DNA from: Nitrosococcus wardiae
GTDB taxonomy: Bacteria; Pseudomonadota; Gammaproteobacteria; Nitrosococcales; Nitrosococcaceae
Length of the DNA stretch: 64,000 nucleotides
Assembly: GCF_004421105.1 (NCBI RefSeq)
Contig: NZ_CP038033.1
Coordinates: 1,073,659 to 1,137,658 of the forward strand
Reading direction: 5' to 3'
Positions 1-64,000 of the stretch are shown in pieces. The notes under the pieces are model-generated. The model saw nothing but the letters and a program-made list of their open reading frames with translations, ran no database searches and was not told where the DNA came from. A program made the translations under genes and the position numbers. Position 1 is the stretch's first letter; every line of letters begins with the position of its first letter.

Positions 1-1308
1 CTGAAGCGGGGCATCGATAAAGCCGTCGTTGGCGCTGTTGACGCGCTGAAAAAGCTGTCTAAGCCCTGTGAAGATAGCAAAGCCATTGGTCAGGTGGGGA
101 CTATCTCGGCTAATGCAGAAGAGAGCGTGGGTAAGATCATTGCCGAGGCCATGGAGAAAGTCGGCAAGGAAGGCGTGATCACGGTCGAGGAAGGTTCTGG
201 CCTGGAGAATGAACTGGAAGTAGTTGAGGGGATGCAGTTCGATCGGGGTTATCTCTCGCCCTATTTCATTACCGATCAGCAAACCATGGCGGCGGAGCTG
301 GATGATCCCTATATCCTTATCCACGATAAAAAGATCTCCAATATCCGCGATCTGCTACCGGTGCTGGAAAACGTGGCCAAAGCGGGCAAGCCGTTGTTGG
401 TTATTTCTGAGGATGTGGAAGGTGAAGCCCTGGCGACCCTGGTGGTCAATACCATCCGGGGTATCGTCAAGGTTTGCGCGGTCAAGGCGCCGGGTTTTGG
501 GGATCGCCGTAAAGCGATGCTGGAAGATATTGCCGTGCTGACTGGGGGTACCGTGATCTCCGAGGAAGTCGGCCTTTCTCTGGAGAAAGCGACCCTGGAT
601 GATTTGGGGCGAGCCAAGAAGATTAGCGTTAACAAGGAAAATACCACCCTTGTGGATGGTGCGGGCAGTGCTGAGGACATCAAGGCCCGGGTGGAGCAAA
701 TCCGCGTTCAGATGGAAGAAGCCACCTCGGATTATGATAAGGAGAAGCTCCAGGAGCGAGTGGCCAAGCTCGCCGGTGGGGTAGCAGTCATTAAAGTGGG
801 CGCGGCCACCGAGGTAGAAATGAAAGAGAAAAAGGCGCGGGTTGAAGATGCGTTGCATGCCACCCGTGCTGCGGTGGAAGAGGGGGTCGTTCCCGGGGGT
901 GGAGTGGCCTTAATCCGGGCTTTACAGGGTATTCAGGACCTTAAGGGCGCTAACCATGACCAAGATGTGGGCATTAACATTGCCCGTCGGGCCATGGAAG
1001 AGCCGCTGCGTCAGATCGTGACCAATGCCGGTGCAGAAGCTTCTGTCATCGTCAACCACGTGAAAGAAGGAGAAGGTAACTACGGTTACAATGCGGCGAC
1101 GGGTGAATTTGGCGATATGATTGCCATGGGTATTCTGGACCCGACGAAGGTCTCCCGGACGGCCTTGCAAAATGCGGCTAGTATAGCGGGTCTGATGATC
1201 ACGACCGAAGCCATGATTGCTGAGTCGCCGAAGGAAGAGGAGCCCGTACCCGCCGGTGGCGGCGGCATGCCGGGTATGGGCGGCATGGGTGATATGGGCA
1301 TGATGTAA
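1..1308 (+). CDS. groL: Chaperonin GroEL, 3' part
   Basis: This is the large subunit of the GroEL-GroES folding chamber, an ATP-dependent cytosolic chaperonin. The window opens inside the gene: the reading frame is open from base 1 (LKRGIDKAV...), so about the first 110 residues lie outside. Visible hallmarks are the apical-domain segment around [10 protein letters not shown], the [18 protein letters not shown] and [12 protein letters not shown] segments of the intermediate and equatorial domains, and the Gly-Met-rich tail ending GGMGDMGMM that typifies bacterial GroEL. groES is presumably just upstream. A strong intrinsic terminator follows the stop codon. No frameshift is seen in the visible part. 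Confidence 0.98.
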
Positions 1309-1334
1309 AGCGCCCAGACCCACTCTCTACCATT

Positions 1335-1375
1335 GAGAAAAAAGCCCCGACCTTAAAGATCGGGGCTTTTTTTTA
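1335..1375 (+). terminator. Rho-independent terminator of groEL
   Basis: A GC-rich stem (AAAGCCCCGA paired with TCGGGGCTTT, short TTAAA-type loop) is followed by a run of eight T residues about 30 bp after the groEL stop. The A-run on the 5' side lets the same hairpin work for the converging copA-copZ-cueR transcript. Confidence 0.9.
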
Positions 1376-1415
1376 TAGCATTAACCACCAGAGTCGCCCC
1401 TCGCTTATCTAGAAT

Positions 1416-1880
1416 TTAGGTTACCTCGCTGGCCATGGGCTCTACTGCGGTGTTATCAAGAGGGGGAGGTGCCACAGATTGGGCAAGATCCTCTAGGATG
1501 GGGCAACTCGGCCGTTGGTCGCCATGGCAGCGTTCCATGAGTTGGACCAGGGTGGCGCGCATAGCGGTTAACTCGGCAATTTTGATATCAATATCCGCAA
1601 CTCGTTGCTTGGCCAATCGTTTGACTTCGGCGCTGGCGCGGTTTTGGTCTTTATAGAGAGACAGCAGATTACGGCATTCCTCAATACTGAAGCCAAGACT
1701 GCGGGCGCGCTTGACAAACTGGAGGGTGCGGACAGTCTCCTGGTCATAGCAACGATAGCCATTGCTTGCCCGCTGAGAGGAGACTAGGCCAATGTCTTCA
1801 TAATAGCGTATCGTCTTAGCCGGCACCCCGGATTGGCTGGAAGCCTTACTGATATTGATCATTGGAGCTACCCTCGTCAT
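1416..1880 (-). CDS. cueR: Copper-responsive MerR-family regulator (CueR-like)
   Basis: This is a MerR-type transcription activator that senses Cu(I) and turns on the copper-efflux genes. The N-terminal winged helix-turn-helix begins MINISKASSQSGVPAKTIRYYEDIGL, followed by a dimerisation helix and a C-terminal metal loop with two cysteines eight residues apart (CHGDQRPSC), the spacing of the Cu(I)-binding pair in E. coli CueR. The first ATG directly follows the copZ stop. The second ATG (position 1862), seven codons in, aligns better with the family start and has GAGGG upstream. It is the last gene of the copA-copZ-cueR run, and a matching CueR box lies upstream of copA, so it probably regulates itself. 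Confidence 0.92.
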   Translation of the reverse strand: MTRVAPMINISKASSQSGVPAKTIRYYEDIGLVSSQRASNGYRCYDQETVRTLQFVKRARSLGFSIEECRNLLSLYKDQNRASAEVKRLAKQRVADIDIKIAELTAMRATLVQLMERCHGDQRPSCPILEDLAQSVAPPPLDNTAVEPMASEVT

Positions 1881-2090
1881 TCAAGGTGAGACCGGGCCTT
1901 CGTAATCAAACCCAGCGCCCTCCACGGCCTGAGCGACTAAAGCATCGTCCTCGACTCCCGTGACGGTAACCTGTTTATTTTCCAAATCCACTTTAACTGT
2001 TGCAGTAGGGGCTATCCCTTTGATTGCCTTTTCCACCGATTGGGCACAGCCCCCGCAGGTCATGCCTTCCACTTTATAAGTTTTTTCCAT
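1881..2090 (-). CDS. copZ: Copper chaperone, heavy-metal-associated domain protein (CopZ-like)
   Basis: This is a 69-residue single HMA-domain protein that would carry Cu(I) in the cytosol and hand it to the CopA ATPase. The metal site is the MTCGGC motif near the N-terminus, followed by a typical beta-alpha-beta-beta-alpha-beta sequence ending GAGFDYEG. The start is the ATG at 2090, eight codons inside the longest ORF, because a perfect AAGGAG lies 7 bp upstream; the earlier ATGs would put that Shine-Dalgarno inside the gene. It sits between copA and cueR, all in the same direction, 42 bp after the copA stop. Confidence 0.93.
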   Translation of the reverse strand: MEKTYKVEGMTCGGCAQSVEKAIKGIAPTATVKVDLENKQVTVTGVEDDALVAQAVEGAGFDYEGPVSP

Positions 2091-2132
2091 GGTTACTCTC
2101 CTTTCAGTCATCATTTGCTTTAGTAAAGTGGC

Positions 2133-4592
2133 TTATTTCAGTTGGGTTCCTGGACGCCAGCGTCGCAAAAGTAAGGAATTGGAAACCACACTTACTGAGG
2201 ACATGGCCATCGCTGCTCCTGCCACCACCGGGTTCAACATTCCCGAGGCCGCTAGTGGAATGGCTACCACATTGTAAATGAAGGCCCAGAAAAGATTCTG
2301 GCGAATCTTGTGGTAGGTGGCCTGAGAAATAGACAAGGCTTCCGCCACTAAGGTGGGATCGCCGCGCATGAGGGTGATCCCCGCTGCTTCCATGGCCACA
2401 TCGGTCCCCGTGCCCATGGCCATCCCCACGTCTGCTGCGGCCAAAGCGGGGGTATCATTGACACCATCGCCAACCATGGCCACGTGACGGCCTTCAGCGC
2501 GCAATGCCTGGATCTGCGCCGCCTTATCTTCAGGTAATACTTCGGCGATGACGTGGTCGATACCTACTTTATCAGCCACTGCTTTAGCGGCGCGGGGGTT
2601 ATCCCCAGTCAGCATCACCGTAGTTAGGCCCTGGGCTCGTAATGCGGCTACCGCTTGGGGAGTGACACTTTTGATGGGATCGGTGACGGCTAACACACCG
2701 AGCAGCTGGGGCGCTGAGGTCACCTCTGCCACCCACATCAGGGTATGACCACTTTCCTCCAGTGTTTGGGCCTGGGTTAACAGAGAGGTGAGATCCACCT
2801 GATTTTCCCGCATTAATCGAAGGTTGCCCACGAGCAAGGTTTGTCCCTCCACTTGAGTGCTGAGACCCCGTCCGGGAAGACTGCGGAAATTTTGGGGCTG
2901 GCTCAAGGGGAGACCCTGAGCCTTAGTCAGTACCGCCTTGGCCAGGGGATGTTCACTGCCCTGTTGGGCGGAAGCCACCAACTGCAGTAATTGCTCACCA
3001 TTGATTTTGAGCGGAAGTATCTCAGCGACTGCCGGTTGACCTTCCGTGAGTGTTCCTGTTTTGTCAAAGACTACCGTATCGCTGTCCTGAGCCCGTTCCA
3101 ACGCCACCGCATCACGGATCAAAATGCCATGGCGAGCGGCAGCGCCAGTCCCCACCATCAGGGCAGTAGGAGTTGCTAGGCCCAGGGCACAAGGACAGGC
3201 AATGACCAGTACTGAGACGGTTGCCTTAAAGGCGGTATCGGCAGCGCCATCTAATAACCACCAGCCGGCAAAGGTCAGGAAGGCCAACGCCACCACGACC
3301 GGAACGAAAATATTCGCCACCTGGTCGACTAGTTTTTGAACCGGGGCTTTGCTGGCTTGGGCGTCTTCCACCAGGCGGATAATGCGCGCTAGGGTTGATT
3401 CAGCCCCTACGGTGGTGGCGCGGATACGCAATAACCCCTCCCCGTTCACTGAGCCGCCAGTGACAGTTTCCCCTTCTCCCCGGGTTACCGGCAGGCTCTC
3501 ACCGGTGATAAGAGATTCATCCAGTTGGCTGCTACCTTCTAGAATAAAGCCGTCAACAGGCGTTCGCTCTCCTGGCCGTACCAGGACGATATCGCCTTCA
3601 GCTACCTGCTCGGCGGGAATTTCAACCACCTTCCCTTCCCGCTCTATTCGTGCGGTTGCTGGCCGGAGTGCCATCAGGGCGCGGATGGCTGAGGCTGCGC
3701 TCCGTTTCGCCCGCCCTTCCAACCATTTACCCAGCAGGACTAAGGTTACCACCATGGCCGAGGCCTCAAAGTACAGGTGACTGCCGGTGCCGGGCAGGAG
3801 GGTATTCCAGGTGCTTAACCCCCAAGCGGCGGAGGTTCCCAGGACGACCAGCACATCCATATTGCCGGCCCCACCCCGCAAGGATTTGTAAGCCCCCACA
3901 TAAAAGCGGCTGCCGATCCAGAACTGGACTGGCGTGGCCAATAAGAATTGGATTTCGGCAGGTAAACTGACATGGATACCAAAGGGCATGAGCAGCATAG
4001 GCAGGGCTAAGGGCAAGGTAAGCAGGGCTGCCAGCAGCAACTGCCTCCCCTCATGCCGTTCCCGGGCGGTGGACTCAGCTTCTTCTTGGGCGCGCCGCTC
4101 TGCCAAGCTAGAGAGGGGTTCTGCGGTGAAGCCAGCCCGCTGGGCAGCGGCGATAACAGTCGCGGGACTGAGTACTCCTGCAGGGGCTGTAACCACCGCC
4201 CGCTCTGTGGCCAGATTAACGGTTGCCTTGTTGACTCCAGGGAGCCGCGAGAACACCTTTTCAAGCCGAGCTGAGCAGGCTGCACAGGTCATTCCTCCGA
4301 TGCGAAATTCCATCCCTTCCGTGGGCACTGTAAAGCCCGCTTGAACAATGGCCTGGTAGAATTGCTCCGGGGACGCCTGTTGCGGATCAAAGGCAATGCT
4401 GGCTTGTTCCGAGGCCAGGTTTACTTGGGATTTTATCACCCCGGGGACTTTGTTGAGCACCCGCTCTAAGCGGGTTGAGCAGGTGGCGCAGGTCATGCCC
4501 TTGATGGGCAAAGCCAATGTTTGGGCCGTCCCGGTAAGGGAGTCCGTGGGGGAGGACTCGTTAACCGAATCTAAATTTGATATTTCTAGCAT
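2133..4592 (-). CDS. copA: Cu(I)-exporting P1B-type ATPase CopA
   Basis: This is an inner-membrane pump that exports Cu(I) to the periplasm using ATP. The 819-residue protein has two N-terminal HMA domains (MTCATC around residue 34 and MTCAAC around residue 101). It then has the membrane helices, the actuator, the transmembrane CPC copper site (IACPCALG, about residue 465), the phosphorylation motif DKTGT (about 508), the SEHPLA histidine-proline motif and the MVGDGVND hinge. All motifs of an active P1B-1 ATPase are present. It is the first gene of copA-copZ-cueR. The leader contains a MITE copy (4599-4670), and the CueR-type promoter lies about 210 bp upstream of the start. Confidence 0.97.
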   Translation of the reverse strand: MLEISNLDSVNESSPTDSLTGTAQTLALPIKGMTCATCSTRLERVLNKVPGVIKSQVNLASEQASIAFDPQQASPEQFYQAIVQAGFTVPTEGMEFRIGGMTCAACSARLEKVFSRLPGVNKATVNLATERAVVTAPAGVLSPATVIAAAQRAGFTAEPLSSLAERRAQEEAESTARERHEGRQLLLAALLTLPLALPMLLMPFGIHVSLPAEIQFLLATPVQFWIGSRFYVGAYKSLRGGAGNMDVLVVLGTSAAWGLSTWNTLLPGTGSHLYFEASAMVVTLVLLGKWLEGRAKRSAASAIRALMALRPATARIEREGKVVEIPAEQVAEGDIVLVRPGERTPVDGFILEGSSQLDESLITGESLPVTRGEGETVTGGSVNGEGLLRIRATTVGAESTLARIIRLVEDAQASKAPVQKLVDQVANIFVPVVVALAFLTFAGWWLLDGAADTAFKATVSVLVIACPCALGLATPTALMVGTGAAARHGILIRDAVALERAQDSDTVVFDKTGTLTEGQPAVAEILPLKINGEQLLQLVASAQQGSEHPLAKAVLTKAQGLPLSQPQNFRSLPGRGLSTQVEGQTLLVGNLRLMRENQVDLTSLLTQAQTLEESGHTLMWVAEVTSAPQLLGVLAVTDPIKSVTPQAVAALRAQGLTTVMLTGDNPRAAKAVADKVGIDHVIAEVLPEDKAAQIQALRAEGRHVAMVGDGVNDTPALAAADVGMAMGTGTDVAMEAAGITLMRGDPTLVAEALSISQATYHKIRQNLFWAFIYNVVAIPLAASGMLNPVVAGAAMAMSSVSVVSNSLLLRRWRPGTQLK

Positions 4593-4598
4593 AGGCTT

Positions 4599-4670
4599 AT
4601 ACCAATTTTATAAGTTTTAGTATAAACAATCACTTACAGCCTTCATGAATTACGTTCTTTTACTCACTGG
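4599..4670 (+). repeat. MITE copy C (degenerate) in the copA leader
   Basis: This stretch matches the MITE copies at 18920-19012 and 42193-42284. It has the same TACCAATTT end, then AGTATAAACAA, CACTTA, a CTT..ATGAATT block and CTTTTACTCA. The centre between the left end and AGTATAAAC is deleted and the right terminal repeat is not preserved. It lies between the CueR promoter and the copA start codon, so it forms part of the copA 5' untranslated region. Confidence 0.7.
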
Positions 4671-4795
4671 ACTTATCTATGTTTGTCGTTTCCAGGTAGG
4701 CGGGAATTTAATCACTGCCGGAAGAAACTGGATATCTGCCTTTGCGAGGATGATGATGCCGTGCCTTTTGCGTAAATCCTGATTGAATGAGTATT

Positions 4796-4826
4796 ACTAT
4801 CTACCTTCCAGTCACTGGAAGGTCAA
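4796..4826 (-). promoter_or_regulatory. CueR operator-promoter for copA-copZ-cueR
   Basis: Read on the minus strand there is a TTGACC -35 box, then a 19-bp spacer, then GATAGT as -10. The overlong 19-bp spacer is the hallmark of MerR-family promoters. It contains a perfect dyad, ACCTTCCAG..(3 nt)..CTGGAAGGT (4803-4823), which is the CueR/CopA box. The site faces copA and the regulator gene is in the same operon, so copper-induced expression is expected. Confidence 0.9.
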
Positions 4827-4904
4827 GGGGGAGAAATAGGACAGATATTTTCTTCCTCGTGGCAGCACTTCCTCATGCCGAGACGACGTTTCTACTTAGG
4901 GCTT

Positions 4905-5103
4905 TAGCCTGGATAATTCATGAGATCACCACAAAGGCACTAAGATCACGAAGAAATCAAAAAGTTAAATAGATTAAAATAATTTGCTTCGTTAGCAATG
5001 AGCCTATCCATCAATTTCTCCCCACTGACTGAGATTCCCTCACCTTCGTGTCCTTTGTGTCCTTTGTGTCCTTTGTGTCTTGGTGGTGAAAAATTCAGGT
5101 TAG
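4905..5103. repeat. Imperfect inverted-repeat element with CACAAAGGA-type repeats
   Basis: The left end (TAGCCTGGATAATTCATGA..ATCACCACAAAGGCAC) and the right end (reverse complement TAACCTGAATTTTTCACCACCAAGACACAAAGG) form imperfect terminal inverted repeats about 200 bp apart. The right arm includes four tandem 9-bp units (CCTTTGTGT, the first with one mismatch) at 5043-5078. No gene is visible inside. It looks like a non-coding mobile or repetitive intergenic element. With the CueR box and MITE copy it explains most of the 626-bp gap between copA and glnE. Confidence 0.55.
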
Positions 5104-5218
5104 GGTGCTGAAAGGAGGCATATTAGACTGGAATTAGGATATGAACCTTACCCCCTGGTATATTTTAACCTAGAAATGGCCGTTGACTGCTTAGAAGCAG
5201 AGGATTTGACAAGTAAGC

Positions 5219-8140
5219 ATGGACTGGCAAGCCAATATCCATAAGTTACCCTCCCTTCTCCAAGGACGGGTTAAAAACAGTTTGGCTCGTTTTCAGGAAG
5301 CGCTCGGACAGAGGGGGCTGGAAGCGGTCCTCAAAGAGAAAACAATAGCAGCCCTTTGTCCAGTCTGGGCGGCCAGTGAATTTGTGGCAAATACTTGTAT
5401 TTGTGAGCCTTCTTTGTTGCTGGAATTGCAAGAAAGTGGCGATCTTTTTCGTCCCTACGAACCTAACGACTACGCCAAGACTTTGGAACGGCAACTCGCT
5501 GATCTTGCTGACGAAGCAGCGCTGATGGTTGCTTTGCGACGTTTTCGCCGCCGCGAGATGGTTCGTATCATTTGGCGTGATTTGGCGGGTTGGGCTAGCT
5601 TTGAGGAAGTACTGGAGGAGCTCTCCCAGCTAGCTGAGGCGTGCCTTGACAGTGCTTTGACTTTTCTCCATCGCTGGCAAAACGATGAGCTAGGCATCCC
5701 CCTCGGCTCGGTTTCGGGTCAGCCCCAGTCCTTGGTGGTGCTGGGCATGGGGAAACTGGGAGCTTGGGAACTCAACCTATCTTCGGATATTGATCTTATT
5801 TTCGCTTATCCCGAATCGGGAGAGACCCGTGGCGCACGGCGGACCTTGAGCAACGAAGAATATTTCACCCGTCTGGCGCGGCGCTTAATCCGGGTCCTTG
5901 AAGAGCATACGGCGGAGGGATTTGTCTTTCGGGTTGACATGCGCCTACGGCCTGATGGGGATTCGGGACCACTGGTGGCGAACTTCGATGCCATGGAAAA
6001 CTACTATCAGCATCAGGGTCGTGACTGGGAGCGGTATGCCATGATCAAGGCCCGCACGGTGGCCGGTGATCGCCGGGCCGGAGCCCGTTTGATGGCCATG
6101 CTGAGGCCTTTCACTTATCGCCGCTATTTGGATTTTGGTGCCATTGAATCTTTACGCAGCATGAAGGCGATGATTGCCCAGGAACTGCGGCGGCAGGGGA
6201 TTAAAGCGAATATCAAACTGGGACCTGGGGGGATTCGCGAGATCGAATTTATTGGGCAATCCTTTCAGTTGATCCGAGGAGGGCGGGAACCGGTGCTTCA
6301 GGAGCGGGGCATCCTCCAGGTGCTGGCCTTATTGGCGGAAAAGGGCCACTTGCCCCTTTATGTCAAAGAAGAACTATGCGCCGCCTATAGGTTTCTGCGG
6401 CGGGTAGAGCACCGCCTGCAAGCTTATCGGGATGAACAAACCCATAATTTGCCAACCTCAGCGGAGGGGCGTGCCCGCTTGGCCTTTGCCATGGGCTATG
6501 GGGACTGGGAAACGTTTGCTAGTAAGCTCGACGAGCACCGGCGCCGGGTCCAAGGGCATTTTGAGCAGTTATTCGCCGCGCCCCATATGGACACGGCTGG
6601 CCAGATGACGCGGGAGAAAAGGCTTGCCGAGGTCTGGTCAGGGAGTGATCCGACAGAGCTCGTCTTAGGCGCTTTAAACGCTGCAGGTTATGATTCCCCG
6701 GAAGAGGTGGTACAGATCCTGGCCCATCTACGTCAGTCTTATACGGTGCGCACCCTCAGTGCTCAGGCCCGAGCTCGTTTGGATCAGTTGATGCCCTTGC
6801 TACTGGGAGCGGTTGGCCGTACCGAGCAACCAGAGCAGTGCCTGCAGCGGGTGGTGGCCTTGTTGGAGACCGTGGCGCAACGCACCGCTTACTTGGCCTT
6901 GTTGGCAGAATATCCCATGGCCTTATCCCAGCTTGTTAAGCTCTGTGCGGCCAGCCCTCTGATTGCACGTCAGCTTACCCGCTATCCCTTATTGCTGGAT
7001 GAGTTGTTGGATCCCCGTTCCTTGTACCGAGTGCCGGACTATGATTCCTTGGTCAAGGAGATGGAGCGATTAGTGGGGGCTGTTCCCGAGGATGATTTGG
7101 AGCAACAGATGGAATTGCTGCGCCACTTTTGCCAGCGCCAGACATTGCGGGTAGCGGCTGCCGATGTGACCGGGGCCCTGCCCCTTATGAAAGTGGGTGA
7201 TCGCTTAACTCATTTGGCGGAGGTGATCCTAAAAAAGGTCCTGGAGCTTAGCTGGCAGCACTTGACCCATCGCTATGGCCGACCTCACCGCAGTAGCGGA
7301 GACCAGCCAGGAGAATACGGCTTTGCTGTCATTGGCTACGGTAAGTTGGGAGGGTATGAGTTAGGCTATGGTTCCGATCTAGACTTGGTTTTCCTCCACG
7401 CTGCCCAATCTAGTGATCCCCCCACTGACGGTGAAAAAACCTTGGATCCTATTGTGTTTTATAGCCGTTTGGGTCAGCGCCTAATTCATATCTTGCAGAC
7501 TCTGACTCCTTCCGGAAAGCTCTACGAAGTCGATACTCGCCTGCGCCCCAGCGGGGCCTCTGGGCTGCTGGTCAGTAGCCTGGAGGCCTATAGTGATTAC
7601 CAGCGCACTCAAGCTTGGACTTGGGAACATCAAGCCCTGGTTCGGGCCCGCTTTGTGGCAGGTGATGAAAGGCTCGGCGCTGCTTTTGCCGCTATGCGGC
7701 GGGAAGTCTTGGGGCGTCAGCGGGATCTGGCAAGGTTACGGGAGGAAGTCCGTGGTATGCGCACCAAGATGCGGAATCAACTGGACCGGAGTCGGCCGGG
7801 CTGGTTTGACCTTAAGCAGGGCAGGGGTGGTATCGCCGATATAGAATTTATGGTCCAATATGGTGTACTTGCCTGGGCCCATGCTTACCCACAATTGCTA
7901 GAATACCCGGATAATATTCGGATTTTGGAAGGTTGTGCCCAGGCTGGGCTGATGGCGCCAGAAGAAAGTCTGCTGCTAGCAGATGCCTATCGCGCCTATC
8001 GGGCAGCGGCTAATCGACTCACCTTACAGGAGCAGAAGGCTCTGGTGGAGGAAGAGCAATTTCGCCAGGAGCGTACCGCCGTCCAGAGGTTGTGGTCTGT
8101 GTTGCTAGAGGATGAGGCTGCCCCAATGACTCCTAAATGA
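5219..8140 (+). CDS. glnE: Bifunctional glutamine synthetase adenylyltransferase / adenylyl-removing enzyme
   Basis: GlnE attaches AMP to, and removes it from, glutamine synthetase, tuning nitrogen assimilation to the glutamine and PII signal. The 973-residue protein has the expected two nucleotidyltransferase halves. The N-terminal deadenylylation domain has GMGKLGAWELNLSSDIDL (about residues 176-193); the C-terminal adenylylation domain has GYGKLGGYELGYGSDLDL (about residues 705-722). Each half carries the metal-binding SDxDL pair, and each is followed by a helical linker (LGPGGIREIEF and QGRGGIADIEF repeats). The length is close to the family norm. ilvE follows after 31 bp in the same direction. 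Confidence 0.97.
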   Translation: MDWQANIHKLPSLLQGRVKNSLARFQEALGQRGLEAVLKEKTIAALCPVWAASEFVANTCICEPSLLLELQESGDLFRPYEPNDYAKTLERQLADLADEAALMVALRRFRRREMVRIIWRDLAGWASFEEVLEELSQLAEACLDSALTFLHRWQNDELGIPLGSVSGQPQSLVVLGMGKLGAWELNLSSDIDLIFAYPESGETRGARRTLSNEEYFTRLARRLIRVLEEHTAEGFVFRVDMRLRPDGDSGPLVANFDAMENYYQHQGRDWERYAMIKARTVAGDRRAGARLMAMLRPFTYRRYLDFGAIESLRSMKAMIAQELRRQGIKANIKLGPGGIREIEFIGQSFQLIRGGREPVLQERGILQVLALLAEKGHLPLYVKEELCAAYRFLRRVEHRLQAYRDEQTHNLPTSAEGRARLAFAMGYGDWETFASKLDEHRRRVQGHFEQLFAAPHMDTAGQMTREKRLAEVWSGSDPTELVLGALNAAGYDSPEEVVQILAHLRQSYTVRTLSAQARARLDQLMPLLLGAVGRTEQPEQCLQRVVALLETVAQRTAYLALLAEYPMALSQLVKLCAASPLIARQLTRYPLLLDELLDPRSLYRVPDYDSLVKEMERLVGAVPEDDLEQQMELLRHFCQRQTLRVAAADVTGALPLMKVGDRLTHLAEVILKKVLELSWQHLTHRYGRPHRSSGDQPGEYGFAVIGYGKLGGYELGYGSDLDLVFLHAAQSSDPPTDGEKTLDPIVFYSRLGQRLIHILQTLTPSGKLYEVDTRLRPSGASGLLVSSLEAYSDYQRTQAWTWEHQALVRARFVAGDERLGAAFAAMRREVLGRQRDLARLREEVRGMRTKMRNQLDRSRPGWFDLKQGRGGIADIEFMVQYGVLAWAHAYPQLLEYPDNIRILEGCAQAGLMAPEESLLLADAYRAYRAAANRLTLQEQKALVEEEQFRQERTAVQRLWSVLLEDEAAPMTPK

Positions 8141-8171
8141 ATAACGAAGTCAGTGAAGGAGACAAAATGAA

Positions 8172-9101
8172 ATGAGCACTATGGATGACCGCGACGGTGT
8201 CATCTGGTTAGACGGCGAACTGGTGCCCTGGCGCGAAGCCCGGGTCCACGTATTAACCCACACCTTACACTATGGAATGGGCGTGTTTGAGGGGGTGCGT
8301 GCCTACAAAACTGCTCAAGGCACCGCTATCTTTCGGCTGCAGGAGCATACTGACCGTTTGTTCCGCTCCGCCCATATCCTCAATATGCTCATTCCCTATG
8401 ACAGGGAAACCTTGAATCAAGTCCAGCGCCTGGTGGTGCGAGAGAACGGTTTAGACACCGCTTACCTCCGTCCCATGTGCTTTTATGGTTCCGAAGGTAT
8501 GGGGTTGCGAGCTGACAATCTCCGGGTCCATGTGGTAGTCGCAGCCTGGCTCTGGGGAGCCTATCTTGGCGCTGAGAATATGGAAAGGGGAATCCGAGTG
8601 AAAACTTCCTCCTATACCCGGCACCATGTAAATATCACTATGTGCAAGGCCAAGGCCAACGGCAATTACATGAATTCCATGTTGGCTTTGCAAGAGGCCC
8701 TGGCTGCCGGCTGCGATGAGGCATTGTTGTTGGATTCGGAAGGGTATGTTACCGAAGGCAGTGGGGAAAATATCTTCATTGCCCGCAATGGGGTGCTCTA
8801 TACCCCGGATCTCACTTCGGCCCTGGAGGGAATCACTCGGGACACCATTTATCAGTTGGCTCGGGAGATTGGGGTGCCTCTACGGGAGAAACGGATCACC
8901 CGGGATGAAGTCTATGTGGCGGACGAAGCTTTCTTTACCGGGACGGCGGCGGAGGTTACCCCTATCCGAGAGTTGGATGGCCGTAGGATTGGTAATGGGG
9001 CCCGAGGACCTATTACGGAGCGTCTCCAGACTCTGTATTTCGATCAGGTTCATGGTCGTCGAGAAACCCACCCAGAGTGGTTAACCCTGATATCCGATTG
9101 A
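8172..9101 (+). CDS. ilvE: Branched-chain amino acid aminotransferase
   Basis: This is a PLP-dependent fold-type IV transaminase that makes valine, leucine and isoleucine from their keto acids using glutamate. The 309-residue protein shows the HTLHYGMGVFEGVRAY N-terminal signature, the Schiff-base lysine in CKAKANGNYMNS (Lys161), and the cofactor phosphate-binding region EGYVTEGSGENIF. The start at 8172 overlaps a two-codon AUG-AAA-UGA reading frame that has the better Shine-Dalgarno spacing (see findings); an in-frame ATG three codons later is the alternative. It lies between glnE and yebC, all nitrogen or core functions on the same strand. Confidence 0.95.
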   Translation: MSTMDDRDGVIWLDGELVPWREARVHVLTHTLHYGMGVFEGVRAYKTAQGTAIFRLQEHTDRLFRSAHILNMLIPYDRETLNQVQRLVVRENGLDTAYLRPMCFYGSEGMGLRADNLRVHVVVAAWLWGAYLGAENMERGIRVKTSSYTRHHVNITMCKAKANGNYMNSMLALQEALAAGCDEALLLDSEGYVTEGSGENIFIARNGVLYTPDLTSALEGITRDTIYQLAREIGVPLREKRITRDEVYVADEAFFTGTAAEVTPIRELDGRRIGNGARGPITERLQTLYFDQVHGRRETHPEWLTLISD

Positions 9102-9132
9102 GAGTGTTGATTGATTAAACGAAAGGAGATCT

Positions 9133-9879
9133 ATGGCAGGACATAGTAAATGGGCCAATATTCAGTACCGCAAGGGTGCCCAAGATGCCAAGCGTGGCAA
9201 ACTCTTTACCAAACTTATTCGCGAGATTACGGTGGCAGCCCGCCTGGAGGGAGGCGATCCGGCAGCAAGCCCCCGCTTGCGCGTTGCCATTGACAAAGCG
9301 CTGGCCGCCAATATGCCCAAAGATAATATTGAGCGGGCTATCAAGCGGGGCACCGGCGATATGGAAGGAGTGGCCTATGAAGAGATCCGTTATGAAGGAT
9401 ACGGCCCCCATGGAGTAGCGGTAATGGTAGACTGTATGACCGATAATCGGAACCGTACCGTGGCCGAGGTCCGTCATGTCTTTAGTAAATGGGGCGGAAA
9501 TTTAGGCACAGATGGGTCGGTCGCCTATTTGTTTAGTAAAAAAGGCATTATTAGCTATCCTCAAGGGAGCGATGAAGAGGCCATTATGGAAGTGGCGATT
9601 GAAGCCGGCGTCGAAGATGTGGTGACTAACGAGGATGGTTCAATAGACGTGTTTACCGAGCCGGAGGAGTTTTCGGCTGTCAAGAAGGCCTTAGAGGAGG
9701 CTGATCTAAAGCCGGCCCAGGCGGACGTGACACAATATGCTTCCACCATCGTGTCCTTGGAATTAGAAGACGTCAAGAAAATGTTGACTTTTCTGGAGGC
9801 CTTGGAAGATCTAGATGATGTCCAGCAGGTCTACAGCAACGCTGACTTTTCCGAGGAGACTCTGGCCCAATTGGGGTAG
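9133..9879 (+). CDS. yebC: YebC/PmpR family protein
   Basis: This 248-residue cytosolic protein has the full YebC/PmpR signature: the start [21 protein letters not shown], the [14 protein letters not shown] segment and the C-terminal [19 protein letters not shown]. The family has been described both as transcription regulators (PmpR) and, more recently, as factors acting on ribosomes stalled at proline stretches. Which role applies here cannot be told from sequence. A strong AAAGGAGA lies 5-6 bp before the ATG. It precedes ruvC, its usual neighbour in proteobacteria. Confidence 0.95.
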
Positions 9880-9975
9880 GGCCTGGCCCTTGCAAAGGGG
9901 GGGCGATTAGGTGGGAAAGACGGATGTTACCGCCTGGCGAAATTTTTCTTTTTCAGAGAATGCTCTAGTCTGTTT

Positions 9976-10500
9976 ATGGTGCGAATCCTTGGTATCGATC
10001 CTGGCTCTCGTATCACCGGCTATGGGTTGATTGAAACCAATGGCAAGGAGGCGGCCTATATCACCGCTGGCTGTATTCAGGCGGGGAATGGGGAACTGGC
10101 GGAACGACTGGGGCGGATATTTAGGGGAATTACCGCAGTCATCGAGGACTACCATCCTGATGAAGTGGCAGTGGAGCAAGTTTTTATGCATCAAAATCCA
10201 GGGTCTGCCCTCAAGTTGGGGCATGCTCGGGGTGCGGCTATCTGTGCGGCTGTGAATGTGGTGCTCCCGGTTTTTGAATATACGCCCTCCCAGGTGAAAC
10301 AAGCGGTGGTGGGCCGGGGTGATGCCGCCAAGTCTCAAATTCAATATATGATACGGTTATTGCTTAAGCTGCCTTCTGAGCCGGCGACGGATGCCGCCGA
10401 TGCTTTGGCCTGTGCCCTTTGTCATGGTCATGCAGGCCCCCTGTTGGCTGGATTGGCTGGGCAGGTAAGAGGTCGGCGGCGGGGGCGCTATTACCGATGA
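9976..10500 (+). CDS. ruvC: Crossover junction endodeoxyribonuclease RuvC
   Basis: RuvC is the Holliday-junction resolvase that cuts recombination intermediates symmetrically. The 174-residue protein carries the four acidic catalytic residues at the E. coli-like positions: Asp8 ([14 protein letters not shown]), Glu67 (AVEQVF), Asp139 and Asp142 ([13 protein letters not shown]). The stop codon overlaps the ruvA start in an ATGA arrangement, implying translational coupling. It is the first gene of the ruvCAB set. Confidence 0.97.
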
Positions 10501-11096
10501 TTGGACGCTTGCGGGGCGTTTTATTGGAAAAACGGGCCCCTTTTTTGCTATTAGACGTTCAGGGCGTGGGTTATGAGCTGGAAGCGCCTATGTCCACTTT
10601 TTATGTTCTTCCTGAAATGGGTGCTGAAGTGATTCTATACACTCATTTGGTGGTGCGGGATGATGCCCATTTGCTGTATGCTTTTGCCAGCGAAAAGGAG
10701 CGCGGGCTGTTCCGCAATCTTATTCGGGTCAATGGTGTGGGCGCTAAGTTGGGATTGGCCATTCTTTCTGGCATTGAGGTCGAATCCTTCTCCCGCTGCG
10801 TTCATGAAGGAGATACGGCGAGTCTGACACGGTTACCGGGCGTGGGTAAGAAAACGGCAGAACGCCTTATCGTGGAGATGCGGGATCGGCTCTTCGAGGG
10901 TCCCAGAGAGGGGCTGGTAGGGGGATACTCTCAGGTGGGCTCTGGCCAGGCGCCGGTATCCGATGCGGTCAGTGCCTTGACGGCCCTAGGTTATAAACCC
11001 CAAGAAGCCAGCCGAATAGTGCGCCAACTGAATACCGAAGGACTGGCAACCGAAGAGATCATCCGTCAGGCCCTACAGAGGATGCTGAAATCATGA
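10497..11096 (+). CDS. ruvA: Holliday junction branch-migration protein RuvA
   Basis: RuvA binds four-way junctions as tetramers and loads the RuvB motor. The 199-residue protein starts [12 protein letters not shown], the conserved OB-fold N-terminus, at the ATG overlapping the ruvC stop. A longer frame begins upstream inside ruvC but has no family support. The two helix-hairpin-helix motifs are at [19 protein letters not shown] and [19 protein letters not shown]. The C-terminal domain ([17 protein letters not shown]) contacts RuvB. Its stop overlaps the ruvB start, again ATGA. Confidence 0.97.
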
Positions 11097-12139
11097 CTCT
11101 AAGCCGGGGCTTGGTTTCCCCCCAAGGGGCTAGCGATGAAGCAGTCATCGAACCTTCCCTGCGCCCTGCCAAGCTGACCGATTATGTGGGACAACCTCAA
11201 GTGCAGGAGCAGATGAAAATTTTTATTCCTGCTGCCCGGGCTCGGGGAGAGGCCCTTGACCATGTGCTCATTTTTGGGCCTCCAGGGCTGGGTAAGACCA
11301 CCCTTTCCCACATCATTGCCAATGAATTGGGGGTCAATCTGCGCCAAACCTCTGGGCCGGTATTGGAGCGTCCTGGCGACTTGGCCGCCCTGCTGACCAA
11401 TCTAGAGCCACGAGATGTGCTTTTTATCGATGAAATTCATCGCTTGAGCCCCGTGGTGGAAGAGGTGCTCTATCCGGCCATGGAAGATCGCCAGATCGAT
11501 ATCATGATAGGCGAAGGTCCGGCGGCACGTTCCATTAAATTGGATTTGGTGCCCTTTACTTTGGTGGGGGCCACCACCCGGGCTGGATTGCTGACCTCTC
11601 CTTTACGGGATCGCTTTGGTATCGTCCAGCGCCTGGAATTCTATGAGGTCGAACATTTGGTCTTGATTGTAGAACGTACGGCCCGTATTCTTGGCATGGT
11701 AATGGAAGCGGAAGGGGCGTTGGAGGTAGCCCGCCGCTCTCGGGGGACACCGCGGATTGCCAATCGCCTGCTGCGGCGGGTGCGGGATTACGCCGAGGTT
11801 AAGGGGGACGGCCGGGTCACCCATGAGGTGGCGAAAAAAGCCTTAGATTTGCTAGCTGTGGATAGTAATGGTTTTGATACCATGGACCGTAAGCTGCTGC
11901 TAGCGATGATCGAGAAATTTGATGGTGGGCCGGTGGGTGTCGATAGTTTGGCCGCTGCTATTAGTGAAGAGCGGGGCACTATCGAAGATGTGATAGAGCC
12001 ATTTTTGATCCAACAAGGATTTATTGTGCGCACGCCGCGAGGCCGAATGGCGACCCGTCATACCTACCTTCATTTTGGTTTGAAGCCGACGGCAGAAGCG
12101 GTACAGCAAGAAACCCCAGATCTTTTTTTTAATGAATGA
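11093..12139 (+). CDS. ruvB: Holliday junction ATP-dependent helicase RuvB
   Basis: RuvB is the hexameric AAA+ motor that drives branch migration with RuvA. The 348-residue protein has Walker [10 protein letters not shown] (about 62-70), Walker B LFIDEIH (about 110-116), sensor 1 (VGATTRAG) and the arginine-finger segment SPLRDRFG, followed by the C-terminal winged helix ([17 protein letters not shown]). The start overlaps the ruvA stop by 4 bp, and the last bases overlap the start of the thioesterase gene. Confidence 0.98.
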
Positions 12140-12539
12140 GTTTATATGGCCAGTGCGTGTCTACTATGAAGACACGGACAGCGGTGGTGTAATTTATCAT
12201 GCCAATTATCTCAAGTTCATGGAACGGGCCCGCACCGAGTGGTTGCGTAGTCAGGGCTTTGAGCAGGATGCTTTGCTCAATGAGCAGGGATTGTTATTCG
12301 CGGTGCGTTCTTTGCGCTTAGATTACCTGCGGCCAGGGCGTTTTAATGATTGGCTAAAGGTGCATACTCATCTCCTGCAGTGTAGAAAAGCGAGTTTAAT
12401 TTTTGCCCAGACGGTGCATCGGGGAGAGGAAACGGCGCTCTGTCAGGCTGAGGTCAAGGTGGTTTGCCTAGACGCCCAAACCTTTCGTCCCCATCCTATT
12501 CCTAAACTGATACTTGCGGAGATTACTGGTGACTGTTGA
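12132..12539 (+). CDS. ybgC: Tol-Pal-associated acyl-CoA thioesterase YbgC
   Basis: This is a hotdog-fold thioesterase that hydrolyses short-chain or phospholipid-linked acyl-CoA/ACP thioesters and is almost always the first gene of tol-pal clusters. The 135-residue protein starts [32 protein letters not shown], containing the catalytic Asp of the YxDTDxxGVVYHxNY motif. The start overlaps the end of ruvB by 8 bp, and its own last 11 bp overlap tolQ. It links the ruv and tol gene runs into one operon-like unit. Confidence 0.95.
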
Positions 12540-13206
12540 TCTTTCTCTTTTTGAACTCGTCACAGGAGCCAGCTTTTTAGTGCAGCTAGTGATGCTGATA
12601 CTGCTGGTGATTTCTGTGATTGCTTGGACCCTTATCTTCCGCAAACGCAGTGAGCTTAAACGGGCCAAGGCGGCGGCTGATGAGTTCGAAGATCGTTTTT
12701 GGTCGGGCAAAGAACTCAATGGCCTCTATGCTGAATTGGCAGCACGAGAAACCCCGCTTCGCGGCATGGAGGGTATCTTTCTTTCTGGTTTTAAGGAGTT
12801 CGTGCGCTTGCGTAAACAGACCAATGCGGAGCACCGGACTGTGTTGGATGGAACGCAGCGGGCCATGCGGGTCTCCCTGGCGCGGGAAATCGATGATTTG
12901 GAGACTGCTTTACCTTTTTTGGCCACTGCGGGTTCTACCAGCCCCTATATTGGCTTGTTTGGTACGGTGTGGGGAATCATGAACTCCTTCCGGGCTTTGG
13001 GGAATGCCCACCAAGCCACTTTAGCCATGGTAGCGCCAGGAATTGCCGAGGCCCTCATTGCTACGGCCATGGGGCTATTTGCCGCTATTCCAGCCGTTAT
13101 CGCTTATAATCGTTATATCCATGAAGTGGAGCGCTTGATTAACCGCTATGATACCTTTTTGGAAGAATTTTCGACTATTCTTCAGCGCCAGCTTCACCTT
13201 TCTTAG
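12529..13206 (+). CDS. tolQ: Tol-Pal system proton-channel subunit TolQ
   Basis: TolQ is the inner-membrane MotA/ExbB-type channel subunit that with TolR converts proton motive force into movement of TolA. It has three membrane segments: one near residues 10-30 (FLVQLVMLILLVISVIAW) and two in the C-terminal half (ATAGSTSPYIGLFGTVWGIMNSF and GLFAAIPAVIAYN). I place the start at the GTG ([11 protein letters not shown]), which fits known TolQ N-termini and has GCGGAG 7 bp upstream; an upstream in-frame TTG would lie in the Shine-Dalgarno region. It overlaps ybgC by 11 bp. Confidence 0.96.
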   Translation: MTVDLSLFELVTGASFLVQLVMLILLVISVIAWTLIFRKRSELKRAKAAADEFEDRFWSGKELNGLYAELAARETPLRGMEGIFLSGFKEFVRLRKQTNAEHRTVLDGTQRAMRVSLAREIDDLETALPFLATAGSTSPYIGLFGTVWGIMNSFRALGNAHQATLAMVAPGIAEALIATAMGLFAAIPAVIAYNRYIHEVERLINRYDTFLEEFSTILQRQLHLS

Positions 13207-13215
13207 GTCAGTTCA

Positions 13216-13662
13216 ATGTATGCTTCTCAGCAACGCAAGCGGCGTCGGCCTCTATCAGAAATTAATGTGGTGCCCTATATTGATGTGATGTTGGTGTTAT
13301 TGGTGATCTTTATGATTACGGCACCCATGTTGACCCAGGGAGTGAAGGTGGATCTGCCCCAGGCAGGCTCTAAACCGGTAGAGCTGCCCCAGGATCAGGA
13401 CCCTTTACTAGTCAATGTGGATGCCCAAGGGCGCTACTATCTCAATATGGGCAAAGCGTCGCACCAACCGATAACGGCCGATGAGCTTTTAACCAAGGTG
13501 GCCACTATCCTGCGCCGTAAACCCCATACTCCGGTTCTCGTGGGGGGGGACCGGGATGTTCCTTATGGCACCGTGGTGCAAGTGATGGTCCTGTTGCAGC
13601 AGGCGGGTGCTCCCCATATCGGGTTGATCACAGAAACGCCGTCACGGCAGAAGCCTAGTTGA
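13216..13662 (+). CDS. tolR: Tol-Pal system protein TolR
   Basis: TolR is an ExbD-type partner of TolQ with one N-terminal transmembrane helix and a periplasmic domain. The 148-residue protein has the signature RRPLSEINVVPYIDVMLVLLVIFMITAPMLTQGVKVDLP, which includes the membrane aspartate (YIDVML) needed for proton conduction. The periplasmic domain ends GAPHIGLITE. It lies 9 bp after tolQ and 3-9 bp before tolA. Confidence 0.97.
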   Translation: MYASQQRKRRRPLSEINVVPYIDVMLVLLVIFMITAPMLTQGVKVDLPQAGSKPVELPQDQDPLLVNVDAQGRYYLNMGKASHQPITADELLTKVATILRRKPHTPVLVGGDRDVPYGTVVQVMVLLQQAGAPHIGLITETPSRQKPS

Positions 13663-13671
13663 TTTTTGCCC

Positions 13672-14562
13672 ATGGGGAAGTCACGTCAGCCGTTGGCTGC
13701 CTTTTTACTGGCTCTTTTGGTCCATGGCCTCTTGTTTGGGGTGATCGTCCTTAGCTTTGGTTGGACCCCTAAACCCGAGCCGGTAGATACTCGTTCCATG
13801 GAGATTGTGCAGGCCACGGTTGTGGAGCGGGAGAAGCTTTTGGCGGAGCAACGGCAGGCAGAACAAGCTGCATTAGCCCGCCAGCAAGCCGAAGCGCAAA
13901 AGCGGGAAGCGGCCAAGCAACGGGCAATGGCGGAGCAGGCCAGGCAGGAGGCAAAAAAACAGCAGGAATTGGAACAAAAACGGCAGCAGGAGCAAGCGCG
14001 GCTCAAACGCTTGGAGGCGGAACGGAAAGCTAAGGAAGAAGAAGCTCGCCGGAAGGCAGAGGCGGAACGGAAGCGCGCTGAGGAGGAAAAACGCCGAGCT
14101 GAGGCTGAGAAACGGCGCTTGGAAGAAGAGCAGCGCCGGGCTGAGGCGGCTAAGCGAAAAGCGGAGGAAGAGCGTAAAAAGGCGGAAGCGGCGGCCCGTC
14201 GTAAGGCGGAGGAAAAACGCCGCCAGCAGGAACTTCAGGCCCGTATCGAGGCGGAGCAAAATGCGGCTCAAGTTGAAGTTGCCCTCAACCGCTTTGAGGC
14301 ACAGATACAACAACGGGTGGGGCGCTATTGGACTCGTCCTCCTAGTAGCCGCGATAATCTAGAGGTTGTGCTGCAGGTGGAAATGTTATCCGATGGTGAG
14401 GTGCGCAATGTGAAAGTGGTTGAAAGCAGTGGCGATCGGGCCTTCGACCGCTCGGCGGAGGCTGCTGTTTATAAAGCTGCGCCTTTGCCGGTACCACCTG
14501 ATCGGGCAGCAGCGGCAAAGTTGTTGCCTAGCTTTAACTTTAAATTTACTTCCGGTAGCTAA
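13672..14562 (+). CDS. tolA: Tol-Pal system protein TolA
   Basis: TolA spans the periplasm and links the TolQR motor to TolB and Pal at the outer membrane. The protein has one N-terminal transmembrane segment (LAAFLLALLVHGLLFGVIVLSF). A central domain of roughly 170 residues is extremely rich in Ala, Glu, Lys, Arg and Gln, as expected for the long helical arm. The C-terminal globular domain begins near IQQRVGRYWTRPP and ends LPSFNFKFTS. The start is the ATG at 13672; an in-frame TTG six bases earlier is possible. The repetitive coding stretch 13850-14250 is low-complexity but intact. Confidence 0.95.
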   Translation: MGKSRQPLAAFLLALLVHGLLFGVIVLSFGWTPKPEPVDTRSMEIVQATVVEREKLLAEQRQAEQAALARQQAEAQKREAAKQRAMAEQARQEAKKQQELEQKRQQEQARLKRLEAERKAKEEEARRKAEAERKRAEEEKRRAEAEKRRLEEEQRRAEAAKRKAEEERKKAEAAARRKAEEKRRQQELQARIEAEQNAAQVEVALNRFEAQIQQRVGRYWTRPPSSRDNLEVVLQVEMLSDGEVRNVKVVESSGDRAFDRSAEAAVYKAAPLPVPPDRAAAAKLLPSFNFKFTSGS

Positions 14563-15855
14563 ATGGGCATGAAAGTTTGGTCTAAGATCTTGTGGCTGTG
14601 GATACTGCTGGTGCCGACACAAAATATTTCGGCGGTACTCACTATTGAAATCACCGGCGGTACGGAGGCAGCCTTACCTATTGCGATTGTTCCCTTTGGG
14701 AGTCAGGGCGGTATCCCGCCTGAAGATGTGGCTGCTGTTGTCGCCGCTGATTTGGCCCGCAGCGGGCGTTTTGCCCCATTGCCAGAAAAGGACCTGCTTT
14801 CCCGCCCCCACCGTGCCTCTGAAGTCAAATTCCCTGATTGGCGGCGGCTAGGATCGGAAGGGTTGGTGATCGGTGAGGTCACTCATTTGGGGGCAGATCG
14901 TTATGAAGTGCGCTTTCAACTTTTTGATATTTATAAGGCAGAGCAATTAGTGGGACGCCGCTATCAGGTTCCGGCGACGGGATTACGCCATTTAGCCCAC
15001 CAGATTGCGGATTTGATCTATGAGACCCTGACGGGTGAAAAAGGAGCCTTTACCACCCGCATTGCCTTTGTCACGGTTTCCAAGGCGGTCGATGGCGCTA
15101 AAGAATATTCTCTCCAAGTGGCCGATGTGGATGGCCATAATCCCCACACCATCTTGCAATCGAAGGAACCCATTATGTCACCCGTATGGTCTCCCGATGG
15201 GGCTAAGCTCGCCTATGTGTCCTTCGAGCGAAAGCGTTCTGAGGTCATTGTTCAGGAATTACGCACCGGCCAGCGGCAGTCAGTTGCCTCATTCCCTGGG
15301 ATCAACAGTGCCCCCGATTGGTCCCCGGATGGGCGCAAGCTTGCGTTGGTACTGTCCAAGGAGGGTAATCCGGAGATCTATATTTTGGATCTGGCGACCG
15401 GCAGGCTGACCCGCCTGACCCACAACGCTAGTATTGATACCGAGCCCACCTGGGCCCCCGATGGGCGGAGTATTGTCTTCACCTCGGATCGAGGAGGGCG
15501 ACCACAACTCTATCAGGTTTCTGCTTCGGGTGGGCAGGCGCAGCGCTTGACTTTTGACGGGACTTATAATGCCTCCGCCTCTTTTGCGCCGGATGGCCGG
15601 CGGTTAGCGCTCGTTCATGGAGATAAGGGACAGTTCCATATTGCCGTATTGGATTTAACGAGTAAAGATTTGCAAGTCTTGACCCAGACTCAGATGGATG
15701 AATCTCCAAGCTTTGCCCCTAATGGCCGCATGATCCTTTACGCCACTTCAGGCTCCCAGGGAGGGGCATTGGCCGCCGTGTCTACTGATGGACGGGTTCG
15801 TCACCGTTTGGCTCAGAAAGGCGATGAAGTCCGGGAGCCAGCCTGGTCACCTTGA
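14563..15855 (+). CDS. tolB: Tol-Pal system beta-propeller protein TolB
   Basis: TolB is a periplasmic protein that shuttles between TolA and Pal. The 430-residue precursor has a signal peptide (cleavage likely near Ser-Ala at about residue 24) followed by the alpha/beta N-terminal domain (IVPFGSQGG). The C-terminal six-bladed beta-propeller shows repeated WSPDGxKLAYVS, WSPDGRKLALVLS, WAPDGRSIVFTSDRGG and FAPNGRMILYA blades. It starts immediately after the tolA stop. Confidence 0.97.
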   Translation: MGMKVWSKILWLWILLVPTQNISAVLTIEITGGTEAALPIAIVPFGSQGGIPPEDVAAVVAADLARSGRFAPLPEKDLLSRPHRASEVKFPDWRRLGSEGLVIGEVTHLGADRYEVRFQLFDIYKAEQLVGRRYQVPATGLRHLAHQIADLIYETLTGEKGAFTTRIAFVTVSKAVDGAKEYSLQVADVDGHNPHTILQSKEPIMSPVWSPDGAKLAYVSFERKRSEVIVQELRTGQRQSVASFPGINSAPDWSPDGRKLALVLSKEGNPEIYILDLATGRLTRLTHNASIDTEPTWAPDGRSIVFTSDRGGRPQLYQVSASGGQAQRLTFDGTYNASASFAPDGRRLALVHGDKGQFHIAVLDLTSKDLQVLTQTQMDESPSFAPNGRMILYATSGSQGGALAAVSTDGRVRHRLAQKGDEVREPAWSP

Positions 15856-15889
15856 ACTAAAAAAATAAAATTTTTAAGGAGTTCTAGCG

Positions 15890-16462
15890 ATGCGTCTAGT
15901 CATTCCCTTTTTCCTGCTAGCATCGGTTTATGGGCTAGTAGGATGTGCTGGAGGTCCTGCAACCCAGGGCGAGCCCAGCGACGTGGTAGTGGAGGAACGA
16001 GGTATAGGTGTTGACGAGAGCGCCTATCCTGAAGGTGAAGCCTTGGAAGATGAAGGGGCAACCGCCTGGGGCATAGGCGAGGGAGCTGCCTATCAAGGTG
16101 ATCCCTTGGCCGATCCTGCAAGCCCTTTGGCCAACCGGGTAATTTATTTTGAATTTGATAGCAGTGAGATCCAAGAAGATGACCGGCCTATTGTGGAGGC
16201 CCATGGCGATTATCTGGCAAAACATCCCGATGTGAGGTTGACTTTGGAAGGCCATACCGACGAGCGGGGTTCCCGGGAGTACAATTTAGCGTTGGGTGAG
16301 CGGCGGGCCAATGCAGTGCGTCGTCTGGTCCTATTGATGGGGGCATCGGAAGACCAAGTCCAAGTGGTCAGCTATGGTGAAGAGCGGCCGGCGGTGGACG
16401 GTCATGATGAAGGGGCTTGGCAACTCAATCGTCGGGTCGAAATCATTTATTCAGGAGAGTGA
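15890..16462 (+). CDS. pal: Peptidoglycan-associated outer-membrane lipoprotein Pal
   Basis: Pal anchors the outer membrane to peptidoglycan and is the outer partner of TolB. The 190-residue precursor has a lipoprotein signal with lipobox LVGC (Cys19). An acidic linker of about 60 residues follows, then an OmpA-like domain starting VIYFEFDSSEI. This domain contains the diaminopimelate-binding motif LEGHTDERGSREYNLALGERRA. The acidic linker is longer than in E. coli Pal. AAGGAG lies 9 bp upstream. The stop codon overlaps the cpoB start. Confidence 0.96.
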   Translation: MRLVIPFFLLASVYGLVGCAGGPATQGEPSDVVVEERGIGVDESAYPEGEALEDEGATAWGIGEGAAYQGDPLADPASPLANRVIYFEFDSSEIQEDDRPIVEAHGDYLAKHPDVRLTLEGHTDERGSREYNLALGERRANAVRRLVLLMGASEDQVQVVSYGEERPAVDGHDEGAWQLNRRVEIIYSGE

Positions 16463-17235
16463 TGATGGCGTCGTGCCGGAGCCACTGGCTATTGGCAGGG
16501 AGTCTGCTGCTCCAGGTATCGGCTGTGTCTGGGGCTGAAGTGGAAGTGGCCGAGGTGGTTGATATGGCCGAGTTGGAGCAACGCCTCCAGCGCCTAGAAC
16601 GGATCGTCCAAGGGCAGGGATTGTCTGAGTTGTTGTTGCAGCTAGAACAGCTAGAGGGTGAGGTACGGCGACTTCAGGGGAAAAATGAAGAACTCGGGTA
16701 TGAGATTGATAATCTCAAGGAACAGCAGCGGGAATTGTATTTGGATTTGGACCGGCGATTACAAAAGCTAAGCACCTCCAAGGAGAGCTTATCCCCCGTT
16801 TCCTCTGGAGAAATGACAGAGGCTGGTGCGGTGGAGCCAGTCCCTGATTCTGGAGAGCAGGCCTATCAGGCTGCCTTGAAATTGCTCAAGGAAGGGCGCT
16901 ATGAAGAGGCGATTGCGGCATTTCGCCAGTTTCCCCAGCAGTATCCAGAAAGTCGTTATCGGCCTAATGCCCAGTACTGGCTGGGAGAGGCCTATTATAT
17001 GCTGCAGGATTTTAGCGCTGCTGCTGAGGCCCTTCAGGCCCTGGTGGAACAATACCCGGAAAGCGCTAAAGTTCCTGATGCAATGCTCAAACAAGGGCTG
17101 GCTTATTACGAATTAGAGCAGTGGGAGCAAGCGAAAGCGCAGCTTCAGGAAGTGATGGCCCGCTATCCTGCTTCGACCGTTAGCCGCTTGGCCGAAGAGC
17201 GCCTTGAAAAAATGAAGCGCGAGGGTCATCGTTAA
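16462..17235 (+). CDS. cpoB: Cell division coordinator CpoB (YbgF-like)
   Basis: This periplasmic protein coordinates peptidoglycan synthesis with outer-membrane constriction through the Tol machinery. The chosen start is the ATG overlapping the pal stop (MMASCRSHWLLAGSLLL), which gives a proper signal peptide. A short coiled coil follows (AELEQRLQRLERIVQ...NLKEQQRELYLDLDRRLQKL), then three TPR repeats in the C-terminal half (EQAYQAALKLLKEGRYEEAIAAF, AQYWLGEAYYMLQDF, PDAMLKQGLAYYELEQW). It ends the tol-pal part of the run. Confidence 0.93.
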   Translation: MMASCRSHWLLAGSLLLQVSAVSGAEVEVAEVVDMAELEQRLQRLERIVQGQGLSELLLQLEQLEGEVRRLQGKNEELGYEIDNLKEQQRELYLDLDRRLQKLSTSKESLSPVSSGEMTEAGAVEPVPDSGEQAYQAALKLLKEGRYEEAIAAFRQFPQQYPESRYRPNAQYWLGEAYYMLQDFSAAAEALQALVEQYPESAKVPDAMLKQGLAYYELEQWEQAKAQLQEVMARYPASTVSRLAEERLEKMKREGHR

Positions 17236-17280
17236 TTCTATTGCCATGGTGGAGTTACCGCCTCCCCTGATGCGGTTGCT

Positions 17281-17922
17281 ATGAAGCGTCTACGTATCAC
17301 TGAAATTTTTCACTCCCTCCAGGGGGAATCCCGCAGCGTGGGTTGGCCGACGGTATTCGTGCGTTTAACCGGCTGCCCCCTCCGCTGCCATTACTGCGAT
17401 ACTGAATATGCCTTTCAGGGCGGGACTTGGATGGATTTAGATGAGATTCTCGCCACTGTCGCCGAATTCAGCGCTCGCCATGTGACAGTGACCGGTGGTG
17501 AACCTTTGGCTCAACCGGCCTGCCTGGAACTTTTAACCCGACTCTGTGATACCGGGTATGAGGTCTCTTTAGAGACCAGCGGGGCGTTGGATATCTCCGC
17601 CGTTGATCCGCGGGTAGTCAAGGTTATGGATCTAAAGACCCCGGGATCAGGGGAAGAAGCACGGAACTCCGCTACTAATCTTGATTATCTTTCACCCCAG
17701 GACCAGGTAAAGTTGGTGCTCTGTGACCGCCATGATTACGAGTGGGCTAAGGCGACCCTTGAGCGTCATCGCCTGGCTGAACGTTGCGAGGTACTATTTT
17801 CCCCCAGTTATGAACAGCTGAGCCCCACCGATCTGGCTGAGTGGATACTGGAAGACCGCTTGCCAGTGAGGATGCAAATTCAGTTACATAAATATCTCTG
17901 GGGAGAGGAACCTGGACGATGA
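17281..17922 (+). CDS. queE: 7-carboxy-7-deazaguanine synthase QueE
   Basis: QueE is a radical-SAM enzyme that turns 6-carboxytetrahydropterin into 7-carboxy-7-deazaguanine, a step toward queuosine in tRNA. The 213-residue protein has the substrate-binding start [12 protein letters not shown] and the cluster motif CPLRCHYC (Cys32, Cys36, Cys39). It also has the glycine-rich VTGGEP stretch for SAM binding. It ends with an ATGA overlap with queC, so the two are translationally coupled. Confidence 0.96.
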
Positions 17923-18593
17923 GCTCCCCTAAAGCGGTGGTTCTAGTCTCTGGAGGTCTGGATTCAGCTACGGTACTGGCTATCGCCCAGGAGCAGAAGT
18001 TTGCTTGTTATGCGATGAGCTTTGATTATGGCCAGCGGCACCGGGCCGAACTTCAGGCGGCCGCCGAAATTTCCCGCTTGTTAGGGGCCGTTGAGCACAA
18101 ACTTGTCACCATTGATCTGGGGGGTATGGGAGGCTCTGCGCTGACGGATCCTAGTATTGCCGTGCCGGAGGCGTCCACAGAGACCATTCCGGTCACCTAC
18201 GTGCCGGCGCGGAATACGGTATTTTTGGCCTTCGCCCTAGGCTGGGCTGAGGTACTAGGAGCCCAGGATATTTTTATTGGCATTAATGCGGTGGACTACT
18301 CCGGTTATCCTGATTGCCGCCCGGCATTTGTTGAAGCTTTTGAGCACCTGGCTAACCTTGCCACCCGCGCAGGCCTGGAAGGGCAGCAGTTTCGTATTCA
18401 AGCGCCCCTAATTCATCTTTCCAAGGCTGAGATTATCCGGGAAGGCATTCGCCTAGGTATTGATTATTCCCCCACGGTTTCCTGCTATCAGGCAGATGAA
18501 ACCGGGCGTGCTTGTGGGGTTTGTGATTCTTGCCGGTTCCGCAAACAGGGTTTTCAGGAAGCCGGCGTGCCTGATCCTACCCGTTATTATTAA
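17919..18593 (+). CDS. queC: 7-cyano-7-deazaguanine synthase QueC
   Basis: QueC converts 7-carboxy-7-deazaguanine to preQ0 using ATP and ammonia. The 224-residue protein shows the PP-loop motif [14 protein letters not shown] near the N-terminus and the C-terminal zinc site with four cysteines ([17 protein letters not shown]). It overlaps queE by 4 bp. The yhhQ-type queuosine-precursor transporter gene elsewhere in this window (43.1-45.5 kb) is interrupted, so de novo synthesis through queE and queC may carry the pathway. Confidence 0.97.
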
Positions 18594-18603
18594 AAATGAT
18601 GGT

Positions 18604-18631
18604 TTGAGATTCTCGGCAACTCAGGTAAAAT
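18604..18631 (+). promoter_or_regulatory. Likely sigma-70 promoter of tRNA-Lys
   Basis: TTGAGA (18604-18609) and TAAAAT (18626-18631) are separated by 16 bp and lie about 22 bp before the mature tRNA 5' end. Confidence 0.5.
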
Positions 18632-18652
18632 TACACGCTTATCCTATCCCGG

Positions 18653-18728
18653 GGGCCGTTAGCTCAGTTGGTAGAGCACCGGACTTTTAATCCGTGTGTC
18701 GAAGGTTCGAATCCTTCACGGCCCACCA
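18653..18728 (+). tRNA. tRNA-Lys (anticodon UUU)
   Basis: This 76-nt cloverleaf includes the encoded CCA end. The acceptor stem pairs GGGCCGT with ACGGCCC. The D arm is GCTC..GAGC, the anticodon loop is CTTTTAA (anticodon TTT), and the T arm contains GGTTCGAATCC. It closes the core gene run. An integrase remnant lies directly downstream and points back towards it, so its 3' end probably served as an integration site. Confidence 0.98.
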
Positions 18729-18742
18729 TTTAAAACAAATAG

Positions 18743-18919
18743 TTAGGCACTTTTGCTTCCCTTCTCAATCTCTCCTTGTGCCAGATTTGTGCCCTCCGGG
18801 TCCATAAGGCGCGGTTGAGAAAGCTTCTCGGCGTACTCTGCAAAATGATGCGCGCCAAGATGACCATAGCGGCGAACCATCTCTGCACTTTCCCAGCCTC
18901 CGAGTTCCTGGAGCACATG
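18743..18919 (-). pseudogene. Tyrosine-recombinase (integrase) C-terminal remnant
   Basis: Read on the minus strand, 58 codons and a stop encode HVLQELGGWESAEMVRRYGHLGAHHF... This is the end of a phage-type tyrosine integrase, with the catalytic Tyr in MVRRYGHL. No start is present: the coding sequence is cut at 18919/18920 exactly where a MITE begins, and no integrase sequence resumes beyond it. The stub ends 15 bp from the tRNA-Lys 3' end, the standard place for the integrase of a tRNA-inserted element. An ORF in another frame over the same bases is a shadow. Confidence 0.85.
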
Positions 18920-19012
18920 ATACCAATTTCATGTAACTTTGCATTGTATAATGATGAGTATAAACAACCACTTATGATCTTAATAAATTGCATCCTTTTG
19001 CTAAATTGGTAT
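18920..19012 (+). mobile_element. MITE copy A (93 bp, inverted repeats ATACCAATTT/AAATTGGTAT)
   Basis: A non-coding AT-rich element bounded by perfect 10-bp terminal inverted repeats. Its interior (GTATAAACAACCACTTA..TTAATAAATTGCATCC) matches copy B at 42193-42284 in reverse orientation at most positions, and copy C at 4599-4670. It truncates the integrase remnant. No transposase for it is in the window, so it must have been mobilised in trans. Confidence 0.85.
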
Positions 19013-19073
19013 TAGTCCTCAGCATAAGACCTCCTAGAGCACCCAAGAAAATGGCCTGCAGCCTATCATCATA

Positions 19074-20405
19074 GTTCATGCCACATCATTCGCTGGTGGC
19101 CAACTCTACCTGGAACACGCCGGCAGCCCCGCCCGGCTCAAGTCCACCTGCGTCAAGCTGCTCATCGTCGACGAGCTGGACGAATTCGCCGCCCTCCTTG
19201 AGGGGCGGGTCTCCGCCTTCATCTCCGTTGCCAAAAAGCTCTACATCGGCACGCCCACGATCCTGGGGCTCTTCCGAATTGACGAAAAATACCAAGACAG
19301 CGACCAGCGCCGTCCCTACGTGCCGTGCCCCCACTGCGGCCACCAGCAGCCCCTGGAGTGGAAGGGCCTGCAATGGCTCACCGACGAGAGCAAGAAAAAG
19401 ATCATTAGCGTCGCCTACGTCTGCCGGGACTGCGGCGCCCTCATCGACGAAAGCCACAAGCCCCAAATGCTCGCCCACGCCCGTTGGGTCCCGGAAAATC
19501 CCGGCCACTGGCGGCGGGGCTATACGGTTAATTGCCTCTACTATCCCGTGGGCCTCGGCCCCACCTGGAAACAATTAGCCCAAAACGGGCTGGAAGTCCA
19601 GGACGATCCCGCCCGGCTTAAAACCTTCGACCGCCTGGCCGAAACCTTGGAAGATCCCATTATCCGCCTGCTCCGTCACAACGCCATCGCCGAACGGGCT
19701 CAACCCTACCCCCTGCGCACGGCCCCCGAAGGCGTCCTGGCGGTCACCGCCGGGGTGGACACCCAAGAAATCGTCTGGAAGCGGTCATCATCGGCTGGGG
19801 CCGCAAGCTGCGCTTCTGAGTGCTGGACTACGCCGCCTTCTACGGCGATCCGGCAGAAGAAGAGGTCTGGACCGCCCTCACCGATCTCCTCAACCGACCT
19901 ATCGAACACGACAACGGCGCGCTTCTTCAGGTGCTCGCCACCGCCACCGACCTGGGCGGCCACCGCACCGAAGCGATCAAGTCCTCCGTCCGGGACCGGC
20001 GCATCGCCCGCCCCATGGCCATCAAAGGGGCTAGTGCCAACATCGCCCCGGTTCTGGGCAAGCCCACCATGGCCGATGTGGACTGGCGGGGCCGCTATGA
20101 CAAGCGGGGGGTGATGCTCTACCAGGTGGGCACCGTCGCCGCCAAGCACTGGTTCTATGCCCGCCTGTCCCGGGGCACCGAGAAAGAACCAGAGCAACGG
20201 CCTTTGCCACCTCTCCAGCCAACTGCCGCCGGAATTCTTCCCGGGCCTGATCTCAGAGACCTACAATCCGGCCAAAAACCGCTTTGAGCTCAAGCGCAAT
20301 GTACGTAACGAACCCCTGGATACCTGGGTCTACAGCTTCGCCGCCGCCCATCATCCGGAACTGCGCCTCCACCGGACCACCCACGCCGATTGGGACCGCT
20401 ACTAG
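19074..20405 (+). pseudogene. Phage terminase large subunit (GpA family), decayed
   Basis: Three frames together give a GpA-like large terminase. The first (from about 19074) reads HATSFAGGQLYLEHAGSPARLKS, LLIVDELDEF (Walker B-like) and a zinc ribbon PCPHCGHQQPLEW...CRDCG. A frameshift occurs near 19775, then a TGA (19817-19819) interrupts GRKLRF*VLDYAAFYGDPA. A second frameshift near 20190-20200 leads to LPPEFFPGLISETYN...ELRLHRTTHADWDRY and the natural stop. The N-terminal ATPase part with Walker A is missing. GC content is higher than in the core genes around it. The antisense 162-codon frame is a by-product. Confidence 0.82.
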
Positions 20406-20566
20406 CGGCTCATTCAGGGCTAGCAGCGCCAAAACACCCTCGAGGGCAGGAACCCCACGCCAGCCAAGCCAGCCCATCGACCCAGAAGACCCGCGCCCCG
20501 TCCGGTGACTTCTCCCCTAGGGACCTCCGATTGGAACAGCAAACTCTAACTAAAACAGGAACGCCC

Positions 20567-20854
20567 ATGAGAACCGACAACACCCAAGACGCCGCCGCCG
20601 TGGAGCTGCGAAACATCCTCACCGCCGCCATCGGCCAGGCCTTCGACTTGAACGAGAACGTCGCCCTGCCCCTGGCCGAGCGGATCGCCGAGAATTTGTT
20701 CACCCTGGCGGGGGGCAGCGAGCTGTATGTGCCCAAACTGGACCGGTAACGGCGCAATGCCGCCATTCGGGATGCCTTCAATGGCCGGAATAGGGAAGAG
20801 CTATGCGGCTGTTATGGGATATCGAAAAGGCAGTTTTATCGGATTTTGGGGTAG
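20567..20854 (+). pseudogene. Mor-type transcription activator, interrupted by an in-frame TAA
   Basis: The frame starts MRTDNTQDAAAVELRNILTAAI and continues ALPLAERIAENLFTLAGGSELYVPKLDR. It hits TAA at 20747-20749, then continues in the same frame as RRNAAIRDAFNGRNREELC...GISKRQFYRILG before a TAG. The combined 95 codons have the layout of Mu Mor / C-family middle-operon activators: an alpha-beta dimerisation half, then a helix-turn-helix with FNGxNxxEL. A single base change would restore the ORF, so this is a recently inactivated phage gene lying behind the terminase remnant. Confidence 0.75.
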
Positions 20855-20962
20855 ATCGGGGTATGGCCGCAAATCCAACTGGAGGGGCTCCACGCCCACC
20901 GGGAGGGATTGCCTTATACTATTGGGGTAAGAAGTAATACCTTGAGATTAAGGAGAGCAGAC

Positions 20963-21412
20963 ATGGCACACCAAGAGCTTTCCCCTGAACAGGACTTCCA
21001 TGCTTGGGCATTGAACGCTGCCCAACGGGCTAGAGCGGGTCTATTAACCCCGCAGGAGCTGGAGCAAGTGGCTGAGGAACTGGAGGATAGGGCAAAAAGT
21101 GAAAGGAGGGAGCTTAAAAATAGATTAGCGGTATTGCTGGCGCATTTGCTCAAATGGCAATATCAACCCGATGCGCGTAGCTATAGCTGGGAAGGGACTA
21201 TCAACGGGCAACGAAGCGACCTTGACGACTTGCTGGAGGATAACCCTAGCCTTAGGCCTGAGCTTCCGGCCTACCTAGAGAAGGCTTACCAAAGAGGTAT
21301 CCAGAAAGCCGTGGAAGAGACCAACATGAATAAAAGAGCCTTTCCCTCTACATTCTCAGAAACCGGCTGGACCTTGGAGCAAGTGTTAGCTGAGGACTGT
21401 TTTCCAGACTGA
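20963..21412 (+). CDS. DUF29 family protein
   Basis: This 149-residue protein of unknown function belongs to the DUF29 family, common in multiple copies in cyanobacteria and some Chromatiales. Visible family features are DFHAWALNAAQRAR, the acidic EQVAEELEDRAKSERRELKNRLAVLLAHLLKWQYQP helix pair, and the C-terminal FPSTFSETGWTLEQVLAEDCFP. The ATG at 20963 is chosen because AAGGAG lies 9 bp upstream. A paralogue sits at 26873-27313 in the same island. No catalytic motif is recognised. Confidence 0.85.
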   Translation: MAHQELSPEQDFHAWALNAAQRARAGLLTPQELEQVAEELEDRAKSERRELKNRLAVLLAHLLKWQYQPDARSYSWEGTINGQRSDLDDLLEDNPSLRPELPAYLEKAYQRGIQKAVEETNMNKRAFPSTFSETGWTLEQVLAEDCFPD

Positions 21413-21455
21413 AGGCAAGTAATTGATTTTTTTTGTATAATTCGGTAGGTGTGTG

Positions 21456-21719
21456 ATGACGGTTATTGTCCAAGAGGTGTACACGGCTTTCAAGGAAGCG
21501 GGGGTCAGCGAGGAAAGCGCCCGAAGCGCGGCGGAAGCGCTTACCGGCTATGGCGACAGGTTCCATGATTTGGAGCGGGAGATGGATCGCCGCTTCAATG
21601 ACACCGACAAGCAAATCATGGAGGTCAAGGGCACTCAGCGGCTGCTCCAGTGGATGCTCGGCTTTAACCTGGCGTTATCGGTTGCCGTGCTGTTTTTGCT
21701 GCTCATGACGGGAATTTAA
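21456..21719 (+). CDS. Small coiled-coil protein with C-terminal membrane anchor
   Basis: This 87-residue protein has an N-terminal helical part (VQEVYTAFKEAGVSEESARSAAEAL), a charged coiled coil (DLEREMDRRFNDTDKQIMEVKGTQRLLQ) and one C-terminal transmembrane helix (LGFNLALSVAVLFLLLMTG). The layout resembles small tail-anchored proteins found in phage-derived islands. No specific function can be named. A TATAAT hexamer lies about 15-20 bp upstream of the ATG. Confidence 0.6.
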   Translation: MTVIVQEVYTAFKEAGVSEESARSAAEALTGYGDRFHDLEREMDRRFNDTDKQIMEVKGTQRLLQWMLGFNLALSVAVLFLLLMTGI

Positions 21720-21722
21720 TTC

Positions 21723-22002
21723 TTGGGAAAATATGGCAAGCTTCGACAGAAACTTCTGAGTGGTCATTCGAATGCGGGTATTAACTTCTTCTCAGAATGA
21801 TGCCAGCTCCTCAGGCGTCTCGGATTCGATGAAAAAAATAAGGGCGATCATCATATCTTCACCAGTGGAAGTGCCAGAGCTGCCCGGTTGTCGGGCCGAT
21901 GGCTCCACTTATCAAGAAGCCGTTGCCAATGCTGAAACGGTCATCCAGGAGTGGATCGAAACGGCTCAAGCGTTAGGCCGCGCTATTCCTGAGCCGAAAT
22001 GA
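21723..22002 (+). pseudogene. hicA::hicB deletion chimera
   Basis: The first part, in one frame from TTG 21723, encodes a HicA-type toxin segment: KYGKLRQKLLSGHSNAGINFFSE, TGA (21798-21800), then CQLLRRLGFDEKNKGDHHIFT. At about 21861 the sequence passes into another frame, encoding the C-terminal two thirds of a HicB antitoxin: EVPELPGCRADGSTYQEAVANAETVIQEWIETAQALGRAIPEPK. The end of HicA and the start of HicB are missing, so an internal deletion joined them. An ATG at 21829 opens a 57-codon frame over the HicB part, but it lacks the antitoxin's first strand. Confidence 0.8.
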
Positions 22003-22031
22003 AAGCTGATGTATATTAATTCGGCGCTTCG

Positions 22032-22065
22032 TTGACAACCCTCCCCACTTTCCGCTAGCTCTGAA
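22032..22065. repeat. Degenerate repeat R1 (TTGACAAC..CTTTCC)
   Basis: This is one of three similar stretches in the same orientation: TTGACAACCCTCCCCACTTTCC here, related stretches at 23137 and 25459. R1 and R3 also share CTAGCT. Each lies at the edge of a gene remnant. The nature is unknown; it may be the end of a lost insertion element. Confidence 0.45.
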
Positions 22066-22190
22066 CGACGGAGCTTGAAACTTCTTATCAGGCAGGCGAG
22101 TATCCGGTAGAGCGGACAAACTCCCAAGTGGAAAAATCCAATGGTAGACCCCTTGATGCTGCGTATAGCAATCGACTGTTTGGAGGTCCA

Positions 22191-22415
22191 TGTTGACTAT
22201 CCGACTCCCCAAGGAGATAGAGGAACGCTTGGAGGCGCTGGCCGCTGCTACCGGACGCACCAAAACCTTTTACGCCCGCCAAGCCATTCCTGGAGTACAT
22301 TGACGATCTGGAAGACGTGTACTTGGCCGAGCGTGAGCTAGAAGAAGTTCGTGCGGATCGCAGCATCCCCGTGCTTCTGGAAGACGTCATGAAGCAATAT
22401 GGCCTGGCGGATTGA
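22191..22415 (+). pseudogene. RelB/ParD-type antitoxin, frameshifted
   Basis: ATG 22191 opens MLTIRLPKEIEERLEALAAATGRTKTFYARQA, a ribbon-helix-helix DNA-binding domain typical of RelB/DinJ antitoxins. Near 22284 a one-base indel shifts the frame. The rest, FLEYIDDLEDVYLAERELEEVRADRSIPVLLEDVMKQYGLAD, continues in another frame to 22415, just past the start of the toxin gene. The overlap with relE is the normal order of such modules. Confidence 0.82.
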
Positions 22416-22660
22416 GTTGTCGGGACTAGCGCAAAAAAACCTGCACGGACTGGATAAACAGATAGCGGAACGAATTGAATGATCGGACCGCCAAGCTGGA
22501 CGGCCCACGTAGTGTCGGCGATCCCCTCAAGGGCGCGAAGCTGGGCGAGTTCTGGAAATACCGTGTCGGTGATTATTGCATTATCGCCGACATTCAGGAT
22601 AGCGAATTGCTGATTCTGGTGGTGCGGATTGGCAACCGCCGGGAGGTTTACAAGCGGTGA
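22399..22660 (+). pseudogene. RelE-type toxin, frameshifted
   Basis: ATG 22399 opens MAWRIELSGLAQKNLHGLDKQIAERIE, then TGA at 22480-22482. The C-terminal half, DRTAKLDGPRSVGDPLKGAKLGEFWKYRVGDYCIIADI...ILVVRIGNRREVYKR, follows in a different frame. Compared with typical RelE proteins a few residues are missing at the junction. The relBE module is therefore dead on both sides. Confidence 0.85.
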
Positions 22661-22702
22661 GTTGGCGGTCACCTGCTTTTTGTTTTTACTGCGGAGGCAT
22701 CT

Positions 22703-22909
22703 ATGAAGTTCACCATCGAGACGGAGCAAGAAGAGGATGGCCGGTGGATAGCCGAAGTCATCGAACTTCCTGGAGTGATGATGTATGGCGAGACTCGTGA
22801 TACGGCTATCCTCCAAGTGGAAGCGCTGGCGCTCCGAGTGCTCGCCGATCAGATCGAGGCGGGCGAGCATCCGGTGGAGCCGATCCAGATCACGTTTGCC
22901 GCTGTATGA
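22703..22909 (+). CDS. hicB: HicB-like antitoxin
   Basis: This 68-residue protein has the HicB beta-strand pattern: MKFTIETEQEEDGRWIAEVIELPGVMMYGETRDTAILQVEALALRVLADQIE. It is the partial RNase H-like fold that wraps the HicA toxin. There is no C-terminal DNA-binding extension, as in the short HicB class. GCGGAGG lies just upstream. It overlaps the hicA toxin gene by 4 bp (ATGA). This is the only intact toxin-antitoxin pair in the 21-30 kb island. Confidence 0.85.
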   Translation: MKFTIETEQEEDGRWIAEVIELPGVMMYGETRDTAILQVEALALRVLADQIEAGEHPVEPIQITFAAV

Positions 22910-23118
22910 GTCAGTGGCCGAGTACACGAGCACGACGCGTCCTGGCTGCCCTGGAGCGCATAGGTTGGGTGGTCAAACGCTTTTCGGGCTCACACCGAAC
23001 GCTATCCCGGGAAGGATATCCCGATTTCGTCTTCGCCTTTCACGACCGAGAGGAAATTGGCCCCCGAATGTTGGCTCGAATAGCAAAAAAGACGGGGCTA
23101 AGACCGGAGGATCTTTGA
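22906..23118 (+). CDS. hicA: HicA-like mRNA interferase toxin
   Basis: This 70-residue protein has the HicA double-stranded-RNA-binding-like fold: RVLAALERIGWVVKRFSGSHRTLSREG, with the active histidine in SGSHR. It ends with the conserved IGPRMLARIAKKTGLRPEDL helix. The toxin would cut mRNA unless bound by the antitoxin encoded just upstream. Antitoxin-first order and translational coupling suggest excess antitoxin. The frame is intact, with no lesions. Confidence 0.9.
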   Translation: MSQWPSTRARRVLAALERIGWVVKRFSGSHRTLSREGYPDFVFAFHDREEIGPRMLARIAKKTGLRPEDL

Positions 23119-23136
23119 AGGAGCGCAACCCTCTGC

Positions 23137-23160
23137 TTGACAACTCCCTTCCTTTCCGAC
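23137..23160. repeat. Degenerate repeat R2 (TTGACAACTCCC..CTTTCC)
   Basis: Second copy of the repeat described at 22032, 18 bp after the hicA stop. The following bases up to 23352 contain no recognisable gene. They include two GACTTGATCCCTTTG / GGCTTGACCCC motifs (about 23283 and 23320) that recur at 30024 and 55823. Confidence 0.4.
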
Positions 23161-23352
23161 TTCTACTTGCAACCAGGTTGGGGTATAGCGGGGCGGGCAC
23201 ACCTTGGAGCCTGCACAGGTAAAGAGTCTAGCTTTGTTCAGTGCTTCTCTGGGAACTTGATATTGAGGTTGTAAAAGACAAGACTTGATCCCTTTGTTAT
23301 TTAGTCAGCAATAGGCCAGGCTTGACCCCTTGGTATTTACTGGAAGGCCTTG

Positions 23353-24396
23353 TTAAATCCAGATTGATAAATCCGCATCAAATCCTACCTTTTTTCGAGA
23401 ATGCGCATGAGCTATTGCAATGCCCACACTAGTCAGGTCAAGACTTTTGAATGATGATTTTTTCATGTCTTCAAGAAATTTCTCGAACTTGGGGGATATT
23501 GACTTCAGATAGTCAGTTGCCTCTTGCTTGTTCATCATCTGGCCATTATTTATCTGGATTAATTTGTTGGTATTTTCATCCGAGATAGCCTGCTGCTCGC
23601 AAAGAGTTTTGATTATGTCATCATCCATTCCTCTAGCCTGAACAAGATTGACGTTGTGCGGACATGGGATAATAACGTTCCAAATATTTGGGCTTTCTTC
23701 TGCAATATCGCTTAGCTGCTCTCTCTCAAAACCTTTACAAAATACGGCCTTATAGTTTTGCATTAATATTTTCACAATATCCCTAGAGCCTGCCCTTATC
23801 CCAGCACATCCAACATACTCTAGATGTCTGTAGTTTGAGTCCATTTCGCCGACGGCATCTGCAAATACTAGTACAGCATCGTTCAAGTGATCAGCAAACA
23901 TCTGCGGGTTAGCGATGTTGACTCTTTTGGCATATGCGAGATTAAAACAACATGCCAGTATATCAAGCTGCGTGCCATTCAATTTCGGTGCTATTGATAA
24001 AGATTCATTTAGTACTATTTGGAGCAGGCTTCTTTCTTCTTCCTTCGAACGATCAACTAATATATCAACCAGAATATCTCCTAGCTCTTTGTCTCCAGAG
24101 CGAGCATATTCTTTTTGTACTTGAAACAGAGAATATTGGAAATCAGGGTCTTCAGATGCTTTTAAGCTATCTGGATTCTTCTCTGAAAGCTCTCCCAGAA
24201 ACTGCTCCGTAATCTCTTTCGCTCGTTGATCGGCGGTTTCTTTGGCCACGCCAGCAAGTTTGTAGAAATTGCCTTCGAACACTTCTAGCGCGATTTCCTT
24301 AACATGAGAAATTGACAGGCCTGTATTTACAGTTATGTTCTCCGCTTGCATATTTATAGATTTATCGCCTGACTCTTGTGTCTTCTTACTTATCAC
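23353..24396 (-). CDS. LPO_1073/Vpar_1526-like protein of unknown function
   Basis: This is a soluble, mostly helical protein of about 347 residues. It opens with the motif ESGDKSINMQAENITVN (predicted beta-type repeat), then SHVKEIALEVFEGNFYKLAGVAKETADQRAKEITEQF. The N-terminal GDxSxNxQ motif and helical body match my memory of the family named LPO_1073/Vpar_1526, whose role is unknown. The GTG at 24396 is the proposed start because AAGGA lies about 6 bp upstream and it overlaps the upstream gene's stop; a longer frame opens at 24435, and ATG MQAEN is another option. The low GC content differs from the core genes, indicating transfer. No nuclease or nucleotide-binding motif is recognised. 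Confidence 0.7.
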   Translation of the reverse strand: MISKKTQESGDKSINMQAENITVNTGLSISHVKEIALEVFEGNFYKLAGVAKETADQRAKEITEQFLGELSEKNPDSLKASEDPDFQYSLFQVQKEYARSGDKELGDILVDILVDRSKEEERSLLQIVLNESLSIAPKLNGTQLDILACCFNLAYAKRVNIANPQMFADHLNDAVLVFADAVGEMDSNYRHLEYVGCAGIRAGSRDIVKILMQNYKAVFCKGFEREQLSDIAEESPNIWNVIIPCPHNVNLVQARGMDDDIIKTLCEQQAISDENTNKLIQINNGQMMNKQEATDYLKSISPKFEKFLEDMKKSSFKSLDLTSVGIAIAHAHSRKKVGFDADLSIWI

Positions 24397-24586
24397 CACT
24401 ATCCTTCTTATTCGAGACGTTAATGCTGCCACCAACTTGAATATTTGTTGAATTGTCGCCGCTTTTTTGTGTCATCTTTGTGTTTGATGATTTTCGAAAT
24501 GAAACCCACGATATGACTGCAACGCCGATACCACTGAAGATCCATTCTTTATTATTCATTATGTAATCTAGCACTTTATTCTCCAT
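24386..24586 (-). CDS. Small membrane-anchored protein with SGDNSTNIQ motif
   Basis: This 66-residue protein has a short N-terminal amphipathic stretch (MENKVLDYIMNNKEW), one transmembrane helix (IFSGIGVAVISWVSF, residues 16-30), a basic turn, then the tail QKSGDNSTNIQVGGSINVSN. The SGDNSTNIQ motif (residues 42-50) recurs at the start of the next gene as SGDKSINMQ. The two frames overlap, so they are probably co-translated. It acts presumably as the membrane partner of the downstream protein. No clear Shine-Dalgarno precedes the ATG. Confidence 0.65.
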   Translation of the reverse strand: MENKVLDYIMNNKEWIFSGIGVAVISWVSFRKSSNTKMTQKSGDNSTNIQVGGSINVSNKKDSGDK

Positions 24587-24659
24587 TAGAGGATTTAACG
24601 TTGCTTATAAGACACGCGAATACAGTACAGCGGAGTGTGCGTTGGCTTTATGAATTGGT

Positions 24660-25374
24660 TTAGGCCTGATCATGCCTAGACAACTGTTCATTTACGAATT
24701 TGACCGTGCTCTTATATTTGGCTTGCACTTCATCTGGTAATTGCTCGAAAGGTCCGAAGGTACTCTCGAATCCCTGCTAGAACTGTGGGACTGAGATGGG
24801 TGGGCTAACCTTGAAGTCACGCGCCACCACTGCAGGCCAGTTCACTATGAAACGATGCTTTACCTCAGCCTTTAATGGAACAGGCCATTCTATAATTACG
24901 TTGCTATTGCCGCTCTTCATCGCTAAGTTTTTGGCTTTTTCCTGAAATGACTCGGCAAGTGTGATGCCTAGCCATTGTGCGGATTCTCCAACACAATATG
25001 CTTCAATGAGTGCTGGGCCGGCAGCATTGATCGGTCTAGGTTAAAAAAGAACCTATCCCAGGCTAATCCCGCCCTAACCGGCGCATAGCCTTATGGAAAA
25101 TTTCGGTCACAGCTATAACCATACAGCGTAACTCAGTGTCCGTGTCCCCTTTTGTGAATAAGATGATCGTGTCTGAGAATGTAGTAGATCGAATGGCTTT
25201 TGAGGGCATCACTCTTTCATTGGGGTGGAGGAACTCTATTTCATAGTTTCCAATCCGATCTCTTACGGTTACTAAATCAGAAAGCATACTCCAAGCCTTG
25301 TCGGCATCCTTTTTCACGATTGCTGGCATTCCCAGAATGTCGATATGGGCAACAAATCTACGATCTTGATTCAT
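24660..25374 (-). pseudogene. Cyclase-like hypothetical protein, decayed
   Basis: The first 103 codons (MNQDRRFVAHIDILGMPAIV...STTFSDTIILFTKGD...AMRRLGRD) stop at 25063. The continuation is readable in other frames: RFFFNLDRSM, then GPALIEAYCVGESAQWLGITLAESFQEKAKNLA...EWPVPLKAEVKHRFIVNWPAVVARDF, a TAG at 24777-24779, and a tail ending EQLSRHDQA. The pattern (IDILG near the start, FSDTI, then GPALIEAY..E) resembles the large group of hypothetical proteins with a class III cyclase-like fold. The segment between MRRL and RFFFN is shortened. It lies upstream of the two-gene SGDxS unit, same strand. Confidence 0.6.
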
Positions 25375-25458
25375 GGAATTGGTCTAACATTTCCTCCCTA
25401 GCAAAATCTATCAGTAGCCTATCGGCACCCTACCATTATCCTTAACCCTCCAAGGTAA

Positions 25459-25492
25459 TTGACAACCCCCTCCCTTTCCACTAGCTTTAAGA
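25459..25492. repeat. Degenerate repeat R3 (TTGACAACCCCCTCCCTTTCC)
   Basis: Third copy of the R1/R2 repeat (22032, 23137), again followed by CTAGCTTTAAGAGCGCAAC. It coincides with the beginning of the Ash-like frame. Confidence 0.4.
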
Positions 25493-25731
25493 GCGCAACG
25501 GCAAAATCCGTTGCCGGGGTTGACAGCCCGAACAAAAGCCCGGCGCAAACGCGCCATCAACATCCGTTGGGTGCGTTTTTTTATGCCCGCAAGATTACCT
25601 ATGGCGGGCCACTTCGGGAGACCTCTGGGTCTGCCGGACACCGGGTGCTCCGGTCTGTCAACCCGTTGTGGCCCGTCACCCTATTGACAGGGGGTGGCGG
25701 TTCCTACCCAAACGCCCGGAGACCGCTATGA
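25459..25731 (+). CDS. Phage Ash-like leader protein (uncertain)
   Basis: The frame from TTG 25459 encodes 90 residues including KSVAGVDSPNKSPAQTRHQHPLGAFFYARK and ETSGSAGHRVLRSVNPLWPVTLLTGGGGSYPNARRPL. This resembles the Ash/Icd-like proteins of P4-type phages and their habit of directly preceding an antirepressor gene. Its stop overlaps the start of the ORF6N gene (ATGA). The DNA is rich in inverted and direct repeats (AACGGCAAAATCCGTT, CCCATTGACAGGG-type), so part of the signal may be regulatory RNA or operator DNA rather than protein. Confidence 0.4.
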   Translation: MTTPSLSTSFKSATAKSVAGVDSPNKSPAQTRHQHPLGAFFYARKITYGGPLRETSGSAGHRVLRSVNPLWPVTLLTGGGGSYPNARRPL

Positions 25732-26768
25732 ATTCTCGTGCTCAAACCGTCAAAACCCTTCCCTTAATCTGCTGGAAAAGCCAACCAGTCATCACCACTG
25801 AATTACTGGCGTCGGTGTATGGCGTTGAAGAACACCAAATCCGCCAAAACTTCAAAAATAATACTGACCGCTTTATTGAAGGTGTTCATCATTTTAAGAT
25901 AACTGGCCAAGATTTAAGGGAATTTTCTTTGCAAGTAGAAAATTTCTATTCACAAATCTCCAGAAAAACACGCGCTCTGATGCTCTGGACCGAACGGGGC
26001 ACCGTGCGCCATGCCAAAATGCTAGGCACGGATAAAGCCTGGGAAGTGCAAGACCAACTGGAAGCGTTTTACTTCACCCGCAAAGCCGAAGCCACCCAAC
26101 CCGAACCACCCCGCCTCACCACCAAAGAACAACGCGAACCCCTCATCAAAGCCATGTGCCGTTTGGTCAGCGTCTCCCACGCCAAGGGTAGGCCCCTGAC
26201 CTATGAAGACGCCCACAGCATCATCAACCTGAAAATGGGCGTGGACAGTGTGGAAGCCCTCACCCTGGAGCAAATCCCCAAGGCCATGACCCTGGTGGGG
26301 GAACTCCTGGAACGGGTGGTTCTGGAAGGCGAGTACATTGGCAAGGATGACGCCCCTTACTACGAGCCCGAACCCCGTATCTCTCACGCCCAACGCCAGG
26401 AACTCAATCACGCCATTGACCGGGCCTTGGGCAGCGCGGTGTCCCGTGACTGCGGCGAGAGCGGCCAACAATGGGTCCGCAACCGCCTGCGGGTAAAACT
26501 CAATCTTCGCCACATCGAGGACATGCGCCCGGACCAGCTGCCCTTGGCGCTGGCGGAACTAGAATGGCTGAGTCAGGACCTGGACGGTTACTTGGCCTAC
26601 CGCGCCAAGCAACGGGAGATTCTTTGCCGGGAGATCATCGGCGGGGGTACCCCGTGGACTCCTCATTTGGCCAAGGAATGGATGGCGGAGCTGAAACAGG
26701 CTGTGCCGCCTCGCCCGGATTGGCTGGTGATGCGCGAGAAACTGCTGGGCCAAGCCGAGGATAACTAG
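25728..26768 (+). CDS. ORF6N-domain phage protein (antirepressor-like)
   Basis: This 346-residue protein has an N-terminal ORF6N domain: PLICWKSQPVITTELLASVYGVEEHQIRQNFKNNTDRFIEGVHHFKITGQDLREF, ending in a segment typical of phage Rha/BRO-like regulators. A long helical C-terminal half of unknown function follows. The ORF6N domain binds DNA or partners in phage lysogeny circuits. It starts at the ATG overlapping the Ash-like frame. It appears intact, unlike most phage genes here, and its second half is more GC-rich than the first, hinting at a mosaic origin. Confidence 0.8.
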   Translation: MNSRAQTVKTLPLICWKSQPVITTELLASVYGVEEHQIRQNFKNNTDRFIEGVHHFKITGQDLREFSLQVENFYSQISRKTRALMLWTERGTVRHAKMLGTDKAWEVQDQLEAFYFTRKAEATQPEPPRLTTKEQREPLIKAMCRLVSVSHAKGRPLTYEDAHSIINLKMGVDSVEALTLEQIPKAMTLVGELLERVVLEGEYIGKDDAPYYEPEPRISHAQRQELNHAIDRALGSAVSRDCGESGQQWVRNRLRVKLNLRHIEDMRPDQLPLALAELEWLSQDLDGYLAYRAKQREILCREIIGGGTPWTPHLAKEWMAELKQAVPPRPDWLVMREKLLGQAEDN

Positions 26769-26872
26769 AAGCTCTCCACTCCGGCCTCGCTGCCGATGTG
26801 GCGGGGCTAACATAATAGATGCACTTGTGAAATCATTTACCAAATATGAATGAGTAAACACTGACTGGAGGG

Positions 26873-27313
26873 ATGATGACAAATCCTACCCAAGACTATT
26901 ATGCCTGGACCCAAGAGACTATTGAGAAGTTGCGTCAGGGCAAGTTTAGCGAGGTGAATATGGAGGATCTTATCGAGGAATTAGAAGAGATGGGGGGCAG
27001 TGAGCGCAACGAGCTAGAGAACCGTTTGACCGTGCTACTGATGCACTTACTCAAGTGGAAGTACCAGCCGAACTACAGAGGCCGGAGTTGGCAACTAATC
27101 CTCAAAGAGCAGCGGCTGAAAATAAAGATCCGCCTCAAAAAAAGCCTGAGCCTAAAGCCGCGATTGTCTGAACTTGGAGAAGATGCTTATTTGGTCGCAG
27201 TGGTTGCCGCCGCACGGGAGACAGGCTTGGAAGAGGATGTCTTCCCCGCCACCTTTGAGGAAACGGGCTGGAGTTGGGAGCAGGTGCAGGACATGGAGTA
27301 TCTTCCAGATTAA
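26873..27313 (+). CDS. DUF29 family protein, second copy
   Basis: This 146-residue paralogue of the protein at 20963-21412 shares QDYYAWTQETIEKLRQGKFSEVNMEDLIEELEEMG, SERNELENRLTVLLMHLLKWKYQP and the C-terminal FPATFEETGWSWEQVQDMEYLPD. The function of DUF29 is not established. Two starts (ATG ATG) follow an ACTGGAGGG Shine-Dalgarno. The two copies differ at many positions, so this is not a recent local duplication. Confidence 0.85.
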   Translation: MMTNPTQDYYAWTQETIEKLRQGKFSEVNMEDLIEELEEMGGSERNELENRLTVLLMHLLKWKYQPNYRGRSWQLILKEQRLKIKIRLKKSLSLKPRLSELGEDAYLVAVVAAARETGLEEDVFPATFEETGWSWEQVQDMEYLPD

Positions 27314-27369
27314 AGCGCACTTGCAGCACTGACACTCAGACGGCTCCGCTGTTCACACGGCGGGGTCGG

Positions 27370-27510
27370 CTACCTCACCCGCACCTCGATATTCCGGCCA
27401 AGCGCCCGCGCCGCCGCTTCGATTTGATCCAGGCACGAGGCATGCCTAAGATCGAAGAGTCGATCCACTTGAGGCAGATGCCATCCCAGTCGCCGGGCCA
27501 GTTCAGCTTT
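27370..27510 (-). pseudogene. HicB-type antitoxin C-terminal remnant
   Basis: The minus-strand frame reads KAELARRLGWHLPQVDRLFDLRHASCLDQIEAAARALGRNIEVRVR and a stop: the helix-turn-helix tail of long HicB antitoxins. The N-terminal half and the hicA partner are absent, since an upstream in-frame stop precedes Lys-Ala-Glu. The rest of the 27314-27670 gap shows nothing recognisable. Confidence 0.7.
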
Positions 27511-27670
27511 CCTTTATTTTTTTCCATTCCAGATTGCCGCTGCCTGGATTGTGGAAAACAGCTTCTAAAGCATGCAAATAGAATGGTATTAGGTTCTCGG
27601 CAGTGGGAGAAGTGGGGGTTTAAGTAGCGAAAGTCGGATAGAAGGAGGATAGTCCAGTAGAAATATAAAT

Positions 27671-29374
27671 TTACAGCCATTCTCGGCTAAGTAGACCCCG
27701 GGGTTTGGGGGGGTCCTCCCCCAGACACGATCTGCCGAGAAATTGTCTTGCTTCAACCACGCCCGGGCGTTGTGAATCCAGCGTGATCTCAAGCACCCGG
27801 TGATAATAGGTCCGGGCAGCATTTTGGTCACCGGCCGCGGCTGCGGCGCGAGCTGCGCCCAGCAGCGTGTGGTAACGTCCCGGCCGCATTTCTTCGGAGA
27901 TCCGGTAAGCCTCAAGCGCCTCCGCCGGACGGCCCAGGTCCATCAGCAGATGGCCCAAGGCCTCGTTCGGTGGCAACAGGGCACCCGGTGTTACAGGATG
28001 CTTTTCCACACTGGCTTCCAACTCGGCGGCCGAGCGCATCAGCGCCACGGCATTGTCGAAGGCGTCTTCATGCCATGCAATCCAGCCGGCGAGAATCCGC
28101 CGATCAACTTCGATATAGGTTGCAAAACTCTTGTCCCCTGCTTCTTTGGCCTGGTCACGAAGCGCTTCAAGCCGTTCTTCGGCCTGCCGGGCCGTCTTCT
28201 GGTTATCCGTATATACACTGCCCAGACCGCGGGCATACCAGGTCAAACCTTCCGCCCACAGCGACTCGTCCCATGGCAGGTACTTTGGGGTCCGGGGTTC
28301 AAGACCGGTAGCTTCGTTCCACTGGCGTCGTTCGACAACATAACGTGCCGGCATGGCAGCAGAGTGGAACGCACTGACAAAAGATGCCTGGTGCGGATCC
28401 TTGGCTATAGCTTCATTTAAAACCGTCCGGGCCTTGTCGTCCTCGCCCTGCTGGAGGTGGGCATACAGCAGGTAATCCATAGCGTGAAGATAATGGTGCG
28501 AAACCGCGCCATTAACCGTGTCTTTCAATGCCGCATCGGCCGAACGCCGATTCCAGTTGATCACCTTGGGCCAGTCGCCTAAACGCACATAAATATGCGA
28601 AGGCATATGGAGAGCATGGGGGACTTCCGGGGCGATTTCTCCATAGGCTGCTACCATGTCCAGCGCATTTTTGGCACGGCCTTTGGCGTCGGTGGCATGA
28701 ATGGTGTAGTGAATCGCGCCGGGGTGAGTAGGTATTTTCTCGTAGATCGCTCGAAGAATGCCTTCGGCTTCCTCATGCAGCGGATCGCGCTCCTCGACCT
28801 GCTGCGCTAATGTCAACCGGGACAATGCATAGAGGGCCGCCGTATCCAAATCACCCGGATTAGCGTGGTAGGCCGCTTCCATGCCTTGGATCCATCGGTG
28901 GATACGGCCTCGAAAATCCTCGCTTTCGGGATCTTGGAAAAACGCTTTAGTCGCCTTAATGAGATAATATTCCCGCTCGTCGTCGACCAGGGCTTCGGCC
29001 TTTTCTATCTTAAGCCAGCCCCGGTGGAGTTCTTCCTGGCTCGGACGCGTGCCCCACAACGGCTGAAACAGGCTAGTGGCGATGCCCCAGTAGGCTATGG
29101 CGCAATTGGGGTCGGTTTCGGTAATTTCTTTGAAAGCCTCCCGCGCTTGTACATACATCATGTGATGCAGCAGCCCTAGGGCATGGTCAAAATCATTTTG
29201 CACGGCATCGTCGCAGGAGGCCTGGAAATCCACCGTGCCAATGGCCTCCTCGGTATGGATGGCCCCGTCGTTGGGCATGTGGACATCTCTAGCACAGCCT
29301 GTAGAAACAATAGCCAAGTCTGCTGCAAGAATCAGAATAACACTCATTCTGCTTGTACGGTTATCTGAAAGCAT
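27671..29374 (-). CDS. TPR-repeat lipoprotein
   Basis: This is a protein of about 567 residues with a lipoprotein signal (MSVILILAADLAIVSTGC, lipobox STGC), so it is tethered to a membrane on the periplasmic side. The body is tetratricopeptide-like helical repeats (HALGLLHHMMYVQAREAFKEITETDPNCAIAYWGIA, NEALGHLLMDLGRPAEALEAYRISEEMRPGRYHTLLGAARAAAAAGDQNAARTYY). A histidine-rich signature, HPGAIHYTIHATDA..ALHMPSHIYVRLGDW, is conserved in this widespread hypothetical family. I take ATG 29374 (MLSDN) over the longer frame at 29398. The partner or substrate is unknown. Confidence 0.8.
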   Translation of the reverse strand: MLSDNRTSRMSVILILAADLAIVSTGCARDVHMPNDGAIHTEEAIGTVDFQASCDDAVQNDFDHALGLLHHMMYVQAREAFKEITETDPNCAIAYWGIATSLFQPLWGTRPSQEELHRGWLKIEKAEALVDDEREYYLIKATKAFFQDPESEDFRGRIHRWIQGMEAAYHANPGDLDTAALYALSRLTLAQQVEERDPLHEEAEGILRAIYEKIPTHPGAIHYTIHATDAKGRAKNALDMVAAYGEIAPEVPHALHMPSHIYVRLGDWPKVINWNRRSADAALKDTVNGAVSHHYLHAMDYLLYAHLQQGEDDKARTVLNEAIAKDPHQASFVSAFHSAAMPARYVVERRQWNEATGLEPRTPKYLPWDESLWAEGLTWYARGLGSVYTDNQKTARQAEERLEALRDQAKEAGDKSFATYIEVDRRILAGWIAWHEDAFDNAVALMRSAAELEASVEKHPVTPGALLPPNEALGHLLMDLGRPAEALEAYRISEEMRPGRYHTLLGAARAAAAAGDQNAARTYYHRVLEITLDSQRPGVVEARQFLGRSCLGEDPPKPRGLLSREWL

Positions 29375-29627
29375 GTGGGTTCTCTGTCTCCATATCAATA
29401 CCCAACCGTATCAGCATGGGATAGGTACGTTCGCATCGCTTATAAATAAATTATAGAGAAGGTTAGACAGTTTTATACAGCGATGGTGGTGCCCTCGATC
29501 GTAAGCGATCATATTAAGGACAGCCAAATTAAAATGAAATGCATGGTTGGTCCGGGTGAGGTTAATAACAGCCCGCCAGATTTAAAAATAAAATTAAAAA
29601 TTATAATCTTTCTCAACTCGCCAGACC

Positions 29628-29931
29628 TTATGCAGCTAGGGGGCAAATCCGTCGGTGGTCATCCACAATTTCAATATCTTCCGGACCCTCATCCGTCCAG
29701 CGAAAGCACCCCCGCCATTGCTTGTTGATACGGAGGCTATGTTGTCCGGCTCGGTCGCTATCCAATGCTTCCAGTTAATTGCCCCAGGAGGGGAGGCTAA
29801 GTCCCGCAGTTCCCGCACCGCGTTCAGTTGGGCCAGTTTTTGTTCCACCACGGGGCGGATGTTTGCCACTGGCGGGATTTACCCGTTTCAAACGAGCGTT
29901 GGCTCTCTTGGCAACGGAAGCTCTTGATCAT
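29628..29931 (-). pseudogene. HigB-type toxin, frameshifted
   Basis: ATG 29931 opens MIKSFRCQESQRSFETGKSRQW, the start of HigB/RelE-superfamily killer proteins. The next segment, ANIRPVVEQKLAQLNAVRELRDLASPPG, is in a second frame. The third, EALDSDRAGQHSLRINKQWRGCFRWTDEGPEDIEIVDDHR, ends at TAA 29628-29630. At least two frameshifts are needed. No HigA antitoxin is readable downstream (29399-29627). Confidence 0.85.
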
Positions 29932-29972
29932 GGTGAGAAGATATAACGTTAAACGCCAAAGCAAGGTAAGAG

Positions 29973-30488
29973 TTATGGAGCGGTTCTTATGTCGTTAGGT
30001 TCGGCCTGGTGCAAATAGCGATAAACAAGACTTGACCCTTTTTTGCGGTACCATTGGCTGTTGTCGTCGTACCATTGATCCTCGTACCATGGGTCGCCAT
30101 CGTCATACCATTGCACCCGCTGGATGGCAGTATGAGATTGTCCTGTTAGCGCAAGCTTAAGCGCAGTACGTTCAAAGGCATCCTGAGGAAGATTATTTTC
30201 CTGGAGCGGATCGAAAGTGCCAACTAACCGCATATCCTTGTTCTGGTTATTGAATATCAGCGAGATGGATAGCTTGCCTTCCTCTACATTGTGCACAGTG
30301 GTTTCGTCGAACTCCTGCGTCAGCGCCGCAAATAATGTGGCGAGTAGGAGATCACTCATCCGTTTAGCGAACTCAATCTGTTCTTGCGAAGGTCGCTTAT
30401 TATCATCATCGGCGATCGTAATAGATCCGACCCCAGTAATGAGCCCCATAACGAGGAATCCATGGATAACCGGCCTTTTCAGATTCAT
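29973..30488 (-). CDS. Exported hypothetical protein with WYDD repeats
   Basis: This 171-residue protein has a clear signal peptide (FLVMGLITGVGSITIADD) and a helical middle. Its C-terminal run is rich in Trp, Tyr and Asp: QWYDDGDPWYEDQWYDDNSQWYRKK, four near-repeats of W-Y-x-D. AGGAG lies 7 bp upstream of the ATG. No family is recognised. The acidic-aromatic tail could bind metal or carbohydrate, but that is speculation. Confidence 0.65.
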   Translation of the reverse strand: MNLKRPVIHGFLVMGLITGVGSITIADDDNKRPSQEQIEFAKRMSDLLLATLFAALTQEFDETTVHNVEEGKLSISLIFNNQNKDMRLVGTFDPLQENNLPQDAFERTALKLALTGQSHTAIQRVQWYDDGDPWYEDQWYDDNSQWYRKKGSSLVYRYLHQAEPNDIRTAP

Positions 30489-30961
30489 TGTCTTGCTCCT
30501 ATCTGAGTTGTTCCTTTACTAAACTCGACTTTCTCCCTCGACAAGCGACAACAATCTATTGATATAAAAAGCCCCATTTGTGCTAAAAAAATTTTTTCCA
30601 TGTCGTGGTTCGAAACCGACATGTGAAAAAACTCTAGTTACTGCTTAGCTTTTGTTTCATTATTTAGATAATAAAGAAAATCGCGTTAATAATCCGTATT
30701 TTCAGCAAAATCTTGGCTCCTGACTTAAGTATAGATAGTAATTAGGATTAGGGTAGTGTTCAAAAATCATGTTTTTTATGCGGCTGAAGACAGATTCTTG
30801 GAATAAAATCTTGCTTATTGGCACTTGTGGTTTACGGCCATATTCGGCTCATGATCCACTTTTTTCGGGCAATCCTGTGAGTTTGCGAGATGTTGCTACT
30901 ATTGCCTTAGAGAGAAACGGATATTGGGTATCATCAACCCTGATTAACCAAAGGATGGATC
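30489..30961. other. AT-rich intergenic region with strong hairpin
   Basis: No credible gene is seen in these 473 bp; a 68-codon plus-strand frame (30769-30975) lacks family features. A long imperfect hairpin at 30591-30630 pairs TTTTTTCCATGTCG with CGACATGTGAAAAAA (one extra T) around an 11-nt loop and could stop transcription from both sides. It marks the right edge of the AT-shifted island. Confidence 0.5.
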
Positions 30962-31831
30962 GTGAATACAGATAAAAAATTCTACTTCAATATAGCCATC
31001 GCTGTGGCGGCTCTAGGAGCCATGCCTTTCTTCAAGAAAATCGCCATTGCCGAGGGAATGAGTGCATTTGCATTAGCACTGACTAGCGCAGTGGCTGCTG
31101 CTATGGCGGCAGTGGTTTTGAATAGGTATTTCAGTGAGCGACGATTCCCCCTCCCTGGTTTTAGCTGGGCGCTATTTGATCTGGCCCTAATTGGTGTACT
31201 GAGTTCGGGCTTAGTGGTGTTGATGAATGCAGGAGCTCTTACAGTTACCACTGCTACTAACCGGGCGGTTTTTCAAGCAATGTACCCCATAGCAACAACG
31301 TTGTTTGCCTGGTGGATATTGGATGAACGACTACGCGCCCTGCACTACCTACTCATCGTTATCATGAGCGTGGGAATCCTTCTTGTGAATACTGAGGAAG
31401 GTCATGTCTCATTCAATCTCGGATTTTGGTTATTGCTTGCGACACTGCCCATCATGGGTTTTTGCGATGTCTATGCCAAACGCACGATGTCAGCGCTTAA
31501 TCCAAGTGACATAACAGCGGGTCGGTTCGTTTTTGGATTACTGTTTCTTCTCATGATCTTGCCATTAACAAATTTGGAGGCATTGGGTGCAATCAAGCAT
31601 GGGTGGTACTGGGCAGTGCTTGGAGGTGCCGCTACATCACTTGGTATTTTTGCGTTTTATCGGGCTATGGCTATCAAGAAAGCGGGATTGGCGGCAGCCA
31701 TGGTGAGCATATCGCCTGTTGTCACTGTTGTACTCGAGGGGGTGTTTCTAGAACAGCTGTTCGCTGTATGGCAGTTGCTGGGTATTATGCTGGTTGTAAT
31801 TGGGGCTATGATACTGACCTTAAAACTTTGA
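30962..31831 (+). CDS. DMT-superfamily (EamA) transporter
   Basis: This 289-residue inner-membrane protein has ten predicted transmembrane helices arranged as two EamA halves. The first includes SAFALALTSAVAAAMAAVVL and LFAWWILDERL; the second includes WLLLATLPIMGFCDVYAKRTM and PVVTVVLEGVFLEQLFAVWQLLGIMLVVIGAMIL. The paired TLFAWWxLDERL and VLEGVFLEQ motifs are typical of metabolite exporters. The substrate cannot be read from sequence. The start is GTG with AAAGGA upstream. It stands alone. Confidence 0.85.
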   Translation: MNTDKKFYFNIAIAVAALGAMPFFKKIAIAEGMSAFALALTSAVAAAMAAVVLNRYFSERRFPLPGFSWALFDLALIGVLSSGLVVLMNAGALTVTTATNRAVFQAMYPIATTLFAWWILDERLRALHYLLIVIMSVGILLVNTEEGHVSFNLGFWLLLATLPIMGFCDVYAKRTMSALNPSDITAGRFVFGLLFLLMILPLTNLEALGAIKHGWYWAVLGGAATSLGIFAFYRAMAIKKAGLAAAMVSISPVVTVVLEGVFLEQLFAVWQLLGIMLVVIGAMILTLKL

Positions 31832-32041
31832 CTTGAAGTTTAAGGGTCAGTTTAAGGATCAAATATTGTTTATTGCCGCTTAGGGTTTACGACATTCAAA
31901 CTGCGCAAGATTTAGCACGGCAAAAATCGTCGACATTTCAAAATAAAGACTCTAAGCTAATCAGTCAGGCAGTGAGAAATCCTGGTTTCATTGAAGATCA
32001 GGAGACCACAAATTGATGAGTACTCCGGAAGGGACAGGATA

Positions 32042-32824
32042 GTGATTCACAGTGATTGTCCTCAGTTGTTGGTGGGGCAGAGACAACTATTGCTCACTAT
32101 CGGGTTTCACCGGCCAGAATATAAAAACGCTTTGACACTGGCCATGTACACCGCCGCAGCGGATGCCCTGGAACAGGCAGACGACACTGATGATGTGCGG
32201 GTGGTTCTGATTTATGGCACTGCTGGTTGTTTTACTAGCGGCAATGACTTGAAGGATTTCAGGCAGGCATCGACGATCCATGAGAATCATCCGGTAGTTC
32301 GGTTTATGCGTGCCTTGCAGCATTGCCGTAAGCCAGTAGTGGCGTCGGTGCGCGGCCCTGCGGTGGGTATAGGCACCACATTGCTATTCCACTGCGATCT
32401 GGTTTACGCCGCCCAGGGTGCGCAACTGCAGCTACCCTTCGTTAATCTTGGCCTCTGTCCCGAATATGCCGCCAGCTATTTGTTGCCGCGTTGGTTGGGG
32501 CATGCCAAGGCCGCCGAATTACTGCTGTTGGGAGAGGCGTTCAGCGCAGAGCAGGCTGCGGCGCTAGGGCTCATTAATGCCGTTGTGTCCGAGGAAGCGC
32601 TGGATGCCCTGGTGGATAACCAGATAGCACGATTGGCCAGCCAACCCCCTGCCGCCCTGCAGCGTAGCAAAGCGCTGCTGAAACAAAGCCAGCAACCGGG
32701 GATCGATATGGCCATGACCGCGGAATTTGCTGCCTTTGCCGAGTGTTTGCAATCCCCTGAGCACAATGAAGCGGTAACTGCCTTTTTCGAAAAGCGCGCG
32801 CCGGATTTCTCTCGATGCAAGTAA
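32042..32824 (+). CDS. Enoyl-CoA hydratase/isomerase family protein
   Basis: This crotonase-fold protein of 260 residues hydrates or isomerises the double bond of enoyl-CoA thioesters. Visible features are RPEYKNALT, the first oxyanion-hole segment CFTSGNDLKDF, and VRGPAVGIGTTLLFHCDLVYAA. The acid region LGLCPEYAASYLLPRWLGHAKAAELLLLGEAFSAEQAAALGLIN follows. The GTG at 32042 is chosen because GGACAGGA precedes it and the length then matches the family; a TTG 51 bp earlier opens the longest frame. In the next gene the neighbour is dienoyl-CoA-reductase-like, so the pair probably serves fatty-acid oxidation. Confidence 0.88.
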   Translation: MIHSDCPQLLVGQRQLLLTIGFHRPEYKNALTLAMYTAAADALEQADDTDDVRVVLIYGTAGCFTSGNDLKDFRQASTIHENHPVVRFMRALQHCRKPVVASVRGPAVGIGTTLLFHCDLVYAAQGAQLQLPFVNLGLCPEYAASYLLPRWLGHAKAAELLLLGEAFSAEQAAALGLINAVVSEEALDALVDNQIARLASQPPAALQRSKALLKQSQQPGIDMAMTAEFAAFAECLQSPEHNEAVTAFFEKRAPDFSRCK

Positions 32825-32965
32825 ATATTCCGGTAATCGTGCCCCAGAGCGCAATTCGGCAGGTGCTCTCGCGGCGTTGGTTTGTTTGAAGAGTACAGCC
32901 TGGGCGGGGGAAATGCAGGTTGTGCAGAGATTAAAACCCGTTCTAGTTCTATATGAGGTGTCCTT

Positions 32966-33781
32966 ATGCAGCCCTGGTATGATTTTTCCGGGAAAAACGT
33001 CTTTGTCGCTGGCGGCACCCGCGGTATTAACCGGGGCATTGCCGAAGCTTTTGCTCACGTCGGAGCCCGGGTGGCTGTAGCCAGCCGCACGCAGGCAAAA
33101 GTGGATGATACAGTCGCTGCCCTGCAAGCCATGGGAGCAGAGGCGATGGGGTTTGCTGCTGACGTGCGTGATCCCGAAGCGGTCAATGCCGGCGTTGCGC
33201 GGGTGCATCATGCCTGGGGCGATCTGACAGTGGTGATTTCTGGTGCCGCGGGCAACTTTCCCGCGCTGGCAACCGATATGTCTGCCAATGGATTTCGCTC
33301 AGTGGTGGAGATCGACTTATTAGGCACCTTTCATGTCATGCAAGCTGTCTATCCGCTGCTGCAAAAGCCGGGCGCCGTGGTAATCAATATCTCCGCTCCG
33401 CAGGCGCTGATTCCCATGGCGGCCCAATCCCATGTCTGTGCTGCCAAGGCTGGGGTGGATATGATCACCCGTACCTTGGCGCTGGAATGGGGCGAACAAG
33501 GGGTACGCGTCAACGCTGTAGTTCCTGGCCCCACCGATGGCACCGAGGGTATGCGGCGTTTGGCCCCTACGGAATCAGCTCGTCAGGCAGTTATCGACTC
33601 AGTTCCGCTCAAGCGCATGGGCACACCTGATGACATCGCCCATGCCTGCCTGTTTCTCGCCTCGGACTGTGCCAGCTATATCACTGGTGCCGTGTTGCCG
33701 GTGGATGGCGGCTGGGTGCAGGGAGGTGCAGGTATGATGGGGATGGGTTTTGCAAAAATGTTGAAGAAAAAAAAGATGTGA
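32966..33781 (+). CDS. SDR oxidoreductase, 2,4-dienoyl-CoA-reductase-like
   Basis: This 271-residue short-chain dehydrogenase has the Rossmann motif VFVAGGTRGINRGIA, the SGAAGNF loop and the C-terminal motif VVPGPTDGTEGMRRL. At the classical Tyr position of YxxxK it has Val157 (SHVCAAK, Lys161 kept) with His one residue before. The same Tyr-less HxxxxK arrangement and PGPxxGTEGxRRL motif occur in peroxisomal-type 2,4-dienoyl-CoA reductases, which use no catalytic Tyr. I infer an NADPH-dependent dienoyl-CoA reductase acting with the hydratase encoded 141 bp upstream. The C-terminus is lysine-rich (KKKKM). Confidence 0.82.
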   Translation: MQPWYDFSGKNVFVAGGTRGINRGIAEAFAHVGARVAVASRTQAKVDDTVAALQAMGAEAMGFAADVRDPEAVNAGVARVHHAWGDLTVVISGAAGNFPALATDMSANGFRSVVEIDLLGTFHVMQAVYPLLQKPGAVVINISAPQALIPMAAQSHVCAAKAGVDMITRTLALEWGEQGVRVNAVVPGPTDGTEGMRRLAPTESARQAVIDSVPLKRMGTPDDIAHACLFLASDCASYITGAVLPVDGGWVQGGAGMMGMGFAKMLKKKKM

Positions 33782-33996
33782 GAGGAAAGAACCGACGGGG
33801 TTGGAGTAAGAGGTTTTTTATCTGCTATACCAAAAATTGGAGATTGACTTTATGGTACCGATAGGTGGGGTCTTATAGCCTTTTTCCCGGCCTAAACGCA
33901 AGAGAAAGCGGCTCTTCACCGGCGAGCAGTTTTGTGAGTGGCAGGAATAGGACTTGCGGGCATTTACTCGCCCGTGCCGAGTGCAATGGAGGTGCT

Positions 33997-34923
33997 ATGA
34001 TGGGGTTCAAGAGGGGAGTACTTATTATTGTCGCATCGGTGTTGCCCGGGTATCTTGGTAGTTCCTGGGCGGTGCTACACTTATTGCTCACTCCCGAACA
34101 TAAGCCGATGACACAAACTCCGGTGCAATTGGGTTTTCCCAACACCAAATCTGTCTGGGTGGAAACTTCAAAAGACCATATCCGCTTGCGTGGTTGGTTG
34201 GTGCCCGCCAACCAGTCTCGAGCGATTATATTGGTACATGGAATCCATTCTAATGCTTGGGACTGTCAGACGCCGGATGTCGTACGCGCTTATCAGGCAT
34301 CCGGTTTTCAGGTTTTCCTGTTCGATTTAAGGGCCCACGGTGGTTCCGGTGGTGAACATATTGGGTTGGGTCTGCATGAGCGTCACGACATTCAAGCGAT
34401 AGTTGATTACTTGCAAACCGAGGCGGCTATCCCGCCGGGAAGTATCGGGCTTCATGGCACTTCTTATGGCGCGGTAGTGGCTTTGTTTGCCGCAGCCGAC
34501 ATTGAGGCGATCAAAGCAGTGATTGCTGACAGCGCTTATGCGAATCTCTTTGATGTAGTTGGCGGTGAATTGGAGCGCCAGACAGGCTTGCCTTCAGAAT
34601 GGGGTGTCATGTTCGCCCCAGGATTTGAACTGATGGGCAGAGTCGTGTATGGCTTTGATATTGATAAGGCTATGCCTTTGCAGGCAGTCCGTAAAATACA
34701 ACAGCGCCCACTCTTGTTGATACATGGACAAGAGGATGAAATTCTTCCCCCCGACCATGCACGCCGTTTAAACCAAGCCGGTGGACCCAATACCCAACTG
34801 TGGTTATTGCCAGGCCGTGGACATACGCAGGGTGTTCGTCTCGTGCCTGATTGCGATAAACCTTCCCCCTTGCGCGAGGAATTCTTACGCAGGACCACAA
34901 GTTTTTTTAAACGATACCTTTAA
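33997..34923 (+). CDS. Alpha/beta hydrolase with N-terminal membrane segment
   Basis: This 308-residue protein has an N-terminal hydrophobic segment (GVLIIVASVLPGYLGSSWAVLHLLL) that anchors or exports it. The alpha/beta-hydrolase domain follows: IILVHGIHSNAWD, nucleophile elbow GTSYGA, acidic residue in GQEDEILPPDHA, and the catalytic His in PGRGHTQG. The ATG at 33997 is chosen over the longer frame because GGAGG precedes it and it gives the membrane segment at once. It is similar to BAAT/dienelactone-type serine hydrolases. The substrate is unknown. Confidence 0.83.
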   Translation: MMGFKRGVLIIVASVLPGYLGSSWAVLHLLLTPEHKPMTQTPVQLGFPNTKSVWVETSKDHIRLRGWLVPANQSRAIILVHGIHSNAWDCQTPDVVRAYQASGFQVFLFDLRAHGGSGGEHIGLGLHERHDIQAIVDYLQTEAAIPPGSIGLHGTSYGAVVALFAAADIEAIKAVIADSAYANLFDVVGGELERQTGLPSEWGVMFAPGFELMGRVVYGFDIDKAMPLQAVRKIQQRPLLLIHGQEDEILPPDHARRLNQAGGPNTQLWLLPGRGHTQGVRLVPDCDKPSPLREEFLRRTTSFFKRYL

Positions 34924-35053
34924 GCCCAATACCAAGGACAAAGGAGTCGATTGTAGCGATGGCGTGGCCGAAGGTCGAACACATCCCCACTCGCTGCTTG
35001 ATGGGCTTCCCTTCCCAGGAATATCCCATAACCACAAAATAGCGTTCAGTTGA

Positions 35054-36916
35054 TCAGCGGATCTGTCCCCGGATCTCACCCGCCGGATGAGCTAAGGTAT
35101 GGACATTGACGTAGGCACCGCCGTTGCCCATGGCAGCCTCGACATCCGCTATGTCGTCCCAAGCACAGGCATTACCGGCATCGGGTGTGGTGAGGGTCCC
35201 TTCTGCTAAAATGCCGTTGACAGTCACCGGGCCACCACTAAAGAGCGTCACGCCAATGGGACCGTTCACGCCCTGGGGCGCACAATGAATATGCGCTGCA
35301 ATCACCTCCTCGATGTTGGCAACGATGAGCTTGAAGGTCAGTTTGGTCGCCGCTTGGTTCACTGTGAAAAGGGCTTGCCCCTGGGCCTGCGTATCCACTG
35401 GCGGGACTTCTTCATCTCCGCTCAAGTGAGCTGAAAAGCGGGCTGGGATTTGGCCCCGGTCCCGAGCGATCTTGAGCACAACACCCGTGTCGCCGAAAGG
35501 CGTGCCGGTCATGTTGGCGAGGACATACAACTCGCCGAAGGCATCCTGGCCAAAGCCGAGCAGCGACAGACCCAGGTTCTCCTGATTAGCCAGCGGGAAC
35601 TCAAAGATTCGGCGATTCTTTTCAAGAGGGAAAAGCCGGCCACTGCCGCTGGGAGAATCGGAAAAATCACCAAATACAGAGGGGAACTTAAAGATTCGGG
35701 GATTCCTTTCCAGGTAGAAAAGTCGGCCACTGCCGCTGGCGGGATCGAACAAGTCCCCGAACACATATCGCCCCCGGAGTGAGGGCAGCTCAATACCACC
35801 ATACACGAAGCCACCGATGACAGCGGTGCCCTCGTCGTGGTCGTATTCGGCGATCGGGTCGATAAGATCAGCAGGCACATCCTCCGGTTGGCATTCAAAG
35901 ACAAAGCCAGAATCATTGCCGTTGGGGTCAAAACAGAACGACCCCTCTTTCAAGCGCCAGCCGTAATTGCCGCCGGCAATGCCCACATCAATTTCTTCGA
36001 TATCATTTTGCCCCACATCCGCAATCCACAGCTCCCCCGTGCGGGAATCGAAGGAAAAGCGGAAGGGATTACGAAAGCCATAGGCGAAAATCTCGTCGAG
36101 AAAACCCGGCTGGCCGACAAAGGGATTATCAGCGGGGATACCGTATTGGCCGTTGGCTGAGTTTGCTCCATCGGGATCGATCCGGATCAAGGTGCCGAGA
36201 ATATTGCTAGGGTCCTGACCGTTGCCTCCAGGCACATGACCTACCCCCTGGTCATCGGCAGCGCCCCCGTCACCGAGCGAAATATAGAGCTTCCCGTCCA
36301 TTCCAAAGTTCAGGGCACCGGCGTCGTGGTTAAATTGAGGTTCATCAATACGAAGCAATTCCCGAGCCGTGGTGGGATCGACGACCGAATTTGGCTCGCA
36401 GGGCTCAGGGATTTGCCATTCAAGTACCACGCTCTGGTGATTGGCTGTCTCCCCTGGGGGTAGGGTGGAGAAATCCGCCGGACCATCCACCGGCTCTGAG
36501 GTATAGGTGTAGAGAAGACCGTTATCTGCAAATTCGGGATGGAAGGCCACGCCTAGAAAACCCCGCTCATCAAAGGTACCTGGACCCGCCACGCCGAGAG
36601 AGACTAATCGATCGCTAACATCGAGCAACACGCGCTTGTCGCCTGTTGTCACCTGGATCGCCCAGAGAATCCCGTCTTGGTCCGTGACCACGAGACGGTT
36701 TTGCAGGTTGGCGCAGCCTGGTACCGCCATTCCCCAATTAGGGGCCGTCAGACCCTCGGCCACCGCTTCGAGTGCGATGGGGACACGGCCTTCTGGGATT
36801 GACCTGGGAATGGGATTTTCAAGCGGCTCGTTGCCATGGGCAGGAGCGGAGACGAGGCTTGTCAGCAAAGTTGCAAGCATCGCGCCCCCCCCTAGGTGCA
36901 TTATCTTATTCATCAT
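35054..36916 (-). CDS. PQQ-type sugar dehydrogenase fused to a CHRD domain
   Basis: This 620-residue exported protein has a signal peptide (MLATLLTSLVSAPAHG), then a six-bladed glucose/sorbosone-dehydrogenase propeller: RGFLGVAFHPEF, FNHDAGALNFGMDGKLYISLGDGGAADDQG and YGFRNPFRFSFDSRTGELWIADVGQNDIEEI. The C-terminal CHRD domain is FSAHLSGDEEVPP...AAHIHCAPQGVNGPIGVTLFSG...NVHTLAHPAGEIRGQI. The propeller family uses PQQ or PQQ-like cofactors to oxidise sugars; CHRD is a beta-sandwich of poorly known role. A 29-residue tandem duplication lies in the propeller (35588-35761). AAGGAGG precedes the start. It is divergent from the di-haem cytochrome gene, a plausible electron acceptor. Confidence 0.88.
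   Translation of the reverse strand: MMNKIMHLGGGAMLATLLTSLVSAPAHGNEPLENPIPRSIPEGRVPIALEAVAEGLTAPNWGMAVPGCANLQNRLVVTDQDGILWAIQVTTGDKRVLLDVSDRLVSLGVAGPGTFDERGFLGVAFHPEFADNGLLYTYTSEPVDGPADFSTLPPGETANHQSVVLEWQIPEPCEPNSVVDPTTARELLRIDEPQFNHDAGALNFGMDGKLYISLGDGGAADDQGVGHVPGGNGQDPSNILGTLIRIDPDGANSANGQYGIPADNPFVGQPGFLDEIFAYGFRNPFRFSFDSRTGELWIADVGQNDIEEIDVGIAGGNYGWRLKEGSFCFDPNGNDSGFVFECQPEDVPADLIDPIAEYDHDEGTAVIGGFVYGGIELPSLRGRYVFGDLFDPASGSGRLFYLERNPRIFKFPSVFGDFSDSPSGSGRLFPLEKNRRIFEFPLANQENLGLSLLGFGQDAFGELYVLANMTGTPFGDTGVVLKIARDRGQIPARFSAHLSGDEEVPPVDTQAQGQALFTVNQAATKLTFKLIVANIEEVIAAHIHCAPQGVNGPIGVTLFSGGPVTVNGILAEGTLTTPDAGNACAWDDIADVEAAMGNGGAYVNVHTLAHPAGEIRGQIR
35588..35761 (-). repeat. 87-bp tandem duplication inside the sugar dehydrogenase gene
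   Basis: Two adjacent in-frame units encode FGDLFDPASGSGRLFYLERNP.. and FGDFSDSPSGSGRLFPLEKNR.., 29 residues each and both ending RIF(K/E)FP. Divergence between the units shows the duplication is not brand new. It adds one extra strand-turn module to a propeller loop. Confidence 0.85.
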
Positions 36917-36974
36917 CCTGCCTCCTTGTAAGGTCGCGCAAGTTCGGTAAGGCCAGAACTCGCAGCCAGCTTGT

Positions 36975-37002
36975 CATCACTATGATTAACAGTGTAGTGA
37001 TG
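36975..37002. promoter_or_regulatory. Operator-like dyad in the divergent intergenic region
   Basis: CATCACTA and TAGTGATG are perfect 8-bp inverted repeats with a 12-bp centre, about 60 bp upstream of the sugar dehydrogenase start. A second dyad (37126-37147) lies on the cytochrome side. Confidence 0.4.
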
Positions 37003-37125
37003 GCGTAGAGGCCTTTCCCAAAAAAATTGTTACTCGAAATCGATGCATTGACATACTTAACTTACCTATTGTGATTGGATGATTTATTACACCTTCTCAA
37101 GTTAAGGCTCACCATTTGAAATAAA

Positions 37126-37147
37126 GTGTCCACGATTATCAGGACAC
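37126..37147. promoter_or_regulatory. Inverted repeat GTGTCC-N10-GGACAC upstream of the cytochrome gene
   Basis: A perfect 6-bp dyad 26 bp before the cytochrome start codon, in the position of a repressor or activator site. No regulator gene is adjacent. Confidence 0.4.
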
Positions 37148-37173
37148 CTCAATCTTAGTTCAGGAGTCTCGCC

Positions 37174-39261
37174 ATGAAATTGTTGCGAAGAGCACCACCC
37201 CGATGGATCTACGCGACCCTCCTATTGGGATGGTTCGGGTCCTTTGCCTCATCGGCCAATGATGGGCCGTTGTTTGCCACCTACGAGGAGTACGCTCAGG
37301 CCTTCACTGAAGGCGATCCCATCGAGCGCTCCGGCATGGACACCTGGTTTCTGTGGACCGCCGGCAATCAGGCGTTTTGGGGTCGGGGGCTCCCCCTCGC
37401 CACGCGCGGCGAGGTGGACTTGCTCCGGCTGCTCGACGCCCGCGTTTTCTCGCGCGAGGAGCGCTTTGAAGTGTTGGGAACGATAAATGATCCCAGTTGT
37501 GTGGCCCCCACTCAGTCCGGCGAGCATGGCTTCCTGCTGGACGATTGCAGGGAGCCGCAGACCTCTGAGGAGAAGCAGATCTTCGGTGAGCCCACCGGCA
37601 TTGTGGGTCTGCGCAAGTTCCCGAACCCGGACTTCGACCCCGACTACTGGGCCGCGGCCGGCGGTGCGGAGAAGTATCTCTCGCAGACCCAGGAGACCTT
37701 CGATCAAGATCTGGAGCCACCCTACCTGATCGGCATGTCATGCGCCGTTTGCCACGCGTCCTTCGACCCGCTCAACCCGTCGAGGGACCCGGCCGATCCG
37801 AACTGGGAGAACTTGGCGCCAGCCTTTGGCAACCGGTTCCTGAATTAGGCATCGATACTCCTCGCCAAGGCCTCGCGGGACGAATTTCGCTGGCACGTCC
37901 GCGAGACCCAGCCGCCAGGGACGTTTGACTTCTCGCGAATCCCCAACGATTTCATCAACAACCCCGCCACTGTCAATACTATTGTTGGTTTATCGGCGCG
38001 ATTGGAGATCCGGGCTGCTGAGGAGATTAGTGATACGCAGGCCAGGTTCATCTTGAATCACATGATGGAGCCAAGCCAGGAGCAATTGATTATAGAGCCG
38101 GGAGAACCGCCCAAAATCTTGACCATTCTGAATCTTATCGACGGGCGTGCCTCGATGGGCCTCCCCCTCAATAGCTTGCGGGGTTACATCAATATGGGGG
38201 GGATTGTCCCCTTGCAGTTCCTGCGTAGCCTCCCCAGCGGGGCAAATAATTATCAACAGATACCGATCGGACTGGAAGAGGCGCAGACCAATTCCCATGG
38301 ACTCTGGCAAGCGATGGAACAGCGCCTGTCGGCCTTGAAGGCATTCTTGACCAGCTTGGAGTCGACGCCCCTCAGTCAAGCCCCCGGCGGCGCGGAATAC
38401 CTCCGGGATCCCCCGCAACTCGTCGAGCGAGGCAAGATCATCTTTGCCCGCCACTGTGCCCAATGCCACTCCAGTAAACACCCGGACCCGTCTATCACGG
38501 ATCCCGAGCAGTTGCGTCTGGCGTATGAGGAACTGGTTCTATCGCCCGATTTTCTGGAGGACAACTTCCTCTCCGATGATTGGCGTTATCCCATCACGGA
38601 GATCCAGACCAACGCCGCCCGTGCCCTGGTGCCCAACACGACCGAAGGCCATATCTTCGAAGAGTTCTCGTCGGAGAGCTACAAGCAATTACCTTCGGCG
38701 GGTACATTGGAAGGGCTCTTTAACCCCCTAAGACCTTGGAACAGGATCAGCTTTGACTTACCCGCTGGTGGGCGCGGTTACTACCGTACCCCCAGCCTGA
38801 TCTCCATGTGGGCTACGGCCCCCTATTTGCATAACGATTCCCTGGGTAGGCCTAACCAGGACCCCAGCGTTGGTGGTCGCATGGAGGCTTTCTACGAGGG
38901 AGTCTGGAAGCTACTGTGGCCCAAGGCGCGACAGGGTATTCGCTCAATCAAACGGACCCAGACAGCTAGCGTGTTGACCGACTCCCTTGGCAACCCCGTG
39001 ATGGTCCCACGCCCCCAGGGCAACGCCAGCCCACTTATTGTTCCGGCCCGGACACCGGTCAACTTGTTCGCCAACCTGCACCCCCTCGACCTGCGGGAGG
39101 TGGTCGCCGCTTATGCGCAAAGCGGTATTCGAGCCGCCTTGTTTAAGGCCCTGGAGTTGAACCGGGGCCCCGACTTCATTGAGGACCGCGGCCACTACTA
39201 TGGCACGGATCTGTCTAATTGGGACAAGTGGGCCCTAATCACCTTTCTTAAACGGCTATAA
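37174..39261 (+). pseudogene. Di-haem c-type cytochrome with in-frame amber codon
   Basis: One frame runs 695 codons from MKLLRRAPPRWIYATLLLGWFG (signal peptide) to the stop at 39261, except for a single TAG at 37846-37848 (GNRFLN*ASILLAKASRDEF). Before it lies the first haem site CAVCH; the second, HCAQCH, lies at about 38450. The C-terminal part ends DLSNWDKWALITFLKRL. It resembles exported cytochromes that accept electrons from periplasmic dehydrogenases. Without readthrough only the first 224 residues would be made. An internal ATG at 38002 could start the second part but would lack a signal peptide. The divergent neighbour is a PQQ-type dehydrogenase. Confidence 0.85.
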
Positions 39262-39301
39262 GGCCGATGATAATGGGGGGTGGCCGGGAAAAGGAGAGCG
39301 C

Positions 39302-39324
39302 GGCGGGGGGTGCCGCCCCCCGCC
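39302..39324 (+). terminator. GC-rich hairpin after the cytochrome gene
   Basis: GGCGGGGGG and CCCCCCGCC form a perfect 9-bp stem around TGCCG, 40 bp after the stop. The T-run that follows is weak (TATTGATTTGTTTT), so termination efficiency is uncertain. Confidence 0.5.
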
Positions 39325-39392
39325 TATTGATTTGTTTTATAAAACTACGTCGCTTCATCATCTTAGAAATCGATTTCGATTGGGATCTATCC

Positions 39393-39887
39393 TTATAGCC
39401 CGATTCCAACTCCTATTCCAAAATGAAAGCCTGTTCTACCACCGCCTCCCGCTTCTTGCTCGCGGGGCCATAAATGAATCTGCTCCGGTCGCAAAACCGG
39501 ATAAGTATATTCCATTTCGCCAATCCTTCCTGTGGTGGTGTGGGTGAGACTGCCCACCACCGTCATCTCTCGCCCCGGTGAATAATCGATCGGCTCCAAG
39601 AAAGAGTCGCTTTGGAGAATGAAGCGGCCCAGAGGTTGAGCCTGGGTTTTGGGCTCTAGGTTGGCTGAAAGCGGGTAGGCCAGCACTTCCAGCATGGTCC
39701 TTTCCTCCAGATTCTTATGATTAACGATAAGGCCACCCCAGACCACCCTTTGCCCCTGGTAAGCATCAAAGTGGGCGGCCACTTCAGCGGGGGCAAGGTC
39801 TTGGGCGGCGCCAGCCGTCTCCAACTTAGGTGCGGTGGCACAGGAACTCAGCCCTAACGCGGCAATCACTAGAAAAAAAAGTCTCAC
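39393..39887 (-). CDS. Slp-family outer-membrane lipoprotein (copy 1)
   Basis: This 164-residue protein has a lipobox LSSC near residue 16 and a Slp/YeaY domain: AAHFDAYQGQRVVWGGLIVNHKNLEERTMLEVLAYPL, RFILQSDSFLEPIDYSPGREMTVVG and YPVLRPEQIHLWPR. E. coli Slp is a starvation- and acid-inducible outer-membrane lipoprotein. It is followed upstream by a second copy on the same strand (22-bp gap), then by an M48 protease lipoprotein. The C-terminus is glycine-rich. Confidence 0.9.
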   Translation of the reverse strand: MRLFFLVIAALGLSSCATAPKLETAGAAQDLAPAEVAAHFDAYQGQRVVWGGLIVNHKNLEERTMLEVLAYPLSANLEPKTQAQPLGRFILQSDSFLEPIDYSPGREMTVVGSLTHTTTGRIGEMEYTYPVLRPEQIHLWPREQEAGGGGRTGFHFGIGVGIGL

Positions 39888-39908
39888 AAGGGGCCTCCTA
39901 CTGCTTTC

Positions 39909-40472
39909 TTACCAATAATAAGGCCGCCGCCAAGGGTAAAGCCAGGGATCGTAGAAAAAGGGACTGAAACGATAGTAGGGCCAAGAGTAAAACCATGGGT
40001 CGTAGAAGAAGGGATCCGGATAGGCATATTGCACGATCTCTCTAGGCCACAAGTAATCACGATCCACATGGACCACGGGGTAGCGGTAGTTGAACGCGCC
40101 AATCTCACCTGTTTCAGCACCGGTTACTTCTCCCAGGACGGTGATAAGGCGCCCGCTGGTGTAAATCGCCGGATCAATAAACTCCCGGAAGACGGCCAGA
40201 AAGCGCCCCGGACTCTCATCGATGGCCCTCGGCCTTCCCTCATTGTTGAGAGGTTTGCCGACGATTTCAATAATCGTGCGCGCTTCAAGATTTTTGATTT
40301 CCTGGATAACGCCACCCCATCGCACTCTTTGCCCTTGAAAATCATCGATATTGGCGCGCACGGTCTCAATGCTCGGGTTAACAGGCAATTCTTCCTGAAT
40401 GGCCTTGGGCATTTGGGCGCACGCGGACACTAACATCCCGAGGATGAAAATGGGGTAGCTCTGTTTCTTCAT
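39909..40472 (-). CDS. Slp-family outer-membrane lipoprotein (copy 2)
   Basis: This 187-residue protein has lipobox VSAC and the Slp core (NIDDFQGQRVRWGGVIQEIKNLEARTIIEIVGKPL; YPVVHVDRDYLWPRE). It ends in an unusual tail of about 35 residues made almost only of Tyr, Phe, Trp, Pro and Asp (two DPFFYDPWFYSWPYY-like repeats). AGGGAGAGG precedes the ATG. The tail is absent from copy 1 and may be surface-exposed or membrane-inserting. Copies 1 and 2 arose by duplication and have since diverged. Confidence 0.9.
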   Translation of the reverse strand: MKKQSYPIFILGMLVSACAQMPKAIQEELPVNPSIETVRANIDDFQGQRVRWGGVIQEIKNLEARTIIEIVGKPLNNEGRPRAIDESPGRFLAVFREFIDPAIYTSGRLITVLGEVTGAETGEIGAFNYRYPVVHVDRDYLWPREIVQYAYPDPFFYDPWFYSWPYYRFSPFFYDPWLYPWRRPYYW

Positions 40473-40505
40473 CGGTCCTCTCCCTTTAAATTACTTGGCC
40501 CCATT

Positions 40506-41966
40506 TCAGTCCACGTCGGCCACCCGGCCGCGCACCCGTTTGAGCAGCGTACCTTGCGAAATCACGGCATCCGTATTCTGCACCTGATTGATCAATGCCA
40601 GTTGTTCAAGCGAGATATCCGATGCAGAGCGGCTGTGGAATTGTGCCAAGCTCATTGCCTCCGGCAGTCGAACGATTTCAATCACGGGCGGTTTAATGTT
40701 CAGTATTGAAGCTTCGGTGATTGGCGCAAAACTCGTGATGAGGTTTTGGAAGAGGCGCTGATATTCTGCAAACAGCTGCGCCGGCGTATACCCCAGCAAT
40801 TGATAGGTTCGCCCGCCATACTCAAAGAACGCCACATAACCGCCAACCGTCTCTTGCTGGCCTTGCGCTTGAAAGCGCGCAATCAGGGCTGGAAGGCCGT
40901 TGATGTCCTCGCGCGCGCCGCGCTCTGTCTGTACGCCCTCTTGCGAAGCGAAGCGCTGCAGCGCCTCGGCCGCGCTGTCGGTACCGGCCAGGGTGAGTTG
41001 AAACGCGGCATTTTGCGCACTATTCACGCCCACCACGGCCTGTGCCATATTCTGGCGCTGCCAGCCCTCGGGTACGGCGAGCTGGAATGCAAGCCCCGGG
41101 TGGTAGAATGTGTTGCCGCGGAAGAAGCCGTTGCGCGGGTTGGGGCCATAGGGAAGACCATCAATCATGTTCAGAAATTCAGCGCGCCCGACCGTCGCAT
41201 CAAAGGGGTTTTCCGGCAGTTGGCGTAGCCGTGCCTCAACGGCTTCGACGCGTTCCTCGGGTGCCGGGTGTGTGGCCAGCCAGCTCGGCACCGGACTTTG
41301 TCCTGCAAGTTCACCGGCGCGCTGTAGTGAAGCGAATATGTCGGCCATCTCGGCGACGTCGTAGCCCTCCGCCCGGGCGTAGCGAAAACCGAGTGTATCG
41401 GCCTGACGTTCCGCATCGCGGCCATATTTCAGAAATAGCAGATTCAAGCCCAGCCCGGCGATGTCTCCCAACAGTTGGATCTCGGGCATAATGATAGCGC
41501 CAAGACCAAGCCCCAGCTGAGCCAGTTGCGCGCGACTAAGTTGCGTCACCGAATGGCGCGCTGTGACATGGCCGATCTCATGGCCGAGCACCGCCACCAG
41601 TTCGGCCTCACTATCCATCAATGTCAGCATGCCGCGTGTCACAAAAATAAAGCCGCCGGGCAAGGCAAACGCATTGGGCGTGGGATCGTCGACCACGGCA
41701 AACGCCCAGGGCAAATGGGGCCGCTCGGAGTCCGCGGCCAACTGCTGGCCAAGCCGGTCGACATAGGCCTGTAGTTCATCATCTTCCACCAGGGCCATGG
41801 TCTGCCGGATCTGCTCCGCGCCTTGTCGGCCGAGTTGGATCTCCTGCGCCTCGGAGATCAGCACCAACTGGCGCTCGCCCGTGACGGGGTTCACGGCGCA
41901 GGCGGTGGCAACACAAAGACAGAGCACGAGCGCGCCCACCTGCCGCAGCAAGTATTTCGTTTCCAT
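40506..41966 (-). CDS. M48-family metalloprotease lipoprotein
   Basis: This 486-residue exported protein has a lipoprotein-like signal (LVLCLCVATAC) followed by AVNPVTGERQLVLISEAQEIQLGRQGAEQI, then the zinc-protease core VLGHEIGHVTARHSV (HEIGH) with the third ligand in RDAERQADTLGFRYA. The C-terminal half holds a domain (LPYGPNPRNGFFRGNTFYHPGLAFQLAVPEGW) typical of BepA/LoiP-like M48 proteins. It probably checks or degrades outer-membrane proteins. It lies upstream of and in line with the two Slp genes (33-bp gap), suggesting one envelope-stress operon. Confidence 0.93.
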   Translation of the reverse strand: METKYLLRQVGALVLCLCVATACAVNPVTGERQLVLISEAQEIQLGRQGAEQIRQTMALVEDDELQAYVDRLGQQLAADSERPHLPWAFAVVDDPTPNAFALPGGFIFVTRGMLTLMDSEAELVAVLGHEIGHVTARHSVTQLSRAQLAQLGLGLGAIIMPEIQLLGDIAGLGLNLLFLKYGRDAERQADTLGFRYARAEGYDVAEMADIFASLQRAGELAGQSPVPSWLATHPAPEERVEAVEARLRQLPENPFDATVGRAEFLNMIDGLPYGPNPRNGFFRGNTFYHPGLAFQLAVPEGWQRQNMAQAVVGVNSAQNAAFQLTLAGTDSAAEALQRFASQEGVQTERGAREDINGLPALIARFQAQGQQETVGGYVAFFEYGGRTYQLLGYTPAQLFAEYQRLFQNLITSFAPITEASILNIKPPVIEIVRLPEAMSLAQFHSRSASDISLEQLALINQVQNTDAVISQGTLLKRVRGRVADVD

Positions 41967-42192
41967 ACAACACTCATACTAGTTTCCTGGCAATCCGCTA
42001 GGACCGACAGGAGGTTGCTTTCTCTTACTATAAAGTGTAGATAACCGTTGCGGAATGCTCTAATTTCGCGCCAGTGAATTGCCCCTTTCACCCGCGCCCA
42101 TAGCGCCTCCTGCATCCTCTCCGGGGGGACAACGCCCCCTGCCCGAACGCCTTCTCTAGACCGCCTGGAGGGCAAAGCCCATTGAAGTTCTT

Positions 42193-42284
42193 ATACCAAT
42201 TTAACAAAAGAATGCAATTTATTAAGGTTGTAAGTGTTTGTTTAAATTAGACCTATACAGTGCAAAATTACATCAAATTGGTAT
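42193..42284 (-). mobile_element. MITE copy B (92 bp)
   Basis: The same terminal inverted repeats as copy A (ATACCAATTT..AAATTGGTAT) are present, and the reverse complement of the interior matches copy A closely, including TAAATTGCATTCTTTTG and AAACAAACACTTACAACC. It lies between the M48 protease gene and a lipoprotein gene and supplies the GTG that opens the longest frame of the latter (42260). Confidence 0.88.
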
Positions 42285-43090
42285 TATCCTCTTCTCTATT
42301 TTTATTTTTAATATCTCCGCTTAAGGCAGGGTCTGCAAAAGGCTGCAACGGAGAGGAGAAAGGCATCATAAAGCAATTTAAGCTGCTACGCGCCTTGGGG
42401 GTCATGCTGCTTGTCGCCGGCTGTGCGACGATGGCCGATCTGGAGCCGACAGCTGATCTGCAGCCGGCTCCGGCGGCGAATGAGATGGCACGCCTAGAGG
42501 AGGCTGCCGTCGACCGGGTAAAGGGGGTCTGCATCATCGCCCAGGCTCATCAATGGCCCGGTCCGCAACCCATCCGAAACGAAGTAACACCCGTGCGAGT
42601 GGTCATCGACCACCACAGCAAGATGCCGCTGCGCCTGAGCTACAACGAGTTCGCCCTGGTCGCCGCCGACGGCATGCGTTACGCCGCCCTGCCACTATAC
42701 CAAATCGAGGGATCAGTGCTGGAGTTTGTACTTGTCGACGACTACACTCCGATTGCCAACCCGGACTTCATCTACGACAGCTTTACGGTCGCTCCGCTCT
42801 ACGGCCCTATCTATCCTACCCTGACAACCTATCCCAGTGTGTTCGCGTACGACCCTTTCTACTATGATAGCTACAGCACCTATTGGGTCGCCATCCCCTT
42901 GCCGACCGCAGAGATGTTTGAACGGGCACTGCCCGAGGGTGTACTAGAGGCCGGGGGTCACCTGGAAGGCTATCTTTATTTCGAGCGCGTACCGGACGAG
43001 CAGTCGCGCGTGACATTCCGGGCTGATCTGGTTAACGCGAAAAATAATCATTTTTTCGGCGAGGTGCGGATTCCATTCCTTGTGCAGTAA
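42260..43090 (+). CDS. Lipoprotein of unknown function (start uncertain)
   Basis: The frame is open from a GTG inside the MITE, but the likely mature gene begins later. GGAGAGGAGAAAGG precedes ATC-ATA-AAG-CAA (about 42366-42371), and the sequence KQFKLLRALGVMLLVAGC reads as a standard lipoprotein signal (lipobox LVAGC). No ATG, GTG or TTG stands at that point, so translation may use a rare ATA/ATC start or the later TTG. The mature protein has no recognised domain. It has VRVVIDHHSKMPLRLSYNEFALVAADGMRYAALP and a Tyr/Pro-rich stretch FAYDPFYYDSYSTYWVAIPLP, like the tail of Slp copy 2. Confidence 0.65.
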   Translation: MQNYIKLVLSSSLFLFLISPLKAGSAKGCNGEEKGIIKQFKLLRALGVMLLVAGCATMADLEPTADLQPAPAANEMARLEEAAVDRVKGVCIIAQAHQWPGPQPIRNEVTPVRVVIDHHSKMPLRLSYNEFALVAADGMRYAALPLYQIEGSVLEFVLVDDYTPIANPDFIYDSFTVAPLYGPIYPTLTTYPSVFAYDPFYYDSYSTYWVAIPLPTAEMFERALPEGVLEAGGHLEGYLYFERVPDEQSRVTFRADLVNAKNNHFFGEVRIPFLVQ

Positions 43091-43108
43091 TGTCTCCGCA
43101 GAAATGAT

Positions 43109-43243
43109 TTAATTCTTCAGCTCCAATGGATTGAAATTCGTTTCATGGTCGTAAACGTCGGCCCCCTCAGTACGCTTCAAGTAATTGACCACTAGATAAG
43201 TGAGGGGAGTTGCTATTATCTCGTAGGCGGATTTCACGACCCA
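43109..43243 (-). pseudogene. yhhQ: yhhQ 3' fragment (last 44 codons), separated by the IS element
   Basis: The minus-strand frame reads VVKSAYEIIATPLTYLVVNYLKRTEGADVYDHETNFNPLELKN and stop TAA (43109-43111). This is the conserved C-terminal end of the YhhQ/VUT queuosine-precursor transporter. Joined to the 5' part at 44912 it continues in frame (ILIQ-WVVKSAYE). It has no start of its own. Confidence 0.9.
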
Positions 43244-43319
43244 TAAATTACACCGCGCGGGGACTGCCGACTTTAGGCGGCAGAGGAAGCGCGGCCCTAC
43301 GTTTGGTTGTTGCTAGTAT

Positions 43320-43742
43320 ATGTCTGCCGGGCGCATAATTAACGGCATGTCTCGTTACGCCAAGAATTCTGGGGCGGTTTTCGCTCTCAAATATCACTTG
43401 GTCTGGTGCCCCAAATACCGTCGCAGCGTGTTGGTTGATGGCATCGCTAAACGTCTTGATCAGTTGATACGCGAAGTCGCAAACGAATTTGAAATGACAG
43501 TGCATGCGATGGAGATCATGCCGGACCACGTACACCTGTTCGTCGAATCCGACCCTCGCTGGTGCGTTGCCGAGATAGTCAATCGCTTTAAGGGTCGAAG
43601 CAGTCGTATCTTGCGTTCCGAATTTCCAGTTTTGCGTAGCCGTTTGCCGACCCTCTGGAGTCGCAGTTACTACGCTGGCACGGTGGGCCACGTGTCCGAA
43701 GAGACCGTTCGCCGCTACATTGAAAACCAAACGGGAAAGTAG
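43320..43742 (+). CDS. tnpA: IS200/IS605 transposase TnpA (Y1 HUH)
   Basis: This 140-residue single-strand DNA transposase has the HUH motif in MPDHVHLFVES and the catalytic tyrosine region in SYYAGTVGHVSEETVRRYIENQ. KYHLVWCPKYRRSVL is the usual N-terminal signature. It cuts and joins single-stranded ends during replication (peel-and-paste). The start is ATG 43320; a second ATG at 43347 is possible. It stops directly before the tnpB TTG. The length is normal and no defects are seen. Confidence 0.95.
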   Translation: MSAGRIINGMSRYAKNSGAVFALKYHLVWCPKYRRSVLVDGIAKRLDQLIREVANEFEMTVHAMEIMPDHVHLFVESDPRWCVAEIVNRFKGRSSRILRSEFPVLRSRLPTLWSRSYYAGTVGHVSEETVRRYIENQTGK

Positions 43743-44864
43743 TTGATTAAAGCATTCAAATACCGACTGTATCCGAACACCGCCCAGGTGCGTGAGCTTG
43801 AGATCATGCTTGAAACGCACCGACGCCTGTATAACGAGTGTCTTGCTCAACGAAAAGAGCGCTACGAAACAGCTCAAGAAAGCGTGAAGTACACGCAGCA
43901 ATCGGCTTGGTTTAAATCCGCCCGCGGCGCGAACGACTGGTACGCTAGGCTCAATTTCTCCTCTGCCCAGGCAACGATGCGGCGCCTCGACAAGGCGTTT
44001 CAGGCATTCTTTCAGCGCATTAAGACAGGCGATAAACCCGGTTATCCGCGCTTCAAGGCGCGTGGTCGCTTCGATAGCTGGACATACCCGGCGCACGGCG
44101 ACGGCGCGCGGTTGCTCGATGGCAAACTGCGCCTTCAGCACATTGGCGTGGTTAGGGTACGCCAACATCGCCCTGCGCAAGGCACGATCAAAACCGTACA
44201 GATCAAGATTGAAGCCGGAAAGTGGTTCGTCATAGCCAGTTGCGAAATCGGTGATGCGCCACCGCCTCGGACTGAAGATACGGCTGTCGGTATTGATGTT
44301 GGATTGGAGCATTTCCTGTCCACCGATCAAGGCGAGCACGTCGATAATCCGCGCTACCAAAAAGAAGCATGGCGCCGGCTGCGCGTTGTTGGCCGCGTTG
44401 TTTCGCGTAAGAAAAAAGGCAGCCGAAACCGAGGTAAAGCGGTTTCCAAGCTGCGCTCGATACACGCCCGAGTGTCCAACAAAAGACGGGACCACCACCA
44501 CAAGGTGGCCCGCGATTTCGTGAGTCGATACGCTTTCATCGCGGCGGAAAGCCTGACCGTAAAAAACATGGTCAGGAACCGCCGGTTGAGTCGGTCGATT
44601 TCGGATGCTGGCTGGAGCCAGTTTCTGAACATACTCCGTGCCAAGGCTGAAAGCGCCGGGTCGGTGTTTGTCGAAGTTCCTCCGCAAGGCACATCGCAAG
44701 CGTGCTCCGGCTGCGGAGCAGTCGTGCAAAAGGCGCTCTACGTGCGCCAGCACAGATGCCCCGAATGCGGTTTGTCTCTGCAAAGAGATGTCAACGCGGC
44801 CAGAAATATCTTGGCGCGTGGCCAGGCTCGGATGGAGCCTGTGTGGCTTAACGTGGCGCATTAG
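43743..44864 (+). CDS. tnpB: RNA-guided nuclease TnpB
   Basis: This 373-residue protein has the complete RuvC catalytic set: Asp185 (GIDVGLEHF), Glu269 (AAESLTVKNM) and Asp349 (QRDVNAARNIL), plus the zinc finger CSGC..CPEC (Cys321/324/339/342). The N-terminal KAFKYRLYPN is the family start. TnpB proteins use an RNA from the element's right end (omega/reRNA) to cut DNA next to a short TAM; in IS605 elements this helps keep the IS after excision. Translation probably starts at TTG 43743. The guide would be read from the right flank, CTGAATTAAAATGGCC. Confidence 0.95.
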   Translation: MIKAFKYRLYPNTAQVRELEIMLETHRRLYNECLAQRKERYETAQESVKYTQQSAWFKSARGANDWYARLNFSSAQATMRRLDKAFQAFFQRIKTGDKPGYPRFKARGRFDSWTYPAHGDGARLLDGKLRLQHIGVVRVRQHRPAQGTIKTVQIKIEAGKWFVIASCEIGDAPPPRTEDTAVGIDVGLEHFLSTDQGEHVDNPRYQKEAWRRLRVVGRVVSRKKKGSRNRGKAVSKLRSIHARVSNKRRDHHHKVARDFVSRYAFIAAESLTVKNMVRNRRLSRSISDAGWSQFLNILRAKAESAGSVFVEVPPQGTSQACSGCGAVVQKALYVRQHRCPECGLSLQRDVNAARNILARGQARMEPVWLNVAH

Positions 44865-44928
44865 CGCGAGCGTGCCGCAAGAAGCCGTCTGTTTTAGCTG
44901 ACGGTTCATCACTGAATTAAAATGGCCA
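44700..44928 (+). ncRNA. Probable omega/reRNA of the TnpB element
   Basis: In IS605 elements the guide RNA spans the 3' end of tnpB and the right end, finishing with about 16-20 nt of flanking DNA as the guide. Here the right end folds into the GCCGTCTG..GACGG hairpin and the flank is CTGAATTAAAATGGCC, part of yhhQ. The 5' limit is a guess. Confidence 0.45.
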
Positions 44929-45484
44929 GCACCAGACCTTTCAGCGGTATGGTGCCCAAAAAAGCCACGGTGATGAACACGGCCGAGTCCAGCCCCTGAC
45001 CCACAAGTGTGGAGCCGATGGTGCGGGTCCATAGCCAGCGTCCTTGGGTGGCGAGTTTCATCTTGGCAAGCACGTAGGCATTGGTGAACTCGCCCACCAA
45101 ATAGGCCAGGAAGGAAGCCAACAACAGGCGAGGGGCATAGCCCAGGATGCGCTCAAAGGCTTCCTGTCCCTCCCAGAATGTAGCGGGAGGCAGTGCCATG
45201 GCCAAGGTGATGGCGCCCACGGCCAAGAGGTTACAGAAAAAGCCCAGCCATATCACCTGGCGGGCGCGGCGGTAACCGTAGACCTCAGTCAGCACATCGC
45301 CGATGATATAGCTCAAGGGAAAGATGATCACCCCGGCTGGCATAACCCAGCCCCCAATATCGATTAGCTTGACGGCAATAATGTTGGCGATGAGCAAGGA
45401 GGTGATGAAGCCTGCTAGGATCACCAGGAAGGCAGGAGAATAGCTGTTTTTGCTCCTTGCTGGGTTGATTGTCTGAGGATCCAT
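44912..45484 (-). pseudogene. yhhQ: yhhQ queuosine-precursor transporter, 5' part, cut by the IS element
   Basis: This encodes the first 191 residues of a VUT/YhhQ-family inner-membrane transporter for queuosine precursors (preQ0/preQ1). It has FLVILAGFITSLLIANIIAVKLI, PAGVIIFPLSYIIGDVLTEVYGYRRAR, LASFLAYLVGEFTNAYVLAKMK and WLWTRTIGSTLVGQGLDSAVF. The present frame ends with a TGA supplied by the IS (44909-44911), so 44 residues including the last helix are missing. Removing 43244-44911 gives a 235-codon ORF with no other lesion, so the insertion looks recent. GAGGGAGG precedes the ATG. The queE-queC pair is at 17-18.6 kb. Confidence 0.93.
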
Positions 45485-45732
45485 GATGTACCTCCCTCTG
45501 CAATTTTTTATTATGCCTCATCGGTACATCTTTAGTCATCAGATACTTAGATAAGGATCCCTGTATGTCTGTTTTATCACCAAAGCATGTCAACTAAAGA
45601 GGAAGCATGCTTCGCGCTGCTTCGGCGGATTACTGGCTGAAAGGAAGAACTTTAAGATGGCTGGGAAATACAGGGTTTTGCTAGTTTTTTACTCCAATAG
45701 GAGCGAGAGCCGCTTATCGGTCGGTGGAATTT

Positions 45733-47493
45733 TCACCGCCTAATAGGGTGTCTGTCATCGCTCTCGAAAGAAGCGCCAGTTTGATAGATTGCTGGTTTCT
45801 CCTTGCCCTCGGCGTAAAGGAATCCGCGCAGCCCCCGCTCCATACGTGATAAGGCGTGATCGACCAGGATGTATTTGCCGGGTATCTCCAGTTCAAGCTC
45901 CACAATAGCGGCGCCACCGGGGGCGACGGGTACTGTCTGAATTCCCTCGACCGGTCTATTCCTAAGCCCGCCCCATTCATGGACGCGGTCAAATATCTCC
46001 CCAATGATATGGAAAGAGGAGGTGAGGTTTGGTCCGCCCACGCCGAAGAAAATGCGTATTGTCTCACCCACTTTAGCGTGCAGCGGGTAGTCCTGGGTAA
46101 GCGCCCCGGTGGCACCGTTGAAGACAAAATATTCGGGGGATTCATCCAGGAGTTTCTCAACGCTGAACTCCTGGCGTCCTTTCTTGCCGAAGGAGGCCTG
46201 GGTGTAGATTTCCCCCTGCATCACGTAATACTCGCGATCGACGGGCGGTAGCCCGCCTTCAGGTTCGACGAGAATCATGCCATACATTCCATTGGCAATG
46301 TGATGGGCCACCATCGGAGTGGCGCAGTGATAAACATAGAGCCCTGGGATAAGCGCCTTAAAGGTGATGGATTTCTCCTCGCCTGGGGGGACTTGAAGAT
46401 AAGCCGCACCTCCCCCAGGTCCGGTCACTGCGTGGAGATCGACTGAGTGAATGATGTCGCTGTCAATGTCATTGGCGAACTTGAGTTTGACGGTATCGCC
46501 AACCCGGACACGGAGGAGGGGACCGGGTACCGTGCCATTGAAGGTCCAGTAGTGATAAGTCGTGCCTTCCGCAAGCTCTCCTTCCAATTCTACCGCCTCA
46601 AGGCCGAGCTCAAGCTTTTTGGACTCTCGGTCTCCCACGGGTTGAGGCACATCATTGGGATTGCGCACAATATCCCGAGCCTTTGCCAATTCTTCCCGGG
46701 GTGTTTCACGTACGAGGAGGCGCCCTTCCATTCCGGCCTCCCGATGCCCGGGAAGGGTGCAGTAATAAGTGAATTCACCCGCGCTGGTGGCTCGGAGAGC
46801 CAGAGTCGTACTACTGCCTGAAGTGGTCACCTGCTCAGAGCGGGCGTTAAATTCAGGGAAAAAAATATCATGGGTCGTGCCTTCACCATTGACCAGGTTG
46901 ATCTGGACTACCTCTCCTTTATGTACCTCTAGAGTAGGGTTCACCTCCCCTTCAATGTCGGCGCCGACACCGATGAAAACGAGACGCCCCTCGGCAATCC
47001 CAGTTTTCAAGGTCAAGGTAAGATCGGGGGTGTAGGCCGCTACACTCTCTGTGCTGTTTACTTGCTGTAGTTTGGTTCCTTCGGGGGAGACAGGAGCGTG
47101 TCGTGGGAAGGCGTTTACCGCCTGCTTAAGGTAAGCAATGACATTCTCGCGGTCCTCTTCATTGCGTAGACCCGCAAAGTGCATCTGGTTCCCAGGTAGA
47201 TAGTGTTGCGGGCTGGCTAAGAATTTATTGAGAGTGTCTTCCGTCCAGATAATATCGGCCTCTTCCAGTGCTTGGGAATAACTGAACTCCTTAAGACTAC
47301 CCGCCTGACGCCCAAGGAGATTAGCGAGTGGGGGGCCAACTTGGTGTTGGGCAGGTTCAAGCCTGTGACAAGCCTGACACTTGCGGAATACTTCGCGGCC
47401 GGCTTGAGGATCACCTTTAGCGAAGATCGGGTGACTTATAAGGACAATGGCCGCACTAGTGAGCATGAGAGCGATAAGACTCCTGGCACGCAT
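45733..47493 (-). CDS. nirK: Cytochrome c - cupredoxin - copper nitrite reductase fusion
   Basis: This 586-residue periplasmic protein contains three electron-transfer modules. After the signal peptide comes a class I cytochrome c (CQACH, Cys39-His43; axial Met104). A cupredoxin follows (His208, Cys245, His250, Met255 in YYCTLPGHREAGM). Then comes a two-domain NirK with the type 1 Cu set His349, Cys390, His398, Met403, the type 2 Cu ligands His354, His389, His546, and the catalytic pair Asp352 and His495. All expected residues are present, so it should reduce nitrite to NO, receiving electrons through its own haem and blue-copper domains. CAGGAG precedes the ATG. Confidence 0.93.
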   Translation of the reverse strand: MRARSLIALMLTSAAIVLISHPIFAKGDPQAGREVFRKCQACHRLEPAQHQVGPPLANLLGRQAGSLKEFSYSQALEEADIIWTEDTLNKFLASPQHYLPGNQMHFAGLRNEEDRENVIAYLKQAVNAFPRHAPVSPEGTKLQQVNSTESVAAYTPDLTLTLKTGIAEGRLVFIGVGADIEGEVNPTLEVHKGEVVQINLVNGEGTTHDIFFPEFNARSEQVTTSGSSTTLALRATSAGEFTYYCTLPGHREAGMEGRLLVRETPREELAKARDIVRNPNDVPQPVGDRESKKLELGLEAVELEGELAEGTTYHYWTFNGTVPGPLLRVRVGDTVKLKFANDIDSDIIHSVDLHAVTGPGGGAAYLQVPPGEEKSITFKALIPGLYVYHCATPMVAHHIANGMYGMILVEPEGGLPPVDREYYVMQGEIYTQASFGKKGRQEFSVEKLLDESPEYFVFNGATGALTQDYPLHAKVGETIRIFFGVGGPNLTSSFHIIGEIFDRVHEWGGLRNRPVEGIQTVPVAPGGAAIVELELEIPGKYILVDHALSRMERGLRGFLYAEGKEKPAIYQTGASFESDDRHPIRR

Positions 47494-47676
47494 ATCTACT
47501 CCTGTTTACCTTTTAACCAAGCGAGCCGCAAAGTCACTTCTGTCTTTTTTGATTTTGCGCGGACTGGCATATTCTGCGCGCTTGTTTTTTATTTTTTTAT
47601 AAAGTGAACTTGTCCCTTTCTTCAGCTTGTCTTCAGTTTCAGAGATTATCTAACAACACTAAATAAGATTTCCAGT

Positions 47677-48805
47677 TTAAGCAAATTGCCTAACAAAACG
47701 GGCTGCCGATTGACTGAGAGGGTTAAGATACAAGGGAGAATTCAAATCTTCTTTTTTTAATTGGACGGATTCTGCTAAATCATCCTCAAAATCACTTCTA
47801 ACTTGCGAGGCCAGTTTGGAATTATCAATTAAGAGATCAATTTCATCATTATATATGAATGATCTATTATCAAAATTGGAGGTTCCAATAACGGACCATC
47901 GATCATCAATCATCAATCATCATTGTTTTCGCATGAATCATGGTCGGGGTATACTCATAAATTTCAACACCTGAATCGATTAACTCAGAGTAGTGGCTCC
48001 GTGCAGCCCAGCGTATAAATGGGTGGTCCGCATGTTTCCCTGCTGTGACTACTTTAATCATTACTCCAGACTCAGAAGCTTTTTTTATCTCAGATGTCAT
48101 CGGATCTCCTGGCAAAAAATAGGGATTTGTTACGAAAATGCATTTACGTGCATTTTGAATTAATCTTCGAAAAATAAAACCTGAATTTTGTGTTGACTGA
48201 CCAGAATTTCCACTTTTGATAATGATTGCTTCGTTATCTTGAGATAAGGAAGAATTAGAATAGGGATTGCTTTTACTGTGAGCAGAAAATAGATGATGAT
48301 GCGTTGCTTCCCACCAATGATCTTCAAAAGCATTTTTCAGCACAGGAACTAGATGGCCTCTTACTTCTAGCATCGTATCTCTCCATCGTGGCAGGTGACG
48401 ATTACCAGTAAGCCAACGATCAGAAATGCCTGCCCCTCCCATAAATCCTATTTGATCATCAACTATAATTAAATTGCGATGATTCCTATTATTAAACCAA
48501 AGGGGAGTTCTCCAACTGAGAGGACGATACCATTTAAAATCCCCTCCTGCTTCTTCAATTAATCGAAATGTTTTTCTTGGAGTACGATGACTACCAATTC
48601 GGTCAGTTAATAGTTTAACGCTTATTCCTTGCTGAAGACGTTCTCTGATTTGCAGTAAAATCCAGTCTGCTACCTGTCCAGGTTCGAAGATATAATTTTC
48701 TATTTCAATGTGTCTTCGTGCTTGGGAAATCACTTCGGCAATTCTTGGATAGAAGATCTCACCATTTTTTAAGACCTTAAATTTGTTGCGAAATAAAGGA
48801 CTCAT
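47677..48805 (-). pseudogene. Phospholipase D / cardiolipin synthase-like gene with repeat-caused frameshift
   Basis: The 5' frame (299 codons from ATG 48805) encodes a PLD-type protein: FKVLKNGEIFYPRIAEVISQARRHIEIENYIF, NHRNLIIVDDQIGFMGGAGISDRW and the second motif IHAKTMMIDD. It then stops at 47906-47908. The last 70 codons, RWSVIGTSNFDNRSFIYNDEIDLLID...ARFVRQFA, follow in another frame. Three copies of the 7-bp unit ATCATCA (47902-47922) sit at the junction; with two copies the frame is restored. The first HKD motif has Asn where Lys is expected (HRNLIIVD). It may be phase-variable or simply broken. Confidence 0.85.
47902..47922. repeat. 7-bp tandem repeat (ATCATCA x3)
   Basis: Three perfect 7-bp copies inside the codons for the second HKD motif of the phospholipase-like gene. 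A change in copy number shifts the reading frame. Confidence 0.9.
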
Positions 48806-49242
48806 TCTCGACTGATTCTCTATTAACTCGTTACTCTCTTACAGATTAGACTTAGTACTCATTTCTGGAAACTTGCTCTTTTGCTTGCTATCCGTCCCGA
48901 GTGTTAGCAGGGGTCCAGCCCCTGGGCAGGGAGCATGCTTCAAACACTATAAAACTCTATTTTTGTGTCCATCGCTTTTATGATTGACACCTCATCATAC
49001 CTTGACTACATTTTTATTTATTGGAGAAGTGTATTCATGCCTTCTATTCCCCTATGACCAATTCTTTCCCGTATTAACATATTGTAGTTCTAGCACCTTA
49101 AACCTTTTCCAAACAATAACGTTCATGCCAGAAGTGCCTGGGGTAATGGAATAGAGGTTAGTTTATTTTCTTATATATGTATATGAGAGAAGAGGCGGAT
49201 ATCTCTTAAGAACAGCAGAATCCACATATAAGGGTGACATTT
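48806..49242. other. Intergenic region without recognisable gene
   Basis: The region is AT-rich and lies between the divergent phospholipase-like gene and the AsmA gene. A GGGTCCAGCCCCTGGGCAGGG stretch at about 48909 is GC-rich and partly self-complementary. No RNA or protein gene is identified. Confidence 0.5.
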
Positions 49243-51177
49243 ATGTTAAAAAAAGTACTTATTATATTGGCGAGTATCCCTGCGATTCTGCTGTTGGTGA
49301 TCATCATAGCTGTACTCGTCATTGATGAAGATACGGTAAAGGGGTGGACTTCTAGCTACATCGAGCAGCAGTACGGTCGTGACCTTAAGGTGGCAGGAGA
49401 TCTTGAGCTGGATTTGTTATCTCTGCAACCTAGTATCACAGTAGAAGGAGTAAAGCTAGAAAATGCAAACTGGGCTGATAGGGACTGGATGGCAGATATC
49501 GGCAAAGTTTTTGTCCAGTTTAAACTTCTGCCATTGATATTAGGAAATATAAAAATTCTAGATGCAGAAATTACGGATGGCCAAATTTTTTTGGTTGAGC
49601 AACAAGCCAAGGCTAATTGGGACGTTTTTTTAGAAAAAGAGCGAGAGCCAGGTTATTTCTCGGTGGAACAACTTGAGAATTTTAAATTAAATAATGTCAT
49701 AGTGAATTACCAAGATAGGGTAGAAGACGAAACCCATCAATTGCTTGCAGAAAGTATTCATTTGCAGGAGTTTTTTTCCCCCCAAAGGCAGGGTTCTTTT
49801 CATGGACAACTTGATTCCATGCCGGTTAGTTTTCAAATTGAGCAAAAGCTAGTTGAAGCAGAAAATGTAGATAGGCTGCTTACATTAACTGGGCGTATCG
49901 GTACGGCGGAAATTTATTTCACGGGTGATATTTCTGATAACTTTAATTGGGTAAAGGGTCGAATTCGTGTAAAGGGTCCCGGTGAATCATTGACACGGAT
50001 TATTAACCTAGCTGGATTAAATATCAAGACTCTTCATTCCTATGATGGTTTTGCCACGGTTGATGCAAATATAGAACGAACGACAATAGATCTGACTAAC
50101 ATCAATCTTAAGTATGGTCAGAGTCAAATGACGGGCATGATAAAGGCGAATTTAAATGGGGATCGAACCCATATTAGAGGAGATTTAGTTTTTCCCGTAC
50201 TAGTTAGTGCTGATCTTAAACCTTATATTAAAGCGAAGGAAAAAGAAGTTGAAAAGGAAAAACTCTTTGATGATGATCCCATCGGGTCTCTAATTCCAGG
50301 TGGGCTTGAACTTTATCTGCATACCAAAATTGAGAAATTCATTGGTGGTGATTGGGCCAGGACCATTCAGGGAGGCGAGGGTCATCTCGCGATAAAGGGA
50401 GAGCGGCTAGCGCTCTATCCCGTGAGAGTAAGGATGTTGGGAGGAGATCTTGCCATTGAGGGGTTGATTGATCAATCGGATAAGTTAACAGAAGCTAACC
50501 TGAAAATAAAAGTTGATGACTTTGAACTTAATAAAATTTCTGGGGCGTTAGCCAACCTTGATAACGATAATGAACTAAATGTTGATGAAGTTATTGGAGG
50601 AAATTTTGATATGGTGGCAAGTCTGCACTTTAGCGGCAATTCACCACAAGGAATGGCTTCGAGTCTCACCGGGGATTTAAATGCTGTTATGGAGGATGGC
50701 TATATGGGTAGCTTGCTGGTAGAAGCCTTGCAGCTTGATGTGACTGAGGCTTTTGCCTCCTGGCTAGCGGATAACCCAAAAACAGAGATAAACTGCATGG
50801 TGGCACTGTTTAACATTAACTCTGGACGAATGACAACCCAGGCAGTCGTTATTAATACTGATGATTCCAACATCATTGGTAGTGGGGTTGTTAACCTTGA
50901 TAATGAATCAGTGGATTATACTTTGGTTGCAAGGGCAAAAGATTTCTCTATAACAGGAGCGCCAATTAATATGGAAATAGAGGGCGATCTTATAAATCCT
51001 AAGCTTGACATTGGTGGTGATGAAGATTCACTACTTGAGGTTGCTGCCGATGCTGTTATTACCCCCATTGTTGAGGGATTTAAAGAGATTTTTGGCGAGA
51101 ATGATGGAAGTGAAAAGCTCACCCGTTGTGCAAGATTTAGAGATGAAATTGCCCGTATCCAACGACAAGCGGAATAA
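49243..51177 (+). CDS. AsmA-family envelope protein
   Basis: This 644-residue protein has an N-terminal membrane anchor (KVLIILASIPAILLLVIIIAVLVI) and a long periplasmic beta-rich body. The AsmA N-terminal signature is present (GRDLKVAGDLELDLLSLQPSITVEGVKLENANW, then AEITDGQIFLVEQQAKANWDV), as is the C-terminal AsmA domain (GDLNAVMEDGYMGSLLVEALQLD, INCMVALFNINSGRMTTQAVVINTDDSNIIGSGVVNLDNESVDYTL). AsmA-like proteins are thought to bridge inner and outer membranes for lipid transport. ATG 49243 is chosen for the AAGGGTG upstream. The gene is lower in GC than the core genes. Confidence 0.88.
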   Translation: MLKKVLIILASIPAILLLVIIIAVLVIDEDTVKGWTSSYIEQQYGRDLKVAGDLELDLLSLQPSITVEGVKLENANWADRDWMADIGKVFVQFKLLPLILGNIKILDAEITDGQIFLVEQQAKANWDVFLEKEREPGYFSVEQLENFKLNNVIVNYQDRVEDETHQLLAESIHLQEFFSPQRQGSFHGQLDSMPVSFQIEQKLVEAENVDRLLTLTGRIGTAEIYFTGDISDNFNWVKGRIRVKGPGESLTRIINLAGLNIKTLHSYDGFATVDANIERTTIDLTNINLKYGQSQMTGMIKANLNGDRTHIRGDLVFPVLVSADLKPYIKAKEKEVEKEKLFDDDPIGSLIPGGLELYLHTKIEKFIGGDWARTIQGGEGHLAIKGERLALYPVRVRMLGGDLAIEGLIDQSDKLTEANLKIKVDDFELNKISGALANLDNDNELNVDEVIGGNFDMVASLHFSGNSPQGMASSLTGDLNAVMEDGYMGSLLVEALQLDVTEAFASWLADNPKTEINCMVALFNINSGRMTTQAVVINTDDSNIIGSGVVNLDNESVDYTLVARAKDFSITGAPINMEIEGDLINPKLDIGGDEDSLLEVAADAVITPIVEGFKEIFGENDGSEKLTRCARFRDEIARIQRQAE

Positions 51178-51280
51178 TATAGGGTTTTAAAAGGGGCGTT
51201 TATTCTTCTTATTTTCCCACCTACAAGGCTGGCTACGGCTTTCACGCCTGGGTGCAACGAAGAGCCTAAGTCTCGGGATA

Positions 51281-53068
51281 TTATTTTTTCCTTTCCAGTG
51301 CAGGCCCATGTTGGTTAGTCAGATTGGTTGCTGTGTTGATAAGTGAGACGTGGGAAAAGGCTTGGGGAAAATTTCCAAGCAGCGCTTTCTGTTCGGGATC
51401 GTATTGCTCGGAGAGTAGCCCCACATCATTGCGGATAGCGAGGAGTTTCTCGAAAAGCTCAATCCCCCGCTGCTTTTGCCCTTGGAGGATATAGTTATCA
51501 GCCAGCCAGAAGCTACAGGCCAAGAATGCCCCTTCGCCCTGTGGTAGTCCGTCAATGCCTTCCTTGGAAGAGTAGCGGTAGACAAAGCCATTGCGGACGA
51601 GCTGCGATTCGATGGCTTTAACCGTCCCTTGAACTCGGGGATCATCGGCAGGCAAGAAACCAAGGGTTGGGATCATAAGCAGGCTGGCGTCGAGTTCCTT
51701 GCTACCATAGGACTGGACAAAAGCATTAAGTCCAGAATCGAAGCCTTGGCTGCAAATCTCCTCATGAATCTTTTGGCGAGTATTTTTCCAACGCATTAGT
51801 GAACCATCAAGGCCAAAGTCCTCGACTGCTTTAATAGCCCGGTCAAAGGCTACCCAGGCCATAATTTTCGAGTGCACGAAATCACGCCTGGCGCTGCGCA
51901 CTTCCCAGATGCCTTCATCAGGATCATCCCAGTGGGATTCTAAATAGTCCATCAACGCCTTTTGCACTTTCCAGCCGGCTTCATGAGGCTCGATACCCGC
52001 ACGCCTTGCCAAGTGAAAAGCATCCATGATCTCACCATAAACATCGAGCTGTTTTTGCTGATAAGCGGCATTACCAATACGGATGGGCCGCGATCCAGCA
52101 TAGCCTGGCAGCCAAGGAATCTCAGTCTCGCTCAAGCGCCGCTCGCCTGCTAGGCCATACATAATCTGCATCTGCTCGGGTTCGCCCGCCACTGCTCTCA
52201 AAAGCCATTCACGCCAAGCATAAGCCTCCTGTCGGTATCCGGCATTCATGAGGGCATAAAGGGTCATAGTCGCATCGCGCAGCCAGCAAAACCGATAATC
52301 CCAATTGCGAACGCCTCCTGGATGCTCAGGAAGGGAGGTCGTTGGTGCCGCCACCATACCCCCTGTCGGTTCATAAATAAGCGCGCGCAGCGTCAAAAGC
52401 GAACGCTCGACGGCTCCACGCCACGGTCCGCGGTAATTCGAACGGGTGATCCAATCACGCCACCAGCACTGCGTATCGCTAAGTGCCGCGAGCGGGTCTA
52501 CTGGCAGAGAGGGCTTGCAATGGGATTCCGACCACAAGAGGCAATAGTGGTGCCATTGCCCTTCGCGGATTACAAACTGTTGCCGCATCTTGGGATAAGG
52601 TTTGGCCAGCGGCAGGGACGACGTTAATTGGACCGTGGACGGGCCTGCGACCGCGATCAGCCTGCCATTTTCAATTTGCGTCCAGGGGATCAGGTCACCA
52701 TAATCAAAGCGAATGAAGAGCTCCACGGTCATAACGACCTCACCACTCACCCCTTTGACGAGACGCATGAGCTGCGGTACGGCGCCTTCCATCACCATGA
52801 AGTCGGTGAGGCAAACGGTACCGCTAGCGGTGTGATATTCAGTCTCAAGAATCATCGTACCGTCACGATAGCGTCTGCGAGTCATCCGGACGTTCCCTTC
52901 CGGATAAATCTGCCAGTGGCCATGTTCGCGATCTCCAAGCAGTGCGGCAAAGCAGGCCTCCGAATCAAACCTTGGCAAGCAAAGCCAATCGATTGAGCCT
53001 TGCTGCGATATTAAAGCAGCTGTCCGGCAATCACTGATGAGTGCATAGTCTTTGATAGCTTTGCTCAT
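51281..53068 (-). CDS. Glycoside hydrolase family 15 protein (glucoamylase/trehalase-like)
   Basis: This 595-residue cytosolic enzyme starts IKDYALISDCRTAALISQQGSIDWLCLPRFDSEACFAALLG, the standard N-terminal domain of bacterial GH15 proteins. The catalytic (alpha/alpha)6 barrel shows RNWDYRFCWLRDATMTLYALMNAGY, the DPDEGIWEVRSARRDFVHSKIMAWVAFDRA region with the general acid, and GEGAFLACSFWLADNYILQGQ near the C-terminus. It would hydrolyse alpha-glucans or trehalose. It ends convergent with the AsmA gene. The start at 53068 matches the family N-terminus. Confidence 0.93.
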   Translation of the reverse strand: MSKAIKDYALISDCRTAALISQQGSIDWLCLPRFDSEACFAALLGDREHGHWQIYPEGNVRMTRRRYRDGTMILETEYHTASGTVCLTDFMVMEGAVPQLMRLVKGVSGEVVMTVELFIRFDYGDLIPWTQIENGRLIAVAGPSTVQLTSSLPLAKPYPKMRQQFVIREGQWHHYCLLWSESHCKPSLPVDPLAALSDTQCWWRDWITRSNYRGPWRGAVERSLLTLRALIYEPTGGMVAAPTTSLPEHPGGVRNWDYRFCWLRDATMTLYALMNAGYRQEAYAWREWLLRAVAGEPEQMQIMYGLAGERRLSETEIPWLPGYAGSRPIRIGNAAYQQKQLDVYGEIMDAFHLARRAGIEPHEAGWKVQKALMDYLESHWDDPDEGIWEVRSARRDFVHSKIMAWVAFDRAIKAVEDFGLDGSLMRWKNTRQKIHEEICSQGFDSGLNAFVQSYGSKELDASLLMIPTLGFLPADDPRVQGTVKAIESQLVRNGFVYRYSSKEGIDGLPQGEGAFLACSFWLADNYILQGQKQRGIELFEKLLAIRNDVGLLSEQYDPEQKALLGNFPQAFSHVSLINTATNLTNQHGPALERKK

Positions 53069-53220
53069 ATTTAGCCTTTCATGAGATAGTAGGAGGAAGG
53101 TGGATCAGGGTGCCTGATATATTAATCATGGGGGTTTAATCTATGAGGTCAAGATAACGTAGGGGGTGGATTGACTATACTCTAAGAAAAAATAACGCTA
53201 GATCCTTGTCGGAGAAAGCT

Positions 53221-54150
53221 ATGCCCGATGCTGCGAGTTCTATCACTTCTCAAAATGCGCCCACGAGTGTCGAGGGGATTGTCGTTTCCATTCAAGATAC
53301 TTTGGAGAGAATTTGGGTAGATTTTGTGGATCATAGCCCTTTTCTGGCCATGGGCATATTGGTTCTGCTGTTTACCTGGGGAGTGGCCGCACTCGCCACT
53401 CGGCTGGTGAGCGCTTCCTTACGCCGTTCCAGAATGCGGGGATCATTGCGTGAATTGCTGGTTCGGCTCCTTAGCATCGGGATTTGGATTGTTGGCATTT
53501 TGCTCGCCGCCATGGTGACGTTCCCCGGTATTACGCCAGCACGGACCTTAGGCGCCATGGGTATTGTGTCCATCGCCGTGGGGTTTGCTTTTAAGGATAT
53601 CTTTGAGAACTTTTTCGCTGGGATTTTGTTGCTTTGGCGTTTTCCCTTCGAGAATGGCGATTTTATTGAGTGTGAGGGAATTAGCGGGCAGGTGGAAAAT
53701 ATTTCCGTGCGGCAGACGTTGATTCGCCAGGTCTCCGGCGAGCTGGTAGTCGCGCCTAATTCTTTTCTATTCCTTAATCCTGTCAAGGTGCTCACTAATT
53801 TACCCCGGCGACGAGTAACGATTATCACAGGGGTGGCATATGGAGAGAATGTCACCGAGGCCGTCGAAGTAATTAAGCAAGCGTTGGGAAGGTGTGCGAC
53901 AGTCCATAAAGCCCCCTCCCCTCAGATTTTTCCCCAGGGCTTTGGCGCCAGCAGTATTGACATTGAGGTGGCCTGGTGGACCGATCCTACGCCGGTGGAT
54001 ATTCGCCGTTCGCGGGGCGAGGTGGTCACGGCTATCAAGGGGGCTTTGGATGAGGCGGGGATCGAGATTCCGTTCCCTTATCGTACCTTGACTTTTAAGC
54101 ATCCCCTGGAAGCTAAGCTGTTGAAGGAGAGTGGGGGGGATAGGGGCTAA
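53221..54150 (+). CDS. Small-conductance mechanosensitive channel (MscS family)
   Basis: This 309-residue inner-membrane channel opens on membrane tension to release solutes. It has three hydrophobic segments (LAMGILVLLFTWGVAALATRLV, LSIGIWIVGILLAAMVTF, ARTLGAMGIVSIAVGFAF), the pore helix region FAFKDIFENFFAGILLLWRFPFENGDFIE, and the MscS beta domain (SVRQTLIRQVSGELVVAPNSFLF) with an alpha/beta C-terminal end. ATG 53221 is chosen over an earlier TTG because GGAG falls 7 bp before it. The channel fits a salt-exposed organism. It is divergent from the GH15 gene. Confidence 0.92.
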   Translation: MPDAASSITSQNAPTSVEGIVVSIQDTLERIWVDFVDHSPFLAMGILVLLFTWGVAALATRLVSASLRRSRMRGSLRELLVRLLSIGIWIVGILLAAMVTFPGITPARTLGAMGIVSIAVGFAFKDIFENFFAGILLLWRFPFENGDFIECEGISGQVENISVRQTLIRQVSGELVVAPNSFLFLNPVKVLTNLPRRRVTIITGVAYGENVTEAVEVIKQALGRCATVHKAPSPQIFPQGFGASSIDIEVAWWTDPTPVDIRRSRGEVVTAIKGALDEAGIEIPFPYRTLTFKHPLEAKLLKESGGDRG

Positions 54151-54244
54151 TATATTGGAGTTTCGCCCTGACGAGCTTCGGTTCGGTCCCTCCTCACCTG
54201 GCTAGTCTGAGAATTCGCGCCTCAATGCGGTCCTCAGGCGGTGG

Positions 54245-54370
54245 CTAGGCTACGGCCCTTGGGGTCTCTACCGCTCCACGCGCTTTATTGGTTCCGGTGC
54301 TCTCCGCCGTACCCAAACTCAAAACATTTTTGGCCGCGTTAATGTCCCTATCGTGGAAAGTTTCAAGAGT
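54245..54370 (-). pseudogene. TnpB C-terminal remnant (IS605-type)
   Basis: The minus-strand frame reads LETFHDRDINAAKNVLSLGTAESTGTNKARGAVETPRAVA and stop TAG (54245-54247). It contains the last RuvC aspartate (HDRDINAAKN) and the usual Gly/Thr-rich tail. The rest of the transposase is gone. The DNA to 54160 (GAAGCTCGTCAGGGCG on that strand) resembles an IS605 right end. It fills part of the 54151-54578 gap; the remainder has no gene. Confidence 0.82.
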
Positions 54371-54578
54371 TAAGTGTTAAAAGAAAAAGGGTCTAAGTTT
54401 TTGTTTTACTTAATCCTTAACCCTTACCTCTAATGGATTGCTTTGGCGTTAGTGGCTTATGGTCAGCTTGGATCAAACTGGGAAAAGGGAGGCGGAGAAA
54501 AGTGAAATTCCTTCCCGCCATCCCTTATTATACTTAATTATACTAAACAGGCCTCTCCCTCTCTAATTAGGCCAGAAT

Positions 54579-55262
54579 TCAGGGCAGGACTTCCTGAATG
54601 ACTTCATCACGGTCGGTTTCCACGGAACCTTTGGCGATGGTTGCGGGATATGCCGCTTTGTCGCCGTAATAAGCGACGGTTTCTTCCTCATCCCAGACAA
54701 TATTCTCCACATTGATCGCCAGGCCGGCAAAGGCACCTTTGGTATCGGACCAGAGGAGAATATCGCCTTTGCCGTAGGACTCCTGAGTGCGTGCGGAATA
54801 GTCGATGATGGTGAGTCCGGCATCGGCATTTAGGGAGAAGTTGTTATTGGTCATAAAACTCTCTATGGCTTTCTCGGTCATCAGGAGCATGGCAATCTGC
54901 CCCGCTTCAACGCCGGCCTCAAGCCCTGCGCTGATGCCGCCGAGATTGTAGAATATTGGGCCGCTCCATCGGCCGTTGCGATGCACGAGCAGTATTCCTT
55001 CACCGCCGGAACCGCCCACGCCCAGAGCGGCCCGCCCGTAGTTGGGCACGATAAAAATGCCTTTTGCCGCTGCCATCTGCCGCACTAATTGAGGGTTAGA
55101 TTTTATTTGCTGCACGACTTTGGCTGCTTCATTTACTGTATTCTGAGACTCTTCCAGTTGTTCAGTCCCCCCCTGGGCAGCCTGCGCAGGGTTCGCTGGA
55201 GAAACTACTGACATTATTGCGAAAAAGCCAGCGGCTGCCAGTGCTGTGATCCTATCATTCAT
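54579..55262 (-). CDS. Exported SYLF (Ysc84-like) lipid-binding-domain protein
   Basis: This 227-residue protein has a signal peptide (ALAAAGFFAIMSVVSPANPAQA) and a SYLF domain: AAKVVQQIKSNPQLVRQMAAAKGIFIVPNYGRAALGVGGSGGEGILLVHRNGRWSGPIFYNLGGISAGLEAGVEAGQIAMLLMT, then ADAGLTIIDYSARTQESYGKGDILLWSDTKGAFAGLAINVENIVWDEE. SYLF domains bind lipids; the bacterial secreted forms have no firm function. It stands alone between IS debris and a gene-poor gap. Confidence 0.88.
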   Translation of the reverse strand: MNDRITALAAAGFFAIMSVVSPANPAQAAQGGTEQLEESQNTVNEAAKVVQQIKSNPQLVRQMAAAKGIFIVPNYGRAALGVGGSGGEGILLVHRNGRWSGPIFYNLGGISAGLEAGVEAGQIAMLLMTEKAIESFMTNNNFSLNADAGLTIIDYSARTQESYGKGDILLWSDTKGAFAGLAINVENIVWDEEETVAYYGDKAAYPATIAKGSVETDRDEVIQEVLP

Positions 55263-55515
55263 GCCATCTTCTCCTTACTCTTAGTGAATGTGATGGGTAC
55301 ACGGCTCGCTCAGCTGAAATAGAGCGTGGCCGTCGCATTACTTTCCCATTCGAGAGGAGCCCAGGCAGAGCGCGCGTCTACTAAATATGTTGCATATGGG
55401 CAAGCGCCAATTTTGACTATATCGACTAGATCAGCTTAGTTAGTGCAACGTCTCGCCATGGTGCTACCTCCATTATTCCTAAATGGTCATCTAGCAAGGC
55501 ATATGCCAGGTGGAC

Positions 55516-55660
55516 CTATTCAAAGCCCATCTCCTTAGCATAGACGGTCGGAGAGCAAATGCAGTAGGGCTTATCAGGAGTATCTAGGGTGACCGCTCCG
55601 GCGTGCTTGTCGCAATGGCTGCAAACGAAATTGTAATATTTACATTTCCACCTGAGAAGA
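55516..55660 (-). pseudogene. Cys-rich small ORF fragment (zinc-ribbon-like)
   Basis: The minus strand encodes RWKCKYYNFVCSHCDKHAGAVTLDTPDKPYCICSPTVYAKEMGFE and stop. Cysteines in C-x6-C-x2-C and C-x-C spacing suggest a small zinc-binding protein. No start codon is found in frame, so this is likely a remnant. The rest of the 601-bp gap 55263-55863 shows no gene. At 55823-55850 it carries GGCTTGACCCCTTTG and a second GACCCCTTTGCT, motifs also found at 23283, 23320 and 30024. Confidence 0.3.
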
Positions 55661-55863
55661 AGCTTAATTTATCGTAGTAATCGCGGACTGTCTGTTGGTT
55701 TTCGGAGACTTCCGTAACACGGGCAGCACCGTAAGTTCCTCAGGAGTGATTAGGATCGTAGGAAATATAGGGTCAGTCTTGCTGAATGCCTCCAGGAACT
55801 ACACTACCAAAAGGCACAATGAAAGGCTTGACCCCTTTGCTAGACCCCTTTGCTACTTAGATG

Positions 55864-56142
55864 TTAGATGTTTCTTAATTGTTTGAGCAATTTGTTGTAT
55901 TCAGAATGCGAACCAATCCAAAACCATACCATTTCGCCATTCTGTTGTATCCCTACTGTGCGATAGTTTTTGGTGATCCGTACCGAGAATATAGGCCGCG
56001 TTGAGTGTATTCGCTTGAAATGCAGACCCGGATGATAAGGATCATTCTGAAATAGCTTGTATGCCTCTTTCGCTTGCTTCCTAATTGGCTGCGGCAATTC
56101 AGCGTAACACTTCCAGAAACGCTCAGTTGTCCTGGATTTCAC
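55864..56142 (-). CDS. RelE/ParE-superfamily toxin
   Basis: This 92-residue protein is a type II toxin of the RelE/ParE/YafQ fold: RFWKCYAELPQPIRKQAKEAYKLFQNDPYHPGLHFKRI, then RPIFSVRITKNYRTVGIQQNGEMVWFWIGSHSEYNKLL. The C-terminal strand with a Trp-rich IGSHSEY ending is typical of one chromosomal subgroup. The start overlaps the antitoxin stop by 4 bp (ATGA). Whether it cleaves mRNA or acts on gyrase cannot be decided from sequence. Confidence 0.88.
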   Translation of the reverse strand: MKSRTTERFWKCYAELPQPIRKQAKEAYKLFQNDPYHPGLHFKRIHSTRPIFSVRITKNYRTVGIQQNGEMVWFWIGSHSEYNKLLKQLRNI

Positions 56143-56357
56143 AGTTTGTCGATATCCAAAGGCTTTGTTTTGCCTTGCTTATGCGCTTCAAGCGCTTCAT
56201 CAGCAAGTTGGTCAAGAATATCTTCAGACTCGGCAAATGTTTCATCCCATTTCTTGTCAGCCTCAAGCTCTTCAAGCATCCACTTCGCGAGGGAATTTTG
56301 CTCGATCTCTGGAAGCTTTGAAGCTTCTTCAAAAGCTTTTTTAAGCAGTTTAGTCAC
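56139..56357 (-). CDS. Antitoxin of the RelE/ParE-type module
   Basis: This 72-residue acidic helical protein (MTKLLKKAFEEASKLPEIEQNSLAKWMLEELEADKKWDETFAESEDILDQLADEALEAHKQGKTKPLDIDKL) matches the short antitoxins paired with this toxin subgroup. DEALEAHKQGKTKPLD is the usual toxin-binding tail. TGAGGTGAG precedes the ATG. Antitoxin comes first and toxin second with overlap, so expression is coupled. The pair is intact and stands between IS debris and the pyr genes. Confidence 0.88.
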   Translation of the reverse strand: MTKLLKKAFEEASKLPEIEQNSLAKWMLEELEADKKWDETFAESEDILDQLADEALEAHKQGKTKPLDIDKL

Positions 56358-56485
56358 GACTCACCTCAGTTAATTCCACGCTAATGTTCAAGCTCACCCA
56401 CGCTGAGCGAAGTAGAGGGAATTCAAGAGCGTTGCTCTTGGGCGTCAGGTTATGTTTTAAGACCTTTCCTCTATAAAAGTATCTT

Positions 56486-57361
56486 TTAGGCAAACACCGC
56501 CCTAGCGTCAAACACTGGTCCGTCTACGCAGACCCGTTTCATGGCGGGTCCTTGGGAGGTTTGAACTTTTACCACGCAGCCGGCGCAGCCGCCTACAGCG
56601 CAGGCCATGAATTCTTCCAGGGAGACCTGGCAGGGAAGGTCGAATTCCCGGGCGAGTTTCGCTGTGGCCTCTAGCATGGGGTGGGGACCACAGGCGTAAA
56701 TGGCGACTTCTTGGCGTTGGACGGAGTCTAGGGTTTGCAGCCAGTGGCGGGCTAAGTCGGTGATAAAGCCTTCGAAGCAACCCGGATAGCCCTGAAGGCT
56801 GGTAAGCCGACTGGGGATTTTCCAATCTTCTAACAGGGGCATGGCGCCGATGGCCCCCTCCGGCAGACCTGGGATCAGATATTGGGAGGGCCGTGGTCGA
56901 AAGGGGAAAGGGACTTCTGAACCCATTAGCACCAGGGGTTTGAACTGTTTGTCCCGGCGCAAAGTATCGGCCAAAAACACCATGGGGGGAATACCTACGC
57001 CGCCGCCGAGAAGTAGGGGTCGTGGATAGGCAGGGTCCACTTGGAAGGGCTGGCCGATGGGACCCAGGATACTGATTTTCTCACCAGGCTTTCGCTGGGC
57101 CAGTAACTGCGTACCGTGGCCTATCGCCTTGTAGAGAAATTCCATCCAGCGGTGCCGGTCATCGACCCGCATGATGGAGAGGGGCCGCCGCATGGGAAGG
57201 CTAGGATCGCACTGGAGATGGGCGAAGCTCCCAGGGGCCGCGCGGGGGGCAATGCTGGGGGCGGTGACTCTCAGCACATATTGATCACCCGGGTGGGGAT
57301 CATGGGCCAAGACTTCGCACTCTTCTATTAGAATGGTGCCCCGGTGGGATTTTGGTTTCAT
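56486..57361 (-). CDS. pyrK: Dihydroorotate dehydrogenase electron-transfer subunit-like (PyrK type)
   Basis: This 291-residue FAD/NAD- and [2Fe-2S]-binding protein of the ferredoxin-reductase family begins with the flavin-binding PGSFAHLQCDPSLPMRRPLSIMRV. The NAD-binding part has LLLGGGVGIPPMVFLAD and YACGPHPMLEAT. The iron-sulfur site is CAVGGCAGCVVKVQ plus a later Cys (VCVDGPVF). PyrK normally partners PyrDB, but no pyrD is in the window, so the partner is unknown. It overlaps the end of pyrC' by 4 bp, last in the pyrB-pyrC'-pyrK run. Confidence 0.85.
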   Translation of the reverse strand: MKPKSHRGTILIEECEVLAHDPHPGDQYVLRVTAPSIAPRAAPGSFAHLQCDPSLPMRRPLSIMRVDDRHRWMEFLYKAIGHGTQLLAQRKPGEKISILGPIGQPFQVDPAYPRPLLLGGGVGIPPMVFLADTLRRDKQFKPLVLMGSEVPFPFRPRPSQYLIPGLPEGAIGAMPLLEDWKIPSRLTSLQGYPGCFEGFITDLARHWLQTLDSVQRQEVAIYACGPHPMLEATAKLAREFDLPCQVSLEEFMACAVGGCAGCVVKVQTSQGPAMKRVCVDGPVFDARAVFA

Positions 57362-58647
57362 GGGTCTTGGGTTTCAGCAGCAAAAACCACCCGGCCTTCC
57401 AGCAGAGTGTAAGTGACCCGCCCTTGAAATTCCCATCCTTCAAAGGGGGTATTTTTCCCCTGACTGACCATTTCTTCAGGCTTGAGAACCCAATGGTCGT
57501 GGGGATTAAAAATGCAGATATCGGCCCGCTGTCCAGGGGCTAAATGACCACCCTCAACACCTAATACTTGAGCGGGTTGGTAGGTGAGATAAGCAATGAC
57601 TTCTGGAAAAGTCAAAATATCGTCTTGGGTGAGGCGCAAAGAAAGGGGAAGGAGGGTTTCCAGTCCCGAGATTCCTGGTTCAGTAATAGGAAAAGCGCCC
57701 AGTTTGGCATCGATCTCGTGGGGCTGGTGATCAGAGCAAATGGCACTGAAGGTGCCATCCCGCAGGCCCTCGTGGAGAGCATCCCGGTCCCGTAGGGAAC
57801 GCAAGGGGGGAATGACGTGGCACTGGCTGTTGAATTCCCCAATGTCGTGTTCGGTAAGATGGAGGTGATAGGCCGTCACATCGGCGGTAATGGGGAGTCC
57901 TTCGGCCCGGGCTTCCCGCACCATTCGAACTGCCCGGCTGCTAGAGAGATGGCAGAAATGGGCCTGAACGCCGGTTTGCTCAATGAGCAATAGATCCCGG
58001 GCCAGGGCAACAGTTTCTGCGGTTTCGGGAATGCCTGTCAGGCCTAGACGGGCGCTGACGATTCCTTCGTGGCAACAGCCATCAATGCCAAGCCAAGGAT
58101 CCCGGGGATGGAGAAAGATAGTGATCCCTAAGGTGGCGGCATATTCCATGGCCCGGCGCATCACCTGACTGTTGGCGATGGGAACTAAGGCATTGCTCAC
58201 CCCCACGCAACCCGCTTCCCGGAGGATAGCCATTTCCGCCAATTGTAAGCCTTCTAATCCTTGGGTGAGGGCGCCGAGTGGCAGAATTCGGGTTCGCTGA
58301 TGCTGCGCTGCCCGGTGGGCAATCAGGTCGGCCACGGCAGGGGTGTCGATGACGGAAATGGTATCTGGCGGACAACAGAGGGTGGTGATGCCCCCTTTGG
58401 CGGCAGCCAGGGTTTCCGTAGCAATGGTTCCCTTCCGCTCCTGTCCCGGTTCCCGTAATCGGGCCCGCAAATCAATCAGCCCAGGGCACACAATCTGGTC
58501 CTGGGCGTTGATTTCCTGCTCGGCCCTAAAATCTTCTGGGGCGTTACCAATGGCCACTACCCGGCCATCGGCCAGATAGAGGTCCTGGACGGCATCCACC
58601 TCGTTGTAGGGGTCAATGAGATGCCCATTTTTAATGACCAAGCGCAT
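57358..58647 (-). CDS. pyrC': Dihydroorotase homologue PyrC' (catalytic metal site lost)
   Basis: This 429-residue amidohydrolase of the PyrC/PyrX type has LIDPYNEVDAVQDLYLADGRVVAIG, GLIDLRARLREPGQERKGTI and the later ICSDHQPHEIDAK. The canonical DxHxH zinc motif reads DLRARLREPG: both histidines are Arg, so it cannot bind the usual metals. Pseudomonas has an inactive PyrC' of this kind that is required to assemble its aspartate transcarbamoylase with PyrB. The same structural role is inferred here. The ATG overlaps the pyrB stop (TAATG), and the gene overlaps the pyrK-like gene by 4 bp. Confidence 0.9.
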   Translation of the reverse strand: MRLVIKNGHLIDPYNEVDAVQDLYLADGRVVAIGNAPEDFRAEQEINAQDQIVCPGLIDLRARLREPGQERKGTIATETLAAAKGGITTLCCPPDTISVIDTPAVADLIAHRAAQHQRTRILPLGALTQGLEGLQLAEMAILREAGCVGVSNALVPIANSQVMRRAMEYAATLGITIFLHPRDPWLGIDGCCHEGIVSARLGLTGIPETAETVALARDLLLIEQTGVQAHFCHLSSSRAVRMVREARAEGLPITADVTAYHLHLTEHDIGEFNSQCHVIPPLRSLRDRDALHEGLRDGTFSAICSDHQPHEIDAKLGAFPITEPGISGLETLLPLSLRLTQDDILTFPEVIAYLTYQPAQVLGVEGGHLAPGQRADICIFNPHDHWVLKPEEMVSQGKNTPFEGWEFQGRVTYTLLEGRVVFAAETQDP

Positions 58648-59621
58648 TAACGGGCCTCCTTGGCTTCAGGGACCGGTATCTGCATGGCCATGGCCATCAC
58701 CGCCATGCGAATAGCGAGGCCATGGCTGACTTGTTCCAAGATGACCGAATGGGGTCCGTCGGCAACGGCCGATTCGATTTCTATGCCCCGATTAATGGGG
58801 CCCGGATGCATCACAATAGCATCGGGCCGAGCCAGGGCGAGTTTTTCTTCGGTTAAACCGTAGAGGCGAAAGTATTCTCGTTCGCTGGGAAGGAGCGCGC
58901 CTTGCATGCGTTCCCGCTGGAGCCGTAGCATTATCACCACATCCACATCTTTAAGACCTTCCCCCATATTATGGAAGACGTGAACTCCCAAGGAGTCCAC
59001 GCTGCGTGGCAGCAGGGTCCGGGGGGCAATCACGCGGATTTCGCCTGTTCCCAGGGTTGACAGGGCATGGATCTCGGAGCGGGCCACCCGGGAGTGGAGG
59101 ATATCCCCCACAATCGCTATCCGGAGATTGGGAAATGAACCCTTATGCCGGCGGATCGTGAGCATGTCTAACATGGCCTGGGAGGGATGAGCGTGGCAAC
59201 CATCTCCGGCGTTGATAACACTGACATGGGAGGGAACGTGGCGTGCGATGAAGTGGGCGGCGCCACTGTCGGAATGGCGGACCACGAACATGTCGCAGTG
59301 CATCGCTTCCAAGCTGCGGAGGGTATCCAGTAGGCTTTCCCCTTTCTTGGTGGAGGAGGTGCGCACATTGAGATTCATGACGTCTGCCGAAAGGCGTTTG
59401 GCTGCCAGTTCAAAAGTGCTTAAGGTTCGGGTGCTGCTCTCAAAAAAGAGATTGACAATGGTTTTTCCCCGCAGCAGGGGAACCTTTTTCACCTGTTGGG
59501 CGCCAATGGCAGAAAAGGACTCGGCGGTATCTAGAATACGAGTGAGCAACTCCCGCTTCAGCCCCTGGATACTGAGAAAATGGCGTAATTGGCCTTCGCT
59601 GTCCAGTTGAATATTATTCAT
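58647..59621 (-). CDS. pyrB: Aspartate carbamoyltransferase catalytic subunit
   Basis: PyrB forms N-carbamoyl-aspartate, the first committed step of pyrimidine synthesis. The 324-residue protein has the carbamoyl-phosphate loop [19 protein letters not shown], the [17 protein letters not shown] motif and the C-terminal [11 protein letters not shown]. The N-terminal extension before [12 protein letters not shown] fits the class A ATCases that assemble with PyrC'. No pyrI regulatory gene is present. It overlaps pyrR upstream by 4 bp, so pyrR-pyrB-pyrC'-pyrK reads as one operon. Confidence 0.97.
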
Positions 59622-60151
59622 TCGTTAGACTCAACACACTGGATGCTGAATTGCAAAGGTTCTGGGCCGGTCAGTTTGACTTGCTCGTTAAGAGCTAGAT
59701 CCAAATGGTGGCCAAGCACATCTGCTTGTATCGGCAGTTCCCGGCCAGCGCGTTCTACGAGGACGGCTAAAGTAACACTGGCGGGGCGACCGTAGTCAAA
59801 AATCTCATTTAACGCCGCTCGTACCGTCCGCCCCGTGTAAAGCACGTCATCTACTAGGATAATGTGCCGATCGGCGACAGAAAAGGGCAGTTGGGAAGGT
59901 TGCACTTGGGGGTGCATGCCGATGCGGGTGAAATCATCCCGGTAGTAGGCAATGTTAAGTACCCCTAAGGGGTCAGAAACAAGATTATCTAAATGGGCCA
60001 ATAAACGCTCTGCCACCCACACCCCTCCCGTGTGGATACCAATCATGGCCGGCTTGTCCCGTTGTTGTTCGGCCATCCGTTGGCTTAGATCGGTCGCTAG
60101 CTTACGGCATAAAGCCTCCACATCTAACGAAAGGGACTGCGGAAGATTCAT
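59618..60151 (-). CDS. pyrR: Bifunctional pyr operon regulator / uracil phosphoribosyltransferase PyrR
   Basis: This 177-residue phosphoribosyltransferase-fold protein has the PRPP motif [22 protein letters not shown] and the [15 protein letters not shown] segment. In Gram-positives PyrR binds pyr mRNA to attenuate transcription; in pseudomonads it regulates by another route. No obvious terminator/antiterminator pair was found in the 44 bp between it and ruvX. It is translationally coupled to pyrB. Confidence 0.94.
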
Positions 60152-60194
60152 AAGGACCTCGCACCGGAAATCCGCAATTTTAGTGACGGATTGT

Positions 60195-60638
60195 TTACTG
60201 CTCTCTTAGCCAAGTTTGCAAGATACACTGGGCAGCTACCTGATCAAGCTTCGGGTGACGGCCAAGGAAAGGGGTCTTAAGATTTAACCGCTCTCGGGCT
60301 TCAATGGTGGATAAACGCTCATCGATCCATTCTACGGCCAAACCATACCGACCGTGCAAGCGATTCCCAAAGCGGCGAGCCGCTTGCGTCAAGAATTGCT
60401 CGGATTGATCCATATTAAGAGGTAATCCGACGATCAGCAAGTCAGGACGCCATTGCTCGATAAGCTGAGTGACTTGGTCCCAATGGGGTTTTCCATCACG
60501 GGCTTTCAGGGTAGTCAAGGGAGTGGCACTGTGGGTCACTTCCTGGCCTACCGCAACTCCTATTTGACGCATGCCAAAGTCAAAGCCAAGAACCACTCGG
60601 GGCTTTTGGGGAGGGGGGGTGACAGCAGTCCCCTTCAT
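60195..60638 (-). CDS. ruvX: Putative pre-16S rRNA nuclease RuvX/YqgF
   Basis: This 147-residue RNase-H-fold nuclease matures the 5' end of 16S rRNA in E. coli. It has the catalytic Asp in LGFDFGMRQIGVAVGQ, the conserved LLIVGLPLNMDQSEQ and the ERLST motif in VEWIDERLSTIEAR. It overlaps yqgE by 4 bp, the usual YqgE-YqgF pairing in gammaproteobacteria. Confidence 0.95.
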   Translation of the reverse strand: MKGTAVTPPPQKPRVVLGFDFGMRQIGVAVGQEVTHSATPLTTLKARDGKPHWDQVTQLIEQWRPDLLIVGLPLNMDQSEQFLTQAARRFGNRLHGRYGLAVEWIDERLSTIEARERLNLKTPFLGRHPKLDQVAAQCILQTWLREQ

Positions 60639-61198
60639 GCGTGTCCAATCTCTCCGGAGAGGCGGGAGAGGTCGACTCCGGCTAAGGCCGCAGCCGCTTC
60701 CCAGCGCTGTGGGTAAGGGGTGTCAAAAACAATCGTGCTGTTGGCGGGGGTGCTTAGCCAAGCATTTTCTGCCAGCTCCTGCTCTAACTGATTAGGTCCC
60801 CAACCCGCATGGCCCAAAGCAATCAAGGTCTGTTGGGGGCCTTGCCCTTGGGCAATGGCGTCAAGAATGTCGCGGGAGGTGGTGATGCCCACCTCATCGC
60901 TGACCGTTAGCGTTGCCTCCCATTGGCCAATAGGGCGGTGCAGCACGAATCCTCGGTCCTGTTGGACAGGCCCCCCCAGAAGTACAGGGCTTGCCCCCAC
61001 CTCTTGAGGGCAGTTTTTAACTTTCATGTGCTGCAACACTTGCTCCAGGGTGATATTTAAAGGGCGATTAATAATGAGGCCTATGGCGCCATCCCGGTTA
61101 TGCTCGCAGATATAGGTGACCGTGCGAGCAAAATTGGTGTCCTCCAGGGTAGGCATGGCTATCAAAAAATGATTACGGAGATAGCGCATCGTCTTCAT
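60635..61198 (-). CDS. yqgE: YqgE/AlgH family protein (DUF179)
   Basis: This 187-residue protein has the family signature: LRNHFLIAMPTLEDTNFARTVTYICEHNRDGAIGLIINRPL, SPVLLGGPVQQDRGFVLH and GHAGWGPNQLEQELAENAWL. The homologue AlgH of Pseudomonas affects alginate production, but the molecular role is not settled. It lies between tonB and ruvX on the same strand. Confidence 0.94.
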   Translation of the reverse strand: MKTMRYLRNHFLIAMPTLEDTNFARTVTYICEHNRDGAIGLIINRPLNITLEQVLQHMKVKNCPQEVGASPVLLGGPVQQDRGFVLHRPIGQWEATLTVSDEVGITTSRDILDAIAQGQGPQQTLIALGHAGWGPNQLEQELAENAWLSTPANSTIVFDTPYPQRWEAAAALAGVDLSRLSGEIGHA

Positions 61199-61237
61199 GG
61201 TAAGTTCATTATACCAAGCAGCATTATTCTTGCGATC

Positions 61238-62152
61238 TCAGTTGGAGCTAAAACCTTTCCCGCTATGGAATTGCCAAGTGCGGGTAATAGACAGTATATC
61301 GTGACCCTGAAGTAAGTTCTCGGGTACTTTGGCAAAAGGGGCGGCCAAGCGCACGATGCGGATGGCCGCTTCGTCCAAAATCTGATAGCCAGAAGAGCGG
61401 CGTACCAAAATATTGGCGACGCTGCCGTCTACATTAAGATCGACCACGAGGATGAGGCTTCCGGAAAGTCCCTGCCGCTTGGCCTCTTCTGGATAATTCA
61501 TTTTTCCGACGCGCTCTATTTTCTTGCGCCAAGCATCTAAATAAGCGGTCGCCGCATATTGTTTAGTATTGGAATCAATGTGCCGCTTACGGGGCTGATT
61601 GGCATAACGCTGGATTTCCTTGGCCAGTTGCCCTTCTAGGGCGGCGATTAGCTCTCGGGCTGAGGGCCGAGGCTTGGGAGAGTCGTCCACTTCCACGGTG
61701 TCGAGTGCCTCAGGTTGGGGTATCTGGTGAGGGTTGTTCACAGAGTGGGAGGCGTGTTTTTGAGTCAGCACGGGGGGCGTGGTGACGGGCTCGGGAGGAG
61801 GATGTTTTTTCTCAGTCTGGGATCCTCCTGAGGGTGGAGCTGCCAAGCCGGAGGGTGTCTGGGAAGGCTTTGAAGCAGAGGGCGGGGGCGTAGGTCGTGG
61901 GGGTTTTTCCTCTCTCTGGCCTCCACCAAGCCGATTGGCTTGGGCCAGCAAATCCGGTTTCTCCGGGGCTTGTTCTTGTTTGATGGGGACAAGCACAATC
62001 TCCAAGGGAGGGGGGGGGGCTGGGGGTGGTGGAGGGAGAATATTCAATTGGCCTATACCCAGGATCACAGTCCCATGGAGAAGAGCCGAGAGGAGCAGCG
62101 CCAAGCTCAACCGGTAATTCCTGGTGGGGTTAATGAAAGCTGTGAAGGACAT
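61238..62152 (-). CDS. tonB: Energy transducer TonB
   Basis: This 304-residue protein couples the ExbBD proton motor to outer-membrane receptors. ATG 62152 is chosen because AAAGGAAG lies just before it; a longer frame has no support. It has an N-terminal membrane helix (LSLALLLSALLHGTVILGI), then a long periplasmic arm rich in Pro (PPPPPAPPPPLEI, KPPRPTPPPSASKPSQTPSG) and basic residues. The C-terminal TonB domain is RVGKMNYPEEAKRQGLSGSLILVVDLNVDGSVANILVRRSSGYQILDEAAIRIVRLAAPF. exbB and exbD are not adjacent. Confidence 0.93.
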   Translation of the reverse strand: MSFTAFINPTRNYRLSLALLLSALLHGTVILGIGQLNILPPPPPAPPPPLEIVLVPIKQEQAPEKPDLLAQANRLGGGQREEKPPRPTPPPSASKPSQTPSGLAAPPSGGSQTEKKHPPPEPVTTPPVLTQKHASHSVNNPHQIPQPEALDTVEVDDSPKPRPSARELIAALEGQLAKEIQRYANQPRKRHIDSNTKQYAATAYLDAWRKKIERVGKMNYPEEAKRQGLSGSLILVVDLNVDGSVANILVRRSSGYQILDEAAIRIVRLAAPFAKVPENLLQGHDILSITRTWQFHSGKGFSSN

Positions 62153-62160
62153 GGCTTCCT

Positions 62161-63126
62161 TTAAATCCTTGCTTGTGGTTCTAGCCGGCTGGCCAAGCAA
62201 TCCATTAGTTGGGCGCTGATGTTGAGACCATAAAGGGCATCCAATTCCCGGATGCAAGTGGGGCTGGTGACATTAATCTCAGTGAGATAATCGCCAATTA
62301 CATCGAGGCCTACGAAGATGAGTCCCCGTGCCTTCAGGGTGGGACCCACCTGTTCACAGATCCAATAGTCTCGTGCGCTAAGGGGAATCCCCTCACCTCG
62401 ACCTCCGGCGGCAAGGTTACCGCGAGTTTCCCCTGGCGCTGGGATGCGGGCGAGGGCATAGGGGATGGGTTGGCCATCCACCATTAAAATTCGTTTGTCG
62501 CCCAAACGGATTTCCGGTAGGTAGCGCTGAGCCATCACCTGGCGTTGGCCCTGGTGGGTCAGGGTCTCGATAATAACCGCTAGGTTAGGATCTTCCTGAC
62601 GAACCCGGAAAATAGAGGCCCCTCCCATGGTATCTAAGGGTTTGAGGATAATATCCTGTTGCTCAGCCAGAAAGTCTCGTAGTAGCGCTGCTTTGCGGGT
62701 GACCAGGGTAGGAGGGCAGCATTGGGGAAACCAGGCCGTATAGAGTTTCTCATTCGCATCACGTAGGCTACTAGGTTTGTTTACTACCAGCACCCCGGCC
62801 TGCTCTGCCCGCTCAAGCAGATAGGTGGTGTAGACATATTCCATGTCAAAGGGGGGATCTTTGCGCATCAGGATAACATCTAATTCGGTCAGTGATACGG
62901 AGTGGGGTTGACCGAGCTGATACCAGTCAGCAGGATCGTCTTTGACCCTCAGATCTCGGAGCAGGGCATAGGCATGACCGTCCTTGAGATAGAGTTCGCT
63001 TTGTTCCATGTAGGTTAAGGTCCAGCCCCTAGACTGGGCCTCTAATAGCATTGCAAAGGTACTGTCTTTTTTGATATTGAGGGTGGCAATAGGGTCCATT
63101 ACCACACCGAGTCGAATGGTCACCAC
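62161..63126 (-). CDS. gshB: Glutathione synthetase
   Basis: GshB joins gamma-glutamylcysteine and glycine with ATP. The 321-residue ATP-grasp enzyme starts IRLGVVMDPIATLNIKKDSTFAMLLEAQ and shows MRKDPPFDMEYVYTTYLLE, KPLDTMGGASIFRV (the ATP-grasp lysine/glycine loop) and VGLDVIGDYLTEINVTSPTCIRELD. It lies 8 bp before the tonB start on the same strand and is divergent from tamA. Confidence 0.97.
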   Translation of the reverse strand: MVTIRLGVVMDPIATLNIKKDSTFAMLLEAQSRGWTLTYMEQSELYLKDGHAYALLRDLRVKDDPADWYQLGQPHSVSLTELDVILMRKDPPFDMEYVYTTYLLERAEQAGVLVVNKPSSLRDANEKLYTAWFPQCCPPTLVTRKAALLRDFLAEQQDIILKPLDTMGGASIFRVRQEDPNLAVIIETLTHQGQRQVMAQRYLPEIRLGDKRILMVDGQPIPYALARIPAPGETRGNLAAGGRGEGIPLSARDYWICEQVGPTLKARGLIFVGLDVIGDYLTEINVTSPTCIRELDALYGLNISAQLMDCLASRLEPQARI

Positions 63127-63375
63127 TCATACCCCAAGTTGTTAGTCACTTAGACACTAGCTTTACCATAAAGCCATTTTAGGTCGAGACTCCTTATAAA
63201 ATAATAAGCATGGTATACCCATTATCCGTTAATATGAGCATCCCCAGGAGCCTATTTAAACCCCCTTTTCAACTTGCTTAAGTATCCCATACCTGGCGAC
63301 GATGCCCTAGGCATTTGGAATACCGATTTGGATTCTAAATCGATCAATTTTGAGAATCTAAAAATAAAGGCGGTG

Positions 63376-64000
63376 ATGTTTCAGCGGATCTTATTCGGCT
63401 TTTTACTCCTTTTCTTGGGGATCGGATCTGCTTGGTCTCAAGCCCGTCTTGAAGTAGAGGTGCAGGGTGTGGAAGGGAAAGCCCTGGAAAATGTGATGGC
63501 TTATCTTAGTATTGTCCACCACCAAGAGGACCCCCAACTGACCGAGGAGCAAATCCACCGCCTTCATGACAAAGTGGTGGATGAGGTCCAGACTGCCCTA
63601 GAAGTTTATGGTTATTACCGGCCCCAGATCCAGGCGGATTTGCAACAATATCCCGGGCAATGGCTGGCCCGTTACTGGATTGATCCGGGTCCCCGGATGA
63701 GCGTGGAGGAGGTAAATTTAAACCTTACCGGTGAGGGGAGGGATGACCCTGCTTTTCAAGCGTTACAAGAGGATTTTCCCGTTAAAAAGAAAAACCCTCT
63801 GAATCACGCCGATTATGAACAGGGGAAGGCCGCTTTGCAGCAATTAGCTGCTGAACGCGGTTATTTTCAGGCGGAGTTTACCCAGCAGAAGTTGCAGGTG
63901 AACCTTGAAGCCTATGTGGCCACCGTGGTCTTGCATTTTAGCACCGGCCCTCGCTATCGCTTTGGTCCGGTGACTTTTTCCGAGACCGTCGTCCGGCCTC
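63376..64000 (+). CDS. tamA: Translocation and assembly module subunit TamA, 5' part
   Basis: This is the N-terminal portion of an outer-membrane Omp85 protein that with TamB assists assembly of some autotransporters and lipid homeostasis. A signal peptide (ILFGFLLLFLGIGSAWSQ) is followed by POTRA-like repeats: RLEVEVQGVEGKALENVMAYLSI, IDPGPRMSVEEVNLNLTGEG and RGYFQAEFTQQKLQVNLEAYVATVVLHFSTGPRYRFGPVTF. The frame runs off the end of the window. AAGGCGG precedes the ATG. tamB is presumably the next gene. Confidence 0.9.
   Translation, partial: MFQRILFGFLLLFLGIGSAWSQARLEVEVQGVEGKALENVMAYLSIVHHQEDPQLTEEQIHRLHDKVVDEVQTALEVYGYYRPQIQADLQQYPGQWLARYWIDPGPRMSVEEVNLNLTGEGRDDPAFQALQEDFPVKKKNPLNHADYEQGKAALQQLAAERGYFQAEFTQQKLQVNLEAYVATVVLHFSTGPRYRFGPVTFSETVVRP

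Follow-up and report, generated by a model that had tools for sequence, protein, structure and literature searches.

A conserved gene pair in Nitrosococcus wardiae, a small membrane protein and an LPO_1073 family protein joined by a shared motif, as a candidate receptor-to-membrane relay

Why should two neighboring proteins, one a small membrane protein and the other a soluble member of an uncharacterised family, carry the same short motif? The question arises from a stretch of 64,000 nucleotides of the Nitrosococcus wardiae genome (contig NZ_CP038033.1, positions 1,073,659 to 1,137,658; hereafter the window, whose coordinates are used below), in which an earlier note had reported two overlapping minus-strand frames of 66 and 347 residues. 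Both are present. A small protein with a single transmembrane (TM) helix is encoded at 24386–24586 (minus strand; 66 aa if the ATG at 24586 is the start), and a 347-aa protein at 23353–24396 (minus strand), with a GTG start (24396) preceded by AGAAGGA; the two frames overlap by 11 nt. For the small gene a GTG at 24574, which would give 62 aa, appears the more likely start because the N-termini of homologues agree with it and a GGAG Shine-Dalgarno box lies in front. The gene pair has a GC-content of 39.8%, against 52.9% for the window, which bears out the low GC noted earlier. The family named for the larger protein, LPO_1073/Vpar_1526, was also correct: the protein matches NF045477 over the full model length with 302.8 bits (E 2.2e-90; the curated cut-off is 45 bits) and is a clear member. 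From the NCBIfam name neither function nor partner nor fold can be read, and the model begins after the motif.

The small protein has approximately 40 residues before its motif, and these include one TM helix with the core IFSGIGVAVISWVSF (24497–24541, minus strand), of which FSG is invariant in the alignment of 1-TM homologues. Positive residues (RK...K) follow the helix core and, on the positive-inside rule, the tail is predicted to be cytoplasmic. It is this tail that holds the C-terminal motif SGDNSTNIQVGGSINVS (24413–24463, minus strand; residues 42–58). The N-terminus of the 347-aa protein reads MISKKTQESGDKSINMQAENITVN, with the motif SGDKSINMQAENITVN at residues 9–24; the motif region QESGDKSINMQAENITVNT (24322–24378, minus strand) lies outside the NCBIfam model. 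The remainder (23353–24321, minus strand; NF045477 over residues 26–347) is an all-helical LPO_1073 domain, the putative receptor, with a long first helix and a conserved C-terminal LTSVGIAIAHA...DLSIWI. That the small protein has in its tail a motif with which the large one begins, as the earlier note had seen, is confirmed by alignment: the best local match between the whole proteins falls there, and it beats shuffled versions of the small protein (p about 0.002).

The search for relatives of the unit covered whole genomes and E. coli genomes as well as plasmids and IMG/VR contigs. Flanking DNA is present for 19 distinct LPO_1073 loci (the window, L002, L003, L004, L005, L007, L008, L009, L012, L014, L015, L016, L017, L024, L025, L026, L033, L040 and L043; L013, where the contig ends, is left out of the count), and all 19 have, linked to the large gene, a small membrane protein whose C-terminal tail bears the motif. 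These loci come from several proteobacterial genomes and from prophage contigs, and the C-terminal motif is kept in all partner proteins. The two proteins go together in distantly related bacteria and in phages; theirs is a conserved pairing and no product of chance. The possibility that homologues of the large protein normally lack the small partner, which the earlier note had raised against its own reading, fails on these loci. So does a second, namely that a frameshift has left the two frames as the remains of a single longer gene. This explanation, or that of a chance resemblance between low-complexity tails, takes its appeal from the overlap of the genes in the window and from the shortness of the motif; however, the genes are separate at all loci, an intergenic gap lies between them in four pairs (L005, L024, L025 and L006), and in L012 the order is reversed, with the small gene downstream of the large. 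A broken longer gene is therefore excluded. An intact pair in Marinimicrobium, 83% identical, and the conservation of the motif in all pairs leave a chance likeness, too, with a negligible probability.

The same note had proposed that pairing is mediated by the motif, and two observations back this: cognate motifs match each other, and either partner is found exchanged while the motif stays. In all 21 pairs compared (the 19 LPO_1073 loci and two pairs with other receptors), the best whole-protein local match joins the C-terminal tail of the small protein to the N-terminus of the large; 19 reach p ≤ 0.02 against shuffles, the matches in L009 (p 0.12) and L015 (p 0.19) being weak. Cognate motifs score 46.9, compared to 34.6 for non-cognate motifs (20 pairs; permutation p < 1e-5), and the excess is found within the class of 1-TM partners (p 1.6e-4) and that of 2-TM partners (p 0.04). 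The two proteins of L007 have KGGIGS.NIQ in common. Since common ancestry accounts for part of the cognate matching, swaps of partners weigh more as evidence.

Swaps are found on both sides of the motif. LPO_1073 proteins are accompanied by membrane partners of two unrelated kinds: the 1-TM protein with its invariant FSG, and a 2-TM hairpin with W...PGFDS, a family whose alignment is too diverse for a scan. A tree of the LPO proteins, built without the motif, places about three changes between 1-TM and 2-TM partners, at least two of them on well-supported branches, with two long branches leaving the exact placement of the changes unsure. In L025 (1237–3370) a 2-TM small gene comes before two tandem LPO_1073-type genes, the second of which is altered at its C-terminus. 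The 1-TM protein in turn pairs with two receptors other than LPO_1073, both motif-bearing. In L037 (genome G182; minus strand, 108–1502 and 1474–1683) a 464-aa protein that matches no known family is paired with a 1-TM small protein, and the partners agree in an unusual variant of the motif, NFQVGGENSTNYQ / NFQVGGDNATNYQ, with NFQVGG[DE]N[AS]TNYQ common to both; the 464-aa protein may be a second type of receptor for the same relay. On a plasmid of Azospirillum argentinense (L006) an unannotated 56-aa 1-TM gene (3989–4159) lies upstream of a 230-aa protein (4169–4861) with the motif at its N-terminus, a candidate third type. What stays the same while the parts on either side are exchanged is the motif. 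When GDNSTNIQ was searched as a DNA pattern over viral contigs, four stretches were returned: two known pairs and two unrelated proteins.

What kind of protein is the larger partner? AlphaFold2 gives a confident, all-helical LPO domain (mean pLDDT 83) and renders the motif as two short low-confidence strands. Foldseek searches with two AlphaFold2 models (pLDDT 83 and 79) found nothing below E 0.1 in the PDB or in the BFVD viral library, and the large protein has no match to an NTPase or repeat family in Pfam, NCBIfam or PADLOC. A likeness of LPO_1073 to annexin in a PDB sequence search (E 0.038) is weak and was treated as chance. Residues 119–167 of the LPO protein of L005 show a weak likeness to phage T4 Cef (PHROG 1354, E 0.0012; Pfam, E 0.007). 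A profile of the motif recovered no RHIM structure from the PDB, its sole match being an ice-binding protein (E 2.3).

In the window a tRNA-Lys lies at 18653–18728, and a short minus-strand frame after it resembles, by eye, the C-terminal remnant of a phage integrase; together (18653–18993) they likely mark the edge of an island. Genes of toxin-antitoxin type (a HicB-like antitoxin, a ParE-like gene and HicA) lie near the unit, so that the tRNA and toxin-antitoxin setting described from the sequence holds, and a terminase fragment is also present. DUF29 genes flank the unit on both sides (20909–21412 and 26873–27313). Directly upstream is a broken gene (24660–25374, minus strand): its decay, which had been pointed out before, is evident from a frameshift and stops, whereas the label "cyclase-like" was not confirmed, the first piece of the gene having no match in Pfam. 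Given this company, and the arrangement of a small hydrophobic protein with a soluble partner in an overlapping operon, the pair could itself be of toxin-antitoxin type, the TM protein being a membrane toxin that the soluble partner restrains through the motif and that loss of the partner releases. Yet homotypic motifs on both partners are atypical for toxin-antitoxin inhibition, and the large protein lacks a match to a DNA-binding (autoregulating) family; we regard this explanation as very unlikely.

The unit is rare, and its distribution is sporadic. LPO_1073 is found in three of 398 genomes across the phylum and in two of 369 in the class, and the unit is absent from the genomes of 58 relatives (0/58). 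The 1-TM profile matches six genomes of the 398-genome set, including all three with LPO_1073, an overlap that is partly circular in that these three contribute rows to the profile. A search of annotated phage records with the 66-aa and 347-aa proteins gave no matches. The E. coli pair (L005, 4734–5846) has the replication endonuclease of P2-like phages on one side and their portal gene on the other, a position in the gpA–gpQ hotspot, and PADLOC Hp1-Hp2-Hp3 proteins are found in the same hotspot beside it; the cos-proximal P2 hotspot has been shown by experiment to carry anti-phage systems (PMC9122126). The pair of L007 directly adjoins a Thoeris system (ThsB, E 1e-57; ThsA, E 2e-201), and L033 adjoins a gene that is integrase-like by sequence. 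Relatives thus occupy two independent defence settings, the P2 hotspot and the neighborhood of Thoeris, and on the basis of genome location a function of the pair in anti-phage defence is likely; the suggestion of a defence module, put forward earlier as a hypothesis, gains support from the same two settings. The pair might instead be a signalling or housekeeping membrane complex that travels on mobile elements for some purpose other than phage defence. The NCBIfam family being uncharacterised, and the open-access literature searched having yielded no account of LPO_1073 or of the pair, there is room for such a role. Nevertheless, the sporadic and mobile distribution, and the presence of relatives in a phage-defence hotspot and beside Thoeris, make it a rather unlikely one.

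On balance we favor, with moderate confidence, the view that the gene pair is a single receptor-to-membrane relay, most likely an anti-phage module of the abortive type. The conserved pair, the shared motif, the matching of cognate motifs, the swaps of either partner and the relatives at defence sites all support this view. The LPO_1073 domain would be a soluble receptor or regulator that responds to an infection cue; once triggered, it would expose or cluster its N-terminal motif, which in turn would nucleate the cognate motif that the small TM protein has in its cytoplasmic tail. The assembly would be homotypic and of beta type, probably amyloid-like, and the TM helices so clustered would disturb the inner membrane. 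By analogy with the systems discussed below, signalling would run from the receptor to the membrane protein, the motifs would template a beta or amyloid assembly, clustered helices might damage the membrane and kill the cell, and phage infection is the presumed trigger.

The TM segment is found in other company as well. In L027 (3992–4606), L057 (1501–2208) and L058 (916–1599) NKEWIFSG is joined to soluble domains that are unrelated and lack the motif; the fusion in L027 carries a receiver-like domain, lies beside a kinase-like gene and is similar in size to PDC-M43A of PADLOC. PDC-M43A, of the candidate system PDC-M43, has the same N-terminal NKEWIFSG segment and its N-terminus matches the small protein (E 4.5e-7), but it differs from the small protein in being 203 aa long. 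Because the helix also carries motif-free soluble domains in these three loci, the chief rival to the relay is a passive anchor: a constant beta-structure formed by the motifs would tether LPO_1073, the effector, to the inner membrane. This would accord with the recurrence of the helix as an anchor of unrelated domains, and with the LPO domain being the larger part and having a strongly conserved C-terminal LTSVG...W block. Against it, LPO_1073 has no recognisable enzymatic family or fold; a fixed anchor could be fused, yet the genes stay separate at all loci seen; and the swaps of receptor type around one small protein resemble the diversification of sensors. We judge the anchor to be improbable, while granting it a real chance.

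A receptor-to-membrane relay of this kind has parallels. NLR-associated BASS pairs consist of a Bell-domain effector and an NLR (Dyrka et al. 2020, as relayed in PMC7889193 and PMC8086366), and for both BASS and HET-S/NWD2 pairs the proposed mechanism is that the effector takes on a cross-beta fold templated by the receptor (PMC7889193). Like the BASS/NLR pairs, the unit described here has two adjacent or overlapping genes, with the motif C-terminal in a small membrane-directed protein and N-terminal in a large, receptor-like one, and shows swapping of effectors and receptors; the fungal pairs HET-S/NWD2 and HELLP/PNT1 also place the motif at the C-terminus of the effector and the N-terminus of the receptor. 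As in BASS, the motif is G/N/Q-rich and beta-arch-like, with a core of the type hydrophobic-Q-hydrophobic-G, and with reference to the RHIM/PP/BASS3 core quoted in PMC7885112 it resembles the G-(I,V)-Q-(I,V)-G of mammalian RHIM (RIPK1/RIPK3). However, the spacing after Q is at least one residue off that of the BASS3 peptide, and ahead of the hydrophobic-Q pair there is usually N or A in place of the G of RHIM. The verified Frankia BASS3 peptide (PMC8086366) scores 3.5 bits against the motif profile, a value equalled by 67 of 1000 shuffles and so not significant. Unlike the BASS/NLR pairs, the LPO_1073 receptor is not an NLR (no NB-ARC or NACHT NTPase was found in it), a bare 1-TM or 2-TM peptide takes the place of the predicted Bell helical bundle (as judged from size and topology), and unicellular proteobacteria, with their prophages, are among the hosts. 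Since neither an NLR nor a Bell domain was found, the pair is, by its sequences, no BASS/NLR system proper; that it works like a relay of that type is a reasonable analogy. The relay would resemble the one put forward for NLR/BASS-amyloid pairs, and would differ from it in having a non-NLR receptor and a minimal TM partner.

The best-known cases of an immune signal relayed by prion-like templating are those of fungi and animals; for bacteria, such a relay has been proposed mainly in the NLR pairs of filamentous species. If the reading given here is true, a much simpler relay exists, consisting of two phage-borne genes that encode a bare membrane peptide and a non-NLR receptor. More tentatively, the pair may belong to a large and modular class of minimal, NTPase-free prokaryotic immune signalosomes, spread by phages between distant bacteria, in which receptors of several sorts (LPO_1073 plus two or more others) would template a beta or amyloid fold onto membrane-opening peptides of the 1-TM or 2-TM type. 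The unit is small enough to be cloned and tested whole in laboratory E. coli, and the uncharacterised LPO_1073 family would thereby gain a testable function.
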